Shown: positions 1 to 64,000 of the stretch, one piece after another | Position numbering within the stretch: position 1 is the stretch's first letter | How the letters are laid out: each line of letters begins with the position of its first letter | Source of the DNA: Bacteroidota bacterium | GTDB lineage: Bacteria; Bacteroidota; Bacteroidia; 2-12-FULL-35-15 | NCBI GenBank assembly: GCA_947504725.1 | Contig: CANNHN010000001.1 | Location: forward strand, 310,001 to 374,000 | DNA: 64,000 nucleotides | Direction: 5' to 3' | Position numbers and translations under genes: made by a program | Notes under the pieces: generated by a model | The model's database searches: none | Told to the model about the DNA's origin: nothing | What the model saw: only the letters and a program-made list of their open reading frames with translations

Positions 1-1
1 A

Positions 2-652
2 TTATTCAAACACATTCTTCATCTTGATTTTGAATGGTTGTTTCAAAACTATAGTGATGTAGTTTATATTATTTTATTTCTTGTCATATTTATTGAAACA
101 GGGTTAGTCATTATGCCGTTTTTACCTGGCGACTCTTTGCTTTTTACTGCAGGATTGTTTGCCAACCAAATCAATTCGGTGACTGGTGAACCATTTTTAA
201 ATATTTTCTTTTTACTAGGACTATTGTTTGCAGCTGCTGTGATTGGTGACAATACGAATTATTGGATCGGAAGAAAAATTGGACTCAAAGCCTTACAAAT
301 GAAAATTCGAGGCAAAAAATTAGTAAAAGAAGAGTACTTAACTAAAACACATTCTTTTTTCGATAAGTATGGCCCAAAAACAATTATTATGGCGCGTTTT
401 GTTCCTATTGTAAGAACATTCGCTCCTTTTGTTGCCGGCATCGCTGAAATGAATTATAAAAAGTTTTTATCGTATGATGTTTTGGGTGGAGTTATCTGGA
501 TTGGCAGCTTAACCTTAGCTGGCTATTTTCTAGGAGAAATCCCTTGGATTAAAAACAACATTGAAAAAGTTGCTTTAGGCATCGTTTTTCTCTCAGTACT
601 TCCTATTGGTCTTGAGATATTAAAAGCTAAAATGAACAAAACAAAATCATAA
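2..652 (+). CDS. DedA family membrane protein (5' end outside window)
   Basis: Integral inner-membrane protein of the DedA/SNARE-associated family, which includes proton-dependent transporters and lipid scramblases needed for envelope homeostasis. The reading frame stays open to the left edge of the window: the codons before the TTG at position 38 read like the normal DedA N-terminus, so the gene begins outside the window and TTG38 is not the start. Visible family marks are the hydrophobic stretch ending in FLPGDSLLF, the central GDNTNYWIGRKIG and the signature RFVPIVRTFAPFVAG, followed by two more membrane segments. About 215 codons are present, close to the usual full length. It ends 54 nt before aroE on the same strand. 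Lipid or ion substrate cannot be told from sequence. Confidence 0.88.
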   Translation, partial: LFKHILHLDFEWLFQNYSDVVYIILFLVIFIETGLVIMPFLPGDSLLFTAGLFANQINSVTGEPFLNIFFLLGLLFAAAVIGDNTNYWIGRKIGLKALQMKIRGKKLVKEEYLTKTHSFFDKYGPKTIIMARFVPIVRTFAPFVAGIAEMNYKKFLSYDVLGGVIWIGSLTLAGYFLGEIPWIKNNIEKVALGIVFLSVLPIGLEILKAKMNKTKS

Positions 653-706
653 AAATATTTTATTGAATTGAAATAATTTACTGCTTTGAGTACACTACCA
701 CTTAGT

Positions 707-1438
707 ATGTATGGCTTGATTGGTTTTCCTCTCTCCCACTCTTTTTCTAAAAAATACTTTACAGAGAAATTTGAAAAAGAAAATATTTTAGATTCAGAAT
801 ATCATGCTTTTCCAATTGAAAAAATTGAATTGCTTCCACAATTGATTAAAGACAATCCTTCGCTAAAAGGGCTTAGCGTTACTATTCCTCACAAAGAAAG
901 TGTTATACCATTTTTAGATGAACTAGACGTTACAGCAAAGAAAATAGGCGCAGTAAATTGCATAAAAATTACAAATGGAAAACTTATTGGTTATAATACA
1001 GATGCATTTGGTTTCAAACAATCGATCAAACCATTTTTAGAATCACAACATGAAAGAGCATTAATACTAGGAACAGGTGGTGCTTCAAAAGCTGTAGAAT
1101 ATGTTTTAAAAGAAATTGGCATTAATTGCTTTTTCGTTACAAGAAATAAAACAGCCGAAAATCAATTTACATACTATGAAGTAAACGAAAACATGCTAAA
1201 TGCATTTAAGCTCATCGTAAATGCAACACCATTAGGAATGTTCCCAAATATTGATTCTTGTCCCGAAATTCCTTATCAATTTATTTCACCTTCCCACCTT
1301 TTGTACGACTTGGTTTACAATCCAACAGAAACTGAATTTTTAAAAAAGGGAAAAGCAAAAGGAGCTTCAATTGTAAATGGTTATTCTATGTTACAACAAC
1401 AAGCTGAAGAAGCCTGGAGAATTTGGAGTACTCATTAG
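707..1438 (+). CDS. aroE: Shikimate dehydrogenase
   Basis: NADP-dependent reduction of 3-dehydroshikimate to shikimate, fourth step of the shikimate pathway; cytoplasmic. Key features: GFPLSHSFSK near the start (substrate serines), SVTIPHKE with the catalytic lysine, NTDAFGF with the catalytic aspartate, the Rossmann loop GTGGASKAV, NATPLGM, and a C-terminal NGYSMLQQQAEEAW. About 243 residues, slightly short as is usual in Bacteroidota. The frame could be extended to a TTG at 686, but ATG at 707 gives MYGLIGFPLSHSF, the normal family N-terminus, so I use it. It follows DedA and precedes uvrB on the same strand with no clear terminator between. Confidence 0.95.
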   Translation: MYGLIGFPLSHSFSKKYFTEKFEKENILDSEYHAFPIEKIELLPQLIKDNPSLKGLSVTIPHKESVIPFLDELDVTAKKIGAVNCIKITNGKLIGYNTDAFGFKQSIKPFLESQHERALILGTGGASKAVEYVLKEIGINCFFVTRNKTAENQFTYYEVNENMLNAFKLIVNATPLGMFPNIDSCPEIPYQFISPSHLLYDLVYNPTETEFLKKGKAKGASIVNGYSMLQQQAEEAWRIWSTH

Positions 1439-1506
1439 ACTCCGCTTAAGCAGACAACATAATGTTCCTGCGTTTTTTTTATTTAATTCCCTAAATTTAT
1501 AACTCT

Positions 1507-3531
1507 ATGGAATTTAAAATTGTTTCTGACTTTCAGCCAACGGGTGATCAACCTAGCGCTATCAAGCAATTGGTTGATGGAATAAATAGTAGCATCCCAG
1601 CACAAACGCTATTAGGCGTTACGGGATCGGGGAAAACATTTACCATTGCCAATGTTATACAACAGACAGGAAAACCTACATTAATTTTAAGTCACAATAA
1701 AACATTGGCAGCGCAATTGTATGGAGAATTTAAACAATTTTTTCCAAACAATGCTGTCGAATACTTTGTAAGCTATTACGATTATTATCAACCCGAAGCA
1801 TTTCTTCCTAGCTCAAATACATATATCGAAAAAGATTTAGCAATAAACGATGAAATAGAAAAACTTCGATTGAGTACTACATCTGCTCTTCTTTCCGGAA
1901 GACGTGATGTAATAGTTGTTTCATCAGTTTCTTGCATCTATGGAATAGGAAATCCAATTGAATTTAGAAGTAATGTCATACACATCAAAAAAGGTGAAAT
2001 CATTTCTCGCAATAAATTTCTTCATCTTTTAGTTGAAAGTTTATATTCTCGAACTACAGAAGATTTTCTTCGTGGAAACTTTCGTGTAAAAGGCGATACA
2101 GTGGATATCAACTTAGCGTATGCAGATTTTTCTCTTCGTGTATCTTTTTGGGATGATGAAATTGAAGAAATAGAATATTTTGAAACAAGCACAGGAAAAA
2201 GTATTGAGAAACTTGATGCTGTTACAGTTTATCCAGCAAACATCTTTGTAACAAGTCCTGAAACTATGAAAAGTGCCATTCATCAAATACAAGATGATAT
2301 GGTAAAACAAGTAGATTATTTTAAAGAAATCGGAAAACATCTTGAAGCGAAAAGATTGGAAGATCGAGTTACATATGATCTTGAAATGATGCGAGAATTG
2401 GGATATTGTTCTGGAATCGAAAACTACTCTCGCTATTTTGATAGTCGTTTACCAGGCTCTCGCCCCTTCTGTTTGCTAGATTATTTTCCGGATGATTTCT
2501 TAATGGTGATTGATGAAAGTCATGTTACCCTTCCACAAATAAAAGCAATGTATGGTGGCGACCGTTCAAGAAAAGTGAATCTTGTTGATTATGGATTTCG
2601 TTTACCAGCAGCTATGGATAATCGTCCATTAAAATTTGAAGAGTTTGAATCTATTATCAATCAGCTCATTTATGTGAGTGCTACACCGGCAGAATATGAA
2701 TTAATAAAATCAGAAGGAATTGTTGCAGAGCAAGTAATTCGTCCGACAGGCTTACTCGACCCTATTATTGAAATTCGACCAAGCATCAATCAAATAGATG
2801 ATTTACTAGAAGAAATTGATAAAGTTGCTAAACGTGATGAACGAATTTTAGTAACAACGTTAACAAAACGAATGGCTGAAGAACTACAAAAATATATGAT
2901 GAACGTTGGAATACGCTGTAGATATATTCATTCGGAGGTCGACACATTGGAACGTGTTGAAATTTTACGCGACTTACGTTTAGGAAAATTTGATGTTCTA
3001 ATTGGAATCAACTTATTAAGAGAGGGATTAGATTTGCCAGAAGTTTCGTTAGTTGCTATTCTAGATGCCGACAAAGAAGGATTTTTACGCTCTGACAGAG
3101 CATTAACTCAAACATCTGGACGTGCTGCACGAAACATCAATGGAAGAGTAATAATGTATGCCGATAAGATAACAGACTCAATGAAGCGGACAATTGATGA
3201 AACAGAAAGAAGAAGACAAAAACAAATTGCTTATAACTTAGCAAACAATTTAGTTCCTACTGCATTAAACAAATCGAAAGCATCCATTATGGGTCAAACA
3301 TCTGTGATTGTCGATTCTAAAGGAAATCTAGCTCGACCATACATAGAATCGGAAGAAATCAATTATGCAGCCGATCCAGTTGTTCAATACATGAGTAAAG
3401 AAGAGCTTCAAAAAGCAATCAACCGAACACGAAAAGCCATGGATGCAGCTGCTAAAGAGTTTGATTTTGCTGAAGCGGCCCGTTTAAGAGATGAAATGTT
3501 TGCTCTTGAAAAACTATTTGCTAACAAGTAG
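1507..3531 (+). CDS. uvrB: Excinuclease ABC subunit B
   Basis: DNA-damage verification helicase of nucleotide excision repair, working with UvrA and UvrC. The 674-residue protein shows Walker A GVTGSGKT (about residue 38), the beta-hairpin region YYDYYQPEAF that clamps the damaged strand, the DESH helicase box, helicase motifs VSATPAEYE and TSGRAARNINGR, and a C-terminal UVR motif (last ~40 residues, AAKEFDFAEAARLRDEM) that contacts UvrC. Length and motif order are standard. uvrA and uvrC are not in the window. A Shine-Dalgarno is absent; the sequence before the ATG is AT-rich with a near match to the -7 box. Confidence 0.98.
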   Translation: MEFKIVSDFQPTGDQPSAIKQLVDGINSSIPAQTLLGVTGSGKTFTIANVIQQTGKPTLILSHNKTLAAQLYGEFKQFFPNNAVEYFVSYYDYYQPEAFLPSSNTYIEKDLAINDEIEKLRLSTTSALLSGRRDVIVVSSVSCIYGIGNPIEFRSNVIHIKKGEIISRNKFLHLLVESLYSRTTEDFLRGNFRVKGDTVDINLAYADFSLRVSFWDDEIEEIEYFETSTGKSIEKLDAVTVYPANIFVTSPETMKSAIHQIQDDMVKQVDYFKEIGKHLEAKRLEDRVTYDLEMMRELGYCSGIENYSRYFDSRLPGSRPFCLLDYFPDDFLMVIDESHVTLPQIKAMYGGDRSRKVNLVDYGFRLPAAMDNRPLKFEEFESIINQLIYVSATPAEYELIKSEGIVAEQVIRPTGLLDPIIEIRPSINQIDDLLEEIDKVAKRDERILVTTLTKRMAEELQKYMMNVGIRCRYIHSEVDTLERVEILRDLRLGKFDVLIGINLLREGLDLPEVSLVAILDADKEGFLRSDRALTQTSGRAARNINGRVIMYADKITDSMKRTIDETERRRQKQIAYNLANNLVPTALNKSKASIMGQTSVIVDSKGNLARPYIESEEINYAADPVVQYMSKEELQKAINRTRKAMDAAAKEFDFAEAARLRDEMFALEKLFANK

Positions 3532-3628
3532 TTGTCATTAAGTTAATCAGTTTCACTCGTTAAATTTAAAAAATTACTCATAAATTCGTAGTAGATAAAA
3601 TTAAAGCATAAAGCTTACCCACAAGAGA

Positions 3629-4087
3629 ATGTCATTAAAGAATGACGATATTGTACAAACAATATCATTACAAAGCATGGTTTTATGCCTCGACAAACAA
3701 GGCATTGTTTACATCCGATATCTCGAGGGTCAAGTGATTGACGTAAAAGAAAAAATAGAAGAAAAAAGAGCACTTCTAGAACTGACAAAAGGTGAAAAGT
3801 TTCCCATTTTAATTTCATTTGAAAGTTATGTTACAATTACAAAGGAAGCTAAAGAGTATAGCATTTTAATAGAACCAGAACAGCCCTTTTTAGCAGTTTC
3901 TGTTTTAGTTGAAAATTTAGCTTACCAATTAATGGCTGATTTCTATTTTAAATTTTACAAACCCAAAGTTGCCTACAAAGTATTTAAATCTCACGACAAA
4001 GCAGTAGAATGGCTTATTGAGATTCGTAAAAATCCTCCTCCTCCTAAACCTAAATACAAAGGGAAAATTACTCTTTGGAATTTTTAA
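3629..4087 (+). CDS. STAS-like protein of unknown function (DUF7793 type)
   Basis: A 152-residue soluble protein with no signal peptide or membrane segment. It has the alternating strand/helix pattern of the SpoIIAA/STAS-like fold seen in many Bacteroidota hypotheticals: a strand-rich N-terminus, a middle section ITKEAKEYSI, then LVENLAYQLMADFYFKFYKPKVAYKVFKSHDKAVEWL, where the family usually ends in a helix over a phosphate-site-like loop. I recognise the family resemblance (DUF7793) but no catalytic residues. The proline-rich C-terminus (NPPPPKPKYKG) is unusual. It lies between uvrB and recQ on the same strand, which does not by itself make it a repair gene. Function unknown. Confidence 0.7.
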   Translation: MSLKNDDIVQTISLQSMVLCLDKQGIVYIRYLEGQVIDVKEKIEEKRALLELTKGEKFPILISFESYVTITKEAKEYSILIEPEQPFLAVSVLVENLAYQLMADFYFKFYKPKVAYKVFKSHDKAVEWLIEIRKNPPPPKPKYKGKITLWNF

Positions 4088-4122
4088 TTTCCTAGCTATA
4101 CATTTCGTAAATTCGTGTGCAA

Positions 4123-6033
4123 ATGCCAAGCATTCACGAAATACTTGAAAAATACTGGGGCTATCGCTCTTTTCGTCCTTCACAGGAGGAAATTATCAAT
4201 TCCGTTTTAGCGGAAAATGATACGTTGGCATTGCTTCCAACTGGAGGCGGAAAATCCATTTGCTTTCAAGTTCCTGCAATGGCTCAAGATGGAATTTGTA
4301 TCGTTGTTTCTCCTCTTATTGCTTTAATGAAGGATCAGGTGGAAAATCTCGTAAAAAAAGGAATAAAGGCAATTGCGATTACTTCTGCAATGCATAAACG
4401 TGAAATTGATATTGCTTTGGATAATTGTGTACACGGAAATATCAAATTCCTTTACTTATCTCCCGAACGATTAGAAACTGAAATTGTAAAAGTACGTTTA
4501 CAAAAAATGAACGTAAACCTAATTGCTATTGATGAATCACATTGCATTTCTCAATGGGGTTATGATTTTCGTCCGAGTTACTTAAAAATTGCTTTGCTTC
4601 GCGAAATTTTACCGAAAGTTCCTGTATTAGCATTAACTGCAACAGCTACAAAGGAAGTGGTAAAAGACATTCAAGAAAAATTACACTTTAAAAAAAACAA
4701 TGTCATTCAAATAAGCTTTGAACGAAAAAATGTTGCATACATTTTATTAAATGAAGAAGATAAACTAGCCCGACTTGTTAAGATTGCTAACAATGTAAAA
4801 GGAACAGGAATCGTTTACGTCCGCAACCGCAAAAAAACACAAGAAATTGCAAGTTATTTAAGAAGTCATAAAATTGAAGCCGATTTTTATCATGCAGGCT
4901 TAGATGCAAAAATGCGCGACATCAAACAAAGCAAATGGATAAATAACGAATCTAGAGTAATTGTTTGCACCAACGCATTTGGAATGGGCATTGATAAACC
5001 CGATGTACGCTTTGTTGTACACATTGATTTACCTGATTCATTAGAAGCATATTTTCAAGAAGCTGGACGGGCTGGACGAGATGAACGAAAAGCATTTGCT
5101 ATTTTACTTTACAACAATGGTGATAAAATAGAATTACAGCGCAATGTCGAATTGAGTTTCCCAAGTATGGATGATATTCGTCAAACTTACCAAGCATTGG
5201 CTAATTTTTATCAAATACCTGCTGGTTCTGGCTTAGGCAATACTTATAGTTTTGACATTTCTGCTTTTTGCGATAACTATAAACTGCAAGCCATTACCGT
5301 TTTTAATAGTTTGAAATTTATTGAACGCGAAGGTTACATTTTACTTTCAGATGCATTTTTTCAACCTGCTAGAATTAAACTAGAAGTAAATCGCGAAGAT
5401 TTATATAAATTTCAAATCACTAACCCTGTATTTGATGTATTTGTCAAACTACTTTTACGTAGTTATGCTGGGCTATTCGACAACTTTGAAAAGATAAACG
5501 AATTTGATTTGGCAAAAAAATTAAACACCAAGCAAGAAGAAGTTGTTAAAAAATTAAACTTCCTGCATCAAAACAAAATCATCACATACGCTCCGCAAAC
5601 AGAATTACCACAATTAACTTTCACAATGCCTCGTGTGGATACAAAAGATTTGTCGCTGTCGAAAGAGAACTTCTCTTCCCTAAAAAAACGCGCCAACGAA
5701 AGAATGGAATCTGTTTTAAATTATACTGAAAGCTCCCACAAGTGTCGCAGTCAGCTCCTACTTGCCTATTTTGGCGAAATTGAAAGTACTGCTTGCGGAC
5801 AATGTGATGTCTGTTTAGAAGAGAAAAGAAAAGTGTTACACACGGATGAATACGAAAACATTAGTAATCAAATCAAACAATTACTCAATGTTCATCCAAT
5901 GGAATTAAAAATGCTCATCAATTCCATAACTGATGTTCATGAAGACAAAATCATACATACGATTCAACTAATGATTGATAACGATCAATTAAAGTACAAC
6001 GAGCAGAATTTACTTTACTTAACAACGCAATAG
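4123..6033 (+). CDS. recQ: RecQ family ATP-dependent DNA helicase
   Basis: 3'-5' DNA helicase for recombination and stalled-fork repair. Visible: the Q-like motif YRSFRPSQEEII, Walker A LPTGGGKS, DESHCISQWGYDFRPSY (motif II and the aromatic-rich loop), motif III ALTATAT, motif V TNAFGMGIDKPDVR, motif VI QEAGRAGRDE, and the RQC zinc site built from CRSQLLLAYFGE and CGQCDVC. The protein is about 636 residues. After the zinc site it keeps only a short winged-helix-like tail and no clear HRDC domain. An in-frame GTG lies two codons upstream, but ATG 4123 is the better start. A TACATTTC sequence upstream is one base off the -7 box. Confidence 0.95.
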   Translation: MPSIHEILEKYWGYRSFRPSQEEIINSVLAENDTLALLPTGGGKSICFQVPAMAQDGICIVVSPLIALMKDQVENLVKKGIKAIAITSAMHKREIDIALDNCVHGNIKFLYLSPERLETEIVKVRLQKMNVNLIAIDESHCISQWGYDFRPSYLKIALLREILPKVPVLALTATATKEVVKDIQEKLHFKKNNVIQISFERKNVAYILLNEEDKLARLVKIANNVKGTGIVYVRNRKKTQEIASYLRSHKIEADFYHAGLDAKMRDIKQSKWINNESRVIVCTNAFGMGIDKPDVRFVVHIDLPDSLEAYFQEAGRAGRDERKAFAILLYNNGDKIELQRNVELSFPSMDDIRQTYQALANFYQIPAGSGLGNTYSFDISAFCDNYKLQAITVFNSLKFIEREGYILLSDAFFQPARIKLEVNREDLYKFQITNPVFDVFVKLLLRSYAGLFDNFEKINEFDLAKKLNTKQEEVVKKLNFLHQNKIITYAPQTELPQLTFTMPRVDTKDLSLSKENFSSLKKRANERMESVLNYTESSHKCRSQLLLAYFGEIESTACGQCDVCLEEKRKVLHTDEYENISNQIKQLLNVHPMELKMLINSITDVHEDKIIHTIQLMIDNDQLKYNEQNLLYLTTQ

Positions 6034-6039
6034 ATTTAG

Positions 6040-6047
6040 TACTTTTG
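6040..6047 (+). promoter_or_regulatory. Putative -7 box TACTTTTG of the rlmI-like gene
   Basis: Exact match to the Bacteroidota sigma-ABfr -7 element TAnnTTTG, 17 nt before the ATG at 6065. No TTTG -33 partner at the ideal distance is obvious. Confidence 0.5.
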
Positions 6048-6064
6048 CTACAAACAATTCATAT

Positions 6065-7279
6065 ATGAGTGATCAATTTATCAAAATAACATTAGCCAAC
6101 GGCAAAGACCATAGCATCAAACGTTTTCATCCATGGGTGTTTTCTGGCGCAATTAAAAAAATCAGTCTGCCACCCGATTACGAAGGCGAAGATGTGAAAG
6201 AAGGCGATGTTGTTACAGTTTATTCGGTACAAGATGAATTTCTTGGAATGGGGCATTATCAAATTGGATCCATTGCGGTCCGTATGTTTTCGTTTACCGA
6301 AATAAATCCCAACTACGATTTTTGGAAAAGCAAAATTCAAAAAGCATACGATTTTAGAACACAATTAAATCTTACAAAAAACGCTTCAACCAATTGTTAT
6401 AGATTATGTTTTGGCGAAGGCGATGGCTTACCTGGATTCATTATTGATTACTACAATGGAACAGCTGTATTACAATCACATTCTATTGGTTTGCATCTTA
6501 TTAAACATGAGTTTGTAAAAGCTTTACAAGAAATATACGGAGACGAGCTGAATGCCGTTTATGACAAGAGTGAAGATACAATGCCAAAGAATGCTCCAAT
6601 TAAAGCTCCTAATGGGTATTTGTGGAAACGTGACAATGTAACTGCGGAAACAATTGCTTTGGAGAACGGACATAAGTTTTCGGTTGATTGGGAAGGCGGA
6701 CAAAAGACAGGATTCTTTTTAGATCAACGAGAGAATAGAGAATTGCTTGCACATTATTCTAAAGACAAAGTTGTTTTAAATACGTTTTGTTACACAGGTG
6801 GCTTTTCCGTTTATGCAGCGGCAGCTGGAGCTAAAGAAGTTCATTCAACCGATATTTCTAAAAAAGCAATTGAACTAACGGATAGAAATGCAGAGTTGAA
6901 TGGCCTAAAAAATCATACATCTTTTGTTGCAGATACATTTGAATTCTTAAAAAACAGAGAAAACACTTACGATATTATTGTTTTGGATCCACCAGCATTT
7001 GCCAAACATCAAAATGTAAAGCACAATGCCATTATGGGTTACAAACGATTAAATTACGAAGCCATCAAACAAATTAAACCAGGTGGATTACTATTTACAT
7101 TCTCTTGTTCTCAAGTAGTAGATAAAAACACATTCAACAGCACCGTGATGGCGGCTGCCATTGAAGCTGGAAGAAATGTAAGAGTTTTGCATCATCTTTC
7201 ACAACCACCCGATCATTGTGTAAATATTTTTCATCCCGAAGGAGAATATTTAAAAGGATTGGTTGTACATATCGAATAA
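6065..7279 (+). CDS. rlmI: Class I SAM-dependent rRNA methyltransferase, RlmI-like
   Basis: Predicted 23S rRNA (cytosine-C5) methyltransferase. The 404-residue protein has an N-terminal PUA-like RNA-binding domain (residues 1-85, containing HPWVFSGAI), a linking EEHD-like segment, and a Rossmann methyltransferase domain: SAM-binding FCYTGGFSVYAAAAGA, acidic loop HSTDIS, catalytic-region LDPPAF and the second cysteine motif SCSQVV. Length and domain order match RlmI/YccW. The exact target base is inferred from the family. It is preceded by a -7 box and closed by a bidirectional hairpin shared with the convergent TonB receptor. Confidence 0.9.
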   Translation: MSDQFIKITLANGKDHSIKRFHPWVFSGAIKKISLPPDYEGEDVKEGDVVTVYSVQDEFLGMGHYQIGSIAVRMFSFTEINPNYDFWKSKIQKAYDFRTQLNLTKNASTNCYRLCFGEGDGLPGFIIDYYNGTAVLQSHSIGLHLIKHEFVKALQEIYGDELNAVYDKSEDTMPKNAPIKAPNGYLWKRDNVTAETIALENGHKFSVDWEGGQKTGFFLDQRENRELLAHYSKDKVVLNTFCYTGGFSVYAAAAGAKEVHSTDISKKAIELTDRNAELNGLKNHTSFVADTFEFLKNRENTYDIIVLDPPAFAKHQNVKHNAIMGYKRLNYEAIKQIKPGGLLFTFSCSQVVDKNTFNSTVMAAAIEAGRNVRVLHHLSQPPDHCVNIFHPEGEYLKGLVVHIE

Positions 7280-7280
7280 C

Positions 7281-7310
7281 AAAAAAGCCACTGAGTAAGT
7301 GGCTTTTTAT
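7281..7310. terminator. Bidirectional intrinsic terminator
   Basis: Perfect stem GCCACT/AGTGGC (7287-7292 with 7298-7303), loop GAGTA, extended by A/T pairs and flanked by A-run and T-run, so it can work in both directions between the convergent rlmI-like and TonB-receptor genes. Confidence 0.85.
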
Positions 7311-7312
7311 TT

Positions 7313-9700
7313 TTAGAATTCGATGATAATTCCCAATGTAGATAAAGAAGTACCAGAAGAGTTATCAATCAACTTTGTTTTGTATGCAGCGGGATTCGCA
7401 GGGTCAGTTTGTACATTCCCATCGGCATCTCTATCCAAAACTAAGATTGCGGGTTGATCGGATTTAGCTCGGTAGACATTTTGTAAATCGTAATAAATGT
7501 CCAGCGACCATTTTTTAAAGAAAAACTTTTTATCTATACGCATGTCTAATTGATGAAACGCATTCAATCGATTCTCGTTTAATTTATTGTAATCCGTCAA
7601 ACCTCTTCCGTTAATATCCCAAACCGATTTAAGTGAAGATGTTTGTACATCAATTGGCGTATAAGGTGTTCCTCCTTGATAACGCCATTTAAATCCAGCC
7701 TCCCAATTGCGTTTGAACTTTTTTCCGAATGTAGCTGATACAATATTTCCATTGTCCCAAGCTGAAGGTTTGTCATCTCCGTTTTTATCTTGAAACTGAC
7801 TTTTTACCCAGGTATAAGCAAGAATACCATAAAAACCTTTAAATAATTTCTGTTGAATTAAGAACTCAACTCCATAAGCTTTACCATCTGAAACAGAAGT
7901 TACTGGCTCGTTACCAATAACACCGAAGTCGCCTCCAAGATTAGCTAAACTGATTGAATCACGAAGTGCAAAAGGATACTTTGAATATACTTTATAAAAG
8001 CCTTCAACAGAAATCTTCGTATTAATCTTTGTATTGTATTCAAAGCCTGCAACTAAATGATCATTTGTTATATAAGTAACCTTGTTTACTTTATTCGTTA
8101 AAACATCGAGCGAATCTCTATAACCTAAAATAGTATACGCTGGCAATTGGTAATATCTGCCTGCATTAAAATTAAAACTAAGTGCATCTGTAATATTAAA
8201 AGCCAATGATAATCTTGGAGAAAGCTGATTCAGAGGATTCACCATAGAAGCAGAAAAATCTGCAAAATCTGTTCTTACTCCAGCAGAAAGTAAAAGTCGC
8301 TGATTAAATAACATTTTACTAATTTGTCCAAAAGCTGAATACTTATTAAAATTCAATTTTGAATCAAAGTCAATCAAAACAGGTCCTGCAGGAGTCGTTA
8401 TCTTATTAAAAGTAGAATTCGTGTACGTTACATTTTCAAATCCTACTCCAAAATTAATTTTGTATCCGTTGTTACGATATGTATTTTCAAGTCTTATTTT
8501 ATTTTCAATTTCTTGAGAAACATAATCCAACACTTTATTGGAGTCGATGCTTTCATCGTTGTTCAAATATTTATAGGAACGATTGTTTAAATGATTTCTA
8601 CTCACCACAAATGTCAAATAACTTTTCTCAAAATAATGTTTATAGTTCGCCCCTAAAGCATAATTCCATTGTTTATTTACAGGCAAATATCCAAGTATGT
8701 ATTTCTGTTGTTCCGTTTCGTTTGCATCTAAATTCAGCTTAAAATCGTCCAACGCACCCAATCCGATAAAAGAAATTTCGTTTTTTTCGTTTAAACGAAT
8801 TTTCGCTTTGAATTGAGCATCATTGTATATTGGTAAAAATGGCAGTTCCAGCAATTTGAATAGCCATCCCAAATAAGATCTTCGTGCAGAGACAATAAAC
8901 GTTGTTTTTTTACCAAGCGGGCCATCCAACGTTAAACCTATGTCAGAAGAACCCAAAGTAGCTGTCGTTACAAGTTTTTCTGAATTCCCATCTTTCATTT
9001 TAAAATCAAAAATGGAACTCAAGGCATTTCCTCTGTTAACGGGAAAAGCTCCGGAATAAAAATCTACCTCTCTAATAAAATTCACATTAATCATTCCTAC
9101 TGGACCACCTGAACCACCTTGGGTAGCAAAGTGATTAATATTAGGTACTTCTATACCATCCAAATAAAAGCGATTTTCATTTGGAGCACCACCACGAATT
9201 ATAATGTCATTCCTAAATGAAACGGTTGAAGCAACACCAGGCAAAGATTGTATTACTTTAGAAATATCTCTGTTTCCGCCAGGATTTCTATCTATTTCGG
9301 AAGAACCTATTGTGCGAAGAGAAACTGGACTTTCTTCCGTTTTATTATAAGGAGAGGCTGTTACTTCAACAACTCCAAGACTATCCATCTTTTCATCTAA
9401 ACTTATATTTAAGACCGTTGGCGTGAAGTTGTTTACCTGAATTTCAAAAACTGTTTTTTTTCCATAACCAACAAAAGATGCAGAGATATTATATAATCCA
9501 GGAGTTAAGTTTTTTAATTCATAATTCCCATCTAAATCAGTTGTAGCTGCTACCGACAAAGAAGTTATACCAACTGAAGCAAAAGGAATTGGTTCATTAT
9601 TTATGGAATTTAATACCTTTCCTTTAATAATTCCATTTTGAGCAAAAAGTGTATTAACTAAAACGAAAGTGAAGAATAAAACAACAAAATTATATTTCAT
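7313..9700 (-). CDS. TonB-dependent outer-membrane receptor with carboxypeptidase-regulatory-like domain
   Basis: Gated outer-membrane transporter powered by TonB-ExbBD. The start at 9700 gives a clean signal peptide (MKYNFVVLFFTFVLVNTLFA) that a longer frame to 9745 would mask. Order: signal peptide; CarboxypepD_reg-like beta-sandwich (about residues 22-105, GIIKGKVLNSINNEPIPFASV); plug domain (about 115-220, with SLPGVASTVSFRNDIIIRGG and NRFYLDGIEVP); a 22-strand-type barrel to the C-terminal aromatic strand ending IIIEF. Mature size (~775 residues) is typical. No SusD partner is adjacent, so it is not a classic SusCD polysaccharide pair; substrate unknown. It lies downstream of the phosphomutase on the same strand but behind a terminator, so it is probably transcribed alone. 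Confidence 0.92.
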   Translation of the reverse strand: MKYNFVVLFFTFVLVNTLFAQNGIIKGKVLNSINNEPIPFASVGITSLSVAATTDLDGNYELKNLTPGLYNISASFVGYGKKTVFEIQVNNFTPTVLNISLDEKMDSLGVVEVTASPYNKTEESPVSLRTIGSSEIDRNPGGNRDISKVIQSLPGVASTVSFRNDIIIRGGAPNENRFYLDGIEVPNINHFATQGGSGGPVGMINVNFIREVDFYSGAFPVNRGNALSSIFDFKMKDGNSEKLVTTATLGSSDIGLTLDGPLGKKTTFIVSARRSYLGWLFKLLELPFLPIYNDAQFKAKIRLNEKNEISFIGLGALDDFKLNLDANETEQQKYILGYLPVNKQWNYALGANYKHYFEKSYLTFVVSRNHLNNRSYKYLNNDESIDSNKVLDYVSQEIENKIRLENTYRNNGYKINFGVGFENVTYTNSTFNKITTPAGPVLIDFDSKLNFNKYSAFGQISKMLFNQRLLLSAGVRTDFADFSASMVNPLNQLSPRLSLAFNITDALSFNFNAGRYYQLPAYTILGYRDSLDVLTNKVNKVTYITNDHLVAGFEYNTKINTKISVEGFYKVYSKYPFALRDSISLANLGGDFGVIGNEPVTSVSDGKAYGVEFLIQQKLFKGFYGILAYTWVKSQFQDKNGDDKPSAWDNGNIVSATFGKKFKRNWEAGFKWRYQGGTPYTPIDVQTSSLKSVWDINGRGLTDYNKLNENRLNAFHQLDMRIDKKFFFKKWSLDIYYDLQNVYRAKSDQPAILVLDRDADGNVQTDPANPAAYKTKLIDNSSGTSLSTLGIIIEF

Positions 9701-9743
9701 ATATACTAAAACAAAATGATTAAATATTTGTTCATAAAATTGC

Positions 9744-9775
9744 AAAAAAAAACGCTTTTATTAAAAAGCGTTTTT
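9744..9775 (-). terminator. Intrinsic terminator after the phosphohexomutase gene
   Basis: Perfect hairpin AAAAACGCTTTT (9748-9759) with AAAAGCGTTTTT (9764-9775), followed on the minus strand by a run of T. It separates the phosphomutase from the downstream TonB receptor. Confidence 0.8.
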
Positions 9776-9794
9776 AATAAATTAAATAAATAAA

Positions 9795-11201
9795 CTAGCC
9801 TAATAATGTTTTCTCAACCGCTTTCAAAATTGCAAAAGCTTTTTCTGTAGTAGCTGATTCTGCATAGTTACGCAAAACAGGCTCAGTACCTGATGCTCGA
9901 ATCATCATCCATTCATCATTTGCGAAGAAATACTTCCAACCATCAACGGTTTCAATTCTTTCTACTTTGTAAGGCCCAAATGAAGTGTATGTATTATTCT
10001 TACAATTCTCTACAATCCCAACTTTCACTTCTTCTTTCAAATGCATATCGCTGCGTTCGAATTTGAATGCACCTACAATTTTATAAATCTCTTCAATTAG
10101 CTGATCCAATGTTTTTCCAGATTTTACCATGTATTCCCAAATGGTCAATCCCATCCAAATACCATCTCGCTCCGGAATGTGTCCTTTTATTGCGATTCCA
10201 CCACTCTCTTCACCTCCAAGCAATACATCTTCAGAAACCATAATTCCTGCTATATATTTAAAACCAATTTGAGTGACTTGATATTCTAATCCATAATGCT
10301 CACACATTTTTTTTACTCTTGGTGTTACAGAAAATGCATTCACAACTTTTCCTGTCATTTTTTTCTGAGTCACCAAATAGTTAATCAACAATAAAATGAT
10401 GTGATGTGAATCCACGAATTCTCCTTTACCATTGTAAAGACCTATTCTATCTGCATCACCATCTGTTGCTAAACCGCAATCAATATCACCGCTTTCAGTA
10501 ATTAAAGTTGAAAAAGGAATTAGATTTTTATGAATAGGTTCTGGAGCTTGCCCTTCAAATCCTGGATTGTAATCACAATGCAAAAATGTAATGTCTGGCA
10601 ACAATCTGCGCATAACATTTTGTCCAGCACCATACATTGCATCGTAAGCAAAATTCATTTTAGTATTTCGAATTGCTTCCATATCAAAATTCTTCTCAAC
10701 GTGATTGACATACATTGTTTCTAAATCAACATACTCAATCAAACCAGCTTTTACAAAGTCTGCGATAGAAAGATTTTCTACATCAATTGAATTTGTATCA
10801 GGGATAATGTCTTCAATTTTTTGAATGTCATCTGGCAATAAAGGTCCGCCAAATCCACCTTTTAGCTTATATCCATTGTAAGATGGAGGATTGTGAGAAG
10901 CTGTGATAATAACTCCCAAAGAAGTTCCAAGAGTTTTTGCTCCCAAAGAAATCATTGGTGTAGAAACAAAATCTTTCGCTAAATAAACTTTAATTCCAGC
11001 ATTTGCAAACACTTTAGCTGTAGTTTCAGCAAATAATTCTCCAGCAAATCGACAATCATGTCCAACAACAACACTTGGTTTATCAAAATTCTTTTTAACC
11101 CAAACAGCGGATGCAATAGTAACTCGAGCTACATTGTCAACTGTAAAATCTTTCGCGATGATGGCTCTCCATCCGTCTGTTCCAAATTTAATTTTTGTCA
11201 T
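9795..11201 (-). CDS. Phosphoglucomutase/phosphomannomutase family protein
   Basis: Alpha-D-phosphohexomutase interconverting hexose-1-P and hexose-6-P for glycogen, nucleotide sugars or cell-wall precursors. Start at 11201 gives MTKIKFGTDGWRAII, the family N-terminus; the frame runs 60 codons further upstream but those residues do not look like protein of this family. Domains I-IV are all present: phosphoserine loop TASHNPPSYNGYK, metal loop DGDADR, sugar-binding GEESGG, and phosphate-binding RASGTEPVLRNYAES. About 468 residues, typical. Distinguishing a glucose, mannose or glucosamine mutase from sequence alone is not safe. A -7 box sits 18 nt before the start, and an intrinsic terminator follows. 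Confidence 0.92.
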   Translation of the reverse strand: MTKIKFGTDGWRAIIAKDFTVDNVARVTIASAVWVKKNFDKPSVVVGHDCRFAGELFAETTAKVFANAGIKVYLAKDFVSTPMISLGAKTLGTSLGVIITASHNPPSYNGYKLKGGFGGPLLPDDIQKIEDIIPDTNSIDVENLSIADFVKAGLIEYVDLETMYVNHVEKNFDMEAIRNTKMNFAYDAMYGAGQNVMRRLLPDITFLHCDYNPGFEGQAPEPIHKNLIPFSTLITESGDIDCGLATDGDADRIGLYNGKGEFVDSHHIILLLINYLVTQKKMTGKVVNAFSVTPRVKKMCEHYGLEYQVTQIGFKYIAGIMVSEDVLLGGEESGGIAIKGHIPERDGIWMGLTIWEYMVKSGKTLDQLIEEIYKIVGAFKFERSDMHLKEEVKVGIVENCKNNTYTSFGPYKVERIETVDGWKYFFANDEWMMIRASGTEPVLRNYAESATTEKAFAILKAVEKTLLG

Positions 11202-11219
11202 ATTCTTTAATTTAATTGG

Positions 11220-11227
11220 CAAATATA
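11220..11227 (-). promoter_or_regulatory. Putative -7 box TATATTTG of the phosphomutase gene
   Basis: Exact TAnnTTTG on the minus strand, 18 nt upstream of the ATG at 11201. It supports the short start over the 60-codon-longer frame, since the longer start would lie upstream of the promoter. Confidence 0.6.
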
Positions 11228-11261
11228 GTGTTTTTATGATTTTTAATAGTTTATTTGTAAA

Positions 11262-11975
11262 ATGCAAGAGACGCCTATAATGAACATAAATGACAATTAC
11301 ACCAGATCCAATATAGTAAGAATACTTTTCTATGCGATGATGGGGATGGATATTATATCTGCATATTCCAATATTCTGCAACTTAATCTTCTAAAAAGCG
11401 CAGAAATAAGCATGATTGGGATCGATATGGAACAAGCGGATGCAAATGATTCTAGACAACAAATAGTCGCCATTTTTCATCTCCTTTTAATAGTTGCAAC
11501 TATCGTAACATTTATTATGTGGTATTACAGAGCATATAAAAATCTCCATGAACTAAAAGTTTTGTCTTTGCAACACACACCTGGATGGGCTATAGGAGCA
11601 TGGTTTGTGCCGTTTTTAAATCTTGGTCGCCCATATACTATTATGAAAGAGATATGGGAGAATACACAAAATTTTGTTGTATCAAAAGACGACTTAATTC
11701 GTCCATCTTCCAACGCAATTATAGGCTGGTGGTGGGGATTTTGGCTTTTTAGTAATTTTTTGAGTAATATATCTGGGAGAATAACATTACAAGCTACTAC
11801 CATTGAACAAATGATTACCTCTACTCAGGTGAGCATTTTCTCAGATGCTGTTGATATGGTGTCGGTTATAATGACACTTATTATGCTTACCAGAATGGTT
11901 GATTATGAAAAGAAGCTTTGGGATTTTCTGAATGACCCAATGAATTCAATAAATAAAACTGAGATTGCTAATTAG
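11262..11975 (+). CDS. DUF4328 domain membrane protein
   Basis: A 237-residue integral membrane protein with about five hydrophobic segments. It carries the DUF4328 core: IMWYYRAYKNLHEL, then HTPGWAIGAWFVPFLNLGRPY and MKEIWENT, followed by a WWWGFWLFSN segment. The polar, charged residues between the membrane helices are conserved features of the family, whose function is not known. ATG codons occur at 11262 and 11280; the second (MNINDNYTRSN) is equally possible. It is divergent from the phosphomutase (about 60 nt between starts) and convergent with mltG, sharing four bases at the two stop codons. Confidence 0.8.
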   Translation: MQETPIMNINDNYTRSNIVRILFYAMMGMDIISAYSNILQLNLLKSAEISMIGIDMEQADANDSRQQIVAIFHLLLIVATIVTFIMWYYRAYKNLHELKVLSLQHTPGWAIGAWFVPFLNLGRPYTIMKEIWENTQNFVVSKDDLIRPSSNAIIGWWWGFWLFSNFLSNISGRITLQATTIEQMITSTQVSIFSDAVDMVSVIMTLIMLTRMVDYEKKLWDFLNDPMNSINKTEIAN

Positions 11976-13027
11976 TGTATATTTTTCGCATTTAAAGCAT
12001 CTCTATACTTTTTAGCATAAACGCAATGCTGTTCATAGGTCTTGGCGAAATAATGTTTCCCTGATAAATCTTCCTTTGCACACATATAAATGTAGTCGCT
12101 CTTCTCATAATTCAAAACTGCATCAATAGAAGATTGCTGCGCAAATCCAATGGGTCCAGGAGGCAAACCGACATTCACATATGTATTGTAGGGCGAATTG
12201 TAACGCGTTTGTTCAGTAGAAACGCGTTTTATTGTAAAATCTCCTATTGCAAAGATAACTGTCGGGTCCGACTGCATTGGCATTTGATCGTTTAAGCGAT
12301 TAATATATAAACCAGCTATGATTTTTTTTTCATCATTATCACAACATTGCTCTCCTTGGACGATTGAAGCCAAGGTTATTACTTCCGTTTGTGAATAGCC
12401 TATTTTTTTTGCTTTGCTCTTACGTTCTTCATTCCAAAATAATTTATATTCTTTTGCCATTCGCTCAAAAAACTCATCTACAGATGTATTCCAATAGAAC
12501 TCATAAGTGTTTGGAATAAATAAAGCCTGAATATTATCTTGATTGAATCCGTATTTACTAAGATAGCCATTATCTCTGATTGCTTCTTGCAGGGAATTCG
12601 AATCTGCTTCAATTCTTCTTCCTACTCTTGATACAAATTCATCAACAGTATGTAAACCATTAAAATTAATTTTGATAGGTTCTTGAATTCCTGCACGTAA
12701 CAAATTCACAAGTGCATTGTTACTCATTTTGGCTAAAACCCTATACTTACCAGGCTTAATATTGTCTATATATTTCTTTTTTTTAGCAAGAAGTTCAAAT
12801 GTAGATCGATTTTTAAGAATATTATTATCACCTAAAATGCGAATGACGTCTTCAAAGGTAGAACCTGTAGGAATATAAATGATTTCGGATTTTTTATCGC
12901 CTAAATTAACATTCGACTGATAGATGGTTTTATAGGCATAATAACCACCTACTCCACCAACAACCAATATAATGAGCAGTGTTGCGATAAGTATCTTTTT
13001 CAAAAAAGACGATTTCCCTTTTACCAT
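11972..13027 (-). CDS. mltG: Endolytic murein transglycosylase MltG
   Basis: Inner-membrane lytic transglycosylase (YceG-like) that cuts nascent glycan strands and sets peptidoglycan chain length. A lysine-rich cytoplasmic start is followed by one membrane helix (about residues 9-30), a LysM-like segment (about 45-110) and the catalytic domain with LASIVQGEQ, where the second acidic position is the family's invariant glutamate, then INRLNDQMPMQSDPTVIFAIG and YNTYVNVGLPPGPI. 351 residues, normal length. The QGEQCCD sequence around the active site is a little unusual. In many Bacteroidota mltG sits close to dapF; here dapF is about 6 kb away. A -7 box lies 23 nt upstream. Confidence 0.93.
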   Translation of the reverse strand: MVKGKSSFLKKILIATLLIILVVGGVGGYYAYKTIYQSNVNLGDKKSEIIYIPTGSTFEDVIRILGDNNILKNRSTFELLAKKKKYIDNIKPGKYRVLAKMSNNALVNLLRAGIQEPIKINFNGLHTVDEFVSRVGRRIEADSNSLQEAIRDNGYLSKYGFNQDNIQALFIPNTYEFYWNTSVDEFFERMAKEYKLFWNEERKSKAKKIGYSQTEVITLASIVQGEQCCDNDEKKIIAGLYINRLNDQMPMQSDPTVIFAIGDFTIKRVSTEQTRYNSPYNTYVNVGLPPGPIGFAQQSSIDAVLNYEKSDYIYMCAKEDLSGKHYFAKTYEQHCVYAKKYRDALNAKNIH

Positions 13028-13050
13028 TTTACTTTACAAATCAACGATAA

Positions 13051-13058
13051 CAAAGATA
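13051..13058 (-). promoter_or_regulatory. Putative -7 box TATCTTTG of mltG
   Basis: Exact TAnnTTTG on the minus strand, 23 nt upstream of the mltG ATG at 13027. Confidence 0.5.
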
Positions 13059-13097
13059 TTAATTTTAATAGCATTGTACTATAGAACATGGAAAAAT

Positions 13098-13253
13098 AGG
13101 AACGCAGATTTTTTATGATTTTTATGATTAAAAATGATTTTATATTGGTGTCTTATATTTTGATTTAACTAAAATCAAATCATATTTTATCAAAATCGCC
13201 AAAGGCGATCAAAGCCTTTTAAATCATAAAAAAATCTGCGTAATCTGCGTTCC
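13098..13253. repeat. Long palindromic intergenic repeat (GGAACGCAGATTT family)
   Basis: The mltG-DUF5916 gap is almost filled by an inverted repeat. The left end reads GGAACGCAGATTTTTTATGA (from 13099) and the right end (13219-13253) reads back as GGAACGCAGATTACGCAGAT plus the same TTTTTTATGATTT tail. A nested short palindrome, ATCGCCAAAGGCGAT, lies at 13195-13209. A related left end occurs at 26009. No reading frame is present. This is a dispersed non-coding repeat rather than an insertion sequence with a transposase. Confidence 0.75.
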
Positions 13254-13308
13254 ATTAAACACAGCATAAGAATGGTTAAGAAAAGGTTTTTTGAAATGAA
13301 ATTTTAGG

Positions 13309-13316
13309 TAAATTTG
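13309..13316 (+). promoter_or_regulatory. Putative -7 box TAAATTTG of the first DUF5916 gene
   Basis: Exact TAnnTTTG only 9 nt before the ATG at 13326, so the predicted transcript would have almost no leader. A TTG lies 15 nt further upstream, tighter than the usual 17-23 nt spacing. Confidence 0.5.
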
Positions 13317-13325
13317 ACCTCCAAA

Positions 13326-15530
13326 ATGCGTTACCCTTTATTAATACTAATCTCATTATTTCCATTATTCTGCTCGGCCCAAAACCAAGAAGATGTTAAT
13401 ACTATCTGCATTTATAAAGCAATAGATAAGATAACCATAGATGGTGTTCTAAATGAACAATCTTGGGATTCGGCACAATCAACTGGAAATTTCAAACAGA
13501 TGTTCCCTTTCGATACTTCTATCGCTAAGACTCAAACAATTGTAAGAGTTACTTTTGACGATGTCAATCTTTATATATCAGCTGTTTGTTACGACTCATT
13601 AAAAGGAAAATACATTGTTCAATCTTTAAAACGCGATTTTTCTTATCCAGCTAACGATGCTTTTGCCGTGTATTTAGATTGCTTAAACGATCAAACAAAT
13701 GGCTTTTGTTTTGGTGTAAACCCAATGGGCGTTCAACGCGAAGGATTATTGTCAAATGGTGGCGGACAAGGTGTAACAACAATATGGGATAATAAATGGA
13801 CATCAGAAGTAAAACAATTTGAAGACAAGTGGATAGTTGAAATGGCTATTCCATTTAAAAGTTTGCGATTCAAAAGTGGTGTAGATACTTGGCGAATAAA
13901 TTTTTCTCGAAACGATTTAAAAAGAAACGAAAACTCTGTTTGGTCTCCTGTACCAAGAAACTTTAATGTTGCCTCATTAGCCTTTACAGGAAAATTAAAG
14001 TTTGATGAACCGAAAAAAAAGACCTCGTCCAACATTTCAATTATTCCTTATGTTACTGCTGGTGTTTCACAAGACTATCTAACTCAAACAAAAGAACAAT
14101 ACACCTACAATGGCGGATTGGATGCAAAAATTGCCCTTTCCTCTTCTTTGAATTTAGATTTAACCATAAATCCAGATTTTTCTCAAGTAGAAGTTGACAG
14201 ACAAGTTACTAACTTATCTCGCTTTAGTATTTTTTTTCCAGAAAGAAGAAACTTCTTTATTGAGAATAGTGATTTATTCGAACGATTTGGTTTTAGACAA
14301 ATCAGACCATTTTTTTCAAGAAATATTGGATTGTACAAAGGACAAATCGTTCCTATTTTGGGTGGATTTAGAATCAGCGGAAACATCAATAAAAAATGGA
14401 GAATTGGTGTAATGAGTATGCAAACTGAGCACAAACGAGAATTGGGGTTAGAAAGTCAAAATTATTCAGTTGCAGCAATTTCTAGAAATTTATTTAAACG
14501 CTCTAATATCTCTTTCATATTTGTAAACAAGCAAGAAGTTACTACTAAAGGAATATCAGATAATTTGTTTAATCGAATTGCTGGAGTGGATTACAATTTA
14601 CAATCAGCAAACAACAAATGGTTTGGTAAAATCTTTTATCATCATTCATTTACGGCTCAAAACCTTTCAAATGCTTCAGCTAATGCGTCTTTTCTTAGTT
14701 ATGCAACTCCAAAATTATCTTGTGAATGGAATCACGAATATGTAGAGAAAAATTATTTAGCTGATGTAGGATTTGTTCCACGCATTTATTTCTACGACCC
14801 ACAAACTGGAATAACAACCAGAGAAACGTATTTGAGAATAGAGCCGAATCTTCGTTATAAATTTTATCCAAAATCTAAGATAATAAACAACCATTATCCT
14901 GAAATAAGTGTGAGTCACTATTTAGATTCTGCATTAAACTCAACAGAATATCAATATCAACTTTCCTATAATTTCAATTTTCAGAACACGAGCTTACTTT
15001 CAATAAAGTACAGAAGAAATTTTATCAAGCTTCGTATTCCAGTAGATATTACATTTACTGGCAATACTCCTATTATTGCTGATAATTATTACTTTGAAAA
15101 CATCATTGCAACATATACTTCTAGTCCGATAAAACCATTGTTTGGAACGGCTACAGTTGATTATGGAACTTTTTATAATGGACATAAATTATCTTATTCA
15201 GGAGACATAAATTTCAGAAAACAACCATGGGGCGTTTTTGGAGTAAGTTTTTCACAGGATGAAATCATTTTACCAGAGCCTTTTAAGAATGCTTACATCA
15301 CTTTAGTTGGACCCAAAATAGAACTGAGTTTTACAAAAAATATTTTCTTTACCACATTTGCGCAATATAATACTCAAATAAACAATATGAATTTAAATTG
15401 TAGACTTCAATGGCGATTTAAACCCATGTCGGATTTATATATTGTTTATACCGACAACTACTACTCTATCGATATGACAAAGAAAAACAAAGCATTGGTG
15501 GTGAAGTTGATATATTGGATAAATGTTTAA
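13326..15530 (+). CDS. Outer-membrane protein: CBM9-like domain plus DUF5916 beta-barrel
   Basis: Signal peptide (MRYPLLILISLFPLFCSAQ), then a carbohydrate-binding-family-9-like beta-sandwich (about residues 30-220, KITIDGVLNEQSW is the hallmark opening), followed by a long DUF5916 region that by composition is a beta-barrel (alternating hydrophobic strands, aromatic ends, SQVEVDRQVTNLSRFSIFFPERRNFFIE as the linker). About 734 residues. The start at 13326 is chosen because an in-frame TTG at 13314 falls inside the -7 box. Family function is unknown; binding or uptake of a glycan or peptide is a guess. A paralogue lies at 26280-28742. No operon partner is seen. Confidence 0.85.
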   Translation: MRYPLLILISLFPLFCSAQNQEDVNTICIYKAIDKITIDGVLNEQSWDSAQSTGNFKQMFPFDTSIAKTQTIVRVTFDDVNLYISAVCYDSLKGKYIVQSLKRDFSYPANDAFAVYLDCLNDQTNGFCFGVNPMGVQREGLLSNGGGQGVTTIWDNKWTSEVKQFEDKWIVEMAIPFKSLRFKSGVDTWRINFSRNDLKRNENSVWSPVPRNFNVASLAFTGKLKFDEPKKKTSSNISIIPYVTAGVSQDYLTQTKEQYTYNGGLDAKIALSSSLNLDLTINPDFSQVEVDRQVTNLSRFSIFFPERRNFFIENSDLFERFGFRQIRPFFSRNIGLYKGQIVPILGGFRISGNINKKWRIGVMSMQTEHKRELGLESQNYSVAAISRNLFKRSNISFIFVNKQEVTTKGISDNLFNRIAGVDYNLQSANNKWFGKIFYHHSFTAQNLSNASANASFLSYATPKLSCEWNHEYVEKNYLADVGFVPRIYFYDPQTGITTRETYLRIEPNLRYKFYPKSKIINNHYPEISVSHYLDSALNSTEYQYQLSYNFNFQNTSLLSIKYRRNFIKLRIPVDITFTGNTPIIADNYYFENIIATYTSSPIKPLFGTATVDYGTFYNGHKLSYSGDINFRKQPWGVFGVSFSQDEIILPEPFKNAYITLVGPKIELSFTKNIFFTTFAQYNTQINNMNLNCRLQWRFKPMSDLYIVYTDNYYSIDMTKKNKALVVKLIYWINV

Positions 15531-15554
15531 CAAGAATGTTTATAGCTCTTACAT

Positions 15555-15620
15555 TTCGACTACGCTCAATGTGACGGTTGGGAGATGAAGGTCGCAAACG
15601 TCACCCTGAGCGTAGTCGAA
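15555..15620. repeat. Palindromic repeat with TTCGACTACGCTCA arms
   Basis: Two 22-bp arms (15555-15576 and 15599-15620) are inverted copies with two mismatches around a 22-nt centre. The right arm contains CGTCACCCTGAGCGTAGTCG. A solitary relative of that arm lies at 17723-17744, the other side of the cytochrome gene. It may also fold as a terminator between the convergent genes. Confidence 0.8.
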
Positions 15621-15642
15621 GGGCATGAAGTGGGCACGAAAA

Positions 15643-17673
15643 TCATTTCAAACCTTTCAACTGACTCAAAACCATCTTCGCTTGTTCTTGTTTGGGATTC
15701 TTTTTAAGAACTTGTTTTAAAATTTCTTCTGCTTCTTTAAACTTTTTCTGATAAATTTTTAATCCAGCCATATTCATCAATAAAGATTCATAATCAGGAT
15801 CTAGTTTTAATGCTCTGTTATAAAGCGCCTCTGCTTTTGATTCATTTCCGGAAATCAAATTTGCGTAACCTAAATTGTTTATGGATGGAACGTATTTAGG
15901 ATTTTCGTTTATAATCGTATTCAAAATAGCTATTGCTTCATCATATCTTTTCAATGCCATCATTGAAGCGGCATATTTGTTCCTAAATTCAGGATTTAGT
16001 GGCGATAAATCAATCGCATTTTTGAAGAATGGTAATGCTGAAGGAATGTCGCCTAAATTATAATACGATTCACCAATTCTGTAAGCAGTCCAAGCATTTG
16101 AATTATCTAGCGATATTTTGTTAATCGTTTGTTTAAACTTATTCAAACCCCCTATTTGATTTAAATAACCAATCACTTTTGCATAATCCAGCTTTATAAA
16201 ATTCAGATGAATTAATAATTCAAAATTTTTCTCAACATCTGCTTTTGTTTTATCTGATAAATAAAATGCCGCTGAATCTAAATATTCAGCTTTGTATTCA
16301 AACTTATCATACTGCTGGATATATGCTTTCGCTTTTGTATAGTTGCTTGGATTTTTTTCATTAATCGCATACAAACCAATAAACTCTTTCACCTTTTGAA
16401 CTTCTTCTTTCTTCATCGGTTTGCGGATATAATGATCATGCACACTCACATGTGGAATATCAATAGAACCCGAATTCGGCATGTGGCAACTCACACAATC
16501 ATTTTTTACTTTCGCTCGTACATTTTCCTTTTCAGAACACAAACCATTTTGTGCTGTTGTGCTATGACAATTTTTACACGCGTTATTGAAAACTTCTCCA
16601 CCCGTTGCTTTTACACTTACGTGAGGATTGTGGCAAGTAACACAAGTCAATGAGTTTTTATACGGACGCAAAGAAGTTTTATCAGATTCTTTTTTAAAGC
16701 TATTAATGAAACATTTGCTTTGTTTTAATCTATCTGCATGCGAAGCCATAATAAATTCATCATCTGCATTTTTGTAACGCGGCAAAAAAGTAGTCATGTA
16801 ATCCGAAAGCTTCATTCCTGGTTTGAAATCGAGGAATGATTTCCCTTCTTTCAAAACCGTGTTTCCCTGTAAGTGGCAACGCTGACAAACATCGAACTGT
16901 AAATCAATGGATAGTTTACCAGGATTCACAATCGAGTAATCAATATATTTAGAAGTATCAATTTTCGCTCCTGTTGATCTTTGTTCAACGTGAATACTTC
17001 CCGGTCCGTGACAACGTTCACAATTCACACCTTCAGGCAAAGCATTAAACTTATTTTCGGAGCCTTGTGCAAAGTCGGGCAATGAATTATGGCAACTCAT
17101 ACATTCCAAACCTATCTTGCGCGAAAAACGAGTATTAAATCCGTTTTCAAATCCAGGGGGGAAATCCCATTTTTGTTTTTGAGTATAATATGTCATTGGC
17201 ACTTGATGCAAATAACCATTTGAACTAGTAATATGCGAATTGGTATGCTGTCCCGAGCCAATTATATAATCAACTGATTCAACACGTTTAAAAATGGTGT
17301 CTTTCCCTTTCAAACGAAACTCCAATATTTTTAAACTATCGCCATTCCAAAACGGATGGTAGTAGAAATCTTGGAATTTATCGTAGATAACGGTATGCTC
17401 AGAAAATTTAGCGGAACTTTTTTGTTTGCTCGCCACTTCAAAACTTTTCCCCATTCCTGTTTCGATATAGGAATTGTAAATGTCTTGGTGACAAAGCTTG
17501 CATTGACTCATGCCAACGTATTTAGCAGAATCGTGATGATTTAAATAAACATTATCTAAAGTGGGATTATCTTTAGTATTTTCTTTAGGAGTGGAATCAC
17601 CGCAATAGACAATTGTAAGAATTACAACTGAGAATAATATTAGAGAAAGAATATTGCGAATGGAAAATTTCAT
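15643..17673 (-). CDS. Heptaheme c-type cytochrome with C-terminal TPR repeats
   Basis: Exported multiheme cytochrome, probably an anchored lipoprotein: start at 17673 gives a signal sequence ending VVILTIVYCGDS, with a cysteine at the lipobox position (the -1 residue is Tyr, so lipidation is not certain). Seven CxxCH heme motifs follow: CKLCH, CMSCH, CERCH, CQRCH, CVTCH, CKNCH and CVSCH, spread over about residues 50-400 in a cytochrome c554-like arrangement. The last ~200 residues are about four tetratricopeptide repeats (e.g. AWTAYRIGESYYNLGD). This looks like an electron-transfer protein fused to a protein-interaction scaffold. No nitrite, arsenite or metal reductase, NrfA or quinol-oxidising partner is adjacent, so the electron donor and acceptor are unknown. 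Confidence 0.88.
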   Translation of the reverse strand: MKFSIRNILSLILFSVVILTIVYCGDSTPKENTKDNPTLDNVYLNHHDSAKYVGMSQCKLCHQDIYNSYIETGMGKSFEVASKQKSSAKFSEHTVIYDKFQDFYYHPFWNGDSLKILEFRLKGKDTIFKRVESVDYIIGSGQHTNSHITSSNGYLHQVPMTYYTQKQKWDFPPGFENGFNTRFSRKIGLECMSCHNSLPDFAQGSENKFNALPEGVNCERCHGPGSIHVEQRSTGAKIDTSKYIDYSIVNPGKLSIDLQFDVCQRCHLQGNTVLKEGKSFLDFKPGMKLSDYMTTFLPRYKNADDEFIMASHADRLKQSKCFINSFKKESDKTSLRPYKNSLTCVTCHNPHVSVKATGGEVFNNACKNCHSTTAQNGLCSEKENVRAKVKNDCVSCHMPNSGSIDIPHVSVHDHYIRKPMKKEEVQKVKEFIGLYAINEKNPSNYTKAKAYIQQYDKFEYKAEYLDSAAFYLSDKTKADVEKNFELLIHLNFIKLDYAKVIGYLNQIGGLNKFKQTINKISLDNSNAWTAYRIGESYYNLGDIPSALPFFKNAIDLSPLNPEFRNKYAASMMALKRYDEAIAILNTIINENPKYVPSINNLGYANLISGNESKAEALYNRALKLDPDYESLLMNMAGLKIYQKKFKEAEEILKQVLKKNPKQEQAKMVLSQLKGLK

Positions 17674-17722
17674 AATTATACAACTCAAAGTCTTTGACAC
17701 CAGCTAGTCTGACCAAATCAAA

Positions 17723-17744
17723 CGTCACACTGAGCGGAGTCGAA
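17723..17744. repeat. Single arm of the TTCGACTACGCTCA repeat
   Basis: CGTCACACTGAGCGGAGTCG followed by AA matches the right arm at 15599-15620 with a few changes. No opposing arm is visible within 60 nt. Confidence 0.6.
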
Positions 17745-17766
17745 TGTGTGGCCTAGTCATATTTGT

Positions 17767-18288
17767 TTACCCTCTTATCTTCTGAAGTAACAATTCATCT
17801 TTAAATTTATCGCCATCACGTACCCATTGCTTTTTCATTCCAGTAATTTGAAAGCCATGTTTTTGAAACAGCAAGACGCTTGGTTCATTATCGATGGTAA
17901 CATTACAGTACAATTGATTCAAGTTTAAAACGGTGAAACAATAATCTATTAAAACGGTTAACGCATCAAACGCATAGCCTTTTTTTCTATCTGATTTTTC
18001 AGCAATCAAAATTCCTACTCCTGCTCGCAAATGAGTTGGATCGAAATCGAACAAATCAATACTTCCAACTGCTCTTCCTTCTTCGTTGCAAATGATTAAT
18101 CGTAATTGTTTAACCGAATAAATATCTTGATGCGCACTAGCAATATACTGCTCGAGCACGAAACGCGAATATGGAGTTTGTGTATTGCTTACATTCCAAG
18201 TATCTGTGTCGTTTTCCCATTGATACAAAACCTCAATATCTGAAGGTTCGATGGCACGAAGCGAAACATGTTGTCCTTTTAATTTCAT
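17767..18288 (-). CDS. GNAT family N-acetyltransferase
   Basis: 173-residue acetyl-CoA-dependent N-acetyltransferase of the RimJ/RimL/SpeG-like group: opening VSLRAIEPSDIEVLYQWEND, the acetyl-CoA site EKSDRKKGYAFDAL (a Q/RxxGxG/A variant) and the C-terminal LFQKHGFQITG. It is the last gene of the tight minus-strand cluster that starts at 20335 (5-nt gap to the preceding gene). Genes of this type are often placed beside dapF in Bacteroidota, but the acceptor is unknown; ribosomal-protein or polyamine acetylation would be speculation. Confidence 0.85.
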   Translation of the reverse strand: MKLKGQHVSLRAIEPSDIEVLYQWENDTDTWNVSNTQTPYSRFVLEQYIASAHQDIYSVKQLRLIICNEEGRAVGSIDLFDFDPTHLRAGVGILIAEKSDRKKGYAFDALTVLIDYCFTVLNLNQLYCNVTIDNEPSVLLFQKHGFQITGMKKQWVRDGDKFKDELLLQKIRG

Positions 18289-18293
18289 TGTTT

Positions 18294-18845
18294 CTACGAA
18301 TTAAATTCTTTTCTTACCAACTCAATCCCAGCATTAATTTCCTTGTTTGTATAAACAGGCAACTGATATGTTTTTTCCTCTATATGTATAGAAGAAATAG
18401 CTTCTATTAATCCTTCCGACTCAAGTAGTGGAAGTAATTCATAAAGAAAATTCACATTTTTCATTGGAATACCGTAAACTTCTTCAAAGAAGAGTTTAAT
18501 CGGACTCAAACAAGTAGCAACCCCAACATCCACTCTATCAAATTGCTGAACATTTGTAATAAAATGTTCGCGTAAATAAATAGCACTAAAAGTAGGATGT
18601 GATTTTATCTTTATAAACAATGTTGGGATTTTACGAATGTTCGTATTCTTAATTAATGCAGCAATTGGTACGTTAATATCTTGCCCTTTTATAGAAAGTG
18701 AATGATATGATTTATCTGATATCATTCCAATATGCGGTGGAATGCGAGTTGCATGAATTACTGCAATATATAAGCCATTTGATAAATCTTGCTCATCAAA
18801 GGATTTGTTAATTTTAATTTTATATGTTATCTTTTCATTCGTCAT
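18294..18845 (-). CDS. Conserved hypothetical protein in the dapF operon
   Basis: 183 residues, soluble, with no signal peptide or membrane helix. I do not recognise a family. The sequence is mixed alpha/beta with GLYIAVIHATRIPPHIGMIS near the N-terminus and TYQLPVYTNKEINAGIELVR at the end. It overlaps dapF by the ATGA tetranucleotide (18842-18845), and the GNAT gene follows after 5 nt, so translation is probably coupled. Co-operon placement suggests a housekeeping role close to diaminopimelate or wall metabolism, but this is inference only. Confidence 0.7.
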   Translation of the reverse strand: MTNEKITYKIKINKSFDEQDLSNGLYIAVIHATRIPPHIGMISDKSYHSLSIKGQDINVPIAALIKNTNIRKIPTLFIKIKSHPTFSAIYLREHFITNVQQFDRVDVGVATCLSPIKLFFEEVYGIPMKNVNFLYELLPLLESEGLIEAISSIHIEEKTYQLPVYTNKEINAGIELVRKEFNS

Positions 18846-19627
18846 TCAGCAGAAATCTCTCCTTTAAAAACAAATGTAGCTGGACCTTCCAACCAAATAT
18901 CAGTAAAAGAATTGTCCTCTTGTTTATTGAATTTCACTTTCAAATTTCCACCCAATGTTTTAACATCACAATAGTCAAGTGCTGTTGAAACATTTTTTAT
19001 CGCGGCCACCAATGCTGCTGCAGTTACTCCCGTTCCACAAGAATATGTTTCATCCTCTACTCCTCTTTCATATGTTCGTACAAACAATTCGTTTAATTCT
19101 TTTTCAACAAAATTAACGTTGGTACCTTTTTCTTTAAAACGTTCATTGTTTCTAATTTTTTTCCCTTCTTCAAATACCTTATAATTTTTTACATCATTTA
19201 CAAAAGCAACGTAGTGAGGAGAACCAGTATTTAAATAAGAGAAAGCTGCATTCATTTCAACTTTGCTAACATTGTTCATTTTCAAACTTATCAAATCTGT
19301 ATTTAGGAATGCTTCATGTTCTCCATCCGATGCTAAAAAGTGTGCTTTTGATTTTACTAACCCTAAAGTTCTGGCAAACTCAACGATACATCTTCCTCCA
19401 TTCCCACACATACTGCTTTCGTTCCCATCAGAATTATAATAAACCATTTCGAAATCATACCCAATCTTTGACTGGAACAGCATCAATCCGTCAGCACCAA
19501 TTCCAAATCTTCTATCACAAAGCTTCGCAACTAATGCATTGTTTTCACGATTAAATTTCATCTCTCTATTGTCGATAATAATGAAATCATTTCCAGTTCC
19601 TTGATATTTATTAAAAGTAAAAGTCAT
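18842..19627 (-). CDS. dapF: Diaminopimelate epimerase
   Basis: Interconverts LL- and meso-diaminopimelate, giving the peptidoglycan crosslinker and lysine precursor. Both catalytic cysteines are visible: MCGNGGRC (first half) and YSCGTGVTA (second half); the N-terminus KYQGTGNDFIIIDNR is canonical. 261 residues, normal length with pseudo-symmetric halves. The ATG directly abuts the TAA of the preceding gene, and the following gene overlaps by ATGA. dapA is also in the window at 25054 but in a separate unit. Confidence 0.97.
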   Translation of the reverse strand: MTFTFNKYQGTGNDFIIIDNREMKFNRENNALVAKLCDRRFGIGADGLMLFQSKIGYDFEMVYYNSDGNESSMCGNGGRCIVEFARTLGLVKSKAHFLASDGEHEAFLNTDLISLKMNNVSKVEMNAAFSYLNTGSPHYVAFVNDVKNYKVFEEGKKIRNNERFKEKGTNVNFVEKELNELFVRTYERGVEDETYSCGTGVTAAALVAAIKNVSTALDYCDVKTLGGNLKVKFNKQEDNSFTDIWLEGPATFVFKGEISAE

Positions 19628-20335
19628 TTATTTTAATCGATTAAGAATTGATTCATCGGTAATTCTTTCGTAAGGCTTAAACTCACCAGTAGCATCTAAT
19701 CGATATACAAAAGAAGTGCTTTTCAAATAAACGATATCGTCCAATTTATATATTTTCAATCCTTCTGGAGAAGATACGCCATACAAAATCAATTTATACT
19801 TACTCATTTTATAACCTTTGTAATTTAAGGGAGACGACCAAAATTCAACATTTATATATTGTTGGGACAAACTTCTATCATCTTTTATCCCACTTACTTT
19901 CATAAGCAATGAATCCTTTCCATTCATTTTAGCGACAGGATCTAAGTTCATTACTTCCAATGTTTTTGTAGAAAGCAATTCGTCTTTGCGAACTACAACA
20001 CCATCTGAACTGGGATTTTCAAGAGTTAACGAATCTTTTACAACTTTATTTGTATCAGCTATAACACTCTTTTCATCTTCACCAAATTTATCCTCCGTTA
20101 CCACTGCTTCTTTTTTCTTTTTCTTTACGTCAGTCGATTTTTGAACTACCTCCTCAGTTACATTAGATTCAGCTGTTTTAGATTCCGAAGAGAATGTATT
20201 TGAAACGGACTTATAGAAACTCAGCTCTTTAAAATAATCGTCCAATTTGAAGATAAAAAATCCACCCGCAACAATTAGTCCGACTAAAATTCCAATAATA
20301 AAACCGTAAGATTTTTCTTTAAAACTACTCATCAA
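19628..20335 (-). CDS. Membrane-anchored hypothetical protein, first gene of the dapF cluster
   Basis: 235 residues. One N-terminal membrane helix (about residues 10-30, GFIIGILVGLIVAGGFFIF) followed by a long Lys/Glu/Val/Ser-rich, likely disordered linker (about 40-115) and a compact C-terminal domain (about 120-235) rich in beta strands. The predicted topology is N-in with a periplasmic C-terminal domain. No family recognised. Two possible start ATGs are adjacent (20335 and 20332). It starts the cluster, and its stop abuts the dapF start, so it is probably co-translated with dapF; a role at the wall is possible but unproven. Confidence 0.7.
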   Translation of the reverse strand: MMSSFKEKSYGFIIGILVGLIVAGGFFIFKLDDYFKELSFYKSVSNTFSSESKTAESNVTEEVVQKSTDVKKKKKEAVVTEDKFGEDEKSVIADTNKVVKDSLTLENPSSDGVVVRKDELLSTKTLEVMNLDPVAKMNGKDSLLMKVSGIKDDRSLSQQYINVEFWSSPLNYKGYKMSKYKLILYGVSSPEGLKIYKLDDIVYLKSTSFVYRLDATGEFKPYERITDESILNRLK

Positions 20336-20504
20336 AAACTATTTGAACAATTGATTGTTTTTAATATTTGTGTAAAGTTAAACAACCTTTGCAAACCGCT
20401 GTTAAACTATGTTAAAAATAAATGACAAATATAATATCGGAATAATTTTTGTGTTATAATTAGAGCTAAATTTCGTTATATTAAAAACTTTAAAAACAAT
20501 GTAT

Positions 20505-21971
20505 ATGAAAAAGATTTTAGGAGTATTTGCAATCGCAGGAATTGGCGGATTAACCGCTCTTGGTCTTAATCACCTCTTTATCGTCCAGTCAAACAATCAA
20601 GTATCTCAAATCGAATACCAAGCACCTGTAAGCTATGTAAAGTTACCAGGAGCCAACGCTCCGGAACTAGCTCTAGACTTCACAAGTGCGGCTGCGTCTT
20701 CGGTTCATTCAGTTGTAAATGTTAAAACAACTTATCCTTTAGAAACTCAAAACCCTTATTTATATGACCCATTCCGTGATTTTTTCGGATTACATGGTCA
20801 ACGTCAACCACAACAAGCTCCTCAATCAACAGGATCTGGAGTAATTATTTCTCAGGATGGTTATATCGTAACCAACAATCACGTTGTGGATGGAGCAGAT
20901 AAAATAGAAATCACCTTGAATGATAAACGAAGCTATACAGCTGAAGTAATAGGTAAAGACCCTTCCACCGATTTAGCGCTTCTTAAAATTAAAGAAGAAG
21001 GCTTGGAATTTATCAATTACGGAAACTCAGATAATGTAAAGGTAGGCGAATGGGTATTGGCTGTTGGAAATCCATTTAATTTAAACTCAACAGTTACTGC
21101 TGGAATTATAAGTGCGAAAGGCCGAAACATTAACATTCTAGCAAACGACAGAGAAAAAGGGCAATTTCCAGTTGAAGCTTATTTACAAACTGATGCTGCT
21201 GTAAATCCAGGCAATAGTGGTGGCGCATTGGTAAATGCAAAAGGAGAATTGGTTGGCATTAATTCTGCCATTGCGTCAAACACAGGTTCATATACAGGTT
21301 ATTCATTTGCTATTCCAGTAAACTTAGCTAGAAAAGTAGTTGCAGACTTATTGGAATTTGGTGAAGTTCAACGCGCATTTATCGGTTTAATAATTCAGGA
21401 TTTAGATGGAAAGCTTGCCAAAGAAAAAAGTATTACTGTTATAAAAGGGGTTTACATAAAAGGAATTGTAGAAGGTGGCGCTGGAGCGGAAGCTGGAATT
21501 AAAGAAGGTGATGTCATCACTAAAATTGGAGACGCTGAAGTAAATAATCAACCGGAATTGCTTGAACAGATTGGTAGATACCGACCAGGCAACAAGGTAA
21601 ACATCACATTAAACAGAAATAATCAAGAAAAAGTTATGGCAGTTGTTTTGAAAAACAAAGATGGCAATACAGATGTTATCTTAAAACAAAAAACTGAAAT
21701 AATTTCTGCACTCGGTGCTACTTTTGAAGATGTAAGCAAAGAAGAAATGAAAAAACTAAGTATTGAATATGGATTAAAAATAGCAAAACTTGGAGCAGGT
21801 AAATTATTGAGCGCAGGAATCAAAGAAGGATTTATTATTACAAGCGTAGATAAAAAGAAAATTGCAACTATTGACGACATAAAAGCAACTCTTGAAACTA
21901 AAAAAGGCGGTGTATTGATTGAAGGAGTTTATCCAAATGGAATGAGAGCTTATTATGGCTTCGGGATGTAA
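20505..21971 (+). CDS. HtrA/DegQ-type periplasmic serine protease
   Basis: Periplasmic quality-control protease/chaperone. N-terminal export signal or anchor (MKKILGVFAIAGIGGLTALG), chymotrypsin-like protease domain with the triad in TNNHVVDGA (His), DPSTDLALLKI (Asp) and NPGNSGGALV (Ser), then a first PDZ domain (about residues 285-375, GGAGAEAGIKEGDVI) and a more divergent second PDZ-like domain (about 395-490). Another ATG two codons upstream (20499) is an alternative start. Intact catalytic residues, normal length for the Bacteroidota group. Closed by a strong terminator; divergent from the dapF cluster. Confidence 0.93.
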   Translation: MKKILGVFAIAGIGGLTALGLNHLFIVQSNNQVSQIEYQAPVSYVKLPGANAPELALDFTSAAASSVHSVVNVKTTYPLETQNPYLYDPFRDFFGLHGQRQPQQAPQSTGSGVIISQDGYIVTNNHVVDGADKIEITLNDKRSYTAEVIGKDPSTDLALLKIKEEGLEFINYGNSDNVKVGEWVLAVGNPFNLNSTVTAGIISAKGRNINILANDREKGQFPVEAYLQTDAAVNPGNSGGALVNAKGELVGINSAIASNTGSYTGYSFAIPVNLARKVVADLLEFGEVQRAFIGLIIQDLDGKLAKEKSITVIKGVYIKGIVEGGAGAEAGIKEGDVITKIGDAEVNNQPELLEQIGRYRPGNKVNITLNRNNQEKVMAVVLKNKDGNTDVILKQKTEIISALGATFEDVSKEEMKKLSIEYGLKIAKLGAGKLLSAGIKEGFIITSVDKKKIATIDDIKATLETKKGGVLIEGVYPNGMRAYYGFGM

Positions 21972-22032
21972 TCGTATTTCTAAAATTTAACCGCATAGTT
22001 ACTTAGAAAAGCAGAAAAAAGCATTGAATTAG

Positions 22033-22064
22033 AAAGCCAAATCGCACAGCGATTTGGCTTTTTT
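22033..22064 (+). terminator. Intrinsic terminator of the HtrA-type protease gene
   Basis: Perfect 13-bp stem: AAAGCCAAATCGC (22033-22045) with GCGATTTGGCTTT (22049-22061), 3-nt loop, then T-run. Confidence 0.9.
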
Positions 22065-22275
22065 GACTCTTCAAGAACAAAACACGTCTTCTCTTGTTTT
22101 AAATAAAGTTTGCTATGTTAAATGTGCTAAAAAAATATCGAATGTTTTTATTCACAACAACTTTTGGGTTAATCGACAATAAAAGCCACTTTATAGAGAC
22201 TTTTTAGTGATAAGTCTAATTATTTGTAAATTACTAACAATCAGTAAGTTCCAATAGTTATTTTAAGATGAAATA
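22065..22275. other. Intergenic region upstream of the primary sigma factor
   Basis: The full gap between the protease and rpoD is 375 nt. Apart from the terminator and the rpoD promoter I see no ORF, palindrome or RNA. A single TTATTCACA (22148-22156) resembles a DnaA box but is isolated. Confidence 0.5.
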
Positions 22276-22308
22276 TTTGTAAAAATAAAGAGTTATAGAC
22301 TACCTTTG
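22276..22308 (+). promoter_or_regulatory. Promoter of the primary sigma factor gene
   Basis: TTTG (22276-22279), 21 nt, TACCTTTG (22301-22308): both boxes of the Bacteroidota consensus, about 38 nt before the ATG at 22347. Confidence 0.7.
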
Positions 22309-22346
22309 TACTCGAATTAATCACCCAATAAACTCAAAAAAGTCCT

Positions 22347-23210
22347 ATGAGACAACTCAAAATAACCAAATCGATTACCAACCGCGAGAGTGCTTCTTTA
22401 GATAAATATCTTCAGGAAATTGGTCGCGAGGAGTTGATTACCGCAGAAGAAGAAGTAATTTTAGCTGTAAAAATTAGAGCAGGAGATCAACAAGCATTAG
22501 AGAAATTAACCAAATCAAATTTACGTTTCGTAGTATCTGTTGCTAAACAATATCAAAATCAAGGTTTAAGTTTACCCGATTTAATTAATGAAGGAAACTT
22601 AGGTTTGATTAAAGCAGCAAAACGTTTTGATGAAACGCGTGGTTTCAAATTTATCTCTTACGCTGTATGGTGGATTCGTCAATCCATTCTTCAAGCTTTA
22701 GCTGAACAATCACGTATCGTTCGTTTACCTTTGAACCAAGTTGGTTCTTTGAATAAAATCAACAAAGCTTATTCTCGTTTGGAACAACAATTCGAACGTG
22801 AACCAAGTGCTGAAGAATTATCGGAAATATTAGAACTTCCACAAGATAAAGTTGCCGACACAATGAGAGTATCTGGTCGTCACGTATCCATGGATGCTCC
22901 GTTTGTAAACGGAGAAGAAAACAGTTTGTTAGATGTATTGGTGAATCACGATTCTCCAAGAGCTGATAACTTGTTGATGAATGAATCTTTACAAAGAGAA
23001 ATTGAACGTTCATTATCTACTTTAACGGACAGAGAACGTGATGTTGTAAAATTGTTTTTCGGTATCGGAATCAACCATGGTTTAACCTTGGAAGAAATCG
23101 GAGCGAAATTCGATTTAACTCGTGAACGTGTTCGTCAGATTAAAGAAAAAGCGATCCGTAGATTACGTCATAACTCAAGAAGTAAATTACTTAAGACCTA
23201 TTTAGGCTAG
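22347..23210 (+). CDS. rpoD: RNA polymerase primary sigma factor (sigma-70/RpoD family)
   Basis: Housekeeping sigma factor that recognises the TAnnTTTG promoters seen through this window. 287 residues: a short region 1.2 start ([20 protein letters not shown]), region 2 ([20 protein letters not shown], then [16 protein letters not shown] for melting and -7 recognition), region 3 and region 4 with the helix-turn-helix [19 protein letters not shown]. There is no large region 1.1, as is normal for the short RpoD of this phylum. Own promoter upstream and a strong terminator downstream make it monocistronic. Confidence 0.96.
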
Positions 23211-23232
23211 ATAGTCGTCCGAAACTCAATGA

Positions 23233-23298
23233 AACCACACAAAAATCAGTTGAAAACTAAGAATAAGTTTAACTGATGTTTGTGTGGTTATTTTTTTA
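23233..23298 (+). terminator. Intrinsic terminator of rpoD
   Basis: 19-bp stem with one mismatch (23233-23251 with 23271-23289), loop of 19 nt, followed by ATTTTTTT. Outer arms are AACCACACAAA/TTTGTGTGGTT. Confidence 0.85.
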
Positions 23299-23318
23299 TT
23301 TTTATCCTAATTTTTTAA

Positions 23319-23390
23319 TTGTCATTCCGTTTGAAACGAACAATCTACTCTCAACTGACTAGATTTCTCCACTTCTGTCGAAATGACAAA
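23319..23390. repeat. Palindromic repeat, TTGTCATT...AATGACAA type
   Basis: Ends read TTGTCATT (from 23319) and AATGACAA (to about 23389), enclosing ACTTCTGTCGAAATGAC, which relates it to the TCATTTCGAG/GTCGAGAAATC family at 31709, 47752 and 54613. A degenerate run of ACTAATAAACTAATGAACTT type follows at 23417-23455. Confidence 0.6.
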
Positions 23391-23459
23391 AAAGGAGGAG
23401 AAAACAAAAATGACAATCCAACTAATAAACTAATGAACTTATAAACCACTGAACTAGTT

Positions 23460-24938
23460 ATGACACTTGAAACAATGGAACCAACTGAAGGAAAAGCAAA
23501 AGGAAGTTACGAATCGGAATTGAATGATTGGATAAATCACGAAAAAGCAGCAATCGATCTTATCGGAATCATCGGAAAACTATGGTTTGAAAAATCAATT
23601 GAATTAATTCTTTTCAGAAACCAGCTGGTTGATAGAAGTGCGAGTGAAATTATGAACTTGCACCACTACGCAAAAAACATCGTTAAAAAAGTAATTACAG
23701 TTGAGGATACTTTAAAAATCGCCTCACAAATTTCTCAAATGGATGTTTGTCCTTCCCGTATGGATATTGGGAAACTTGCATTTGAATGGCAACAAGAAAG
23801 CACAAAACATAAAACTCTAGAAGATTTTCTAAAAAATAAATTAACCGACTTCATTGGTAAAAAACACAATATCACTCCAAAAGATGTTGTATTGTTTGGT
23901 TTCGGACGAATTGGTCGTTTAGCTGCAAGAGAACTTATTGCTCAAGCTGGTAAAGGTGAACAATTAAGATTGAAAGCAATTGTTACACGCGGAAGTAGTG
24001 ATGATGATATTATTAAACGTGCTGATCTTTTGCGTACCGATTCTATTCATGGCGTTTTTCCTGGAACCATCATCGAAGATCTAGAGAAAAAAGCATTGAT
24101 CATAAACGGACATACTGTTTACATGATTGATGCGAAAAATCCAGAAGATGTAGACTATACTAAATACGGGATCAATGATGCTTTACTAATTGACAACACT
24201 GGTGTTTTTAGAGATAAGGCAGAGTTGAGTCGCCACTTACAAGCTAAAGGAATTACAAAAGTATTGTTGACCGCTCCAGCGAAAGATATTCCAAATGTTG
24301 TTCACGGAGTTAATCATCAAACCATTGATATTAAAACCGACAATATTCTTTCTGCTGCATCGTGTACAACAAATGCAATTATGCCTGTTTTACAAGTGGT
24401 TCATAATAAATTGGGAATTGCACGCGGACATATTGAAACTGTTCACTCCTACACCAACGATCAAAACTTGTTGGATAACTACCACAAAAAATACAGAAGA
24501 GGTCGCTCTGCAGCATTAAACATGGTCATTACAGAGACGGGTGCAGAAAGTGCTTTGAAAAAAGTTCTACCGCAATTGTCTGGTAAATTTACAGCAAACT
24601 CTGTGCGTGTCCCGACACCAAACGTTTCTCTTGCAATCTTGAGTATGACAATTGATCGTGAAGTAACGAAAGAAGAAGTAAACGATATTTTGAAAGATGC
24701 TGCTTTAAACGGAGCATTGGTGGAACAAATCCAATACATGAATTCCAACGAATTAGTTTCTACTGATGTAATTGGAAATCCTTGTCCTTCTGTTTTCGAC
24801 AGCCAAGCAACAATTGTTGGTCCGGATAAAAAGAACATTGTATTGTACGTATGGTATGATAACGAATACGGTTATACTCGTCAGGTAATTCGCTTTTCTA
24901 AGTTTATTGCTGAAGTAAGACGAATGGTTTATTACTAA
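23460..24938 (+). CDS. gap: Glyceraldehyde-3-phosphate dehydrogenase, long form
   Basis: Oxidises glyceraldehyde-3-phosphate in glycolysis or the reverse in gluconeogenesis. The 492-residue protein is longer than the ~335-residue standard enzyme: about 125 extra N-terminal residues (helical, with DVCPSRMDIGKLAFEWQQES) precede the Rossmann domain (GFGRIGRLAARELIAQAG). Catalytic motif SAASCTTNAIMPV carries the active cysteine; HSYTNDQNLLD, GRSAALNM and the C-terminal WYDNEYGYTRQ are all present. The extension matches a long GAPDH class known from Bacteroidota; its role is not clear, and NAD versus NADP preference cannot be read safely. Bidirectional terminator follows. Confidence 0.94.
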   Translation: MTLETMEPTEGKAKGSYESELNDWINHEKAAIDLIGIIGKLWFEKSIELILFRNQLVDRSASEIMNLHHYAKNIVKKVITVEDTLKIASQISQMDVCPSRMDIGKLAFEWQQESTKHKTLEDFLKNKLTDFIGKKHNITPKDVVLFGFGRIGRLAARELIAQAGKGEQLRLKAIVTRGSSDDDIIKRADLLRTDSIHGVFPGTIIEDLEKKALIINGHTVYMIDAKNPEDVDYTKYGINDALLIDNTGVFRDKAELSRHLQAKGITKVLLTAPAKDIPNVVHGVNHQTIDIKTDNILSAASCTTNAIMPVLQVVHNKLGIARGHIETVHSYTNDQNLLDNYHKKYRRGRSAALNMVITETGAESALKKVLPQLSGKFTANSVRVPTPNVSLAILSMTIDREVTKEEVNDILKDAALNGALVEQIQYMNSNELVSTDVIGNPCPSVFDSQATIVGPDKKNIVLYVWYDNEYGYTRQVIRFSKFIAEVRRMVYY

Positions 24939-24974
24939 AAGGTATCAAGTATATAGTATAAGGTATCAAGACAG

Positions 24975-25009
24975 AAAATCCTCTCAGAAATAATCTGAGA
25001 GGATTTTTT
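24975..25009. terminator. Bidirectional intrinsic terminator between gap and dapA
   Basis: Stem AAAATCCTCTCAGA (24975-24988) with TCTGAGAGGATTTT (24994-25007), 5-nt loop, T-run on the plus side and T-run on the minus side. Convergent genes share it. Confidence 0.88.
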
Positions 25010-25053
25010 AACAAACACAGATTTGTAAATTCCTAATTATTCGTAATTCGTAG

Positions 25054-25944
25054 TTACTTATACATCTCCACCATTTCTTTCAAAGCATTCTGAGTAGCTT
25101 TGTTCACGTTTACCAAAGGTAAACGCACAGTTGGCGAACAGATTTTCATCATTTCTAAAACCGCTTTTATTCCAGCAGGATTTCCATCAGCAAATAATTG
25201 CTCGATAATATCAGTAAGCTTGTAATGCAACTTCTGAGCATCTTTCACATTTCCAGCTAAAATCTGTCTGGTCATTTCTGAAAAATCTTTCGGGAAAGCA
25301 TTTGCAACAACAGAAATAACTCCATCTGCACCAGCAGCAATCATCGGCAATGTCAGCATATCGTCTCCAGAAATAACTAGAAAATCTTTCGGACGATGTT
25401 TTACAATTTTCATACACTGCTCTAAATTCCCTGATGCTTCTTTTACTGCAATGATATTTTTAAAGTCTGTCGCTAATTTAATAGTTGTATCAGCAGTTAC
25501 ATTAGATGATGTTCTTCCTGGAACGTTGTACAAAATAATTGGTAATGGAGAAGCCTCTGCAATTGCTTTGTAGTGCTGATAAATGCCACGTTGATTCGGT
25601 TTGTTATAATACGGTGATACAGAAAGAATCGCATCAATATTGTTGAAGTCGGATGATTTTTTGAATGCACTTAAAATCTCTTGAGTATTGTTTCCGCCTA
25701 AACCCAAAACAATAGGAACACGTTTGTTTACGTTTTCAATTACATGAGTAACAACAGATTGTTTTTCTTCCTTACTCAAAGTCACCGATTCGCCCGTTGT
25801 TCCAAGAACAACCACATACTCTACTCCACCTTTGATAATAAAATCAACTAGTTTGTTTAATGATTTATAATCAATGCTTCCGTCTTTGTTAAATGGTGTT
25901 ACAATTGCAACTCCTGTTCCTTTGAATTTTGAATTTTTGCTCAT
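25054..25944 (-). CDS. dapA: 4-hydroxy-tetrahydrodipicolinate synthase
   Basis: Condenses pyruvate with aspartate semialdehyde, the committed step to diaminopimelate and lysine. TIM barrel of 296 residues with the activating GTTGESVTLS, the catalytic-triad tyrosine in YNVPGRTS, the Schiff-base lysine in AVKEASG, and the GDDMLTLPMIAAGADGVISV strand. Normal length, standard start. A near-match to the -7 box (TATCTTTA) lies about 35 nt upstream. Separate from the dapF operon. Confidence 0.97.
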   Translation of the reverse strand: MSKNSKFKGTGVAIVTPFNKDGSIDYKSLNKLVDFIIKGGVEYVVVLGTTGESVTLSKEEKQSVVTHVIENVNKRVPIVLGLGGNNTQEILSAFKKSSDFNNIDAILSVSPYYNKPNQRGIYQHYKAIAEASPLPIILYNVPGRTSSNVTADTTIKLATDFKNIIAVKEASGNLEQCMKIVKHRPKDFLVISGDDMLTLPMIAAGADGVISVVANAFPKDFSEMTRQILAGNVKDAQKLHYKLTDIIEQLFADGNPAGIKAVLEMMKICSPTVRLPLVNVNKATQNALKEMVEMYK

Positions 25945-26237
25945 GATTGGATTTTAAACTTTTTTGTAGTTTTTGTAAAGATAAATTGATTTTTGAGATT
26001 GGAGGATCGGAACGCAGATTTTTATGATTATTATGATAACAAAGGATTTCTTATTTGCTAGTGAAAGATGGCTTATGATTTATTCGCTATAGCGAATAAT
26101 TATAAAATAGAAAAATCAGAGATCAATGTGTATCTTTTCTAAAAATCTTCGTTATAGGTAGCAACCATTGTCAATCCCTGCGTCTATCTATATATGTTAA
26201 AAGCCGTTAAAATCAAAGTTTGACCGCTTATTACATT
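25945..26237. repeat. Intergenic region with a GGAACGCAGATTT repeat copy
   Basis: The dapA-DUF5916 gap is 335 nt. It carries GGAACGCAGATTTTTATGAT at 26009-26028, the same opening as the long palindrome at 13098, but the second arm is decayed. A short palindrome TTCGCTATAGCGAA occurs at about 26083-26096. No ORF or RNA is apparent. Confidence 0.6.
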
Positions 26238-26245
26238 TACATTTG
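26238..26245 (+). promoter_or_regulatory. Putative -7 box TACATTTG of the second DUF5916 gene
   Basis: Exact TAnnTTTG 34 nt before the ATG at 26280. A TTTG at 26219-26222 lies 15 nt upstream, closer than the ideal 19 nt. Confidence 0.5.
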
Positions 26246-26279
26246 AACGCATATTTAATAAGCATACTTTTACTTTAAT

Positions 26280-28742
26280 ATGAAGCTCCCCCTAAGAATT
26301 ACCATTTTATTACTATTACTGAGCCACTTTGCTTTGGCTCAAAACGATTCTATTCCTCCAAGAAAAGAATACTTTACAACCAGGGCAACCAAAACACCTA
26401 AAATTGATGGCTTACTAGATGATGAAACATGGAAAACAGCTACAATAATTTCTGAGTTCAAACAAAATTTTCCCAATTATGATGTTGCTCCTACCCAAAC
26501 AACAAACGTTCAAATCGTATACGACAACACAGCTATTTACATCGCAGCTTTCTTGTATGATTCCTGTGCGGATAGCATTTGTAAGCAATTAGGAAACCGA
26601 GATGATGGTTTAAATGCCGATAACTTTAGAATTGTTTTTGACACCTATAACACAGAGCAAGATGCTTTTGATTTGTCAGTTACGGCATCAGGAGTTCAAT
26701 CCGACAGTCGTTTCTCTGACTATTTATACAATGCTGTTTGGGAAAGTGCAGTAAAAATTCATCCAGAAGGCTGGAGTGTTGAAATAAAAATTCCTTTTTC
26801 TGCCTTGCGTTTTCCAAAAACAAATACGCAAGTTTGGGGAATGCAAATAACTAGAAGCATAACAAGAAATGGGGAGTTTGACCAATGGTGCTTATTACCA
26901 AGAGGAGTTCCTAACCCTTTTAAATATTGGGGATTCTTAAAAGGAATGGACAACGTAAAACAACCCGTTCGCTTATCGCTTACACCTTATATTACAGCTT
27001 ATACTTCCCACTATCCTGCAAACATAGAAGGTGAAAGCAATTACTCATCAAATATTACTGGAGGAATGGATTTGAAATATGGTTTGAACGAAAGTTTTAC
27101 AATTGATGCTACACTCCTACCCGATTTCACCCAAGTACAAAGTGATAACGTTGTAAAAAACTTGGGAGCCTTTGAGCAACAATTTCAGGAACAGCGACCG
27201 TTTTTTCAAGAGAGCACCGACTTGTTTCAAAAAGGTGAGTTATTTTATTCACGAAGGATTGGAAGACGACCAACAGGATATTATAGTGCTTATTCTCAAA
27301 CGGAAGAAGGCGAAGTAATTTCAAAAAATCCCGACCAAGCAAAATTGCTAAATGCTACAAAAGTTTCTGGACGAACTCCTAATGGATTAGGGGTTGGACT
27401 TTTGAATGCAATTATGGACGATACTTATGCTACGGCAAAAGATAGTTTAGGCAATGAACGAAAAATTTTAACAGAGCCTCTTTCAAATTACAACATTCTT
27501 GTTTTTGATCAGCAGATGAAAAACAGCTCTTCTGCTTATTTGATTAATACAAATGTAAAACGCAACAACAATGGCAACAATGCGAATGTTACTGGTGCAG
27601 GATTTAACCTAAACAATAAAAAGAATACTTATTTTCTTAATGCACGAAGTGCGATCAGTAATGTTTTTTCAAAAACAGATACAGTAAGCAACCAATACAC
27701 CGATCTGTTTGGATTCCAGTATATAATAAGCGGAGGAAAAAATTCAGGCTGGTTTCAATTTGAGGCATATCAAGGAGTTATAAATCCTACGTTCAACATC
27801 AACGACATGGGAATTAATTTTGAAACAAATTTTATTAATCGTGGAATTAATTTTGGTTTAAATCGTTTTCTACCTTGGAGGAGCATACTAAACGCGAACC
27901 TTAACTTTTCAGTTAATCAGAACGAAAACTTCACGACACATGTCACGAATAGTCTTAATTTCAATTTGAATTCAAATGCAACGTTTAAAAACTTCTATAA
28001 TATATATCTTGGAGGATCTTATGAACCACTAGGACAAATAGATTACTACGAGGCTCGAGTTCCTGGTCGCATCTTTATTCGTCCGACTAATCAAACAATT
28101 TGGACTGGAGTAAATACAGATACTAGAAAAAAAATAAGTTTAAATCTTAATGTTTACGGTGGAACAACAGGATTGATTTCACCAACGATAGGTTACAACC
28201 CTTATTTTGGAGTTACGCTGTCTCCCAACATTCGAGTAAATGATAAATTATCTTTCAATTTATCCTCTAACTATAGTCAAGATGATGGCGACAGAGGCTG
28301 GGTAAATTTTGACCATAACGATAATATAATAGTTGGATTGAGATTTATAAAAACGGTTGAAAATATTGTATCTGCTCGTTACTTGTTTAGAAACAATTTA
28401 TCCTTAAGCTTAAGAGCACGACATTACTGGACTGGCGGTCATTACAAAAGTTTTTATAATCTCGGAGAGGATGGATATTTAATTGACAACATCAGTTATG
28501 ACCAAAATCACGATTTCAACTTCAATGCATTTAATATCGACATGGTTTTTCAGTGGCAATTTGCTCCAGGTAGTTTTGCTACATTAGTTTGGAAAAACTC
28601 TATCTATAACGAAGGTCCTGTGGTAGTAAAAAGTTATTCTAACAACTTTAGTTCTACTTTAGAGGCTAACCAATTGAATACGGTTTCCTTGAAAGTATTG
28701 TATTTTTTCGATTATCTTTACCTTAGAAAAAAACGAGGTTAA
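26280..28742 (+). CDS. Outer-membrane protein: CBM9-like domain plus DUF5916 beta-barrel (second copy)
   Basis: 820 residues with signal peptide [20 protein letters not shown], a CBM9-like beta-sandwich starting [17 protein letters not shown] and ending near PFSALRFP, then a DUF5916 barrel with the linker [16 protein letters not shown] and [19 protein letters not shown], aligned in order with SQVEVDRQV and ERRNFFIENSDLFERFGF of the 13326 gene, so the two are paralogues. The C-terminus is a run of alternating strands ending [14 protein letters not shown]. The lolD-like gene begins 2 nt after its stop, so the two are almost certainly co-transcribed; a link to lipoprotein traffic or envelope remodelling is possible. 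Confidence 0.86.
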
Positions 28743-28744
28743 TT

Positions 28745-29395
28745 ATGATAAGCGCATCAGGCATCTTTAAATCTTACGGAGCATTAGAAGTTTTAAAAGG
28801 GGTTTCACTTGAAATAAAGAAAGGTGAGATTATTTCTATTGTTGGTGCTTCTGGTGCTGGGAAAACAACTTTGTTGCACATTCTTGGCACACTCGACAAA
28901 CCAAACAAAGGTGAGTTAAAGATGAACGACCAAATCATATCTGGATTAGGCGACAAAAAATTAGCAGAATTTAGAAACAAAAACATTGGCTTCGTATTTC
29001 AATTCCATCATTTACTTCCCGAATTCACAGCTTTAGAAAATGTTTGCATTCCCGCTTTTATTGCAGGAACTTCTAAATCAGAAGCAGAAAATAAAGCAAA
29101 GGAGTTGTTAGCTTTTTTAGGCTTGACAGATCGAATGAATCACAAACCAAGTGAATTATCAGGTGGCGAACAACAACGTGTAGCTGTTGCTCGTGCGTTG
29201 ATTAATAATCCTGCGGTTGTATTAGCAGATGAACCATCTGGGAATCTAGATTCTGCTACCGCAAAAGACTTGCATCAATTATTTTTTACCCTTCGCGAAA
29301 AGTTCAATCAAACTTTTGTGATTGTTACACACAATGAAGAATTGGCAAATATGGCTGATCGAAAATTGGTGATGAAGGATGGGAATATTGTTTAG
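28745..29395 (+). CDS. lolD: ABC transporter ATP-binding protein, LolD-like
   Basis: 216-residue ATPase of the MacB/LolD/FtsE-type group. Walker [11 protein letters not shown]-loop [11 protein letters not shown], signature [15 protein letters not shown], Walker [13 protein letters not shown] and the H-loop VTHNEE are intact. The [14 protein letters not shown] sequence is typical of LolD, which drives lipoprotein release from the inner membrane with LolC/E; no permease gene is adjacent, as is common in Bacteroidota. It follows the DUF5916 gene after 2 nt. MacB-like efflux is the alternative. Confidence 0.85.
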
Positions 29396-29416
29396 TATAA
29401 GTATTTCGAAATCGTC

Positions 29417-29524
29417 ACCCCGTGCTACGACACGGGGTCTCCCAGTTAAAATGACAAAACAAATTCTCATCTAAAATGGAAATCTTTACGACAATGGGAT
29501 CCCGTGTCGCGGCACGGGATGACG
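29417..29524. repeat. Pair of CCCGTG palindromes
   Basis: First hairpin ACCCCGTG/CACGGGGT (29417-29424 with 29431-29438), second ATCCCGTG/CACGGGAT (29499-29506 with 29513-29520). The two also oppose each other as a larger inverted structure. The second core recurs at 51834-51860. They lie between the convergent lolD and arsC genes and may act as terminators. Confidence 0.75.
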
Positions 29525-29539
29525 GTTCTAAAGAAATTT

Positions 29540-29932
29540 TTAATCTTCCAATCTTTCAATCAACTCCTTCACTCTTCTCTCAATCTCATCTCTTACTTTA
29601 TTAAATTCAACAACATCCATGTGCTTTGGATCGTCTAGTTTCCAGTCGTCACGATGCGTTGCCATCACAAACGGACATTCGTCTCCGCAACCCATCGTAA
29701 TCGCATAATCGTATTGTATTTGTGGGATTTGGTCTAAGGACTTAGAATCGTGTTTTGTCAAATCGTATCCCAATTCTTTCATGGCAGCAATTGCTTTCGG
29801 ATTAATAATACCTGAAGGCTTGGAACCGGAGCTAAATACTTCTACTTTCCCTTTTCCATGCATTTTTGCAAAGGCTTCTGCCATTTGACTTCTGTTCGAA
29901 TTTTCTACACAAACAAATAATATCTTCTTCAT
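29540..29932 (-). CDS. arsC: Arsenate reductase, LMW-phosphatase type
   Basis: Reduces arsenate to arsenite through a cysteine relay recycled by thioredoxin. 130 residues on the LMW protein-tyrosine-phosphatase fold: the P-loop VCVENSNRSQMAEA gives the CX5R nucleophile, and MGCGDECPF supplies the two further redox cysteines. Last gene of the arsenic operon; its ATG overlaps the aquaporin stop as ATGA. The product arsenite would need an exit route; see the aquaporin. Confidence 0.93.
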   Translation of the reverse strand: MKKILFVCVENSNRSQMAEAFAKMHGKGKVEVFSSGSKPSGIINPKAIAAMKELGYDLTKHDSKSLDQIPQIQYDYAITMGCGDECPFVMATHRDDWKLDDPKHMDVVEFNKVRDEIERRVKELIERLED

Positions 29933-30558
29933 TTTTTGAATCTATTAAAAATAAACACTGCTAACAATGCTCCGATAAACGGACCCGTTAAAAATATCCA
30001 AACTTCTTTTAAATTATAATTTAGAACAGCTGGAGATAGAGAACGAATAGGATTCATAGAACCTCCAGAATAATTTCCGGCAACAAAAATTCCTATTGCA
30101 ACAGCTAAACCAATAATCCAAGGTGTGAATGCATTCGCTCTTGCAGATGCCATAAGAATGACTAGCATTAAAAATAAAGTAATAGCAACTTCAATTATAA
30201 AAGCTAAATAAATGTTTACAGAAGGCAATGTTTCACCCAGTGTTATACTGTTGCTAAAAATAATTTTTAAAGTTAAAGTTCCTAAAAATGCTCCGATTGC
30301 TTGTCCGATTATATAAAATGGAATATCATTTTTATCCACTTCTCCTTTTTTTACCAAGGCAATTGTAACAGCAGGATTCATATGTGCTCCACTCCATGAT
30401 CCAAATAAAATAATCATCACGGACACTACAACACCTGTAATCACAGATATTCCAGCCAGCGTGACTACTCCATCGTAAAGATGATTGATAATTACGGAGC
30501 CTGTTCCTATAAAGACTAAAAAGAAAGTTCCAATAATTTCTCCAAATGCTTTTTTCAT
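29929..30558 (-). CDS. Aquaporin/MIP family channel in the arsenic operon
   Basis: 209 residues, six membrane helices and two half-helices. The first signature is SGAHMNPAV (NPA) and the second GGSMNPIRS, where the alanine of NPA is replaced by isoleucine while the following selectivity-filter arginine is kept. Position directly before arsC recalls AqpS-ArsC of Sinorhizobium, where arsenite made by ArsC leaves down its gradient through the channel; no ArsB or Acr3 pump is present here. Arsenite conduction is therefore a strong inference from context, not seen in sequence. Water or glycerol passage is the alternative. Confidence 0.88.
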   Translation of the reverse strand: MKKAFGEIIGTFFLVFIGTGSVIINHLYDGVVTLAGISVITGVVVSVMIILFGSWSGAHMNPAVTIALVKKGEVDKNDIPFYIIGQAIGAFLGTLTLKIIFSNSITLGETLPSVNIYLAFIIEVAITLFLMLVILMASARANAFTPWIIGLAVAIGIFVAGNYSGGSMNPIRSLSPAVLNYNLKEVWIFLTGPFIGALLAVFIFNRFKK

Positions 30559-30561
30559 ATG

Positions 30562-31173
30562 TTATTTTTTAACGAAACTACAAAAAGTGAAATTTTGATT
30601 GGTATTAAAGGGAGTTGAATGTGTTTCATCCACACACTTTATCTTTTCAAATGACTTAGCAAATTGATCTACTAATTCACCTTTTGAGTATTGCTTGATA
30701 TTTATACCATTGCATTTTAATGGACCCGAATCCGAGAAGGTAGCAACCATCATATTCCCGTTCTTATTAATGTACTCATCGGTTATCGAAATGTATTTAT
30801 TGACATCGTTGGGATCCGATAAAAAATGAAATGCTGCTCTATCATGCCAATAGTCGAAATGAGTATCGGCTTTAAACTCCAAGACATCCGAAACAATCCA
30901 ATGAACTGAATCAGCTTTTTCTCCCAATCGGTTCTTTAGACGGTTTAAGGCGTTCTCAGAAATATCTAGTGCATAAATATTTTTGTATCCTTTGTCGATC
31001 AAATAATCAATGAAATAAGAATCACCTGATCCCACATCAATAATCTTTGCATCTTTTGAAACATTGTTCGATTCAAAGAATTCGATACTGGCTTTTGGTA
31101 CTGGTTGATACCAACTCACTTCATTTTGCTGTTTCTGAGAAAATACATTTTCCCAATGTTCTTTTTTATTCAT
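30562..31173 (-). CDS. Class I SAM-dependent methyltransferase of the arsenic operon
   Basis: 203 residues, Rossmann fold with the SAM motif IIDVGSGDSYFIDYLI, acidic residue in YALDISENAL, and DYWHDRAAFHFL in the post-motif region. It lacks the conserved cysteines of ArsM arsenite methyltransferases, so it is probably not ArsM; the opening HWENVFSQKQQNEVSWYQP resembles methyltransferases often carried beside ars genes in Bacteroidota. Gap of 3 nt to the aquaporin and 11 nt from the DUF6428 gene. Substrate unknown. Confidence 0.82.
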   Translation of the reverse strand: MNKKEHWENVFSQKQQNEVSWYQPVPKASIEFFESNNVSKDAKIIDVGSGDSYFIDYLIDKGYKNIYALDISENALNRLKNRLGEKADSVHWIVSDVLEFKADTHFDYWHDRAAFHFLSDPNDVNKYISITDEYINKNGNMMVATFSDSGPLKCNGINIKQYSKGELVDQFAKSFEKIKCVDETHSTPFNTNQNFTFCSFVKK

Positions 31174-31184
31174 GAGAATACCTT

Positions 31185-31664
31185 TTAATTACAACATCCA
31201 CTATTGGGAGTACAACAACTACTTGATTCTGCAGTTTGCAAATCAGATAATTTTACTTTTAGTTTTTCAGTCGGAATGCCACAATTATCTTTTGCTAAGC
31301 AGTCTGTTATCTTATTGGTAAGAACAAATCGGCTTCCATCAAAAGCGACACCGTATCTGCCAATTGTATCCGTTTGATATTCAATTTCTACATCATAATC
31401 ACCCAAATTCAATGTGCGTTCAGAAAGGTCAATAATTCCTAATAGCTTAGATCCAGCCAATCTATGGTCAAAATCATTCGCTTCCCACAATTGGAAATTC
31501 ACCACTTTTTCTTCACGAACAGTTCCTCCACAATCAATAAAATTCTTAGTTGTTAACCCAACCTCTGTAATGTGAAAATGAGCAGGAACATTTTTTCCAT
31601 TAGGTTGAATAAAAGTCAAGGTATCTAATACACTTAATTCTTTTTTAAAATCAGATAGTTTCAT
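31185..31664 (-). CDS. DUF6428 family protein with cysteine-rich tail
   Basis: 159 residues, cytoplasmic. I place it in DUF6428, which frequently accompanies arsR in Bacteroidota. The body is beta-rich (LTFIQPNGKNVPAHFHITEVG, EYQTDTIGRYGV) and the C-terminus SSSCCTPNSGCCN packs four cysteines in two pairs, with further cysteines at IDCGG and CLAKDNCG. A thiol-rich tail suggests binding of arsenite or a soft metal, perhaps a chaperone that hands arsenite on; this is inference. Second gene of the operon after arsR, about 70 nt apart with a repeat between. Confidence 0.8.
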   Translation of the reverse strand: MKLSDFKKELSVLDTLTFIQPNGKNVPAHFHITEVGLTTKNFIDCGGTVREEKVVNFQLWEANDFDHRLAGSKLLGIIDLSERTLNLGDYDVEIEYQTDTIGRYGVAFDGSRFVLTNKITDCLAKDNCGIPTEKLKVKLSDLQTAESSSCCTPNSGCCN

Positions 31665-31708
31665 AGTTTTTTAGTTTTATAATGTTTGTTTTTTTGTAAC
31701 CTGTGCCT

Positions 31709-31735
31709 TGTCATTTCGAGCGGAGTCGAGAAACT
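31709..31735. repeat. TCATTTCGAG repeat arm abutting the arsR stop codon
   Basis: TTGTCATTTCGAGCGGAGTC continuing GAGAAAC. Same family as the copies at 47752 and 54613. It lies in the arsR-DUF6428 gap and touches the arsR stop at 31734-31736. Confidence 0.6.
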
Positions 31736-32069
31736 AGCAACATTTACTTTTCATGGCTTCGAACTTCATACTAAATAGCTCTCCGAAAATTTCTTTTGCT
31801 TTTTTCCAGTTTTCTTTATCGATACAATAACACACCCGTGGCCCGTCAATTTCACCTGTTATCAAACCAGCATTTTTTAATTCTTTTAAATGTTGGGAAA
31901 CGGTAGATTGGGACAAAGGCAAGTGTTCTACAATATCGTTACAGATACATGATTTTTGCGTTGAAAGAAACTTAATGATTGCTACACGAGCAGGATGAGA
32001 AAGAGCTTTAGCGATTTCGCTTGCTTTTATTTCATCTGATCCAAACTCTTGTTTTTTGCTGTAGGCCAT
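31734..32069 (-). CDS. arsR: ArsR-type metalloregulatory repressor
   Basis: 111-residue winged-helix repressor of the ArsR/SmtB family. Helix-turn-helix at [21 protein letters not shown]; the metal site KSCICNDIV is the CxC arrangement of arsenic-sensing ArsR proteins, and a second thiol pair ends the protein (MKSKCC). First gene of the five-gene operon to arsC. Arsenite or antimonite should release it from DNA. The promoter upstream has a dyad over the -7 box, fitting autorepression. Confidence 0.95.
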
Positions 32070-32084
32070 GTTCTTAAATTATAT

Positions 32085-32100
32085 ATCGCAAATATACGAT
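32085..32100 (-). promoter_or_regulatory. Putative ArsR operator over the -7 box of the ars operon
   Basis: On the minus strand ATCG-TATATTTG-CGAT: inverted 4-bp arms exactly frame the -7 box TATATTTG (32089-32096), 19 nt before the arsR ATG. A repressor bound here would block sigma contact. Confidence 0.6.
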
Positions 32101-32145
32101 TAATAAAAATACAAAAGCAAGTATTTTAACAATTATTTTTATTTT

Positions 32146-32550
32146 CTAGAAAAACTTCTTGATTTTTTCGATGAAAGATTCGGGAGCGGGACGAGGTTTA
32201 TTCGTTTTCATATCAACAAAAACCAAAGTAGTTGTTCCTTCATTCAAAAGCTCATTATTTTGATTGTAAACTTGATAATCAAAAGTAATGCGCGCTGTTG
32301 GTAATTCTTTAATGGTAGTCTTTATAGAAAGTAAATCGTCATACAAAGCAGGTTTTAAATATTTTAAGCTGCAAGTATACACAGGGAGCATTATTCCACT
32401 GTCTTCCATTTCCTTATAACTTGTTCCTAATTGTCGAAGTGCTTCTACCCTTCCAACTTCATAAAAATGTGTGTAATTTCCATAATACACATATCCCATT
32501 TTATCGGTTTCAGAATATCTTACACGAACAGTTGTTTCAGAAACATACAT
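32146..32550 (-). CDS. Acyl-CoA thioesterase, hot-dog fold (YbgC/4HBT-like)
   Basis: 134-residue hot-dog thioesterase: VRVRYSETDKMGYVYYGNYTHFYEVGR holds the catalytic aspartate and the substrate-binding aromatic residues, with ARITFDYQVYN and TTTLVFVDMKT as later strands. Normal length for YbgC. In Proteobacteria YbgC sits with tol-pal; here it stands between arsR and a divergent nucleotidase pair, so its CoA substrate is unknown. Convergent or divergent neighbours give no functional clue. Confidence 0.9.
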   Translation of the reverse strand: MYVSETTVRVRYSETDKMGYVYYGNYTHFYEVGRVEALRQLGTSYKEMEDSGIMLPVYTCSLKYLKPALYDDLLSIKTTIKELPTARITFDYQVYNQNNELLNEGTTTLVFVDMKTNKPRPAPESFIEKIKKFF

Positions 32551-32681
32551 AAATTTTACATTAATTTAAACTCAATGAAGATACGTTTTTTTTATTATAA
32601 AACACCTAAAATAAAAATATTTTTTTATTTTATTTCGTGCTAATAATCCTTTAAATATAAGTATAATTGCATTGCTTTTAG

Positions 32682-33473
32682 ATGAAACACAAAAGCTCTA
32701 TTTTAATGAAAACACCCCTACTCCACCATATATCCTTATTGCTTGTTTGCGCGCTTCTTTCTGCATGTAGCTCAACACCAAAGTTGCAAAAAGTAGAAAC
32801 ATCACACGTTGTTTTAAATGCAAATACAGTTGAATCAACTGACTCAAGTTTCATAAAAACAGTTTTGCCATATAAGACAAAAATGGATTCCATTATGAAT
32901 GAAGTTTTGGGCGTTTCGGAGCAAGCATTATTAAAAGGATTACCTGAAGGAACATTGGGTGATTTTGTTTCGGATGCTGTTTTGAAAAAAACGAACGATG
33001 TTTATAAACCTTCTGATAAAATTTTAGCGGATATCTGTTTATTAAATAATGGCGGATTAAGAAGTCAACTTCCAAAAGGTAAAATTACTTTAGGAAATGT
33101 TTTTGAGTTAATGCCATTCGAAAACGAAATTGTAATTCTCACTTTAACTGGAGAAAAAACAAAGCAGTTATTTGAGTCGTTGGTAGAAAATAACGGAGCA
33201 CCATTTTCGGGTGCAACGGTAAAAGGGAAAGGGAAAAAAATGACGGAATTAAAAATTGGCGGAAAAGAATTTGATATTACAAGATCATACAAAGTTGCAA
33301 CTTCTGATTATTTAGCTGGTGGTGGTGATAAATACAATTTCTTTTCATCTCCAATTAAAGTAGATACACTTAGTTATAAATTGAGAGATGCAATTGTTGA
33401 CTATATAAAGGAACAAACAAAAAAAGGTGCGACCATAAAAGTAGAACTCGATGGAAGAATCAAGTATGAATAG
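32682..33473 (+). CDS. Lipoprotein with 5'-nucleotidase C-terminal domain
   Basis: 263 residues with a lipoprotein signal (LLLVCALLSACSS, cysteine lipobox) and the 5'-nucleotidase substrate-recognition domain: GDFVSDAVLKKTND, LLNNGGLRSQLPKG, FELMPFENEIVILTLTG and ATSDYLAGGGDKYNFF. It has no metallophosphoesterase domain. The next gene encodes that missing half, overlapping its end, so the two proteins together reconstitute a UshA-like enzyme acting on nucleotides in the periplasm. A possible alternative start is ATG 32706, just before the signal core. Confidence 0.9.
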   Translation: MKHKSSILMKTPLLHHISLLLVCALLSACSSTPKLQKVETSHVVLNANTVESTDSSFIKTVLPYKTKMDSIMNEVLGVSEQALLKGLPEGTLGDFVSDAVLKKTNDVYKPSDKILADICLLNNGGLRSQLPKGKITLGNVFELMPFENEIVILTLTGEKTKQLFESLVENNGAPFSGATVKGKGKKMTELKIGGKEFDITRSYKVATSDYLAGGGDKYNFFSSPIKVDTLSYKLRDAIVDYIKEQTKKGATIKVELDGRIKYE

Positions 33474-34404
33474 CAGACGAGTATTTCTAAAAAAAACTGC
33501 TTTTGCCGGAGCGGGGTTGGTAGCATTTAATGTTATCCCAAACGAAGTATTGGCAAAAACGGAAATGGTAAAAATTACCATTCTACACACGAATGATGTG
33601 CACAGCCATGTTGATCCATTCCCCGATAATGACCCTAAATTCGCTGGATTAGGTGGAGCAGTGAGAAGAGCAGCTCTTATCAAAAAGATCAGAAACGATG
33701 AAAAAAACGTTTTACTATTTGATGTAGGAGATATTTTCCAAGGAACACCTTACTTTAATATGTATGGTGGAGAATTGGAATTTAAATTAATGAGCATGAT
33801 GCAATACGATGCATCCACAATTGGTAATCACGATTTTGATAATGGATTAGATGGTTTAGTAAAACAATTGCCCAATGCCAATTTCCCTTTCATTACTTGC
33901 AACTACGATTTCTCTGATACGCCAATGGCAGGGAAAACAATTCCACATAAAATCTTTATGAAAGATGGGATTAAGATTGGTGTATTCGGATTAGGAATTG
34001 AATTAGCAGGTTTAGTTGATAAACGCATGTCGGGAAATACAAAATATCAGGATCCATTAGTTAAGGCAGCTGAAGCAACTCATTATTTAAAAAACGATCA
34101 AAAATGCGATTTAGTAATTTGCCTTTCTCACCTTGGCTATAAGTATGAAAATAAAAAAGTTAGCGATGTTGAATTAGCAAAACAATCAAAAAATATTGAT
34201 ATTATTTTAGGTGCACATACACATACTTTTCTTGATAATCCTGTTTCATATAAAAATAGTGATGGCAAGGAAGTCCTAGTGGCACAAGTTGGTTGGGCTG
34301 GGATACGACTAGGAAGAATTGATTATATTTTCGAGAGAAAAAGCAAAAAAAAGGTCGCAGAAGGGTACTCTATAAAAATTTCGAATAAGTCAATAGAAAT
34401 ATGA
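33466..34404 (+). CDS. Periplasmic metallophosphatase (5'-nucleotidase catalytic half), Tat signal
   Basis: About 312 residues. Start at 33466 gives MNSRRVFLKKTAFAGAGL, a twin-arginine signal, so folded, metal-loaded export is likely; an earlier ATG at 33451 (MEESSMNSRR) is possible. Calcineurin-like motifs: ILHTNDVHSH, LLFDVGDIFQGTPYF, STIGNHDFDNG, ICLSHLGYKYE, ILGAHTHTFL. The gene overlaps the previous one by 8 nt. It is the catalytic domain of a UshA-like 5'-nucleotidase/2',3'-cyclic phosphodiesterase, made as a separate chain in reversed gene order. Confidence 0.9.
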   Translation: MNSRRVFLKKTAFAGAGLVAFNVIPNEVLAKTEMVKITILHTNDVHSHVDPFPDNDPKFAGLGGAVRRAALIKKIRNDEKNVLLFDVGDIFQGTPYFNMYGGELEFKLMSMMQYDASTIGNHDFDNGLDGLVKQLPNANFPFITCNYDFSDTPMAGKTIPHKIFMKDGIKIGVFGLGIELAGLVDKRMSGNTKYQDPLVKAAEATHYLKNDQKCDLVICLSHLGYKYENKKVSDVELAKQSKNIDIILGAHTHTFLDNPVSYKNSDGKEVLVAQVGWAGIRLGRIDYIFERKSKKKVAEGYSIKISNKSIEI

Positions 34405-34541
34405 AAATATTTTTAACTTTTTTTTCATTATAAATGAGGTAACTTAGGTAAAGTTATATATATTTACAGCGTAATACACTAAAACAGGGGATTTAAAGGA
34501 TAAAACAAGGAAGTTCAACATATATAATTAGGGATTTAATA

Positions 34542-35975
34542 ATGGAGAAAGCATTTACAAAAGTATGGGAGAGTTGTCTGGGGATTATTAAGGACAATGT
34601 AAGTTCACAAAGTTTCAAAACATGGTTCGAGCCAATTAAGCCAGTAAAATTAAGTGCTAACGTTTTAACGATACAAGTACCTAGTCAGTTTTTCTACGAA
34701 TGGTTAGAAGAACATTACATTACCTTATTAAAGAAAACAATTAAGAAAGAATTAGGTGCTGAAGGCCTTTTAGAATACAGCATTATAATGGAAAACAACT
34801 ATAACAATAGTTCAAAACCATATACTGTTAAAATACCTACAAACAATAAAAAGGAATTAAAGAACCCTTCTGTTTCAATGCCAATTGATTTGAATCAAAA
34901 CAGCATTCGTAACCCATTCATTATACCAGGTTTAAAAAAGGTAAACGTAGAATCACAATTAAACTCTAATTATTCTTTTGAAAATTTAGTAGAAGGTGAT
35001 TGTAATCGCTTGGCACGATCAGCAGGTTTTGCTGTTGCAAACAAACCAGGAGGAACTGCTTTCAATCCTCTTTTAATTTATGGAGGTGTTGGATTAGGGA
35101 AAACACATTTAGCACACGCGATTGGAATTCAAATTAAAAATGAATTTCCAAACAAAACGGTTCTTTATGTTTCGTCTGAAAAATTTACACAACAATATAT
35201 TGACTCTGTAAGAAATAACAATCAAAATGATTTTGTTCATTTCTATCAAATGATTGATATTTTGATAATTGATGATGTACAATATTTTGCAGGGAAAGAA
35301 AAAACACAAGATGTATTCTTCCACATTTTCAATCACTTGCACCAAACAGGTAAACAATTAGTTTTAACAGCTGATAAAGCTCCTGTAGAATTACAAGGAT
35401 TTGAACAAAGACTATTGTCTCGTTTCAAATGGGGCTTAGCTGCTGATTTGCAAACTCCTGGATTAGAGACACGTATCGCGATTTTGGAGAAAAAGGTATA
35501 TGCTGATGGCTTAGATCTTCCGAAAGAAGTAATTGAATACCTTGCATATAGCATTACAACAAACGTTCGTGAACTTGAAGGCGCCCTTATTTCATTGTTG
35601 GCTCAATCATCAATGAATAAAAAAGCGATCACTTTGGAATTAGCGAAACAAATGATTGACAAATTCGTTAAAAATACAGCTCGCGAAGTTTCAATCGATT
35701 ATATTCAAAAAGTAGTTTGCGATTATTTCGACTTACCAATTGAATTGTTAAAATCCAAAACTCGTAAACGTGAAGTTGTTCAAGCTCGTCAAATTGCAAT
35801 GTATTTTGCAAAGAGTATGACAAAATCATCTTTGGCAACTATCGGATTACATTGTGGTGGAAAAGATCATGCAACTGTTTTACATGCTTGTCGTACAGTA
35901 AACAACTTAATGGATACCGATAAACGTTTTAAAAACTATATTGAAGAGTTAAATAAGAAAATTAGTATTCAATAA
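34542..35975 (+). CDS. dnaA: Chromosomal replication initiator protein DnaA
   Basis: AAA+ initiator that opens the replication origin. 477 residues: domain I (about 1-85, VWESCLGIIKDNVSSQSFKTWF), linker domain II, domain III with Walker A GGVGLGKTHLA, Walker B IDILIIDDVQYFAGKEKT and arginine finger FEQRLLSRFKWGL, and domain IV DNA-binding with GGKDHATVLHACR. Normal length. No DnaA-box cluster is evident in the 136-nt gap upstream or downstream, and dnaN/recF do not follow, so the origin is probably elsewhere. Good terminator follows. Confidence 0.97.
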   Translation: MEKAFTKVWESCLGIIKDNVSSQSFKTWFEPIKPVKLSANVLTIQVPSQFFYEWLEEHYITLLKKTIKKELGAEGLLEYSIIMENNYNNSSKPYTVKIPTNNKKELKNPSVSMPIDLNQNSIRNPFIIPGLKKVNVESQLNSNYSFENLVEGDCNRLARSAGFAVANKPGGTAFNPLLIYGGVGLGKTHLAHAIGIQIKNEFPNKTVLYVSSEKFTQQYIDSVRNNNQNDFVHFYQMIDILIIDDVQYFAGKEKTQDVFFHIFNHLHQTGKQLVLTADKAPVELQGFEQRLLSRFKWGLAADLQTPGLETRIAILEKKVYADGLDLPKEVIEYLAYSITTNVRELEGALISLLAQSSMNKKAITLELAKQMIDKFVKNTAREVSIDYIQKVVCDYFDLPIELLKSKTRKREVVQARQIAMYFAKSMTKSSLATIGLHCGGKDHATVLHACRTVNNLMDTDKRFKNYIEELNKKISIQ

Positions 35976-36000
35976 AAATCTAATACTCTCTAACATAAAA

Positions 36001-36039
36001 AAAATAGGAATCAGTTAATATTATCTGATTCCTATTTTT
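36001..36039 (+). terminator. Intrinsic terminator of dnaA
   Basis: Perfect 14-bp stem AAAATAGGAATCAG (36001-36014) with CTGATTCCTATTTT (36025-36038), 10-nt loop, T-rich tail. TATTTTTG within the tail (36033-36040) also matches a -7 box and may start the next gene. Confidence 0.85.
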
Positions 36040-36058
36040 GTTTAAAACCTATTTTTCA

Positions 36059-39000
36059 ATGAAAATAGCCCTACGTCCAAAATATACATCAATCTGGTGT
36101 TCCCTGTTTTTTATCTTCATTTTTGCATTCACAGCAAAATCACAGCTATTCAACTTTAGAAATTATTCACTCGAAGATGGTTTGTCGCAATCTGAGATAA
36201 ATTGTATTTATGAAGATACTAGAGGTTATTTGTGGATTGGAACTGCAGGAGGTGGATTATGCCGTTTTGACGGAAAAGAATTTAAAACTTACGAAGAAAA
36301 AGATGGGTTATGCGGACAAATTATAACTGCTATTGCAGAAGACGCTTCTCACAGTATCATTATTGGAAATCATAATAGCGACCTATGCAAATTCGATGGT
36401 CAATCCTTCTCTCCTATTATTGTAAAAAAAGAGAAAAGCTATACGAGTGGAAACATTAAATTCATCATCACCGATGATAACAAAAACACCATTATATGTA
36501 GCGACAACAAAATTGTAAAATATAATGGAAAACAATTTATTGAATTATCTATAAAAAGTGACACCCTAAAATCATTTGACGTTAACTGTTTCAAAAAAGA
36601 CAGTCGTAACATCCTTTGGATTGGTACAAACAGAGGATTACTGGTTTTAAAAAACGAAACCTTGCTGCGTGTTACTGATATGGAATACATTAGCAACTCG
36701 AACATCACGTCATTATCTGAAGATACAGATGGAAATATATGGGCAATTACTGACCGATACAATTTTTATAAAATTAAAATTGTTGGTCCCTCCCATTACC
36801 AAGTAAAATCAAGCAAGTTTGACTCCATCCCACTTCCAATTGATACTAAAATTAATGCGATACATTTCGACTTAAAGGATCAATTATGGATTGCCACAGA
36901 AAACAAAGGTGTATACAAATTTCACGAACAAAAACTTACCAATTTTAATCAATCCAATGGCATGTCAGTAGACAACGCCAGTACAATTTTCGAAGACAAA
37001 TCAGAAAACCTTTGGTTTGGTACTAGTGGCGGTGGATTAGTGAAATTCACAAACCAAGCTTTTACCTATTACGAAAATCTGGAAGGATTAAAGGAGAAAG
37101 ATATTTTTGCGATTTGTGCAGATAAAAAAGGAAACATTTGGGTTGGGACTAGCTTACATGGAATTTATAAATACGATGGGAAGTCCGTTGAAAACATTTC
37201 AAAAACAAGTAAGATTACAGATCTAGAAGCGCGCTTCATCTATGCTGACTCAAAAGGAATTGTATGGATTGGAACTACAAAAGGATTGATAAAATACAAT
37301 GGCAGCAATTACCAACAAATGAATATTCCCAACTGCGAAAATGTGCGTGCTATTTTCGAAGATAAAAAAGGGAATCTCTGGATTGGGACAAGAGGACATG
37401 GAGCATTTGTATATGATGGCAAAACATTTAAACCTTTCGGTGCATCCGAAGGCTTAACCAATGATAATGTATACTCTTTTGTTCAAGATAAAAATGATGC
37501 CATTTGGATTGGAACGGGTAATGGTGTTTTTGTTTCCACTCTCGGGAAAATAACTAAAAAGTATGGAGAACAAGATGGACTTTGTAACTCTTATGCAGGT
37601 AGCATGGTTATTGATAAATTTGGAACAATTTGGGTCGGAACAGACAATTGTGTTGCTCGATTTGACGGAAATAAATTTATTAGTATCTCAACAAAAGAAG
37701 GCTTAGCATCTGGTACTGTTTATTTATTAAATACAGATCGATTAGGCAATATTTGGGTCGGGACGAACAAAGGATTGGATAAAATTATTTTGAATGAGAA
37801 AGGTGAAATTGAATTCATACGCAATTATGGTAAAGAAGAAGGCTTTAAAGGAATTGAATGTAATTCAAGAGCGACCTGTATCGATTGGAATGGTTCGCTT
37901 TGGTTCGGAACCATCAAAGGTGCTATTAAGTTTGACCCTCAAGAAGAACTGATTCGAAAACCGGAAGTACCAACCTTAAACATCACCAAGATAAAATTGT
38001 TTTATGAAGATGTAGATTGGAAAACATATTCTGATACCTTGTCGGAATGGTTTCAGCTGCCAATCAATCTTGTGCTTGCTCATAATGAAAATCATATCAC
38101 ATTTGAATTTGCTGCTTTAAGCAAAACTTCCCCGGAAAACATTCGTTATAGTTTTAAATTAGAAGGGTTTGATAAAGAATGGAGCCCCTTAAATAAACTA
38201 AGCTCTACCACCTACTCCAACTTACCTCCAGGTAAATACACATTCAAGGTAACAGCAGAAACAAAAGCAGGTATCACAACTGAAAAAGCACAAGAATTTA
38301 CTTTTCAAATTAATGCTCCTTTCTGGACCACCTGGTGGTTCATTATACTATGTGTTCTCGGATTAGGTGGTGCAATATACTTTTACAACGAATATCGTAA
38401 ACATAAGCATCAATTATACTTAGAGCGTTTGGAAAAAATTATTGGACAACGTACTGCAGAAATCATTAAACAACGGGATGAGAATGAAATTCTTTTAAAA
38501 GAAGTACATCACCGCGTAAAAAACAATTTACAAATCATCAATAGCTTGATTAACATTCAATCTGATTATGTAAATGACCCGAAATCGGCCGAACTCTTCC
38601 GTGAAATCAGAAATCGAATACGAACAATTTCTCTTGTGCACGAAAAGCTTTACAAATCAAATGATTACGGCAATATTAATGTTAAGGAATACCTAAACAT
38701 GCTTGTAGAAAACCTGATTGATACATATAGCATTGACAAAGAAATACAATTGAAGCTTGACTTAGAAATTCAGCATTTCAATTTAAATACAATCATTCCA
38801 CTTGGACTATTACTAAATGAAATTATTTCGAACTCATTTAAATATGCCTTTAAAGGAATCGATAACGGACAGATCGAAATCATACTTCATAAAACAAACT
38901 CTGATGAATATTCTATTATTATTGGAGATAATGGAATAGGATATGATGTAAAATTATTGAATACCGAAAACGCTACTCTTGGATTGGAGCTCATTAAAAT

Positions 39001-39088
39001 ACTTGCAAGCCAATTAAATGGTACAATTGAACGCATGGAGAAACAAGGAACATATTATATATTAAAATTCACTCCTCTAAAAGATTAA
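36059..39088 (+). CDS. Sensor histidine kinase with periplasmic two-component propeller
   Basis: 1009 residues. Signal/anchor (CSLFFIFIFAFTAKS), then two seven-bladed propeller domains (about 30-640) built from LWIGT-type repeats (LWIGTAGGGLCRFDG, NIWVGT, LWFGT), a Y_Y_Y domain (about 680-750), one membrane helix (about 755-777) and a cytoplasmic HisKA_2/HATPase module: EVHHRVKNNLQIINSL carries the phospho-acceptor histidine (about 817), LLLNEIISNSFKYAF is the N-box, IGDNGIGYD and ATLGLELIKILA the ATP lid. No receiver or AraC domain follows, so it is not a hybrid; no response regulator gene is adjacent. The ligand is unknown. ATG 36059 is used because the in-frame TTG at 36038 lies in the terminator. 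Confidence 0.9.
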   Translation: MKIALRPKYTSIWCSLFFIFIFAFTAKSQLFNFRNYSLEDGLSQSEINCIYEDTRGYLWIGTAGGGLCRFDGKEFKTYEEKDGLCGQIITAIAEDASHSIIIGNHNSDLCKFDGQSFSPIIVKKEKSYTSGNIKFIITDDNKNTIICSDNKIVKYNGKQFIELSIKSDTLKSFDVNCFKKDSRNILWIGTNRGLLVLKNETLLRVTDMEYISNSNITSLSEDTDGNIWAITDRYNFYKIKIVGPSHYQVKSSKFDSIPLPIDTKINAIHFDLKDQLWIATENKGVYKFHEQKLTNFNQSNGMSVDNASTIFEDKSENLWFGTSGGGLVKFTNQAFTYYENLEGLKEKDIFAICADKKGNIWVGTSLHGIYKYDGKSVENISKTSKITDLEARFIYADSKGIVWIGTTKGLIKYNGSNYQQMNIPNCENVRAIFEDKKGNLWIGTRGHGAFVYDGKTFKPFGASEGLTNDNVYSFVQDKNDAIWIGTGNGVFVSTLGKITKKYGEQDGLCNSYAGSMVIDKFGTIWVGTDNCVARFDGNKFISISTKEGLASGTVYLLNTDRLGNIWVGTNKGLDKIILNEKGEIEFIRNYGKEEGFKGIECNSRATCIDWNGSLWFGTIKGAIKFDPQEELIRKPEVPTLNITKIKLFYEDVDWKTYSDTLSEWFQLPINLVLAHNENHITFEFAALSKTSPENIRYSFKLEGFDKEWSPLNKLSSTTYSNLPPGKYTFKVTAETKAGITTEKAQEFTFQINAPFWTTWWFIILCVLGLGGAIYFYNEYRKHKHQLYLERLEKIIGQRTAEIIKQRDENEILLKEVHHRVKNNLQIINSLINIQSDYVNDPKSAELFREIRNRIRTISLVHEKLYKSNDYGNINVKEYLNMLVENLIDTYSIDKEIQLKLDLEIQHFNLNTIIPLGLLLNEIISNSFKYAFKGIDNGQIEIILHKTNSDEYSIIIGDNGIGYDVKLLNTENATLGLELIKILASQLNGTIERMEKQGTYYILKFTPLKD

Positions 39089-39094
39089 TTTTTT

Positions 39095-39565
39095 ATGCAA
39101 AAGATTTTAATGGTATGCCTTGGAAACATCTGCAGATCTCCACTTGCGGAAGGTATACTTCGAGAAAAAACAAACGAACTAGGAATTTCTGTTTATATTG
39201 ATTCTGCCGGAACATCTGATTACCATATTGGTGAGCACCCCGACAAACGGACAATTGCGAATGCGTTAAAACATAATGTTGACATTTCTAAATTAAAAGG
39301 ACGGCAATTCGTGATAGAAGATTTCGATAAATTCGATACAATTTTTGTGATGGACAGCTCCAATTATACAAATGTAATTGCATTAGCAAGAAATGAAGCA
39401 GATATCAAAAAGGTGGAACTCATATTAAATCGAATTCATCCAAATTCAAACATGGCAGTTCCCGACCCTTACTTTGGAGGCGAACAAGGCTTTGAAGATG
39501 TATTTGTACTTTTAGACAAAGCGTGTTCAACAATTGCAACTTCTTTAAAAAAAATCGTAAAATGA
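39095..39565 (+). CDS. Low-molecular-weight protein-tyrosine phosphatase
   Basis: 156 residues. P-loop VCLGNICRSPLAEG (CX5R with the catalytic cysteine) and the general-acid loop DPYFGGEQGF are intact. Starts 6 nt after the kinase and its stop overlaps the next ATG (ATGA). Such phosphatases often counter BY-kinases of exopolysaccharide synthesis, but no BY-kinase is in the window. Distinct from the arsenate reductase at 29540, which shares the fold but has redox cysteines. Confidence 0.92.
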   Translation: MQKILMVCLGNICRSPLAEGILREKTNELGISVYIDSAGTSDYHIGEHPDKRTIANALKHNVDISKLKGRQFVIEDFDKFDTIFVMDSSNYTNVIALARNEADIKKVELILNRIHPNSNMAVPDPYFGGEQGFEDVFVLLDKACSTIATSLKKIVK

Positions 39566-40275
39566 TTTCGAAAGGTATCCTATATTTAATTCCAACTACT
39601 CTTGGAGAAAATGCAGAAACAGCTGAAGTGATTCCTGCTAAAATCTATGATGTTATCAATACTATTGACGAATACATTGTAGAAAATGAAAAAACGGCTC
39701 GCCATTACTTAAAAAGACTGAGTATAAAAAAGCCATTACAAGAAATAATCTTACATCCTTTGAATCAACATACAAAACCTCTTGAAATTTCAACCTACTT
39801 AAATGCTATTAATGAAGGAAGAAATATTGGTGTTATTTCAGAAGCCGGTTGTCCAGGTGTTGCCGACCCTGGTTCAGAAGTAGTAAGATTAGCTCATTTA
39901 AACAACATTCAGGTAATTCCTTTGGTTGGCCCCTCCTCTATACTATTAGCAATGATGGCTTCCGGATTTAACGGACAAAGTTTTACGTTCAACGGATACT
40001 TACCTAAAGAAAGAAGCGAGAGAATTAAAAAAATCAAAGAATTAGAAAGACTCGTTTACAATAAAGACCAAACACAATTATTTATTGAAACGCCTTATCG
40101 AAATATGCACATATTAGAAGATGTATTAGCATCCTGTGAATCAAAAACAAAATTGTGCATCGCTTGTGATATCACTCTTCCAACAGAGTTTATAAAAACA
40201 AAAAGTATTGGGGAATGGAAAAAACAAATTCCAGAAATTGCAAAACGACCTACTCTCTTTTTAATTTACAAATAA
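39562..40275 (+). CDS. SAM-dependent methyltransferase, RsmI/tetrapyrrole-methylase fold
   Basis: 237 residues. Start at 39562 (MISKGILYLIPTTLGE) overlaps the phosphatase stop by ATGA. The family GILYLIPTTLGE, then RHYLKRLSIKKPLQEI, GVISEAGCPGVADPGSEVV and PLVGPSSILLAMMASGFNGQSFTFNGYL are typical of the RsmI group, which 2'-O-methylates C1402 of 16S rRNA. The Bacteroidota version differs from E. coli RsmI in its N-terminal region, so RsmI function is probable rather than sure. Its stop is immediately next to the stop of the convergent GT2 gene. Confidence 0.85.
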   Translation: MISKGILYLIPTTLGENAETAEVIPAKIYDVINTIDEYIVENEKTARHYLKRLSIKKPLQEIILHPLNQHTKPLEISTYLNAINEGRNIGVISEAGCPGVADPGSEVVRLAHLNNIQVIPLVGPSSILLAMMASGFNGQSFTFNGYLPKERSERIKKIKELERLVYNKDQTQLFIETPYRNMHILEDVLASCESKTKLCIACDITLPTEFIKTKSIGEWKKQIPEIAKRPTLFLIYK

Positions 40276-41589
40276 TTACAACTTTAATGCTTTTGCATGA
40301 CGCGATGATTTAGCAGGATTCCAACTATCCTTGTAAGATGCTTTAAAAAAGAGTTCTTGAATATAAGCAGTAGTTCTTACAATTCTAAGAAAATATCCAA
40401 AATAGAACACCATTAAAGGTAGGTATATCATGAAATAAGATACTGTTTCATTTTTTCGATCGCGAAATGGAGAAAAAACCAAAAACTTTAAAATATTGTT
40501 TGCCGTATACAGCAATATGTTCATCGGTAGAATAAAGAAAAGCTGAGAACCGAAATTGATAATCATATCACCAATATAAAAATACCACTTTACATTCAAA
40601 ATTAAATTGTAAGTAATATTTTCAACGAATGAAATAAAGTTTGACCATCTAAATGAATCATTTGGATAAAAAACATCGCGGTGTTTACGTAAACGAAATC
40701 TAATTAAAGATTTATCCCAACGCAGTCGTTGTTTAATAAGTTTTTTGAAAGTATTTGGAACACTTGTTTGACAAACTGCTGAAGGCTCAAAATGGATTTT
40801 ATATCCTAACTTTCGAATCTTAACGGTGATGTCTCCATCCAAACCTGGACCAATATCCCAACCACCTAAACGATCAAGCGCTTCTTTTTTAAATGCACCG
40901 AATGCTCCAGAAATAACACGATAAATACCTAATTCACTTGAAGCAATTCTACCAACAGAAATAGTATCCATGTATTCAATTGCCTGAAGCGTTGTACACA
41001 AACTTTCCTTGTAATTTCTTACTTGAACATTACCTCCTATCGCTCCAATATTTAAATCAAAGTAAAATGGAACTAAAATATTTTCAATAGCATCTCGATC
41101 ATACGAACAATCGGCATCCAAATGAATAATGTATTGTCCGCGTGAGTATCGCAATCCTAAATTTGCAGCAGATGCCTTTCCTCCTCTAACATCATTTCTA
41201 TAATATGCATCAATAAATCCATTTTGTTTAAGACTGCGACATATTTCAGGTGTTTGATCATCTGAGCCATCATCAATAACAATAAGCTCGAAATTGCGAT
41301 ATGTTTGTTCTTTAAGTGAATTTGCAAGCTTGTAAATGTGCTGACCTTCATTTTTACCTGGAACAATAACCGAAACAAATGGTTGTTTTTCCAATAAAGT
41401 TAAACGAGCATCTGCAATCTTCGTTTTACGAAAGAAACTAGTAAATCTCCATAAAACAAGTGTTGTAATTTCAATTAAGAAGAAACGAAAAAATTCGAAA
41501 ACGAAGAAAAACCAAAACATTCGAAAAAGTTTTGCTGCATCAACCGAAGTTGCGTAGTTGTAAAACTCATCTATAAACCTCATTAACAT
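40276..41589 (-). CDS. Processive family-2 glycosyltransferase, polysaccharide synthase-like
   Basis: 437 residues, inner membrane. N-terminal helix (about 18-48), cytosolic GT-A domain and two or three C-terminal helices. Signature: VIDDGSDDQTPEI, HLDADCSYDRDAI, GLDGDITVKIRKLG and QRLRWDKS (QxxRW), the set of processive synthases such as BcsA, PgaC or HAS. It is translated from a TAATG overlap with the zinc-ribbon gene upstream, and the HlyD and TolC/TIM-barrel genes precede that. This strongly suggests synthesis and export of an exopolysaccharide by one operon. The sugar is unknown. A second start two codons later (41583) is possible. Confidence 0.9.
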   Translation of the reverse strand: MLMRFIDEFYNYATSVDAAKLFRMFWFFFVFEFFRFFLIEITTLVLWRFTSFFRKTKIADARLTLLEKQPFVSVIVPGKNEGQHIYKLANSLKEQTYRNFELIVIDDGSDDQTPEICRSLKQNGFIDAYYRNDVRGGKASAANLGLRYSRGQYIIHLDADCSYDRDAIENILVPFYFDLNIGAIGGNVQVRNYKESLCTTLQAIEYMDTISVGRIASSELGIYRVISGAFGAFKKEALDRLGGWDIGPGLDGDITVKIRKLGYKIHFEPSAVCQTSVPNTFKKLIKQRLRWDKSLIRFRLRKHRDVFYPNDSFRWSNFISFVENITYNLILNVKWYFYIGDMIINFGSQLFFILPMNILLYTANNILKFLVFSPFRDRKNETVSYFMIYLPLMVFYFGYFLRIVRTTAYIQELFFKASYKDSWNPAKSSRHAKALKL

Positions 41590-43010
41590 TAGTCAAATAA
41601 ATCTTTTGTTAATTCCTGCAATTGAACCTCTGCTTTAGAGTGTGTATGCATAATTTTCCCTTTGTGAAGCACCTTCACATCAAAACCATTAAAATTTGTT
41701 TTGATAACCTTTTCTATAAGAATGCTTAAGTTCATTAATTGTTGTTCTGCTTTCATTGAATCCGTATTCATTAAGACCAAATAAAGCGTTGATGAATTTT
41801 CAAAGGCAATAAAATCAGAAGGTTTAATGTTTTCACGAATTAAATTGACCAAATCTTCAAGCAGGTTCTTTTCAGCTTTCTTTCCAATTTTATTATATAA
41901 TTCAAATATGTTTTCCATATTGATTAATGCAATACTGGTTTTTTGAGAAGGACTAGCCTTGATTCGCTCTAATTCATAATGCAACATAATTTTGAATGTC
42001 GCCATATTAATTGTTCCAAAAATATCTTCTATTTCTTGACCAGAAGATAGGAATCCGTTTGTAGCTGCAGCTCTACCTTTCTTCGTTAATTTATAAACGT
42101 TAATAGACTTTGGAATTAAATATTGAACTTCGATATCTTGTGTACACGAAATACATTTTGCTTTCACGAAAAAATCCTGAAAATTATTATCGCAGCTATT
42201 GCAATGATGTATAATAGAAGGTTTGTCATAATCAACACCTATATGACGAAGTCCTTTGTTACATTTAGGGCAAGTTAATGTATTGTCAATTGGATTTTTG
42301 AAATCCGAAATCGGTCCAATAAATGCACAAGGAAAATGATGCACTAAATCTTCGGATTTAGAGTTTGATGAATTACAATGTGGGCAAACTTCTCGATAAC
42401 TCAAGAAACCACTACTACATTGATTACATAAATAAATTCTTTCATGAAAATCGGGCCAAATTAAGCCTTCACGCTCTGCCCAATCAAAGATCTCTAGTAC
42501 TTGTGCTTCTTCAGCATCATCAAAATGAACAGAAATTTCCGGAAAAGTATATCCTATAATTGAATTTAAGTCAACGTAAGGTTTAAGAGTTCTTAATTCA
42601 CGCGTATACATATAGTTTAAAACCTTTTTCATCGTTTGTGCCTCAAATGATGGAATCAATTGATAATCGAGCTGATTGGTTTTGAAAAATATTTGTTTTA
42701 CCACTTCTGCAAATTCTTTTATCTGGTCATATGAATACACCAAACCATCATGCAAATAGTTTAAAAATGGATCTTTAGATTCTTTATAGTTAATTAAAAA
42801 TATAGGTTTTAAATAGAATTCTGGATTGTAATGCGTCCGAATTTTTTTAATAATGTATCTCGCAAAATCGTGATCACGTGCATCAATAATCAATGCATCG
42901 TAACCCATTAAGTGTTCAATTTTTAAACTAGAACTACTATCAACTGTATAAAACAATAAATTTTCAAATTCAATTTTATTGTCAACTATTTCTATTTTAT
43001 CGAATTTCAT
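41589..43010 (-). CDS. Zinc-ribbon (TackOD1-like) signalling protein with degenerate GGDEF-like end
   Basis: 473 residues, soluble. N-terminal ~120 residues have a receiver-like alternation (GYDALIIDARDHDFARYIIK) without a firm phospho-acceptor site. The middle (about 190-310) holds six CxxC-type knuckles in order: CNQC, CPHC, CPKC, CNSC, CISC plus single cysteines, a TackOD1-like metal-binding output domain. The C-terminal ~150 residues resemble a GGDEF domain (IALINMENIFELYNKIGKKAEK) but where GGDEF and the RxxD site should be it reads IKPSDFIAFENSSTLYLVL, so cyclase activity is unlikely. A c-di-GMP sensor or scaffold for the synthase is inferred. Overlaps the GT2 start by TAATG. Confidence 0.75.
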   Translation of the reverse strand: MKFDKIEIVDNKIEFENLLFYTVDSSSSLKIEHLMGYDALIIDARDHDFARYIIKKIRTHYNPEFYLKPIFLINYKESKDPFLNYLHDGLVYSYDQIKEFAEVVKQIFFKTNQLDYQLIPSFEAQTMKKVLNYMYTRELRTLKPYVDLNSIIGYTFPEISVHFDDAEEAQVLEIFDWAEREGLIWPDFHERIYLCNQCSSGFLSYREVCPHCNSSNSKSEDLVHHFPCAFIGPISDFKNPIDNTLTCPKCNKGLRHIGVDYDKPSIIHHCNSCDNNFQDFFVKAKCISCTQDIEVQYLIPKSINVYKLTKKGRAAATNGFLSSGQEIEDIFGTINMATFKIMLHYELERIKASPSQKTSIALINMENIFELYNKIGKKAEKNLLEDLVNLIRENIKPSDFIAFENSSTLYLVLMNTDSMKAEQQLMNLSILIEKVIKTNFNGFDVKVLHKGKIMHTHSKAEVQLQELTKDLFD

Positions 43011-43024
43011 TTTAAATTCAAGTT

Positions 43025-44107
43025 TTAGTATTTAAACTTTGTTACTGAAACACCCATCTTAAAAAATGCTCTCCAATGCTCGTAATCATTATCATTTACA
43101 GGATAAATATCTGCTGCAATTGTTCTTGTAGTAGGCTCATAACGTTTTTGAAATTCATCAGGCAACGGATATGTTGAATAATAGAATCGTTTGATAATTC
43201 CTTTGCTATCAGTACCATCAGGAAACTCAATATTTACTAAATCTCCTTCATGGAAATAGTTTAAATCGGCCTGTTCAAAAAAGCCTTTCACATACATTGG
43301 TGTGTTTTTATGAATCGCCATAATTTGCTCTGATTTTAAAGCTACTTCAAATTGACGAGTATATATTCGTGTTACTGTTCCATCTATTGGAGAATAAAAA
43401 ACTCGAATTCCATTTTCATCAGCATCTCCATTTCCTCCACCACCAATAGATGCCGTTTTTGTGCTTTTAACACTAGGAGTTTTTATCATGCTATTCAACT
43501 GCTTCAACAAACCGTACAACTGATTGTTTTCACTACTAAGTTTTGCAATGGCTGTATTCAAACGCAAGATTTCGTTTTGTACATAGTCCAAGCGATTTTT
43601 GGGAAGTACATCTAGTACAATTTCATTTTGCAAACGTTGGATTTCGCTTTTATAACTTCCAATTAATGCCGTAGATTCTGTAATGTCAATTTTATTCAAA
43701 GCCACTTTTTTCATCAAAGCATACTTTTCTTTTTCTATCCAATCCCATTCATTATCGTAACTCGTTGCCGTTACGTTTCCATTTAAGGCCATATTGCCCC
43801 ATAAATTATCCTTATCCAACGTATAAGTAAACAAAGAATCACCAACTTTTACAGTATCTCCTTCTTCTTTTTGGTAAGCCAAAATCCTACAATCATCTGT
43901 TAAACGAATGCTAACATTTTCGAACAGCACTTGCCCATCAGCCTTAATGAAAAATATTTTACTTATTGCATAGTATCCTATGAAAAAAGCTACAAGAGAC
44001 AGGAAAACGATATAGATAATTCTATCCCAATTTCTTTTAGGTTTCTTGAAATCTTCATTTACCACTCGAATTACTGAGTCCTTACGTTTAAAATCTACGC
44101 TTTTCAA
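43025..44107 (-). CDS. HlyD-type periplasmic adaptor protein
   Basis: 360 residues. Cytoplasmic N-terminus, one membrane helix (about 29-48, IIYIVFLSLVAFFIGYYAI), lipoyl-like half (RILAYQKEEGDTVKVGDSLF), a coiled-coil hairpin (about 125-215, IQRLQNEIVLDVLPKNRLDY), the returning lipoyl half with YSPIDGTVTRIYTRQ, and a beta-barrel ending (VKGFFEQADLNYFHEGDLVNI). This is the membrane-fusion layout, similar to Alg44/HlyD. 14 nt from both neighbours. It should bridge the inner-membrane synthase to the TolC-like channel, as in tripartite pumps. No ABC transporter is nearby, so the polymerase itself is the probable partner. Confidence 0.88.
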   Translation of the reverse strand: MKSVDFKRKDSVIRVVNEDFKKPKRNWDRIIYIVFLSLVAFFIGYYAISKIFFIKADGQVLFENVSIRLTDDCRILAYQKEEGDTVKVGDSLFTYTLDKDNLWGNMALNGNVTATSYDNEWDWIEKEKYALMKKVALNKIDITESTALIGSYKSEIQRLQNEIVLDVLPKNRLDYVQNEILRLNTAIAKLSSENNQLYGLLKQLNSMIKTPSVKSTKTASIGGGGNGDADENGIRVFYSPIDGTVTRIYTRQFEVALKSEQIMAIHKNTPMYVKGFFEQADLNYFHEGDLVNIEFPDGTDSKGIIKRFYYSTYPLPDEFQKRYEPTTRTIAADIYPVNDNDYEHWRAFFKMGVSVTKFKY

Positions 44108-44121
44108 AATATAATAGTTTA

Positions 44122-46221
44122 TTATTTTTCTTGAATAACACTCTGTTCATCTAGCTTTACAAATGTTTCTAAATCATGCAAAGCAAACTTGGATGTATTC
44201 AATGTCGTACTTATTTCATTAATTAATTTTTCGCATTCAGTTCTATTCTTAAAATCTTTTGCTCTTAATGCAATAACAGTTTTAGAAGCATCAAATCCAA
44301 ATTCTTCTTTTGTCTTACGAATAATAAATTCAGCATTCGGATGCTCGTAAGCCATTAAATAGACCAAATCCGATTGAGAATAAATTTCTTTCAAAATAGC
44401 TTCAGGATAAAACACAGGGATGGAAACTGTTAATTTCAACCCTTTCTGAGTGCAGTACACTTTTGCTTTTTTCAATAACTCAACATACTGATTTAAGTAT
44501 TTGTCTTTGTTTGTGTCATAATCACTCAACACATGTGGCTCAACATCTAAGTGTATTGCGGAGACTAGTTTCAAATCAATTCCATTGGTAATCGAATCTA
44601 GATATGTGGTAGGGTCTTTTGCGGAAAGCAATTTATTATTCCCTACTAATAATTCTGCTTGAACACCTTTTGAATTTAATTTCGTAAACAGAGTAATAGC
44701 TTCAGCCTTATTTGCTTGATCTTTTCTCAATGAAATAATAGCTATTGAAATTTTATTCAAACGAACATACTCTTCAATAAATTCAGGAGTGTATTTCGTT
44801 TGTGCTTCTGACCAAATATACAAAGCCTTATTTGTTTTTTCATGAACGATTTTCAGCGTATCAACCTTATAAGGCTTAATAAAGGTAGCTACTTCAGAGC
44901 CAGGAATCTTTGCATTGATGTCCAATAATTGCAAATACATTTCTTGTTGCAAATCCAAAAGTTCAACATCAACAGCTAATACTTCATCCAACAAATTCAA
45001 GGCAGCAAGAGGATTAAATTCATAATCTCCAAACTTTTGTTTTACTCGTTCCACACGGATTAACTCTTCATAACGTTTACGCTTTTCAAAAAAATTATTG
45101 TATTGCTTTAATTTATATCTGAATTCGTAAAACGAGTTTAATAAATCAGTTTCGTTTGTTGATGCTAATTCTTTTTGCTGATACTCCAACAATTTTGCTT
45201 GAGCAGTTACAACGCTCTTATTCGCTTTTATTCCTAATGGAATTGGGACAAATACACCTACCCCAGCTGACATAAAGCTTCTATTAGCAACCGAAGCAGT
45301 CACTAAATCGTAATAATTGTAACGGAGTTGAGTGTTTAATCGAATATCATTTAATGGCTTGTTCGACAATTCTAAATTTTCTATTTGCAATTTTAAAATA
45401 CTGTCGTTGGCTACTTTGTTTTCGCTATAAGTAAAGGTTTTAGAAATATCTACATCAAACAGAGGAAGAACATTTTTAGGCAATGTTTTAGGGTCTATTT
45501 GCATTGCCAATTGATCGTTATAACTTTTATATATTTGGTTCATACTCCCAATATCTACTTGCTGTTGCATAATATTTAGCAATTCGATTCGAGGTAAATG
45601 TTTAAGTAAATACAATTCGTTGGCAATCGTAATTTTATCGTTGATAATTTGCTGACGTTTTTCTAACAATATAATTTTATGGATATTGAAAGCATATATT
45701 ATTTTGTGAGAAATTGCAATATATTCGTCTCCAGCAATCTTTGTTTTCGGTTTTAATGAATGTATGGCATTTTCATTTTTTAATATCCGTTGCTTGTAGC
45801 GATTGCTAACAATTCCATTTGATAAAATATTCCAATCTAAACCAGCTTGAAATCTTCTGTTATAAAGTAAATTATCATCTGTGTTTAAGCCTGGATTAAA
45901 ATTCTCCAAATAACTAGCACTTCCTTCTAATCCAATATCCAGCTTCAATCGAGCAATTTTGGCGTCATTAACTTTCTTTTGATAATCGGCTATTGAAACA
46001 GAGTCAATTGACTTGATAGCATATAATTCGGGGATTACAGCATAACTTTCGTATGAAGGCCGAGCATTTGAAATATCATTGTACTTTTTCCAGAAAGCTG
46101 TTAAATCAGCTATTTTAGAACTTATTAACGAATCTTTATTATATGTAGTTTGAGAAAATGAAGAAAAAGCAAGCAAACACAAAAAATGTGTGACAAATCC
46201 TTTTATTGCTTTGTTTTTCAT
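44122..46221 (-). CDS. TolC-like outer-membrane channel fused to a glycosidase-like TIM barrel
   Basis: 699 residues. Start at 46221 gives MKNKAIKGFVTHFLCLLAFSSFS, a signal peptide; the frame runs six codons more upstream. About residues 25-465 form the TolC/OEP helical repeat (LEYQQKELASTNETDLLNSFYEFRYKLKQ and related coiled segments). About 490-690 look like a (beta/alpha)8 barrel: ISIAIISLRK, AIHLDVEPHV (an acidic DxE at strand 4), LKLTVSIPVFYPEAIL, LVYLMAYEHPN, TVIALRAKD, as in GH18-like or PgaB-like hydrolase domains. The fusion in one chain is unusual. First gene of the four-gene operon; a promoter lies just upstream. Catalysis is unproven. Confidence 0.78.
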   Translation of the reverse strand: MKNKAIKGFVTHFLCLLAFSSFSQTTYNKDSLISSKIADLTAFWKKYNDISNARPSYESYAVIPELYAIKSIDSVSIADYQKKVNDAKIARLKLDIGLEGSASYLENFNPGLNTDDNLLYNRRFQAGLDWNILSNGIVSNRYKQRILKNENAIHSLKPKTKIAGDEYIAISHKIIYAFNIHKIILLEKRQQIINDKITIANELYLLKHLPRIELLNIMQQQVDIGSMNQIYKSYNDQLAMQIDPKTLPKNVLPLFDVDISKTFTYSENKVANDSILKLQIENLELSNKPLNDIRLNTQLRYNYYDLVTASVANRSFMSAGVGVFVPIPLGIKANKSVVTAQAKLLEYQQKELASTNETDLLNSFYEFRYKLKQYNNFFEKRKRYEELIRVERVKQKFGDYEFNPLAALNLLDEVLAVDVELLDLQQEMYLQLLDINAKIPGSEVATFIKPYKVDTLKIVHEKTNKALYIWSEAQTKYTPEFIEEYVRLNKISIAIISLRKDQANKAEAITLFTKLNSKGVQAELLVGNNKLLSAKDPTTYLDSITNGIDLKLVSAIHLDVEPHVLSDYDTNKDKYLNQYVELLKKAKVYCTQKGLKLTVSIPVFYPEAILKEIYSQSDLVYLMAYEHPNAEFIIRKTKEEFGFDASKTVIALRAKDFKNRTECEKLINEISTTLNTSKFALHDLETFVKLDEQSVIQEK

Positions 46222-46259
46222 ACAGTTGAGTAGATACACCCTTAAAAAATTAGGGGACG

Positions 46260-46291
46260 CAAAAATAAGACTATTTCGTCAGCAAAACAAA
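46260..46291 (-). promoter_or_regulatory. Promoter of the polysaccharide operon
   Basis: On the minus strand TTTG (46288-46291), 20 nt, TATTTTTG (46260-46267): both consensus boxes, about 38 nt before the ATG at 46221. Confidence 0.65.
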
Positions 46292-46349
46292 ACAATTTAA
46301 CCAATAAATAGAGGGATATAGCGAAACTTGTTGAAAAAACAACTTTGAA

Positions 46350-47300
46350 TTAAAGCTTCTTTTCAATTTGATACTTATTTCTGTCGCTTGAACTGCGTGA
46401 AATAAGCTCTCCAATGAAGCCTGCAAGGAACAATTGAGTTCCAATTATCATGGCTACTAAAGCCAAATAAAACAATGGCTTATCCGTCACATCGCGTGTA
46501 GGAATTGCGTATGCCGATTTATATACTTTTTCTATGATCAAATACAAGGAAAGTCCGCCACCCATAAGGAAAGACAATGTTCCCCAAAAACCAAAAATAT
46601 GCATTGGCCGCTTCCCGAATTTTGAAACAAAAGTGATTGACATTAGATCCAAAAAGCCATTGATAAAGCGCTCAAATCCAAATTTAGTAACGCCATATTT
46701 GCGTTCTCGGTGTTGAACAACCTTCTCCTCTATCTTTGTAAAGCCTGCCCATTTTGCAATAACGGGAATGTACCGGTGCATTTCGCCATATACTTCAATG
46801 TTTTTTACAACAGCTTGACTATACGCTTTTAGTCCACAGTTAAAATCATGTAAATTATTAATTCCACTGGCTTTGCGAGTCGCCCAGTTGAATAATTTGG
46901 TAGGTATTGTCTTAGAAATAGGATCGTAACGTTTTTGCTTCCAACCAGAAACTAAGTCTAATCCATCAACCGCAATCATTTTATATAATTCAGGAATTTC
47001 ATCAGGTGAATCCTGCAAATCAGCATCCATAGTGATTACTACATCTCCTTGAACCGCTTCGAAACCAACATTTAAAGCAGCTGATTTCCCGTAATTTCTA
47101 CGAAACTTTATCCCTCTAATGTTTTGATTTTTAGCAGAAAGTGCCTCAATCACATTCCAAGATTTATCTCTAGAACCATCGTCAATTAAGATAATTTCAT
47201 AGGAATACGAAAAAGTAGTCATCACCCTTTCTATCCATTCGCACAATTCGGGTAGGGATTCTTCTTCGTTATATAAAGGTATTACAACTGAAATGTTCAT
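46350..47300 (-). CDS. Family-2 glycosyltransferase, DPM1/GtrB-like
   Basis: 316 residues. Start at 47300 gives MNISVVIPLYNEEESLPEL, while the frame continues 72 codons upstream into a repeat that is not protein. Catalytic motifs IILIDDGSRDKSW, VVITMDADLQDSPDEIPEL and the loop GLDLVSGWKQKR, then DFNCGLKAYS and two C-terminal membrane helices (about 235-260 and 275-300). This is the polyprenyl-phosphate sugar transferase group (DPM, GtrB, ArnC). It is not in the polysaccharide operon; its promoter is separate, almost at the start codon. Confidence 0.9.
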   Translation of the reverse strand: MNISVVIPLYNEEESLPELCEWIERVMTTFSYSYEIILIDDGSRDKSWNVIEALSAKNQNIRGIKFRRNYGKSAALNVGFEAVQGDVVITMDADLQDSPDEIPELYKMIAVDGLDLVSGWKQKRYDPISKTIPTKLFNWATRKASGINNLHDFNCGLKAYSQAVVKNIEVYGEMHRYIPVIAKWAGFTKIEEKVVQHRERKYGVTKFGFERFINGFLDLMSITFVSKFGKRPMHIFGFWGTLSFLMGGGLSLYLIIEKVYKSAYAIPTRDVTDKPLFYLALVAMIIGTQLFLAGFIGELISRSSSDRNKYQIEKKL

Positions 47301-47306
47301 TCGTGG

Positions 47307-47314
47307 CAAATATA
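47307..47314 (-). promoter_or_regulatory. Putative -7 box TATATTTG of the GtrB-like gene
   Basis: Exact TAnnTTTG on the minus strand with only 6 nt to the ATG at 47300, so the transcript would be leaderless or nearly so. It also excludes the longer upstream reading frame. Confidence 0.6.
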
Positions 47315-47398
47315 TAGACAAAATGCTAATTGATACGATTCTATTAGACTTTTTTAACAGACTAAGGAAAAAGTAGATAGTAGAAAGATTTAACGGAG

Positions 47399-47521
47399 CG
47401 TCATTGCGAGTCATGGCCCGAGTATCGGGACAGGATGTGGCAATCTCTTCCATAATCGTAATTCTAGTCCTCATCGTGAGAGATTGCCACATCATGCTAA
47501 AAAGCATGACTCGCAATGACG
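47399..47521. repeat. Nested 123-nt palindromic repeat
   Basis: Outer arms CGTCATTGCGAGTCATG (47399-47415) and CATGACTCGCAATGACG (47505-47521) are a perfect 17-bp inverted pair; inner arms GATGTGGCAATCTCT (47434-47448) and AGAGATTGCCACATC (47479-47493) a perfect 15-bp pair. No ORF of quality. MITE-like or a genome-wide palindromic repeat. It lies between the GtrB-like gene and the SRP RNA. Confidence 0.85.
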
Positions 47522-47562
47522 TTCTTAAAAAGAAATTTCCTTTTCAAATTCAAAATTATTCG

Positions 47563-47570
47563 TACTTTTG
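47563..47570 (+). promoter_or_regulatory. Putative -7 box TACTTTTG of the SRP RNA
   Basis: Exact TAnnTTTG four nt before the 5' end of the predicted SRP RNA. Confidence 0.6.
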
Positions 47571-47574
47571 CGCT

Positions 47575-47670
47575 GGGGTAAGTCCTTTACAAGCAGCTCC
47601 CTTTAACCCTCCAGGTGCGGAAGCAAGCAAAGGTACTAGGTTGAGCGCTGTGCTAGAGGTAGCTTACCCC
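47575..47670 (+). ncRNA. ffs: Bacterial small signal recognition particle RNA (4.5S-like)
   Basis: About 96 nt. The closing stem GGGGTAAG (47575-47582) pairs perfectly with CTTACCCC (47663-47670). The conserved apical domain is present: CCAGGTGCGGAAGCAAGCAA, with the GGAA tetraloop and the AGCA side that binds Ffh. A -7 box sits at the right distance upstream and TTCTTTTTTC follows as a terminator tail. The E. coli apical sequence differs by a few bases, as expected for Bacteroidota. The partner receptor FtsY is encoded at 59786; ffh is not in the window. Exact ends are inferred from the stem. Confidence 0.85.
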
Positions 47671-47728
47671 TTCTTTTTTCTACTTATCAAGACTTTTCCA
47701 CATTCAATATTTTAGTGTTTAGATTAGA

Positions 47729-47736
47729 TATATTTG
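47729..47736 (+). promoter_or_regulatory. Putative -7 box TATATTTG upstream of fsa
   Basis: Exact TAnnTTTG, about 98 nt before the fsa ATG. The leader would contain the palindromic repeat at 47752-47819. Confidence 0.45.
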
Positions 47737-47751
47737 CGAATAATCTAACCC

Positions 47752-47819
47752 GTCATTTCGAGCGAAGTCGAGAAATCTTTTTCTATTCATAAAGATTTCT
47801 CCTATTCAGTCGAAAAGAC
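47752..47819. repeat. TCATTTCGAG palindromic repeat in the fsa leader
   Basis: GTCATTTCGAGCGAAGTCGA then AGAAATCTTT (inner arm) pairing with AAAGATTTCT (47792-47801), ending TCAGTCGAAAAGAC. The whole element folds on itself and would lie in the 5' leader of fsa if the box at 47729 is used. Confidence 0.7.
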
Positions 47820-47834
47820 AAAATTTAAAAACAT

Positions 47835-48482
47835 ATGAAATTTTTTATCGATACAGCAAACCTTGCACAAATTAAAGAAGCACAAGATCTTGGCGTTTTG
47901 GATGGCGTAACAACTAACCCATCATTAATGGCGAAAGAAGGAATCAAAGGAGAAAAAAACATTCTAAAACATTATGTAGACATCTGCAAAATTGTAACAG
48001 GCGATGTTAGTGCTGAAGTTATTTCTACTGATTTTAAAGGAATGGTAAAAGAAGGCGAAGCATTGGCAAAATTGCATAAACAAATTGTTGTGAAAATTCC
48101 AATGATTAAAGATGGTATTAAAGCAATCAAATATTTTTCCAATAAAAAAATTCGTACAAATTGCACATTGGTATTTTCTGCTGGACAAGCATTGTTAGCA
48201 GCAAAAGCTGGAGCAACTTATGTTTCTCCTTTCATCGGAAGATTGGATGATGTTTCAACAGATGGCTTGCGTTTGATTGAAGACATTCGTTTGATTTATG
48301 ATAATTACGGATACGAAACAGAAATTTTAGCTGCTTCTGTTCGTCACCCAATGCACATTATTAACTGCGCGCAAATTGGTGCAGATGTAGTAACTTGTCC
48401 GTTAAGTGCAATTACTGCATTATTGAAACACCCTTTAACAGATAGCGGATTAGCGCAATTTTTGGCAGACGCTAAAAAATAA
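47835..48482 (+). CDS. fsa: Fructose-6-phosphate aldolase/transaldolase family
   Basis: 215-residue TIM barrel. [20 protein letters not shown] and [11 protein letters not shown] are the family opening; the Schiff-base lysine is in [38 protein letters not shown] is the central motif. The short length fits the TalC/FSA subgroup; whether it works as transaldolase in the pentose phosphate route or as F6P aldolase cannot be settled from sequence. Preceded by a repeat-containing leader and followed by a terminator. Confidence 0.93.
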
Positions 48483-48492
48483 TTTTACAATT

Positions 48493-48542
48493 AAGCAGTA
48501 AGCAATTCTTCAATTTTAGATCGATTGTTTACTGCTTTTTTA
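48493..48542 (+). terminator. Intrinsic terminator of fsa
   Basis: 14-bp stem with one mismatch, AAGCAGTAAGCAAT (48493-48506) with ATTGTTTACTGCTT (48524-48537), then T-run. A near-tandem TTGCCTA repeat follows to 48572. Confidence 0.8.
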
Positions 48543-48578
48543 TTGCCTATTGCCTACTGTACAATTGCCTACTTAAAA

Positions 48579-49199
48579 ATGCTTCTAAGAATAAATCCAG
48601 AAAAATCGAATTACGATGAGATTGCACAAGTAGTAAAATGCTTGCGTGATGGCGGAGTGGTGATTTATCCTACAGATACTGTATACGGAATTGGTTGCGA
48701 TATCAACAAACAAAGAGCTGTAGAACGTGTGTGCAAAATCAAAGGCATTGATCCTGAAAAAGCAAATTTCTCTTTCATCTGTTCTGACCTAAGTCATTTA
48801 GCAGATTTCTCCAAACCCATCAGTACTGGAATTTACAAAGTTATGCGCAAAGCTTTGCCTGGTCCATTCACTTTTATTTTGGAAGCCAACAACAGTGTTC
48901 CAAAATTATTCAGAAGCAAAAAAAAGACAGTAGGAATTCGTATTCCAGATAATACCATTTGTTTAGAAATTGTAAAACAATTAGGGAATCCAATCATGAG
49001 CACATCCGTTCATGACGATGATGAAATAATTGAATATACTACCGACCCGGAATTGATCCATGACAAATACAAAGACATTGTAGATATTGTGATTGCAGGT
49101 GGATATGGAAACAATGAAGCATCTACTATTGTTGATTGCAGCGAAGGAGAGTTTGAAATTATCCGACAAGGATTGGGTGTTTTGGAGGAGTTTTTATAA
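48579..49199 (+). CDS. Sua5/YciO/YrdC family protein, YciO-like
   Basis: 206 residues; start at 48579 (MLLRINPEKSNYDEIAQ) rather than the 48525 ATG, which lies in the fsa spacer repeat. YrdC fold with GGVVIYPTDTVYGIGCDI, GIDPEKANFSF and GPFTFILEAN. Where TsaC/Sua5 have TSANxSG it reads MSTSVHDDDE, the form seen in YciO, so threonylcarbamoyl-AMP synthase activity (t6A modification) is not certain. Co-directional with the next gene by 9 nt. Confidence 0.86.
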   Translation: MLLRINPEKSNYDEIAQVVKCLRDGGVVIYPTDTVYGIGCDINKQRAVERVCKIKGIDPEKANFSFICSDLSHLADFSKPISTGIYKVMRKALPGPFTFILEANNSVPKLFRSKKKTVGIRIPDNTICLEIVKQLGNPIMSTSVHDDDEIIEYTTDPELIHDKYKDIVDIVIAGGYGNNEASTIVDCSEGEFEIIRQGLGVLEEFL

Positions 49200-49208
49200 A
49201 TTAGTAGT

Positions 49209-50162
49209 ATGTACAGAAAGATTCTTTTTCTTCTTTTATTCTTCCCGCCCCTCCTCTCCTATTCCCAAAAGACAAACCGTTTTAAAAACAAAAACCAACA
49301 TGGTAAGTGGATTACCTATCATGATTCTGCTAAAACCAGTGTTGATGCTATTGGTCGTTACAAAAAAGGATATCAAAAAGGCGTTTGGAAATATTACTCG
49401 GAACAAGGGTTTTTAGACAAAAAAGAAATTCATCGTTTTGGAAAAATAAAAATCAGTTACTACTTCCCTAGTGGAAAAATTAAAAAACAAGGAAAAGCAA
49501 AAATTGTAGTCGAAGAAAAAATCATTCACTTCTTCTTTTATGGCGATTGGTATGTATACGACAGCATAGGAACACTTCTTAAAAAACAATTCTACAAGGA
49601 AGGAACAAGAATTTCGGAAATAAACTATTCAACCAGTCCGACTATAAATGATTCATTAGTGGAAGTTCTAAAAAACATGAATCAAGATGTATATAAATAT
49701 CATGATTCAGTCAAACTTGCTGAAAGCACTTTCGGAAAAAATTCTACTCAATTTCAACGAGCAAAATCACTCAATGCATTGCATACATCTAAACTATTAG
49801 AAGAGTTAAATCAAATCATCGTTCAATTCGGTTACCCAGGAAAAACATTGGTTGGAGCCGAATACGCTATAGCCTTTTCTATCATCAGCTCTGCTAACAT
49901 TGTATACAAAGAAAAGCATTACAACACCATTATTGATGAGGCTAACAAAGGTGAACTCGAATGGAAAGATGTTGCTTATTTTGTTGACAAAGTGAAAGTT
50001 GCAAAAAAAGAGAAACAAGTTTATGGAACACAATACAAGATGAATGAAAGTCTAAAAAAGATAGTTCATTATCCTATTGAAGACATAGATAAGTTAAATG
50101 AAAGGAGAAAACAAGTCGGGTTGAATGAAATGGATATTACGGAGCTAATTTTTGTTGAATAA
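49209..50162 (+). CDS. Secreted protein with MORN-like/YwqK-type repeats
   Basis: 317 residues with a signal peptide (MYRKILFLLLFFPPLLSYS). The first part has short GxW/Y repeats, such as NQHGKWITYHD, GVWKYYSEQGF and GKIKKQGKAKI, of the MORN/YwqK type, and the last ~150 residues are helical with NALHTSKLLEEL and NERRKQVGLNEM. Function unknown. It begins 9 nt after the YciO-like gene and ends just before another secreted protein. Confidence 0.75.
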   Translation: MYRKILFLLLFFPPLLSYSQKTNRFKNKNQHGKWITYHDSAKTSVDAIGRYKKGYQKGVWKYYSEQGFLDKKEIHRFGKIKISYYFPSGKIKKQGKAKIVVEEKIIHFFFYGDWYVYDSIGTLLKKQFYKEGTRISEINYSTSPTINDSLVEVLKNMNQDVYKYHDSVKLAESTFGKNSTQFQRAKSLNALHTSKLLEELNQIIVQFGYPGKTLVGAEYAIAFSIISSANIVYKEKHYNTIIDEANKGELEWKDVAYFVDKVKVAKKEKQVYGTQYKMNESLKKIVHYPIEDIDKLNERRKQVGLNEMDITELIFVE

Positions 50163-50190
50163 TAGTATTTTTGTTTACGTATATTGCAGC

Positions 50191-50754
50191 ATGAAAAAGA
50201 AAAATATTCTCCTAGGCCTTTTTGTTTTTTTCTCGCAAGTATCATATTCTCAAAAAATCTTAGACTCCTTATTAAAAAACAAACACTTTGAAGTAAGTTT
50301 TGGTCAATCCTTACTATTTATTTCCAATACGACTCAAGCTAATTTCCTGTCCTCTACGGATATTGTGGTTCCAACAAGTGCCATCTTACTATTTGCAGAA
50401 TTTCGCCCAGAAAAAATTGCTCGAATTCCTGTATATATCAACTTTCCAACTGAATCAAAACAATATTTAGTAAATGGTGTCCTTGTAAATAAAAAAGCTT
50501 CCCCATCTTTTGGATCGGGTGTCGTTTTTAGACTTTTTAAAATAAAAATTGACGACCTCTCAAAAATTGAATTTGAAACTGGTCCTTTAGTCAGCGTCAT
50601 TTACGATACTAAAAATCACGTACGATTTGCTCCCATAGTGGCAGGAAGATTCAAAATATCGAGAGGAGAAAATTTTGTAATGTATTTAGGAGCAAGTTAT
50701 TCCTTTGGAATAAATGCTTTGGGAATATTGTATGGAACGGGGACAACCTTTTAA
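50191..50754 (+). CDS. Small outer-membrane protein of unknown function
   Basis: 187 residues. Start at 50191 gives MKKKNILLGLFVFFSQVSYS, a signal peptide; an in-frame TTG at 50152 inside the previous gene is rejected. After the signal the sequence is beta-rich and glycine/aromatic-rich (KHFEVSFGQSLLFIS, NFVMYLGASYSFGINALGILYG), compatible with a small barrel or porin-like protein. No family recognised. Overlaps none; it follows 28 nt after the MORN-repeat gene. Confidence 0.65.
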   Translation: MKKKNILLGLFVFFSQVSYSQKILDSLLKNKHFEVSFGQSLLFISNTTQANFLSSTDIVVPTSAILLFAEFRPEKIARIPVYINFPTESKQYLVNGVLVNKKASPSFGSGVVFRLFKIKIDDLSKIEFETGPLVSVIYDTKNHVRFAPIVAGRFKISRGENFVMYLGASYSFGINALGILYGTGTTF

Positions 50755-50767
50755 TTGAAGCCTGATA

Positions 50768-50775
50768 TAAATTTG
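50768..50775 (+). promoter_or_regulatory. Putative -7 box TAAATTTG
   Basis: Exact TAnnTTTG 47 nt before the lipoprotein ATG at 50823. Confidence 0.4.
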
Positions 50776-50822
50776 GTCTTTAGATCGTTTTATGCTAAAT
50801 TTACTATAGAACATTTAGTTTT

Positions 50823-51227
50823 ATGATGAATAAAAAATCCAATATCGTTTTTTCAATTCTAATACTTCTTGTATTCATCATTGGATGCAAAAAAAATCCA
50901 TTTGATTATAGAACAAAGTATATTGGTGATTGGGATTTCTCTTACTCTTGGTCACGATGGTCTCCAGCTGACTCTGCAACTTTATCAGGAATTACATACA
51001 CACAAGGAAGTATAGAATATGGTGATGGTAGTGAAATAAAAGTTATTCGAGATTCTAGTACCCCAGCTGATTATATAAATTTTACAGTTGACCGAGAAGG
51101 AAATCTTTCCTACGGCACAGGTGCATTCGTTGGAAAGTTCGAAACTAAGAAAAAAGTATATTATAGCGGAAGTGGTGGCGGATTAGGAAGTCCTCTAAAT
51201 TATAAAGTTTCTGGAACTAAAAAATAA
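50823..51227 (+). CDS. Small hypothetical lipoprotein
   Basis: 134 residues with a lipoprotein signal (ILILLVFIIGCKK) and a beta-rich body: KYIGDWDFSYSWSRWS resembles lipocalin-like or META-like small lipoproteins of Bacteroidota, then a glycine-rich end SGSGGGLGSPLNYKVS. Alternative start at the second Met (50826). Function unknown. Convergent with the rhodanese-like gene, 8 nt between the stops. Confidence 0.7.
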   Translation: MMNKKSNIVFSILILLVFIIGCKKNPFDYRTKYIGDWDFSYSWSRWSPADSATLSGITYTQGSIEYGDGSEIKVIRDSSTPADYINFTVDREGNLSYGTGAFVGKFETKKKVYYSGSGGGLGSPLNYKVSGTKK

Positions 51228-51235
51228 TCAGACTA

Positions 51236-51661
51236 CTACTCCACCGGAAAACCTTTTTGCACCCAATCTTCTTTTATCCCAACAGGAATATTCAGCACTT
51301 TCGCTTTTTTAAATCCATTCTCGTTTAAGTATTTAATTGCCGGACGAATATTCGGACAATTATCAGACGAGCAGCAGCCACAATAAACAACCACTTCCTT
51401 ATCAGGAAAAATTTTACTTACTTCAAACTTGAATTTCTTCATTCCTGCTTCCTCATTCACAGCACCAATCTGAATCGCACCTTTGATTTGGTCAACATTT
51501 CCAACATTAAAAATTATGGGTTTAACAGCTTTGGGATTATTGATTTGATTTGCTAATTCCTGTGGTTGAATCAATTGCTCCTTTTTTAAAGGTTCTTGTT
51601 TGATAAAAGAAAATAAAAGGATAGAAATTGGTAGCAGGATGTAAATGTATTTTTTACTCAT
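51236..51661 (-). CDS. Exported rhodanese-like protein with cysteine cluster
   Basis: 141 residues. Start at 51661 gives MSKKYIYILLPISILLFSF, a signal or anchor; the frame runs 15 codons upstream. Rhodanese fold: IQPQELANQINNPKAVKPII, then VVVYCGCCSSDNCPN, where the active-site loop holds three closely spaced cysteines and a fourth (CPN), and KAKVLNIPVGIKEDWVQKGFPV at the end. This cysteine-rich loop is typical of a secreted Bacteroidota rhodanese group whose sulfur substrate is unknown. Confidence 0.82.
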   Translation of the reverse strand: MSKKYIYILLPISILLFSFIKQEPLKKEQLIQPQELANQINNPKAVKPIIFNVGNVDQIKGAIQIGAVNEEAGMKKFKFEVSKIFPDKEVVVYCGCCSSDNCPNIRPAIKYLNENGFKKAKVLNIPVGIKEDWVQKGFPVE

Positions 51662-51747
51662 AGCTTGCTTATTTTTAAATGTATTCGTGAATACTTCGTA
51701 TTTCATAAGATTTATGTTTCTTATGAATTAGCAAATTTTGTACCAAG

Positions 51748-51977
51748 ACCTCACCCCAACCCTCTCCAAAGGAGAGGGAGATGCTTCGCAAGAAACATAA
51801 TATATTGAGTTTAATAATCGCTTCTAACAGGGAGATCCCGTGTCGTGGCACGGGATGACGATTGCGAAGAAGGGTCTTGCGATTAGAAATTGAACGGCAA
51901 TATTGTAAAAAATGTTTCTTATCGGAGCCAATCCTTCTCTTTTGGAGAAGGTGTCCGCCTAGGCGGACGGATGAGGT
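51748..51977. repeat. Composite palindromic repeat between rhodanese-like and OmpA genes
   Basis: The 315-nt gap has an outer inverted pair: CCTCACCCCAACCCTCTCC (from 51749) opposite GGAGAAGGTGTCCGCC...GGATGAGG (to 51976, with a TCCGCCTAGGCGGA palindrome), and in the middle GATCCCGTGTCGTGGCACGG (51834-51853), the same core as 29498-29524. The outer end touches the stop codon of the OmpA-family gene at 51977. No ORF. Confidence 0.75.
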
Positions 51978-53926
51978 TATTTCCCCAACACTTTAAATTC
52001 CGTTCTTCTGTTCATTTGACGGTGAGCATCTGAATCGTTTAATACTTTCGGTTTAGTATCACCATAACCTTTGTAGGTCAAGCGTTTTGCATCAATGCCA
52101 TTTTTCACCAAATAATCATATACAGCTTTTGCACGATTTTGTGAAAGGGCTTGATTCATTTTTTTATCACCCACGTTATCTGTATGACCGCTCAACTCAC
52201 CAGAAATGGTTTTATTTTTATTTAAGAAGTCAACTACTTTATCTAACTCCGATTTGGACTGAGGTTTTAAATCAAACTTTGCTGTTTCGAAAAACACATT
52301 TTTTAATTCCATAATGTTTTCCAATTCTATTGGTTGCATTGGAACATCCAGCACAATTGGTTTCATTTGATCCGCCAATTCTTTCAATGCATAATTTTCG
52401 GAAAAAAATAAATAGCCATCAATAGAAGCATTCAACATATAATTTTTATCAATAGGCAGACACAATAAAAATTCACCATTTCCGCTGTTTGCGTTTGATT
52501 CCATCATCACTAATCCTGTTTCTAAATCAATCAATTCGAAATGAGCTCCGAGCGGCTTCTTCGTTTTTATATCGTATACTTTACCTTTTGCATAAGTCAC
52601 TTTACCTGGCCGAGCACCCTCGTACAAATCAAATTGATACAAATCTAATCCACCTTGTCCGCCTGCTCTATTAGAAGCCAAATAAGCTACATTTCCAGAT
52701 GCTGCAACCAGAATACTATTTTCATCACCATAAGTATTAATTGGATAACCTAAATTCACTGGCGCTTGCCATTTACCTTTATCGTCCATACGCGAAACAT
52801 ACAAATCCAATTTCCCCATTCCTACATGTCCGTTTGAACCGAAGTACAACGTTTTTCCATCAGGGTGAATAAATACTGACTCCTCTTTTCCTGGAGTATT
52901 AATGTTTGGTCCAAGGTTACGAGGAGCACTCCAAACTCCATTTACATTTAGTGTAGAAACATAAATATCTGTTTCTCCAATTCCGCCTGGTCGACCGCTT
53001 ACAAAATAAAGTGATTTTCCATCCGCTGAAAAAGAAGGCTGCGTTTCGTATTGATTTGTATTGATAGAGCTTCCAATGTTGTAAGGTGTTGCCCATTTTT
53101 CACCTACTTTTTCAGAATAAAAAACATCACAACTTCCATAACCTTTTCTACCACCTGCATATCCTCCAGCAGCGTTTTCTTGACAAGCTATGAAAAACAA
53201 TAATTGTCCGTCAGCCGATAAACAAGGTGCTCCTTCGTTCCCTTCCGTATTAATCCCATTTCCTATAAGTACGGAAGGCTGCCATACATTATCCGCTTTT
53301 TTACTAATCAAAAAATCTTCCTGCATATGTTTCGCTTCTGTACGGTTATTTCTTGTATACAAAATCATTTGCTCATCAGCAGTTACGGCAGGAAAATACT
53401 CATCGAATTGAGAATTAATAGCTGGACCCATATTCTTAAGATCAAAAGGAACAGGGTTTTTCATTGCGTTGATGGCAAAATTACAATTCAAAAGATTCCG
53501 CTCCGCAACTTCCCTTACATCTGGATTAATGTGTTGTTTTTTAAAAAAGCTTTCATAATCTTTCTTTGCATCTTCGTATCTACCTATACTCATTTCTAAA
53601 TTAGCAAGGTTGAAAAAATTACCAAGATTGAATTTCGGGTTGATAGAGATTGCTTTTATATATTCATCAATTGCTTTTTCTGTCTGGCGTTTTACTTGAA
53701 GAATTTCGGCATACAATAAATGTGGTTCGATAAAATTAGGATCCTTTTCAATTGCTTTTAACAACTCCTTTTCTGATTCATCATCTTTTCCTGCTTGATA
53801 CGATTTTACAGCACTTTCAAAAGAAGAAATTGCTTTTTTGTTGGTAGAAGTATATTCACCTGGAGGCAATTGAGCTTTGCAGGAAAACAAAACGATTGAG
53901 AAAGAAAGAAGAAGAAGTTGTTTCAT
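51977..53926 (-). CDS. OmpA-family lipoprotein with TPR and PD40 propeller
   Basis: 649 residues. Start at 53926 gives a lipoprotein signal (MKQLLLLSFSIVLFSCKA). Order: TPR repeats (about 25-140, IDEYIKAISINPKFNLGNFF), a PD40/WD40-like propeller (about 170-430; FPAVTADEQMILYTRNNR, QPSFSADGKSLYFVS, VFIHPDGKTLYFGS), a CarboxypepD-like linker, and the OmpA peptidoglycan-binding domain (about 535-649, GHTDNVGDKKMNQALSQNRA). A common architecture in gliding or type-IX-secretion Bacteroidota, but PorE-type function is only a possibility here. It starts 29 nt after queE, likely same transcript. Confidence 0.92.
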   Translation of the reverse strand: MKQLLLLSFSIVLFSCKAQLPPGEYTSTNKKAISSFESAVKSYQAGKDDESEKELLKAIEKDPNFIEPHLLYAEILQVKRQTEKAIDEYIKAISINPKFNLGNFFNLANLEMSIGRYEDAKKDYESFFKKQHINPDVREVAERNLLNCNFAINAMKNPVPFDLKNMGPAINSQFDEYFPAVTADEQMILYTRNNRTEAKHMQEDFLISKKADNVWQPSVLIGNGINTEGNEGAPCLSADGQLLFFIACQENAAGGYAGGRKGYGSCDVFYSEKVGEKWATPYNIGSSINTNQYETQPSFSADGKSLYFVSGRPGGIGETDIYVSTLNVNGVWSAPRNLGPNINTPGKEESVFIHPDGKTLYFGSNGHVGMGKLDLYVSRMDDKGKWQAPVNLGYPINTYGDENSILVAASGNVAYLASNRAGGQGGLDLYQFDLYEGARPGKVTYAKGKVYDIKTKKPLGAHFELIDLETGLVMMESNANSGNGEFLLCLPIDKNYMLNASIDGYLFFSENYALKELADQMKPIVLDVPMQPIELENIMELKNVFFETAKFDLKPQSKSELDKVVDFLNKNKTISGELSGHTDNVGDKKMNQALSQNRAKAVYDYLVKNGIDAKRLTYKGYGDTKPKVLNDSDAHRQMNRRTEFKVLGK

Positions 53927-53955
53927 AGTAAAATCCGTTTCAATTATCATTCCAA

Positions 53956-54591
53956 CTATGGAATATTCATGTATTTATGTGTTTGTAAAGAAACATTCCA
54001 TTTCGGATTCGCCATAACATAATCAACTATCAATGGCATCATTTCCTTGCTTTTGCTCCATTCGGGTTGCAAGAACAGCTTACAATCAGCAGAAACATGC
54101 TGTGCGTTCTTTTCTGCCCATTCAAAATCATTTTTATTGTGAATGATGATTTTTAATTCATTTGCTTTTGCAAAATTCTCAGGCAATGGCGCACTTGTTT
54201 TCTTTGGTGATAAACAAACCCAATCCCAAATACCCGTCAACAAATAAGCGCCAGATGTTTCAATAAATGTTTGAATTCCTTTTGCTTTGAACTGTTTAGT
54301 GATGTAATCCATGTTGTACATGCTGGGTTCGCCACCGGTAACTACAACTGCTTTTCCAGGAAATTTACTCGCATTCTCAACAATTAAATCTGCACTTGTT
54401 AGTGGATGCAAAGAAGCATCCCAGCTTTCTTTTACATCACACCAATGACAACCAACATCGCATCCACCTACACGGATAAAATACGCAGGTTTACCCGAAT
54501 GAAATCCTTCACCTTGAATGGTATAAAACTCTTCCATTAAAGGCAATTCGAGTCCTTGTTCTAATGATGTTTTCTCTTGATTTGTTTCCAC
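53956..54591 (-). CDS. queE: 7-carboxy-7-deazaguanine synthase
   Basis: Radical-SAM enzyme of queuosine/7-deazaguanine synthesis. 211 residues: EEFYTIQGEGFHSGKPAYFIR, the iron-sulfur cysteines in GGCDVGCHWCDVKESWD (CX3CX2C), VVTGGEPSMYN and TFIETSGAY. Length is at the small end of the family. The other que genes (queC, queD, queF) are not in the window, so its pathway partners are elsewhere. A palindromic repeat lies just upstream. Confidence 0.93.
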   Translation of the reverse strand: METNQEKTSLEQGLELPLMEEFYTIQGEGFHSGKPAYFIRVGGCDVGCHWCDVKESWDASLHPLTSADLIVENASKFPGKAVVVTGGEPSMYNMDYITKQFKAKGIQTFIETSGAYLLTGIWDWVCLSPKKTSAPLPENFAKANELKIIIHNKNDFEWAEKNAQHVSADCKLFLQPEWSKSKEMMPLIVDYVMANPKWNVSLQTHKYMNIP

Positions 54592-54612
54592 TCTGTACTT
54601 ATTTACAAATCA

Positions 54613-54673
54613 GATCTCTCCACTTCGGTCGAGATGACAGTTGAGTTGTCATTTCGAGCAGAGTCGAGAAATC
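54613..54673. repeat. TCATTTCGAG palindrome between queE and bshC
   Basis: AGATCTCTCCACTTCGGTCG continuing AGATGACA, opposite TGTCATTTCGAGCAGAGTCG continuing AGAAATCT. The end coincides with the bshC stop codon at 54673. Same family as 31709 and 47752. Confidence 0.75.
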
Positions 54674-56214
54674 TATTCTAGTATTAATAACTTAAATTCA
54701 AACGGGTCAAACGCTTCTTTCAAATCACCGATAAAATTTTTACCCGATTTCAAGAAATACGGTGAAAAATTATCATGACGTTCTTGCAAAACTCCTTCTG
54801 GCAAAAATTTATCTTTTAATTTTTTAATCTGATTGATGTTTGTCTCTTGCTTCTGTTTTTCCGACTTGATTAATTTACTTTCAATGTTTTTCAAACTCGC
54901 CAAAACCTTTTGATACTCTGCTTCTACGCTAGCCTTTAATGTTGGGTCAACAGCACTTGCTTTGGAAGCCAAATCTGTAAACATGGCTTTTAGTTTTTCT
55001 TCTTGGTCTTTCAACGAAAGATCTGAAGTCGCATTTTTACTTACAAACTCTTTTATTAGTTGATCGATATCTTTAAATAAATCCGCTTTTGACAAACCTA
55101 GCTTTTGCATTTGTTGTTCTGCTTTCTCATCACTAAGCAATGCAAAATTGCGTGGCATCAACACTGGAAAATTAATTTTATGATGTTCAAACATTGTTTT
55201 GTATTCCAACCAATATGCAATTTCTCCTGGTCCGCCTACATAAGCCAAATTCGGCAATAGCTTTTGCTGATACAAAGGACGAAGAACAACGTTTGGACTG
55301 TACTCATCAGCTTTGTAATTCAACGTTTCATTTGATGCTGTTTCAATTCTCACTCGATTATTTTCAGAAAGTTTGAACACATTAATTTCACGAGGATTGA
55401 CTTGAGACTTATGTCCGATTTTTTCCAACTCCGCAATTGTACTGTTTACAATTTTATAGTTTGTATTGTTTGAAATATCATCTTTGGTAATATCTAAAAA
55501 CTCTGCTTTTAAGCGACTATCATCAGCATCCAGAATAACCAAACCATATTTTGAAAACAGCTGATGCACCATATAACGTGTAGCATCTGAAATAGTAACA
55601 TGTTTCAGATATGCATCCGTGAACAATTGAATCAATTCATTTGCATTCGCAGACTCACCAAGTATTTGTTTCAGTTCATCAATCACAATGTTTAAAGAAG
55701 AAGGATTTAATCTTCCTACTGCTCCATTTGAATTAAAATTCCATTTTACTTTTTTACCGAATAAGTTAATTGACGAAATCTCTTCAAAATCATGATCTTC
55801 TGAAGCCATCCAATAAACTGGAATAAAATTGTTTTTAGGATACTTTTTCTTTAACGCTTCTGCTAAGTTTAATGTGGAAATAATCTTATAGATAAAATAA
55901 AGCGGTCCAGTAAATAAACACAATTGATGACCGGTACAAACCGTAAATGTATTTTTATCAAGAAGAAGATTGATATCACTTATCGATTGTGAATTGATAG
56001 GCAATTTGGAATACTGCTCTTTTAAAACATCAACCAATAGTTGTCGGTTCGTATTCTCTTTACTTTTATCTTCTATTGCTTGCTTGAAAGAATCAATATC
56101 TGGTACATACGAATAAAACTTACGGAGCTCGGATTCTCCGTTTATATAATCTAAAAACAGTTTTGAGAACTGCTTTGTTTCTTCAAAGGATATATGCTGT
56201 TTCTTAAGCGTCAT
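54673..56214 (-). CDS. bshC: Bacillithiol biosynthesis cysteine-adding enzyme BshC
   Basis: Adds cysteine to glucosaminyl-malate, last step of bacillithiol synthesis. 513 residues: TGHQLCLFTGPLYFIYKI (nucleotide-binding-like core), PVYWMASEDHDFEEISSINLF, LDADDSRLK and the C-terminal coiled coil (about 390-460, LKNIESKLIKSEKQKQETN). Normal length. bshA and bshB are not here. Bacillithiol is the low-molecular thiol of many Bacteroidota, and would also matter for arsenic handling encoded at 29.5-32 kb. Confidence 0.94.
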   Translation of the reverse strand: MTLKKQHISFEETKQFSKLFLDYINGESELRKFYSYVPDIDSFKQAIEDKSKENTNRQLLVDVLKEQYSKLPINSQSISDINLLLDKNTFTVCTGHQLCLFTGPLYFIYKIISTLNLAEALKKKYPKNNFIPVYWMASEDHDFEEISSINLFGKKVKWNFNSNGAVGRLNPSSLNIVIDELKQILGESANANELIQLFTDAYLKHVTISDATRYMVHQLFSKYGLVILDADDSRLKAEFLDITKDDISNNTNYKIVNSTIAELEKIGHKSQVNPREINVFKLSENNRVRIETASNETLNYKADEYSPNVVLRPLYQQKLLPNLAYVGGPGEIAYWLEYKTMFEHHKINFPVLMPRNFALLSDEKAEQQMQKLGLSKADLFKDIDQLIKEFVSKNATSDLSLKDQEEKLKAMFTDLASKASAVDPTLKASVEAEYQKVLASLKNIESKLIKSEKQKQETNINQIKKLKDKFLPEGVLQERHDNFSPYFLKSGKNFIGDLKEAFDPFEFKLLILE

Positions 56215-56293
56215 AATTGCTTTGTAAAGGTAATAAAATGGGCATTATAAATGATATAATATGAGTATTACAATGTATGAGCAATTATTCCTT

Positions 56294-56301
56294 TAAATTT
56301 G
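56294..56301 (+). promoter_or_regulatory. Putative -7 box TAAATTTG of the Nudix gene
   Basis: Exact TAnnTTTG 19 nt before the ATG at 56321. Confidence 0.5.
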
Positions 56302-56320
56302 TAAAAAAATATTAAAAATC

Positions 56321-56881
56321 ATGAGCAACGAACATCTGAATCCTTGGAAAACATTGAAATCTGAAAAAGTTTACGATTCGCCATGGATTGGACTTACAAA
56401 GCATGACATCTTAAATCCAAACGGAAATCCAGGAACTTATTCAGTTATCAATTTTAAGAATATGGCTTTGGGTGTTTTGGTATTAGACAAAGATTATAAT
56501 ACATGGATTGTTGGGCAATATCGTTATCCAATCAATCAATATTCTTGGGAAATACCAGAAGGAGGAGGAAAATGGGATATTGAACCTTTGGAATCGGCAA
56601 AACGAGAACTACTTGAAGAAACTGGAATTACAGCTACGAAATGGACAAAAATACTAGAAATGCATTTGAGTAATTCAGCTAGTGATGAGTTTTGCATTTT
56701 ATACATTGCTCAAGATTTAAGTTTTGGAGAAGCGCAACCAGAAGACACAGAACAACTAGAAGTAAAAAAACTTCCCTTTAATGAATTATATGAAATGGTT
56801 GAAAATGGAGCAATTACAGATAGCTTAACCGTTGCTGCTGTTTTGAAAACAAAACTACTAATGCTTGAAGGTAAAATTTAA
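56321..56881 (+). CDS. Nudix hydrolase, ADP-ribose pyrophosphatase-like
   Basis: 186 residues. The Nudix box is GGGKWDIEPLESAKRELLEE (from the GX5E start to the REXXEE helix), followed by TGITATKW. N-terminal WIGLTKHDILNPNG and VVGQYRYPINQYSWEIPEGG fit ADP-ribose or nucleoside diphosphate-sugar hydrolases of the YffH/NudF type. Its stop shares the TTAA tetranucleotide with the stop of the convergent SiaC-like gene (56878-56881). Confidence 0.9.
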   Translation: MSNEHLNPWKTLKSEKVYDSPWIGLTKHDILNPNGNPGTYSVINFKNMALGVLVLDKDYNTWIVGQYRYPINQYSWEIPEGGGKWDIEPLESAKRELLEETGITATKWTKILEMHLSNSASDEFCILYIAQDLSFGEAQPEDTEQLEVKKLPFNELYEMVENGAITDSLTVAAVLKTKLLMLEGKI

Positions 56882-57267
56882 ATCATAATACGTCCTTCAA
56901 ACACTTCTTTGAATTGAAAAGGAACATCTACCATATGCTGAAAGTCGTCACCCGCTTCACGAATATCTTCATCGTCATATGACCAAATAACCACGACAGT
57001 TTTTCCCGAATCAAACAACTCCTTCAATTTATAAAGCATAAAAAGGAACATCTTAGAAGAGGAAATATTGAAGTATTTTAAATTGAAAACAAAAAGAGTG
57101 ATTTTATTGGGATTTTGTGAATACTCATCTAGGAAATCTAGCACAGGCTGATAAAACTCTTTTCCATCCAAAGGAAGTGAAACGCCTTTGATTTCAAATA
57201 CACCATTTTCCTTGTCCATAATTATGGTAGGATAGATATCGGTCTTATTTAATTTGATGAATTGCAT
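56878..57267 (-). CDS. SiaC-like regulatory phosphoprotein (DUF1987)
   Basis: 129 residues. The pattern GVFEIKGVSLPLDGKEFYQPVLDFLDEYSQNP then LFVFNLKYFNISSSKMFLF is the DUF1987/SiaC family, where a Thr/Ser in the NTSSS-type motif is phosphorylated and the unphosphorylated protein activates the diguanylate cyclase SiaD. Here the motif reads NISSSK. No SiaA, SiaB or SiaD gene is adjacent, so the partner is unknown. Confidence 0.82.
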   Translation of the reverse strand: MQFIKLNKTDIYPTIIMDKENGVFEIKGVSLPLDGKEFYQPVLDFLDEYSQNPNKITLFVFNLKYFNISSSKMFLFMLYKLKELFDSGKTVVVIWSYDDEDIREAGDDFQHMVDVPFQFKEVFEGRIMI

Positions 57268-57318
57268 ATGAATACTAATCTACTCACCTTTTTTAAAAAA
57301 CAAAAAAGAAATCGATGA

Positions 57319-58629
57319 TTACACTACTTCACCATATAAATCATAATCTTCGGCAGACGTAATTTTTACGTTTGCAAAATCACCCACACGAACATAGTCC
57401 TTATCTGCTTTCACCAATACCTCATTGTCTACTTCGGGAGAATCGAATTCTGTGCGACCAATGAAATAATCTCCTTCTTTTTTGTCGAATAAAACTTTGT
57501 ATGTTTTACCAATTTTCTTTTGGTTTAAGTCGTAGGAGATTCCCATTTGAAGAGCCATTACGGCTTCGGTACGTGCTTGTTTGGTTTTTGCAGAAACATC
57601 ATCTTTCAACAAATAGGCATGCGTATTTTCTTCATGAGAGTATGCAAAAATCCCTAAACGTTCGAAACGAGATTGCTCTACCCACTCCAACATTTCTTCG
57701 TGATCTTTTTTCGTTTCTCCGGGATAACCAGCAATTAAAGTAGTTCTGATAGCTATACCAGGAACTTTATCACGAATTTGATTTACCAAATCAATTGTTT
57801 TTTGTTTGGTAGTTCCTCTACGCATGCTTTTTAACATATTATCACTAATGTGTTGCAAAGGCATATCTAAATAATTACAAATATTTTTTCTTTCGTTCAT
57901 TACATCTAACACATCCATTGGAAAACCGGCAGGAAAGGCATAATGCAAACGAATCCAATCAATTCCTTCCACATCCGAAAGTTGTTTTAGCAACTCGGAA
58001 AGGTTTCGCTTTTTATAGAGATCCAATCCATAATAGGTTAAATCCTGAGCGATTAACATTAATTCTTTCGTTCCATTTTTTGCTAAATGCTTTGCTTCCT
58101 TAACTAACTCTTCAATTGATTTAGAAATATGATTTCCGCGCATCAAGGGAATGGCACAGAAAGAACAAGGTCTGTCGCAGCCTTCAGAAATTTTGAAATA
58201 CGAAAAGTGATGAGGAGTAGTTAATAATCTTTCTCCTACCAATTCGTGTTTGTAATCCGCTTTTAAAGTTTTAAGTAAACGCGGTAATTCACGAGTTCCA
58301 AAATAGCCATCAACATTTGGAATTTCTTTTTGCAATTCAGGTTTATAGCGTTCACTCAAACATCCTGTCACATACACCTTGTCAACTAATCCAGCTGTTT
58401 TTGCATCGGCATAACGGATAATGGTATCAATGCTTTCTTGTTTGGCATTATCAATAAATCCGCAGGTATTGATAATGACAATACTAGCGTCATCATCTGT
58501 ACTTTCGTGATGCACATCAAAGTTATTCGCTTTCAACTGCCCCATCAACACTTCACTGTCTACAATATTTTTAGAACAGCCGAGGGTAACAACGTTTACT
58601 TTATTCTTTTTTAATGTTTTTGTTTTCAA
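57319..58629 (-). CDS. rimO: Ribosomal protein S12 methylthiotransferase RimO
   Basis: Radical-SAM enzyme adding a methylthio group to aspartate of S12. 436 residues: UPF0004 domain with VVTLGCSKNIVDSEVLMGQL and NTCGFIDNAKQES, radical-SAM cluster CDRPCSFCAIPLMRG (CX3CX2C), LDMPLQHISDNMLKSMRRG, and a TRAM domain (last ~65 residues). Usually close to ftsY and rpmG in this phylum, as here. A -7 box lies 21 nt upstream. Confidence 0.96.
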   Translation of the reverse strand: MKTKTLKKNKVNVVTLGCSKNIVDSEVLMGQLKANNFDVHHESTDDDASIVIINTCGFIDNAKQESIDTIIRYADAKTAGLVDKVYVTGCLSERYKPELQKEIPNVDGYFGTRELPRLLKTLKADYKHELVGERLLTTPHHFSYFKISEGCDRPCSFCAIPLMRGNHISKSIEELVKEAKHLAKNGTKELMLIAQDLTYYGLDLYKKRNLSELLKQLSDVEGIDWIRLHYAFPAGFPMDVLDVMNERKNICNYLDMPLQHISDNMLKSMRRGTTKQKTIDLVNQIRDKVPGIAIRTTLIAGYPGETKKDHEEMLEWVEQSRFERLGIFAYSHEENTHAYLLKDDVSAKTKQARTEAVMALQMGISYDLNQKKIGKTYKVLFDKKEGDYFIGRTEFDSPEVDNEVLVKADKDYVRVGDFANVKITSAEDYDLYGEVV

Positions 58630-58650
58630 TTTTTTTGTTTTAATCTTTTA

Positions 58651-58658
58651 CAAAGATA
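58651..58658 (-). promoter_or_regulatory. Putative -7 box TATCTTTG of rimO
   Basis: Exact TAnnTTTG on the minus strand, 21 nt before the rimO ATG at 58629. Confidence 0.5.
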
Positions 58659-58716
58659 GTTTATTCAAACCCGAGAAAATGATCAACGGAAAGTTGGAAG
58701 CTGCCATCAAATAGAA

Positions 58717-59760
58717 TTACGCAATATTTTCTTTCTCCTTTGATTTATATAAATCATCACCATATTCCATTCGATATACTTTAATCATAATCAACAAATA
58801 GGAAATCAATAACGGACCGAAAATAAATCCAGGAATACCAAACCATTTAAAGCCAACGATGACACCAAATACGGTTGTAAGTGGATGTACATTTGCAATT
58901 TTCTTTTGGAAGACCAAACGGAAAAGATTATCAATATTAGTGATTACAATGGCTCCATAAATCAAAATAGCGCCACCTTGCCAGTAGGCACCTTGCGACA
59001 ATTGAATTAATCCGGCCGGTAGCCAAATAATACCCGAACCAACAAAAGGAATAAACGAGAGAAAACCACAAATCATTCCCCAGAAAAAAGGTTCTTGTAA
59101 TCCGAATATCCAGAAACCGAAAGCCGCTGCACATCCTTGAATCACAGCCAATAATGGAGAACCGATAACATTTGAATACGTTTGAGAAACCAATTCTTTT
59201 GCAAATAGGTTGGAATTTTCTTTTTTATAAGGAAATAGGTGTTCAATCGAATTTTCGATGTCGGCATCCGTAAAAAGTAAATAAAACAAAATGATATACA
59301 TGATTGCGATATCCGCCAAAATGCTCAGTGTTTGTCCCAGTATGTTCGGAATAAAATTGGTAATACTATTCTGTAAATAAACCAGATTGTCTTGTGTGAG
59401 TAAATTGAAATTGTATTTCGCGCTGAGCAAATTGTTTAATTCCTGAATCTGTAAATAAAAATCTGCAGAGCCGGTAAACAAACTGGCAACCTTGGCGGTA
59501 AGCACATAGGTAATTGAAAAAACTGGTATTAATATCACTAGGAATGACAACACCAAAACAATGATGGCCGCAAGTCCGCGTTTCAATTTTGTTTTTTTTG
59601 TTAAATAATTCATGAAGGGTGCGCAGATGATATAAAAGATAACCGCACCCAAAAATGCTGGCACAAAACCAAATAACGCAACCAATAAAAAAACAGCCAA
59701 CAGAAGAATTCCTGACAGGGCGATGGTATGCTTTAATTTATCGGGTTCAAAAAATGCCAT
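58717..59760 (-). CDS. AI-2E family transporter
   Basis: 347-residue polytopic inner-membrane protein (about eight helices) of the AI-2E/YdiK permease family. N-terminal paired helices (LLLAVFLLVALFGFVPAFLGA), conserved GSGIIWLPAGLIQL and the C-terminal LTTVFGVIVGFKWFGIPGFIFGPLL. Family substrates are varied (AI-2 export, Na+/H+ antiport), so no substrate is claimed. It starts 25 nt after ftsY, probably co-transcribed. Confidence 0.9.
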   Translation of the reverse strand: MAFFEPDKLKHTIALSGILLLAVFLLVALFGFVPAFLGAVIFYIICAPFMNYLTKKTKLKRGLAAIIVLVLSFLVILIPVFSITYVLTAKVASLFTGSADFYLQIQELNNLLSAKYNFNLLTQDNLVYLQNSITNFIPNILGQTLSILADIAIMYIILFYLLFTDADIENSIEHLFPYKKENSNLFAKELVSQTYSNVIGSPLLAVIQGCAAAFGFWIFGLQEPFFWGMICGFLSFIPFVGSGIIWLPAGLIQLSQGAYWQGGAILIYGAIVITNIDNLFRLVFQKKIANVHPLTTVFGVIVGFKWFGIPGFIFGPLLISYLLIMIKVYRMEYGDDLYKSKEKENIA

Positions 59761-59785
59761 TTGTATTGACAGTAAAAATAATTAA

Positions 59786-60739
59786 TTATTGCTTAAATAA
59801 ACTATCTACAAACTCATGTTTGTTGAATACTTGTAAGTCTTCTATTCCCTCTCCTACTCCAATGTATTTTACAGGGATTTTGAAAGAATCGGAAATACCA
59901 ATTGCAACACCACCTTTAGCTGTTCCATCCAGTTTTGTAATTGCCAAGGCATTCACATCAGTAGCTGCAGTAAATTGTTTGCATTGCTCAATTGCATTTT
60001 GTCCGGTTGAACCATCTAATACTAATAAAATTTCATGAGGAGCATCGGGAATAATTTTCTTCATGACATTTTTTATCTTGGTCAACTCAGTCATTAAATT
60101 TATTTTGTTGTGTAAGCGACCAGCAGTATCAATAATCACAACATCAGCACCTTTAGCAACTGCAGAAGTTAAGGTATCAAAAGCTACCGAAGCTGGATCG
60201 GCATTCATTCCTTGTGATACTAGAGTTGCATCTGTTCTATCAGCCCAAATTTTAATTTGATCAACAGCAGCAGCACGAAAAGTATCGGCAGCACCAATTA
60301 CCACTTTTTTTCCTGCGTTTCGAAATTGATGCGATAGTTTTCCGATGGTAGTTGTTTTGCCAACACCGTTTACACCCACCACCATAATTACATAAGGTTT
60401 CTTACCAGCAGGTGTTTCAAAATCCGCTTTATCTTCTTGTCCGTTAGAAACCAATAATTCAGCAATTACTTCTCTCAATATGTCATTCAGCTTCTCTGTC
60501 TCTACTTTTCTTTCTTTTGCAACACGTTCTTTAATTTTATCGATGATGCGCAAAGAAGTGTCCACTCCTACATCAGAAGACATTAAAATCTCTTCTAAAT
60601 TCTCGAGTACTTCATCATCAATCGTTGCTTTTCCCATAATCGCGTTGGCGATTTTGCTGAAAAAACTTTGTTTGGTAACGAAGAGTCCTTTATTCAGACT
60701 TTCCTTTTTTTCTTTACTAAAAAAACTAAATATTCCCAT
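59786..60739 (-). CDS. ftsY: Signal recognition particle receptor FtsY
   Basis: SRP-receptor GTPase that docks Ffh/4.5S RNA-ribosome complexes at the membrane. 317 residues: N domain (about 20-100), G domain with GVNGVGKTTTIGKL (G1), DTFRAAAVDQIKIW, DTAGRLHNK (G3), ITKLDGTAKGG (G4 and G5 region). The acidic A domain is short, typical for Bacteroidota. It forms a unit with the AI-2E transporter behind it, and is separated from DUF4295/rpmG by a terminator. The matching SRP RNA is at 47575. Confidence 0.97.
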   Translation of the reverse strand: MGIFSFFSKEKKESLNKGLFVTKQSFFSKIANAIMGKATIDDEVLENLEEILMSSDVGVDTSLRIIDKIKERVAKERKVETEKLNDILREVIAELLVSNGQEDKADFETPAGKKPYVIMVVGVNGVGKTTTIGKLSHQFRNAGKKVVIGAADTFRAAAVDQIKIWADRTDATLVSQGMNADPASVAFDTLTSAVAKGADVVIIDTAGRLHNKINLMTELTKIKNVMKKIIPDAPHEILLVLDGSTGQNAIEQCKQFTAATDVNALAITKLDGTAKGGVAIGISDSFKIPVKYIGVGEGIEDLQVFNKHEFVDSLFKQ

Positions 60740-60810
60740 AACGATTATAAACTCCTGTGCCCACTCTGTTGCGTTTAAACTGTAGCGAAAGAGGGAAATG
60801 TATAAACAAT

Positions 60811-60838
60811 AAAAGCTTCCCCTTGTTTGGAGAAGCCT
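60811..60838 (-). terminator. Intrinsic terminator after DUF4295
   Basis: On the minus strand GCTTCTCC (60829-60836) pairs with GGGGAAGC (60815-60822) with one G-U pair, 6-nt loop, then TTTTATT. It separates the ribosomal-protein pair from ftsY. Confidence 0.75.
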
Positions 60839-60862
60839 TTAGATATAACGAATCAATTAAGA

Positions 60863-61018
60863 TTATTTATTTTTCAAAAAATCTTGGATATGATCATTGT
60901 GAATGATTTCTTCTTTAAAAGAGTAAGCACCTGTTTTTGGTGATTTTACCATTTTAATCACTTTTGTAAAGTTATTTCCTTTACCAGATTTAAGTGTTGC
61001 GACAACCTTTTTAGCCAT
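60863..61018 (-). CDS. DUF4295 small basic protein
   Basis: 51 residues: MAKKVVATLKSGKGNNFTKV, then IKMVKSPKTGAYSFKEEIIH, then NDHIQDFLKNK. Basic, ribosomal-protein-like. DUF4295 genes sit next to rpmG and ftsY across Bacteroidota, so a role with the ribosome is likely, but unproven. It follows rpmG by 72 nt. Confidence 0.88.
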   Translation of the reverse strand: MAKKVVATLKSGKGNNFTKVIKMVKSPKTGAYSFKEEIIHNDHIQDFLKNK

Positions 61019-61090
61019 TTTGTATAAGTTTAAAGTTTAATAATTTAAAGCTCAAAGTTCCAGAGAACAAGTCTTTAAACAATAAACGAA

Positions 61091-61273
61091 TTATTTAATT
61101 TCTTTGTGAACAGTTACTTTTTTCAAGATAGCGTTGTATTTCTTCAACTCTAATCTTTCGGTGGTGTTCTTTTTGTTCTTAGTTGTAATGTAACGAGACG
61201 TTCCCGGCATACCGCTGTCTTTGTGCTCAGTACATTCCATAATCACCTGAATTCTGCTGCCTTTTTTTGCCAT
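61091..61273 (-). CDS. rpmG: 50S ribosomal protein L33
   Basis: 60 residues: [40 protein letters not shown] and [17 protein letters not shown]. The bL33 pattern ([12 protein letters not shown]) is clear. Only one of the four zinc-ribbon cysteines remains (MECTEH), so it is the non-zinc form. A two-box promoter sits upstream, so it does not need read-through from rpmB. Confidence 0.96.
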
Positions 61274-61302
61274 TTTATTTATTGTTTTTCAAAATTGGAG
61301 TG

Positions 61303-61333
61303 CAAATGTAAAATTTTTAATTGAATCGCACAA
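61303..61333 (-). promoter_or_regulatory. Promoter of rpmG-DUF4295
   Basis: Minus strand TTG (61331-61333), 20 nt, TACATTTG (61303-61310). ATG is 29 nt downstream at 61273. Confidence 0.65.
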
Positions 61334-61372
61334 TATATTTTGGGGAAATATCACTCAAAGTAACCACAAAAG

Positions 61373-62764
61373 CTACTTTATCTTGTTAAATTGACTTTCT
61401 TCCTTCATCAAAGCCTCTATTTCTTCCACCTTTTTAGGTAGTTTTCCCGATAAAACTTCTGGTTCACCAGCTGTAATAAGCACATCGTCTTCTATCCGAA
61501 CCCCAATATTCCACCACATTGGATCACATTTGGAGCCAGAAGGTATATAAATCCCTGGTTCAACCGTAATAATACTTCCTGGAGCCAATTTTCCATATGT
61601 TCCGGGGTCATGAACGTCCAAACCAAGATAATGTGAAGTTCCGTGAAAGAAATACTCTATAAAATCATTAGGGTTATTAATAATGCCATTATCCATAAGG
61701 CCTTTTTGAATAAATGCAATTGCAGCTTTATGAGCAGCTCTAAACTCTGCTCCAGGAACACACGCTTTTATTCCAGCTTCTTGGGCGTCTAAAACAATGT
61801 TATAGATAATTTTTTCTTGGGCAGAAAACTTACCATCAACAGGCAACGTACGGGTAACATCGGCTGTATAGCCATGGTATTCGGCTCCAGCGTCAATCAC
61901 TAACAAATCCAATCCGACTAATTTTTTTCGATTGGTTTCATAATGCAGAATGCATGAATTTTCGCCACCACCAACAATAGAGGGATAACCAACATATTCA
62001 GAACCCTGATTTTTAAACATATATTCTACTACAGCTTGCGCTTGATATTCTTTCATTTCGGGCTCCAAAGCTTTCATAACTTCCGCATGTGCCATACAAG
62101 TCATATCAATGGCTTTGCGCATCAAAATAAGCTCTTCAGGTTGTTTTATTTCACGCAAAGTAGCGAGCCAAGTTGCCAAACTCTGATTGTCAGATTTTGT
62201 TGAAACAGATGCTGTTTTTAAGCGAAAATGCTTGATTAAGCTATATAAATCACCTTTATCATTTTTATCGTCTCTTACATCATCATTAAACTCAAGGTGA
62301 AATATTTTATCGAATTTATCGAAGTCAATTTTAAAATCAGCGAATTCGTTGTTAATTAAAACCTTCGAAAAACCCAACTTAGTGGCAACACCAGTTCTAC
62401 CCATTATTTTTCCTGTCCACGATTCTTTAGCAGCATCTCGGTCTTGAACAAAAATCAACTCATTGGTTTTAATGCTATCAAAAAAAGTCTGCTCTTCTTT
62501 AAAAATAAGAAGCAAGGCATTCGGCTCATTTAAGCCTGTTAAATAATAAAAATTTGGATCTTGATGGTAAATAAATTTGGTGTCATTTGCTCTTTGACGC
62601 TCTGCTCCAGCAAAAACAGCTGCACACGTATTCTCTGGTAGAGATTTGCGAATAGCCTCTCTTCTTCCTTTATGGAAGTCTTTTGAAAGCATATCCGTAT
62701 CATAGATTTGAGAGAAGCCTGATAGTGCTATTAAAAGAAATAAGAGTGTTTTAAGGATTTTCAT
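61373..62764 (-). CDS. Exported Xaa-Pro aminopeptidase (aminopeptidase P family)
   Basis: About 463 residues. Start at 62764 gives MKILKTLLFLLIALSGFSQ, a signal peptide, so it acts in the periplasm or outside; the frame reaches ten codons further. N-terminal creatinase-like domain, then the pita-bread metallopeptidase with all five metal ligands: VIDAGAEYHGYTADVTRTL (two Asp), HGTSHYLGLDVHD (His), TVEPGIYIP (Glu) and NIGVRIEDDVLI (Glu). It is inserted between rpmB and rpmG, usually neighbours in this phylum. Confidence 0.94.
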   Translation of the reverse strand: MKILKTLLFLLIALSGFSQIYDTDMLSKDFHKGRREAIRKSLPENTCAAVFAGAERQRANDTKFIYHQDPNFYYLTGLNEPNALLLIFKEEQTFFDSIKTNELIFVQDRDAAKESWTGKIMGRTGVATKLGFSKVLINNEFADFKIDFDKFDKIFHLEFNDDVRDDKNDKGDLYSLIKHFRLKTASVSTKSDNQSLATWLATLREIKQPEELILMRKAIDMTCMAHAEVMKALEPEMKEYQAQAVVEYMFKNQGSEYVGYPSIVGGGENSCILHYETNRKKLVGLDLLVIDAGAEYHGYTADVTRTLPVDGKFSAQEKIIYNIVLDAQEAGIKACVPGAEFRAAHKAAIAFIQKGLMDNGIINNPNDFIEYFFHGTSHYLGLDVHDPGTYGKLAPGSIITVEPGIYIPSGSKCDPMWWNIGVRIEDDVLITAGEPEVLSGKLPKKVEEIEALMKEESQFNKIK

Positions 62765-62867
62765 TTGTAAAGAATTACTATGTAATTCCAGCATTTAGCG
62801 GGATTGATGAAACTAAGACTTTTGAAATCAAAAGCCAAGCCAATAAAATTTCGTCTTCAACAATGAG

Positions 62868-62930
62868 ATCCCGCTCTTCAGCGGGATTTTTAAGACTAAT
62901 CGTTTGCGAAAAGCAAACGATTAGTCTTAA
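62868..62930. repeat. Two stacked hairpins upstream of the aminopeptidase gene
   Basis: ATCCCGCT/AGCGGGAT (62868-62875 with 62880-62887), then a perfect 18-bp inverted pair TTAAGACTAATCGTTTGC (62890-62907) with 62913-62930, loop GAAAA. They lie in the rpmB-aminopeptidase gap beside the rpmB terminator. Confidence 0.8.
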
Positions 62931-62935
62931 ATAAA

Positions 62936-62965
62936 AAAACGTTACTACAAAAGTAGTAACGTTTT
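62936..62965 (-). terminator. Intrinsic terminator of rpmB
   Basis: Stem CGTTACTAC (62940-62948) with GTAGTAACG (62953-62961), 4-nt loop, flanked by A/T runs; on the minus strand it ends in T-run about 30 nt after the rpmB stop. Confidence 0.85.
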
Positions 62966-62995
62966 AATATATAATTTATACCAGTTGTGAAAAAA

Positions 62996-63235
62996 TTACT
63001 TTTTCAAGTAACCAGCTAATCTAGCTTCTTTAACAACAGCAGAAATACCGTTTTTGTTGATTGTTTTAAGAGCAGAAGTAGAAAGTTTAATAGTAATCCA
63101 CTTGTCTTCTTCAGGTAAGAAGAACTTCTTAACTTGCAAGTTCACATTGAACTTACGCTTCGTTTTTGTGTTTGAGTGAGATACTTTATTACCTACAATC
63201 GCTTTTTTTCCTGTGATTTCGCAAACTCTTGACAT
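62996..63235 (-). CDS. rpmB: 50S ribosomal protein L28
   Basis: 79 residues beginning [20 protein letters not shown], with [20 protein letters not shown] and [16 protein letters not shown]. bL28 signature intact. Strong consensus promoter upstream and its own terminator, so it is monocistronic here, unlike the common rpmB-rpmG arrangement. Confidence 0.97.
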
Positions 63236-63277
63236 TGTATTTTGTATTAAATATGTTCTTTTTTAAATTTCGGACTG

Positions 63278-63308
63278 CAAATATAGGAATTTGTATTTAA
63301 ATGGCAAA
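63278..63308 (-). promoter_or_regulatory. Consensus promoter of rpmB
   Basis: Minus strand TTTG (63305-63308), exactly 19 nt, TATATTTG (63278-63285): the full Bacteroidota consensus. ATG lies 42 nt downstream at 63235. The best promoter in the window. Confidence 0.8.
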
Positions 63309-63324
63309 ATCTTTCTGAATATTG

Positions 63325-64000
63325 TTAAAACTGCAAATAAATCGGCATAACCTGATCGGATTGTTTTACCTGAATCATGATCCAGATAAATACCAGCATA
63401 ATTACTAAACGACCAGCTATAGATACGTTTGACAACACTTTTACCGACAAGGTTTCGTAAGCTTTCGGGATAAAATGTATGATGTATCCCAAAAGCATTA
63501 CCCCTATTACAACCCCATACGCTTCCAACATGGGTTTCCAGGCTGAGCCATTAAAATTGGTAAAGATTTGCGACAAAATCACTTGTGCATCCTGAAAAGA
63601 GCTAGCTTTAAAGAATATCCAGCAGAAACAAACGAAATGAAAGGTAACAATCACTCCAACTATTTTAAATAGCTTAGAGGGTGAATTCAGTATCTTAATT
63701 GACAATCGCACTTTATCAAACGCCAAGGCAATTCCGTGCATCGCTCCCCAAACGATAAAATTAAACGAGGCGCCATGCCATAAACCTCCAAGAATCATTG
63801 TTATCATCAAATTGAGGTATTGACGGAACTTCCCTACTCTATTTCCACCCAAAGAAATGTATAAATAATCTTTCAGCCATGAGGATAATGACATGTGCCA
63901 TCTTCTCCAAAATTCTGTTATACTACTCGACTTATAAGGAGAATCAAAATTGTCATTTATAGTAAAGCCCATCCAACGAGCCATCCCGATGGCCATATCG
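63325..64000 (-). CDS. MBOAT family O-acyltransferase, AlgI-like (5' end outside window)
   Basis: Polytopic membrane O-acyltransferase. The reading frame stays open to the right edge, with the codon before the first ATG (63996) continuing the family sequence DMAIGMARWMGF, so the start is outside. Seen: SSSITEFWRRWHMSLSSWLKDYLYISLGGNR and the catalytic-histidine region LGGLWHGASFNFIVWGAMHG, plus C-terminal helices. AlgI-type enzymes acetylate exopolysaccharides such as alginate or cell-wall glycans; a link with the polysaccharide operon at 40-46 kb is possible but unsupported. Ends about 40 nt before the rpmB promoter region. Confidence 0.92.
   Translation of the reverse strand, partial: DMAIGMARWMGFTINDNFDSPYKSSSITEFWRRWHMSLSSWLKDYLYISLGGNRVGKFRQYLNLMITMILGGLWHGASFNFIVWGAMHGIALAFDKVRLSIKILNSPSKLFKIVGVIVTFHFVCFCWIFFKASSFQDAQVILSQIFTNFNGSAWKPMLEAYGVVIGVMLLGYIIHFIPKAYETLSVKVLSNVSIAGRLVIMLVFIWIMIQVKQSDQVMPIYLQF

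Follow-up and report, generated by a model that had tools for sequence, protein, structure and literature searches.

Here we report a four-gene operon from a Bacteroidota bacterium that most likely encodes a synthase-dependent exopolysaccharide machine, in which a GT2 synthase would deliver its product through an HlyD adaptor to a TolC-type channel and would be switched by a TackOD1 protein. We put the probability of this reading at roughly three in four. The operon, found in a stretch of 64,000 nucleotides (the window, to which coordinates refer unless a locus is named), is real, widespread and coherent, and it passes the full tests of no known exopolysaccharide family.

Organization of the operon

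Four open reading frames lie on the minus strand of the window in the order OMF-barrel, HlyD, TackOD1 protein and GT2, and analysis of the strand confirmed the predicted four-gene operon with its coordinates and its intergenic gaps of 14, 14 and -1 nt. The first gene (44122-46239, minus strand) encodes a TolC-type outer-membrane channel of the OEP family with a C-terminal TIM barrel; judged by homologues, its start is likely the ATG at 46221, the ORF itself opening at 46239. It is followed by the gene for an HlyD/EmrA-type periplasmic adaptor (43025-44107, minus strand), which has a TTG start codon, by that for the TackOD1 protein (41589-43010, minus strand), a putative cytoplasmic regulator with a receiver-like N-terminus, TackOD1 zinc ribbons and a degenerate GGDEF domain, and by that for a membrane-embedded, PgaC/IcaA-like GT2 synthase (40276-41589, minus strand). 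The string TTTG-N20-TATTTTTG, proposed as the one promoter of the operon, is indeed present upstream (46260-46291, minus strand), where it is plausible by position only. It matched 4 times in the window against 3.23 expected by shuffling, and at this chance-level frequency it was rejected as evidence. A second GT2, resembling polyprenyl-phosphate sugar transferases, lies just upstream on the same strand (46350-47516, minus strand); it is kept beside the operon within the genus of the window and is missing from most other lineages.

The GT2 synthase

The window GT2 contains hydrophobic segments and matched Glycos_transf_2 at 2.5e-29. It carries QRLRW (40717-40731, minus strand), an instance of the QxxRW motif of processive GT2 synthases, and QRxRW was present in 37/37 Bacteroidota and 9/9 Pseudomonadota relatives. 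The nearest curated family of all members tested was the PNAG synthase PgaC/IcaA (TIGR03937). Both features agree with the predicted processive type of the enzyme, as far as sequence can tell. Its score against the PgaC model was 176.7 bits, far below the cut-off of 422.3, so the sugar is uncertain. In a maximum-likelihood tree rooted by midpoint, 32 linked bacterial GT2s, including one from Sinorhizobium medicae whose sole linkage is to a short zinc-ribbon ORF, formed one clade (95/90) apart from PgaC/IcaA, and the Bacteroidota GT2s were grouped with support of 100/100.

The channel and its C-terminal barrel

The OEP match of the window protein (0.00058) lies just under the Pfam cut-off; OEP was matched by 17 of the 30 channel family members, the best at 2e-11, and the channel assignment draws on these matches together with the structure model. 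A profile of the whole OMF gave no matches in the PDB. The channel part of the AlphaFold2 model is of low confidence. The C-terminal domain (44122-44856, minus strand) is a GH18-like (beta/alpha)8 barrel according to the AlphaFold2 model, in which it has eight strands with pLDDT of about 71-94, and to Foldseek and family profiles. The Foldseek matches comprised tryptophan synthase alpha, which is a TIM barrel of generic type, along with GH18 chitinases and endo-N-acetylglucosaminidases. Pfam GH18 was matched by 4 of 11 family barrels (best 1.6e-6), and the window's own barrel gave no match to that model. At the end of strand 4 stands the motif HLDVEPH (44533-44553, minus strand), invariant in an alignment of 11 barrel sequences and near-invariant in a wider set. 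Strand 4 is also where GH18 enzymes have their catalytic motif (DxxDxDxE), and the E of DxE is the candidate catalytic acid. The barrel shares LDVEP with PDB 10yv, a structure that could hint at its substrate; the entry is titled 'Putative GH97 from Cellulomonas fimi', and its GH97 label seems odd.

The original prediction had placed a hydrolase on the channel itself, and a domain of hydrolase type is found there by fold and motif, in a fusion that recurs in Aeromonas (below). As the termini of TolC are periplasmic, the hydrolase is expected in the periplasm, where the barrel may act as a polymer-modifying enzyme. For GH18 as a family it is established that the substrate must bear an N-acetyl group. 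A polymer of N-acetylhexosamine is our best guess because a GH18-like barrel is combined with a GT2 resembling PNAG synthases, and the product is probably rich in this kind of sugar.

HLDVEPH is lost in locus L021, and the barrel is missing from L023-L025 and reduced in L029. L021 and L023-L025 have instead a gene for a TviB-type UDP-GlcNAc C6-dehydrogenase (L021, 8255-9622; L023, 10715-12082; L024, 10515-11888; L025, 8076-9443), L029 being without both. The dehydrogenase gene lies within these operons and suggests that they make a polymer of N-acetylhexosaminuronic acid. Since the barrel-less representatives placed in the tree belong to one GT2 subclade, the anticorrelation of barrel and dehydrogenase amounts to about one evolutionary event; with the barrel absent or reduced in that subclade, the domain is not essential. 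Two channel proteins are extra long (L070, 2034-4730, 898 aa; L074, 5079-7739, 886 aa), and these are presumably the two family members that matched the BNR/YCF48 repeat model.

Gene set and order across Bacteroidota

TackOD1 exceeded the cut-off in 10 of 297 genomes of a phylum-wide sample, in 23 of 395 genomes of the class and in 11 of 36 genomes of the order. The Bacteroidota loci were extended and then annotated with family profiles. The order OMF-HlyD-TackOD1-GT2 was found in 30/30 non-duplicate loci, window included, the count being made on complete loci with above-cutoff TackOD1 and leaving out those cut by a contig end. Intergenic gaps were mostly of a few bases. Loci truncated at a contig end or retrieved incompletely showed the expected part of the operon. 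Co-occurrence of the four families, the check suggested with the original prediction, was far beyond chance, and their order is fixed. When the barrel domain was searched in the 297 genomes, strong matches (E<1e-89) were confined to TackOD1-carrying genomes. Among sub-cutoff TackOD1 matches, L031 proved to be a multihaem cytochrome cluster and was rejected as a relative, and L054 holds a lone TackOD1-like gene.

Other genes were seen near the operon in some loci. Downstream of the GT2, L018 encodes a CotH-kinase protein bearing a Por secretion tail (13399-16041), and L019, L076, L082 and L084 have ORFs of similar size, about 880 aa, at the corresponding site. Similar-looking lipoproteins, one of them with DUF4114, are encoded next to or within the operon in family f24, in L026 (6552-7823), L027 (12037-13317) and L023 (12273-14237).

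Linkage outside Bacteroidota

Outside Bacteroidota, a tblastn search of 72,556 plasmids with the TackOD1 protein gave 20 plasmid records, from Pseudomonadota and haloarchaea. In the Pseudomonadota plasmid loci that were read, the genes that come after TackOD1 encode a glycosyltransferase and an HlyD-type protein, as in Plesiomonas, Palleronia, Phyllobacterium, Aminobacter, Roseibium, Methylocystis and two Rhodobacterales (with galE). The TackOD1-GT2-HlyD set of Photobacterium was recognised by profile, and in Alisedimentitalea the TackOD1 and GT2 genes are separated by a gene of 342 bp. Where HlyD was unannotated, its identity rests on profiles and Pfam, and in Methylocystis on the family profile only.

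On plasmid pKAM329_3 of Aeromonas caviae, genes for TackOD1-GGDEF, GT2, a 'TolC family protein' of 694 residues and HlyD lie side by side. This TolC ends in the barrel domain, which has the motif HLDLE, and scored 20.8 bits with the barrel profile against at most 1.6 bits in 1,000 shuffles. Methylocystis has a separate barrel gene between HlyD and TolC (24.2 bits with the barrel profile). Most Pseudomonadota loci keep GT2 and HlyD with no TolC gene or pump adjacent, so that a shared TolC must be assumed for them.

A reverse search of the same 72,556 plasmids with the window GT2 placed all of its best 14 places in TackOD1-carrying records, followed by a Levilactobacillus GT2 and PgaC/IcaA; the ranking is by coverage times identity, and two unannotated rhizobial/sphingomonad GT2s rank lower in it despite good E-values. 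The window HlyD found no match on the plasmids by tblastn, though HlyD genes are annotated there, which argues that HlyD diverges fast. A Halorussus plasmid (L106, 3134-6095) has TackOD1, DUF2334 and GT2 genes in a row, with no HlyD or TolC; this haloarchaeon has no outer membrane. The Halorussus GT2 sits on a long branch of the tree and its position is unsure. The other haloarchaeal TackOD1 genes that were read had no GT2 alongside.

The HlyD adaptor and its partners

The adaptor matched HlyD_3 at 7.8e-6 and has one N-terminal membrane anchor at about residues 33-52, as judged by hydropathy; its profile found EmrA, LipC and MacA in the PDB. The absence of a nearby ABC transporter for the HlyD/TolC pair, as predicted, is supported by a regular-expression scan for ABC ATPase motifs in 37 loci, which revealed no consistent partner: such ATPases were present in only 5 of the 37, none nearer than 4 kb. 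It could be argued that the pair serves an efflux or type 1 pump encoded elsewhere, with the GT2 only glycosylating or being a chance neighbour, since the HlyD profile is closest to the EmrA and MacA adaptors and tripartite pumps are able to work with partners whose genes lie at other sites. We consider this unlikely, because in two phyla no complete Gram-negative locus has HlyD without GT2 and TackOD1, the TackOD1 and GT2 genes abut or overlap in most loci, the few ABC ATPases lie at least 4 kb away and most Pseudomonadota loci retain GT2 with HlyD in the absence of a neighbouring pump.

Proposed mechanism

In the favoured reading of a synthase-dependent machine, the GT2 would act in the cytoplasm to polymerise a UDP-sugar that is probably GlcNAc-like, and the chain would be threaded across the membrane by way of a channel within the GT2 itself. 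HlyD, anchored in the inner membrane, would bridge the synthase to the TolC-type outer-membrane channel in a physical complex, and the chain would pass through this tripartite conduit and leave without an ABC transporter. The GH18-like hydrolase on the channel C-terminus may trim or clear the chain in the periplasm. The cytoplasmic TackOD1 protein would activate the synthase; in this organism it would most likely answer to a two-component phosphorelay, as its output, and not to c-di-GMP.

We further consider it probable, with somewhat less confidence, that these loci constitute an unrecognised class of machine, in which a response-regulator-like TackOD1 protein and a distinct GT2 clade are joined to HlyD, with export via TolC and a hydrolase in or beside the channel. 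The class would span Bacteroidota and Pseudomonadota, a mobilizable Aeromonas plasmid included, with a stripped TackOD1-GT2 form in one haloarchaeon, and control of a GT2 synthase would be the first function for TackOD1. If this is true, a TolC-type channel can be the direct outlet of a polysaccharide synthase, and the hydrolase can be part of the channel protein.

Comparison with known systems

No description of this gene set was found in the open-licence literature. The published definition of synthase-dependent systems rests on two components, a c-di-GMP subunit and a TPR/outer-membrane pore, and mentions neither TolC nor HlyD (PMC7112194). The present operon shares with this kind (Pel, Bcs, Alg, PNAG) a membrane GT2 encoded in an operon; it differs in having an OEP/TolC-type channel and HlyD in place of a TPR scaffold and beta-barrel pore, and no c-di-GMP receptor subunit was found in the window genome. 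Unlike the PNAG system, it is without genes for PgaA, PgaB and PgaD, and its GT2 falls in a separate clade. As in alginate Alg8/Alg44, the GT2 is partnered by a membrane-fusion (HlyD-like) co-polymerase, but Alg44 carries PilZ and alginate exits via AlgK/AlgE, not TolC (PMC8461298).

The statement in the original prediction that no system is known with a TolC-type channel and HlyD adaptor but no ABC transporter was too strong, as the XcsAB-TolC model (PMC12430437) and the BgsBA pair (PMC9495663) exist. BgsBA, the rhizobial mixed-linkage beta-glucan system, consists of two genes, for a GT2 and an HlyD-domain protein, with a proposed role in polymer expulsion (PMC9495663, PMC5567048). Its GT2 is cellulose-synthase-like and binds c-di-GMP at the C-terminus, and BgsBA as described in these two papers is without TackOD1, a dedicated channel or a hydrolase.

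XcsAB-TolC, proposed for cyanobacterial cellulose export, is unvalidated, and its genes do not form a single operon (PMC12430437, citing Maeda et al. 2018). According to the account in this review, it likewise combines a GT2, an HlyD-like adaptor and a TolC-like channel without an ABC transporter and has an associated hydrolase gene. These three common export parts would allow the window operon to be a Bacteroidota form of XcsAB-TolC, which we regard as improbable. As that account has it, the genes are scattered in T. vulcanus, unlike those of the window, and the system comprises a cellulose synthase with PilZ and a separate endoglucanase, with no TackOD1; the window GT2 scored 33 bits against the CelA model (cut-off 699) and had no PilZ match, and the barrel resembles GH18 and is no endoglucanase. 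The exopolysaccharide machine proposed here would put the XcsAB-TolC idea, as outlined in that 2025 review (PMC12430437), into compact operons, where it is testable.

The TackOD1 regulator

The TackOD1 domain (PF18551; 42087-42641, minus strand) matched at 9.2e-51, with 172.5 bits against a Pfam cut-off of 32, and its 11 conserved cysteines are kept in 36-37 of 37 family members. It is preceded by a receiver-like N-terminal domain (residues 1-115; 42666-43010, minus strand), which in its window type forms a separate gene of 109-119 aa in five loci. A true Response_reg domain was found in 5 of 27 TackOD1 relatives (best 3.7e-25), TackOD1 itself being present in all 27. The C-terminal part has a degenerate GGDEF fold (41718-42008, minus strand) with a weak match in the window protein (0.0045); the profile of the regulator family matches diguanylate cyclases at 9.7e-8. 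The window protein has NSSTL, and relatives have other strings, in place of GG[DE]EF, and RxxD is not conserved in the Bacteroidota regulators. The structure model of TackOD1 was poor (pLDDT 45.5) and was left out of the fold search.

The original prediction had linked the regulator to c-di-GMP. In gammaproteobacterial relatives RxxD is kept (FRDTD, VRDTD) and GGDEF is above cut-off, which resembles the PelD receptor (PMC8461298), and a PelD-like role is possible there. For the window organism c-di-GMP control was rejected: a Pel-like system with the GGDEF-like end as receptor is very improbable and largely refuted, given the degenerate motif, the window genome (99.6% complete) with no GGDEF, EAL or PilZ match at E<=1e-3, and the other carriers, 26 of 29 of which were without any GGDEF match and only 2 of which were above cut-off.

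By its sequence the regulator looks like a response regulator, and control by a phosphorelay would fit the window best. Histidine kinase, Hpt or receiver genes adjoin the operon in three lineages. The one open-licence paper found on TackOD1 describes the domain in archaeal two-component systems, with REC-TackOD1 architectures and function unknown (PMC5847659). Here the same domain is found in proteins that also carry a degenerate GGDEF and whose genes are linked to GT2 synthases. If the proposed switch is true, this uncharacterised domain gains a function. TackOD1 would then also be a means of searching for exopolysaccharide loci that are likely to be overlooked by pipelines starting from Pel, Bcs, Alg and PNAG genes.

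Convergent with the operon, on the plus strand, lie genes for a histidine kinase (36038-39088), a low-molecular-weight phosphatase (39095-39565) and an RsmI-like protein (39523-40275), the three being largely syntenic across the genus. The kinase is of the two-component-propeller type (Reg_prop, Y_Y_Y, HisKA_2) and could be the partner of the TackOD1 regulator.
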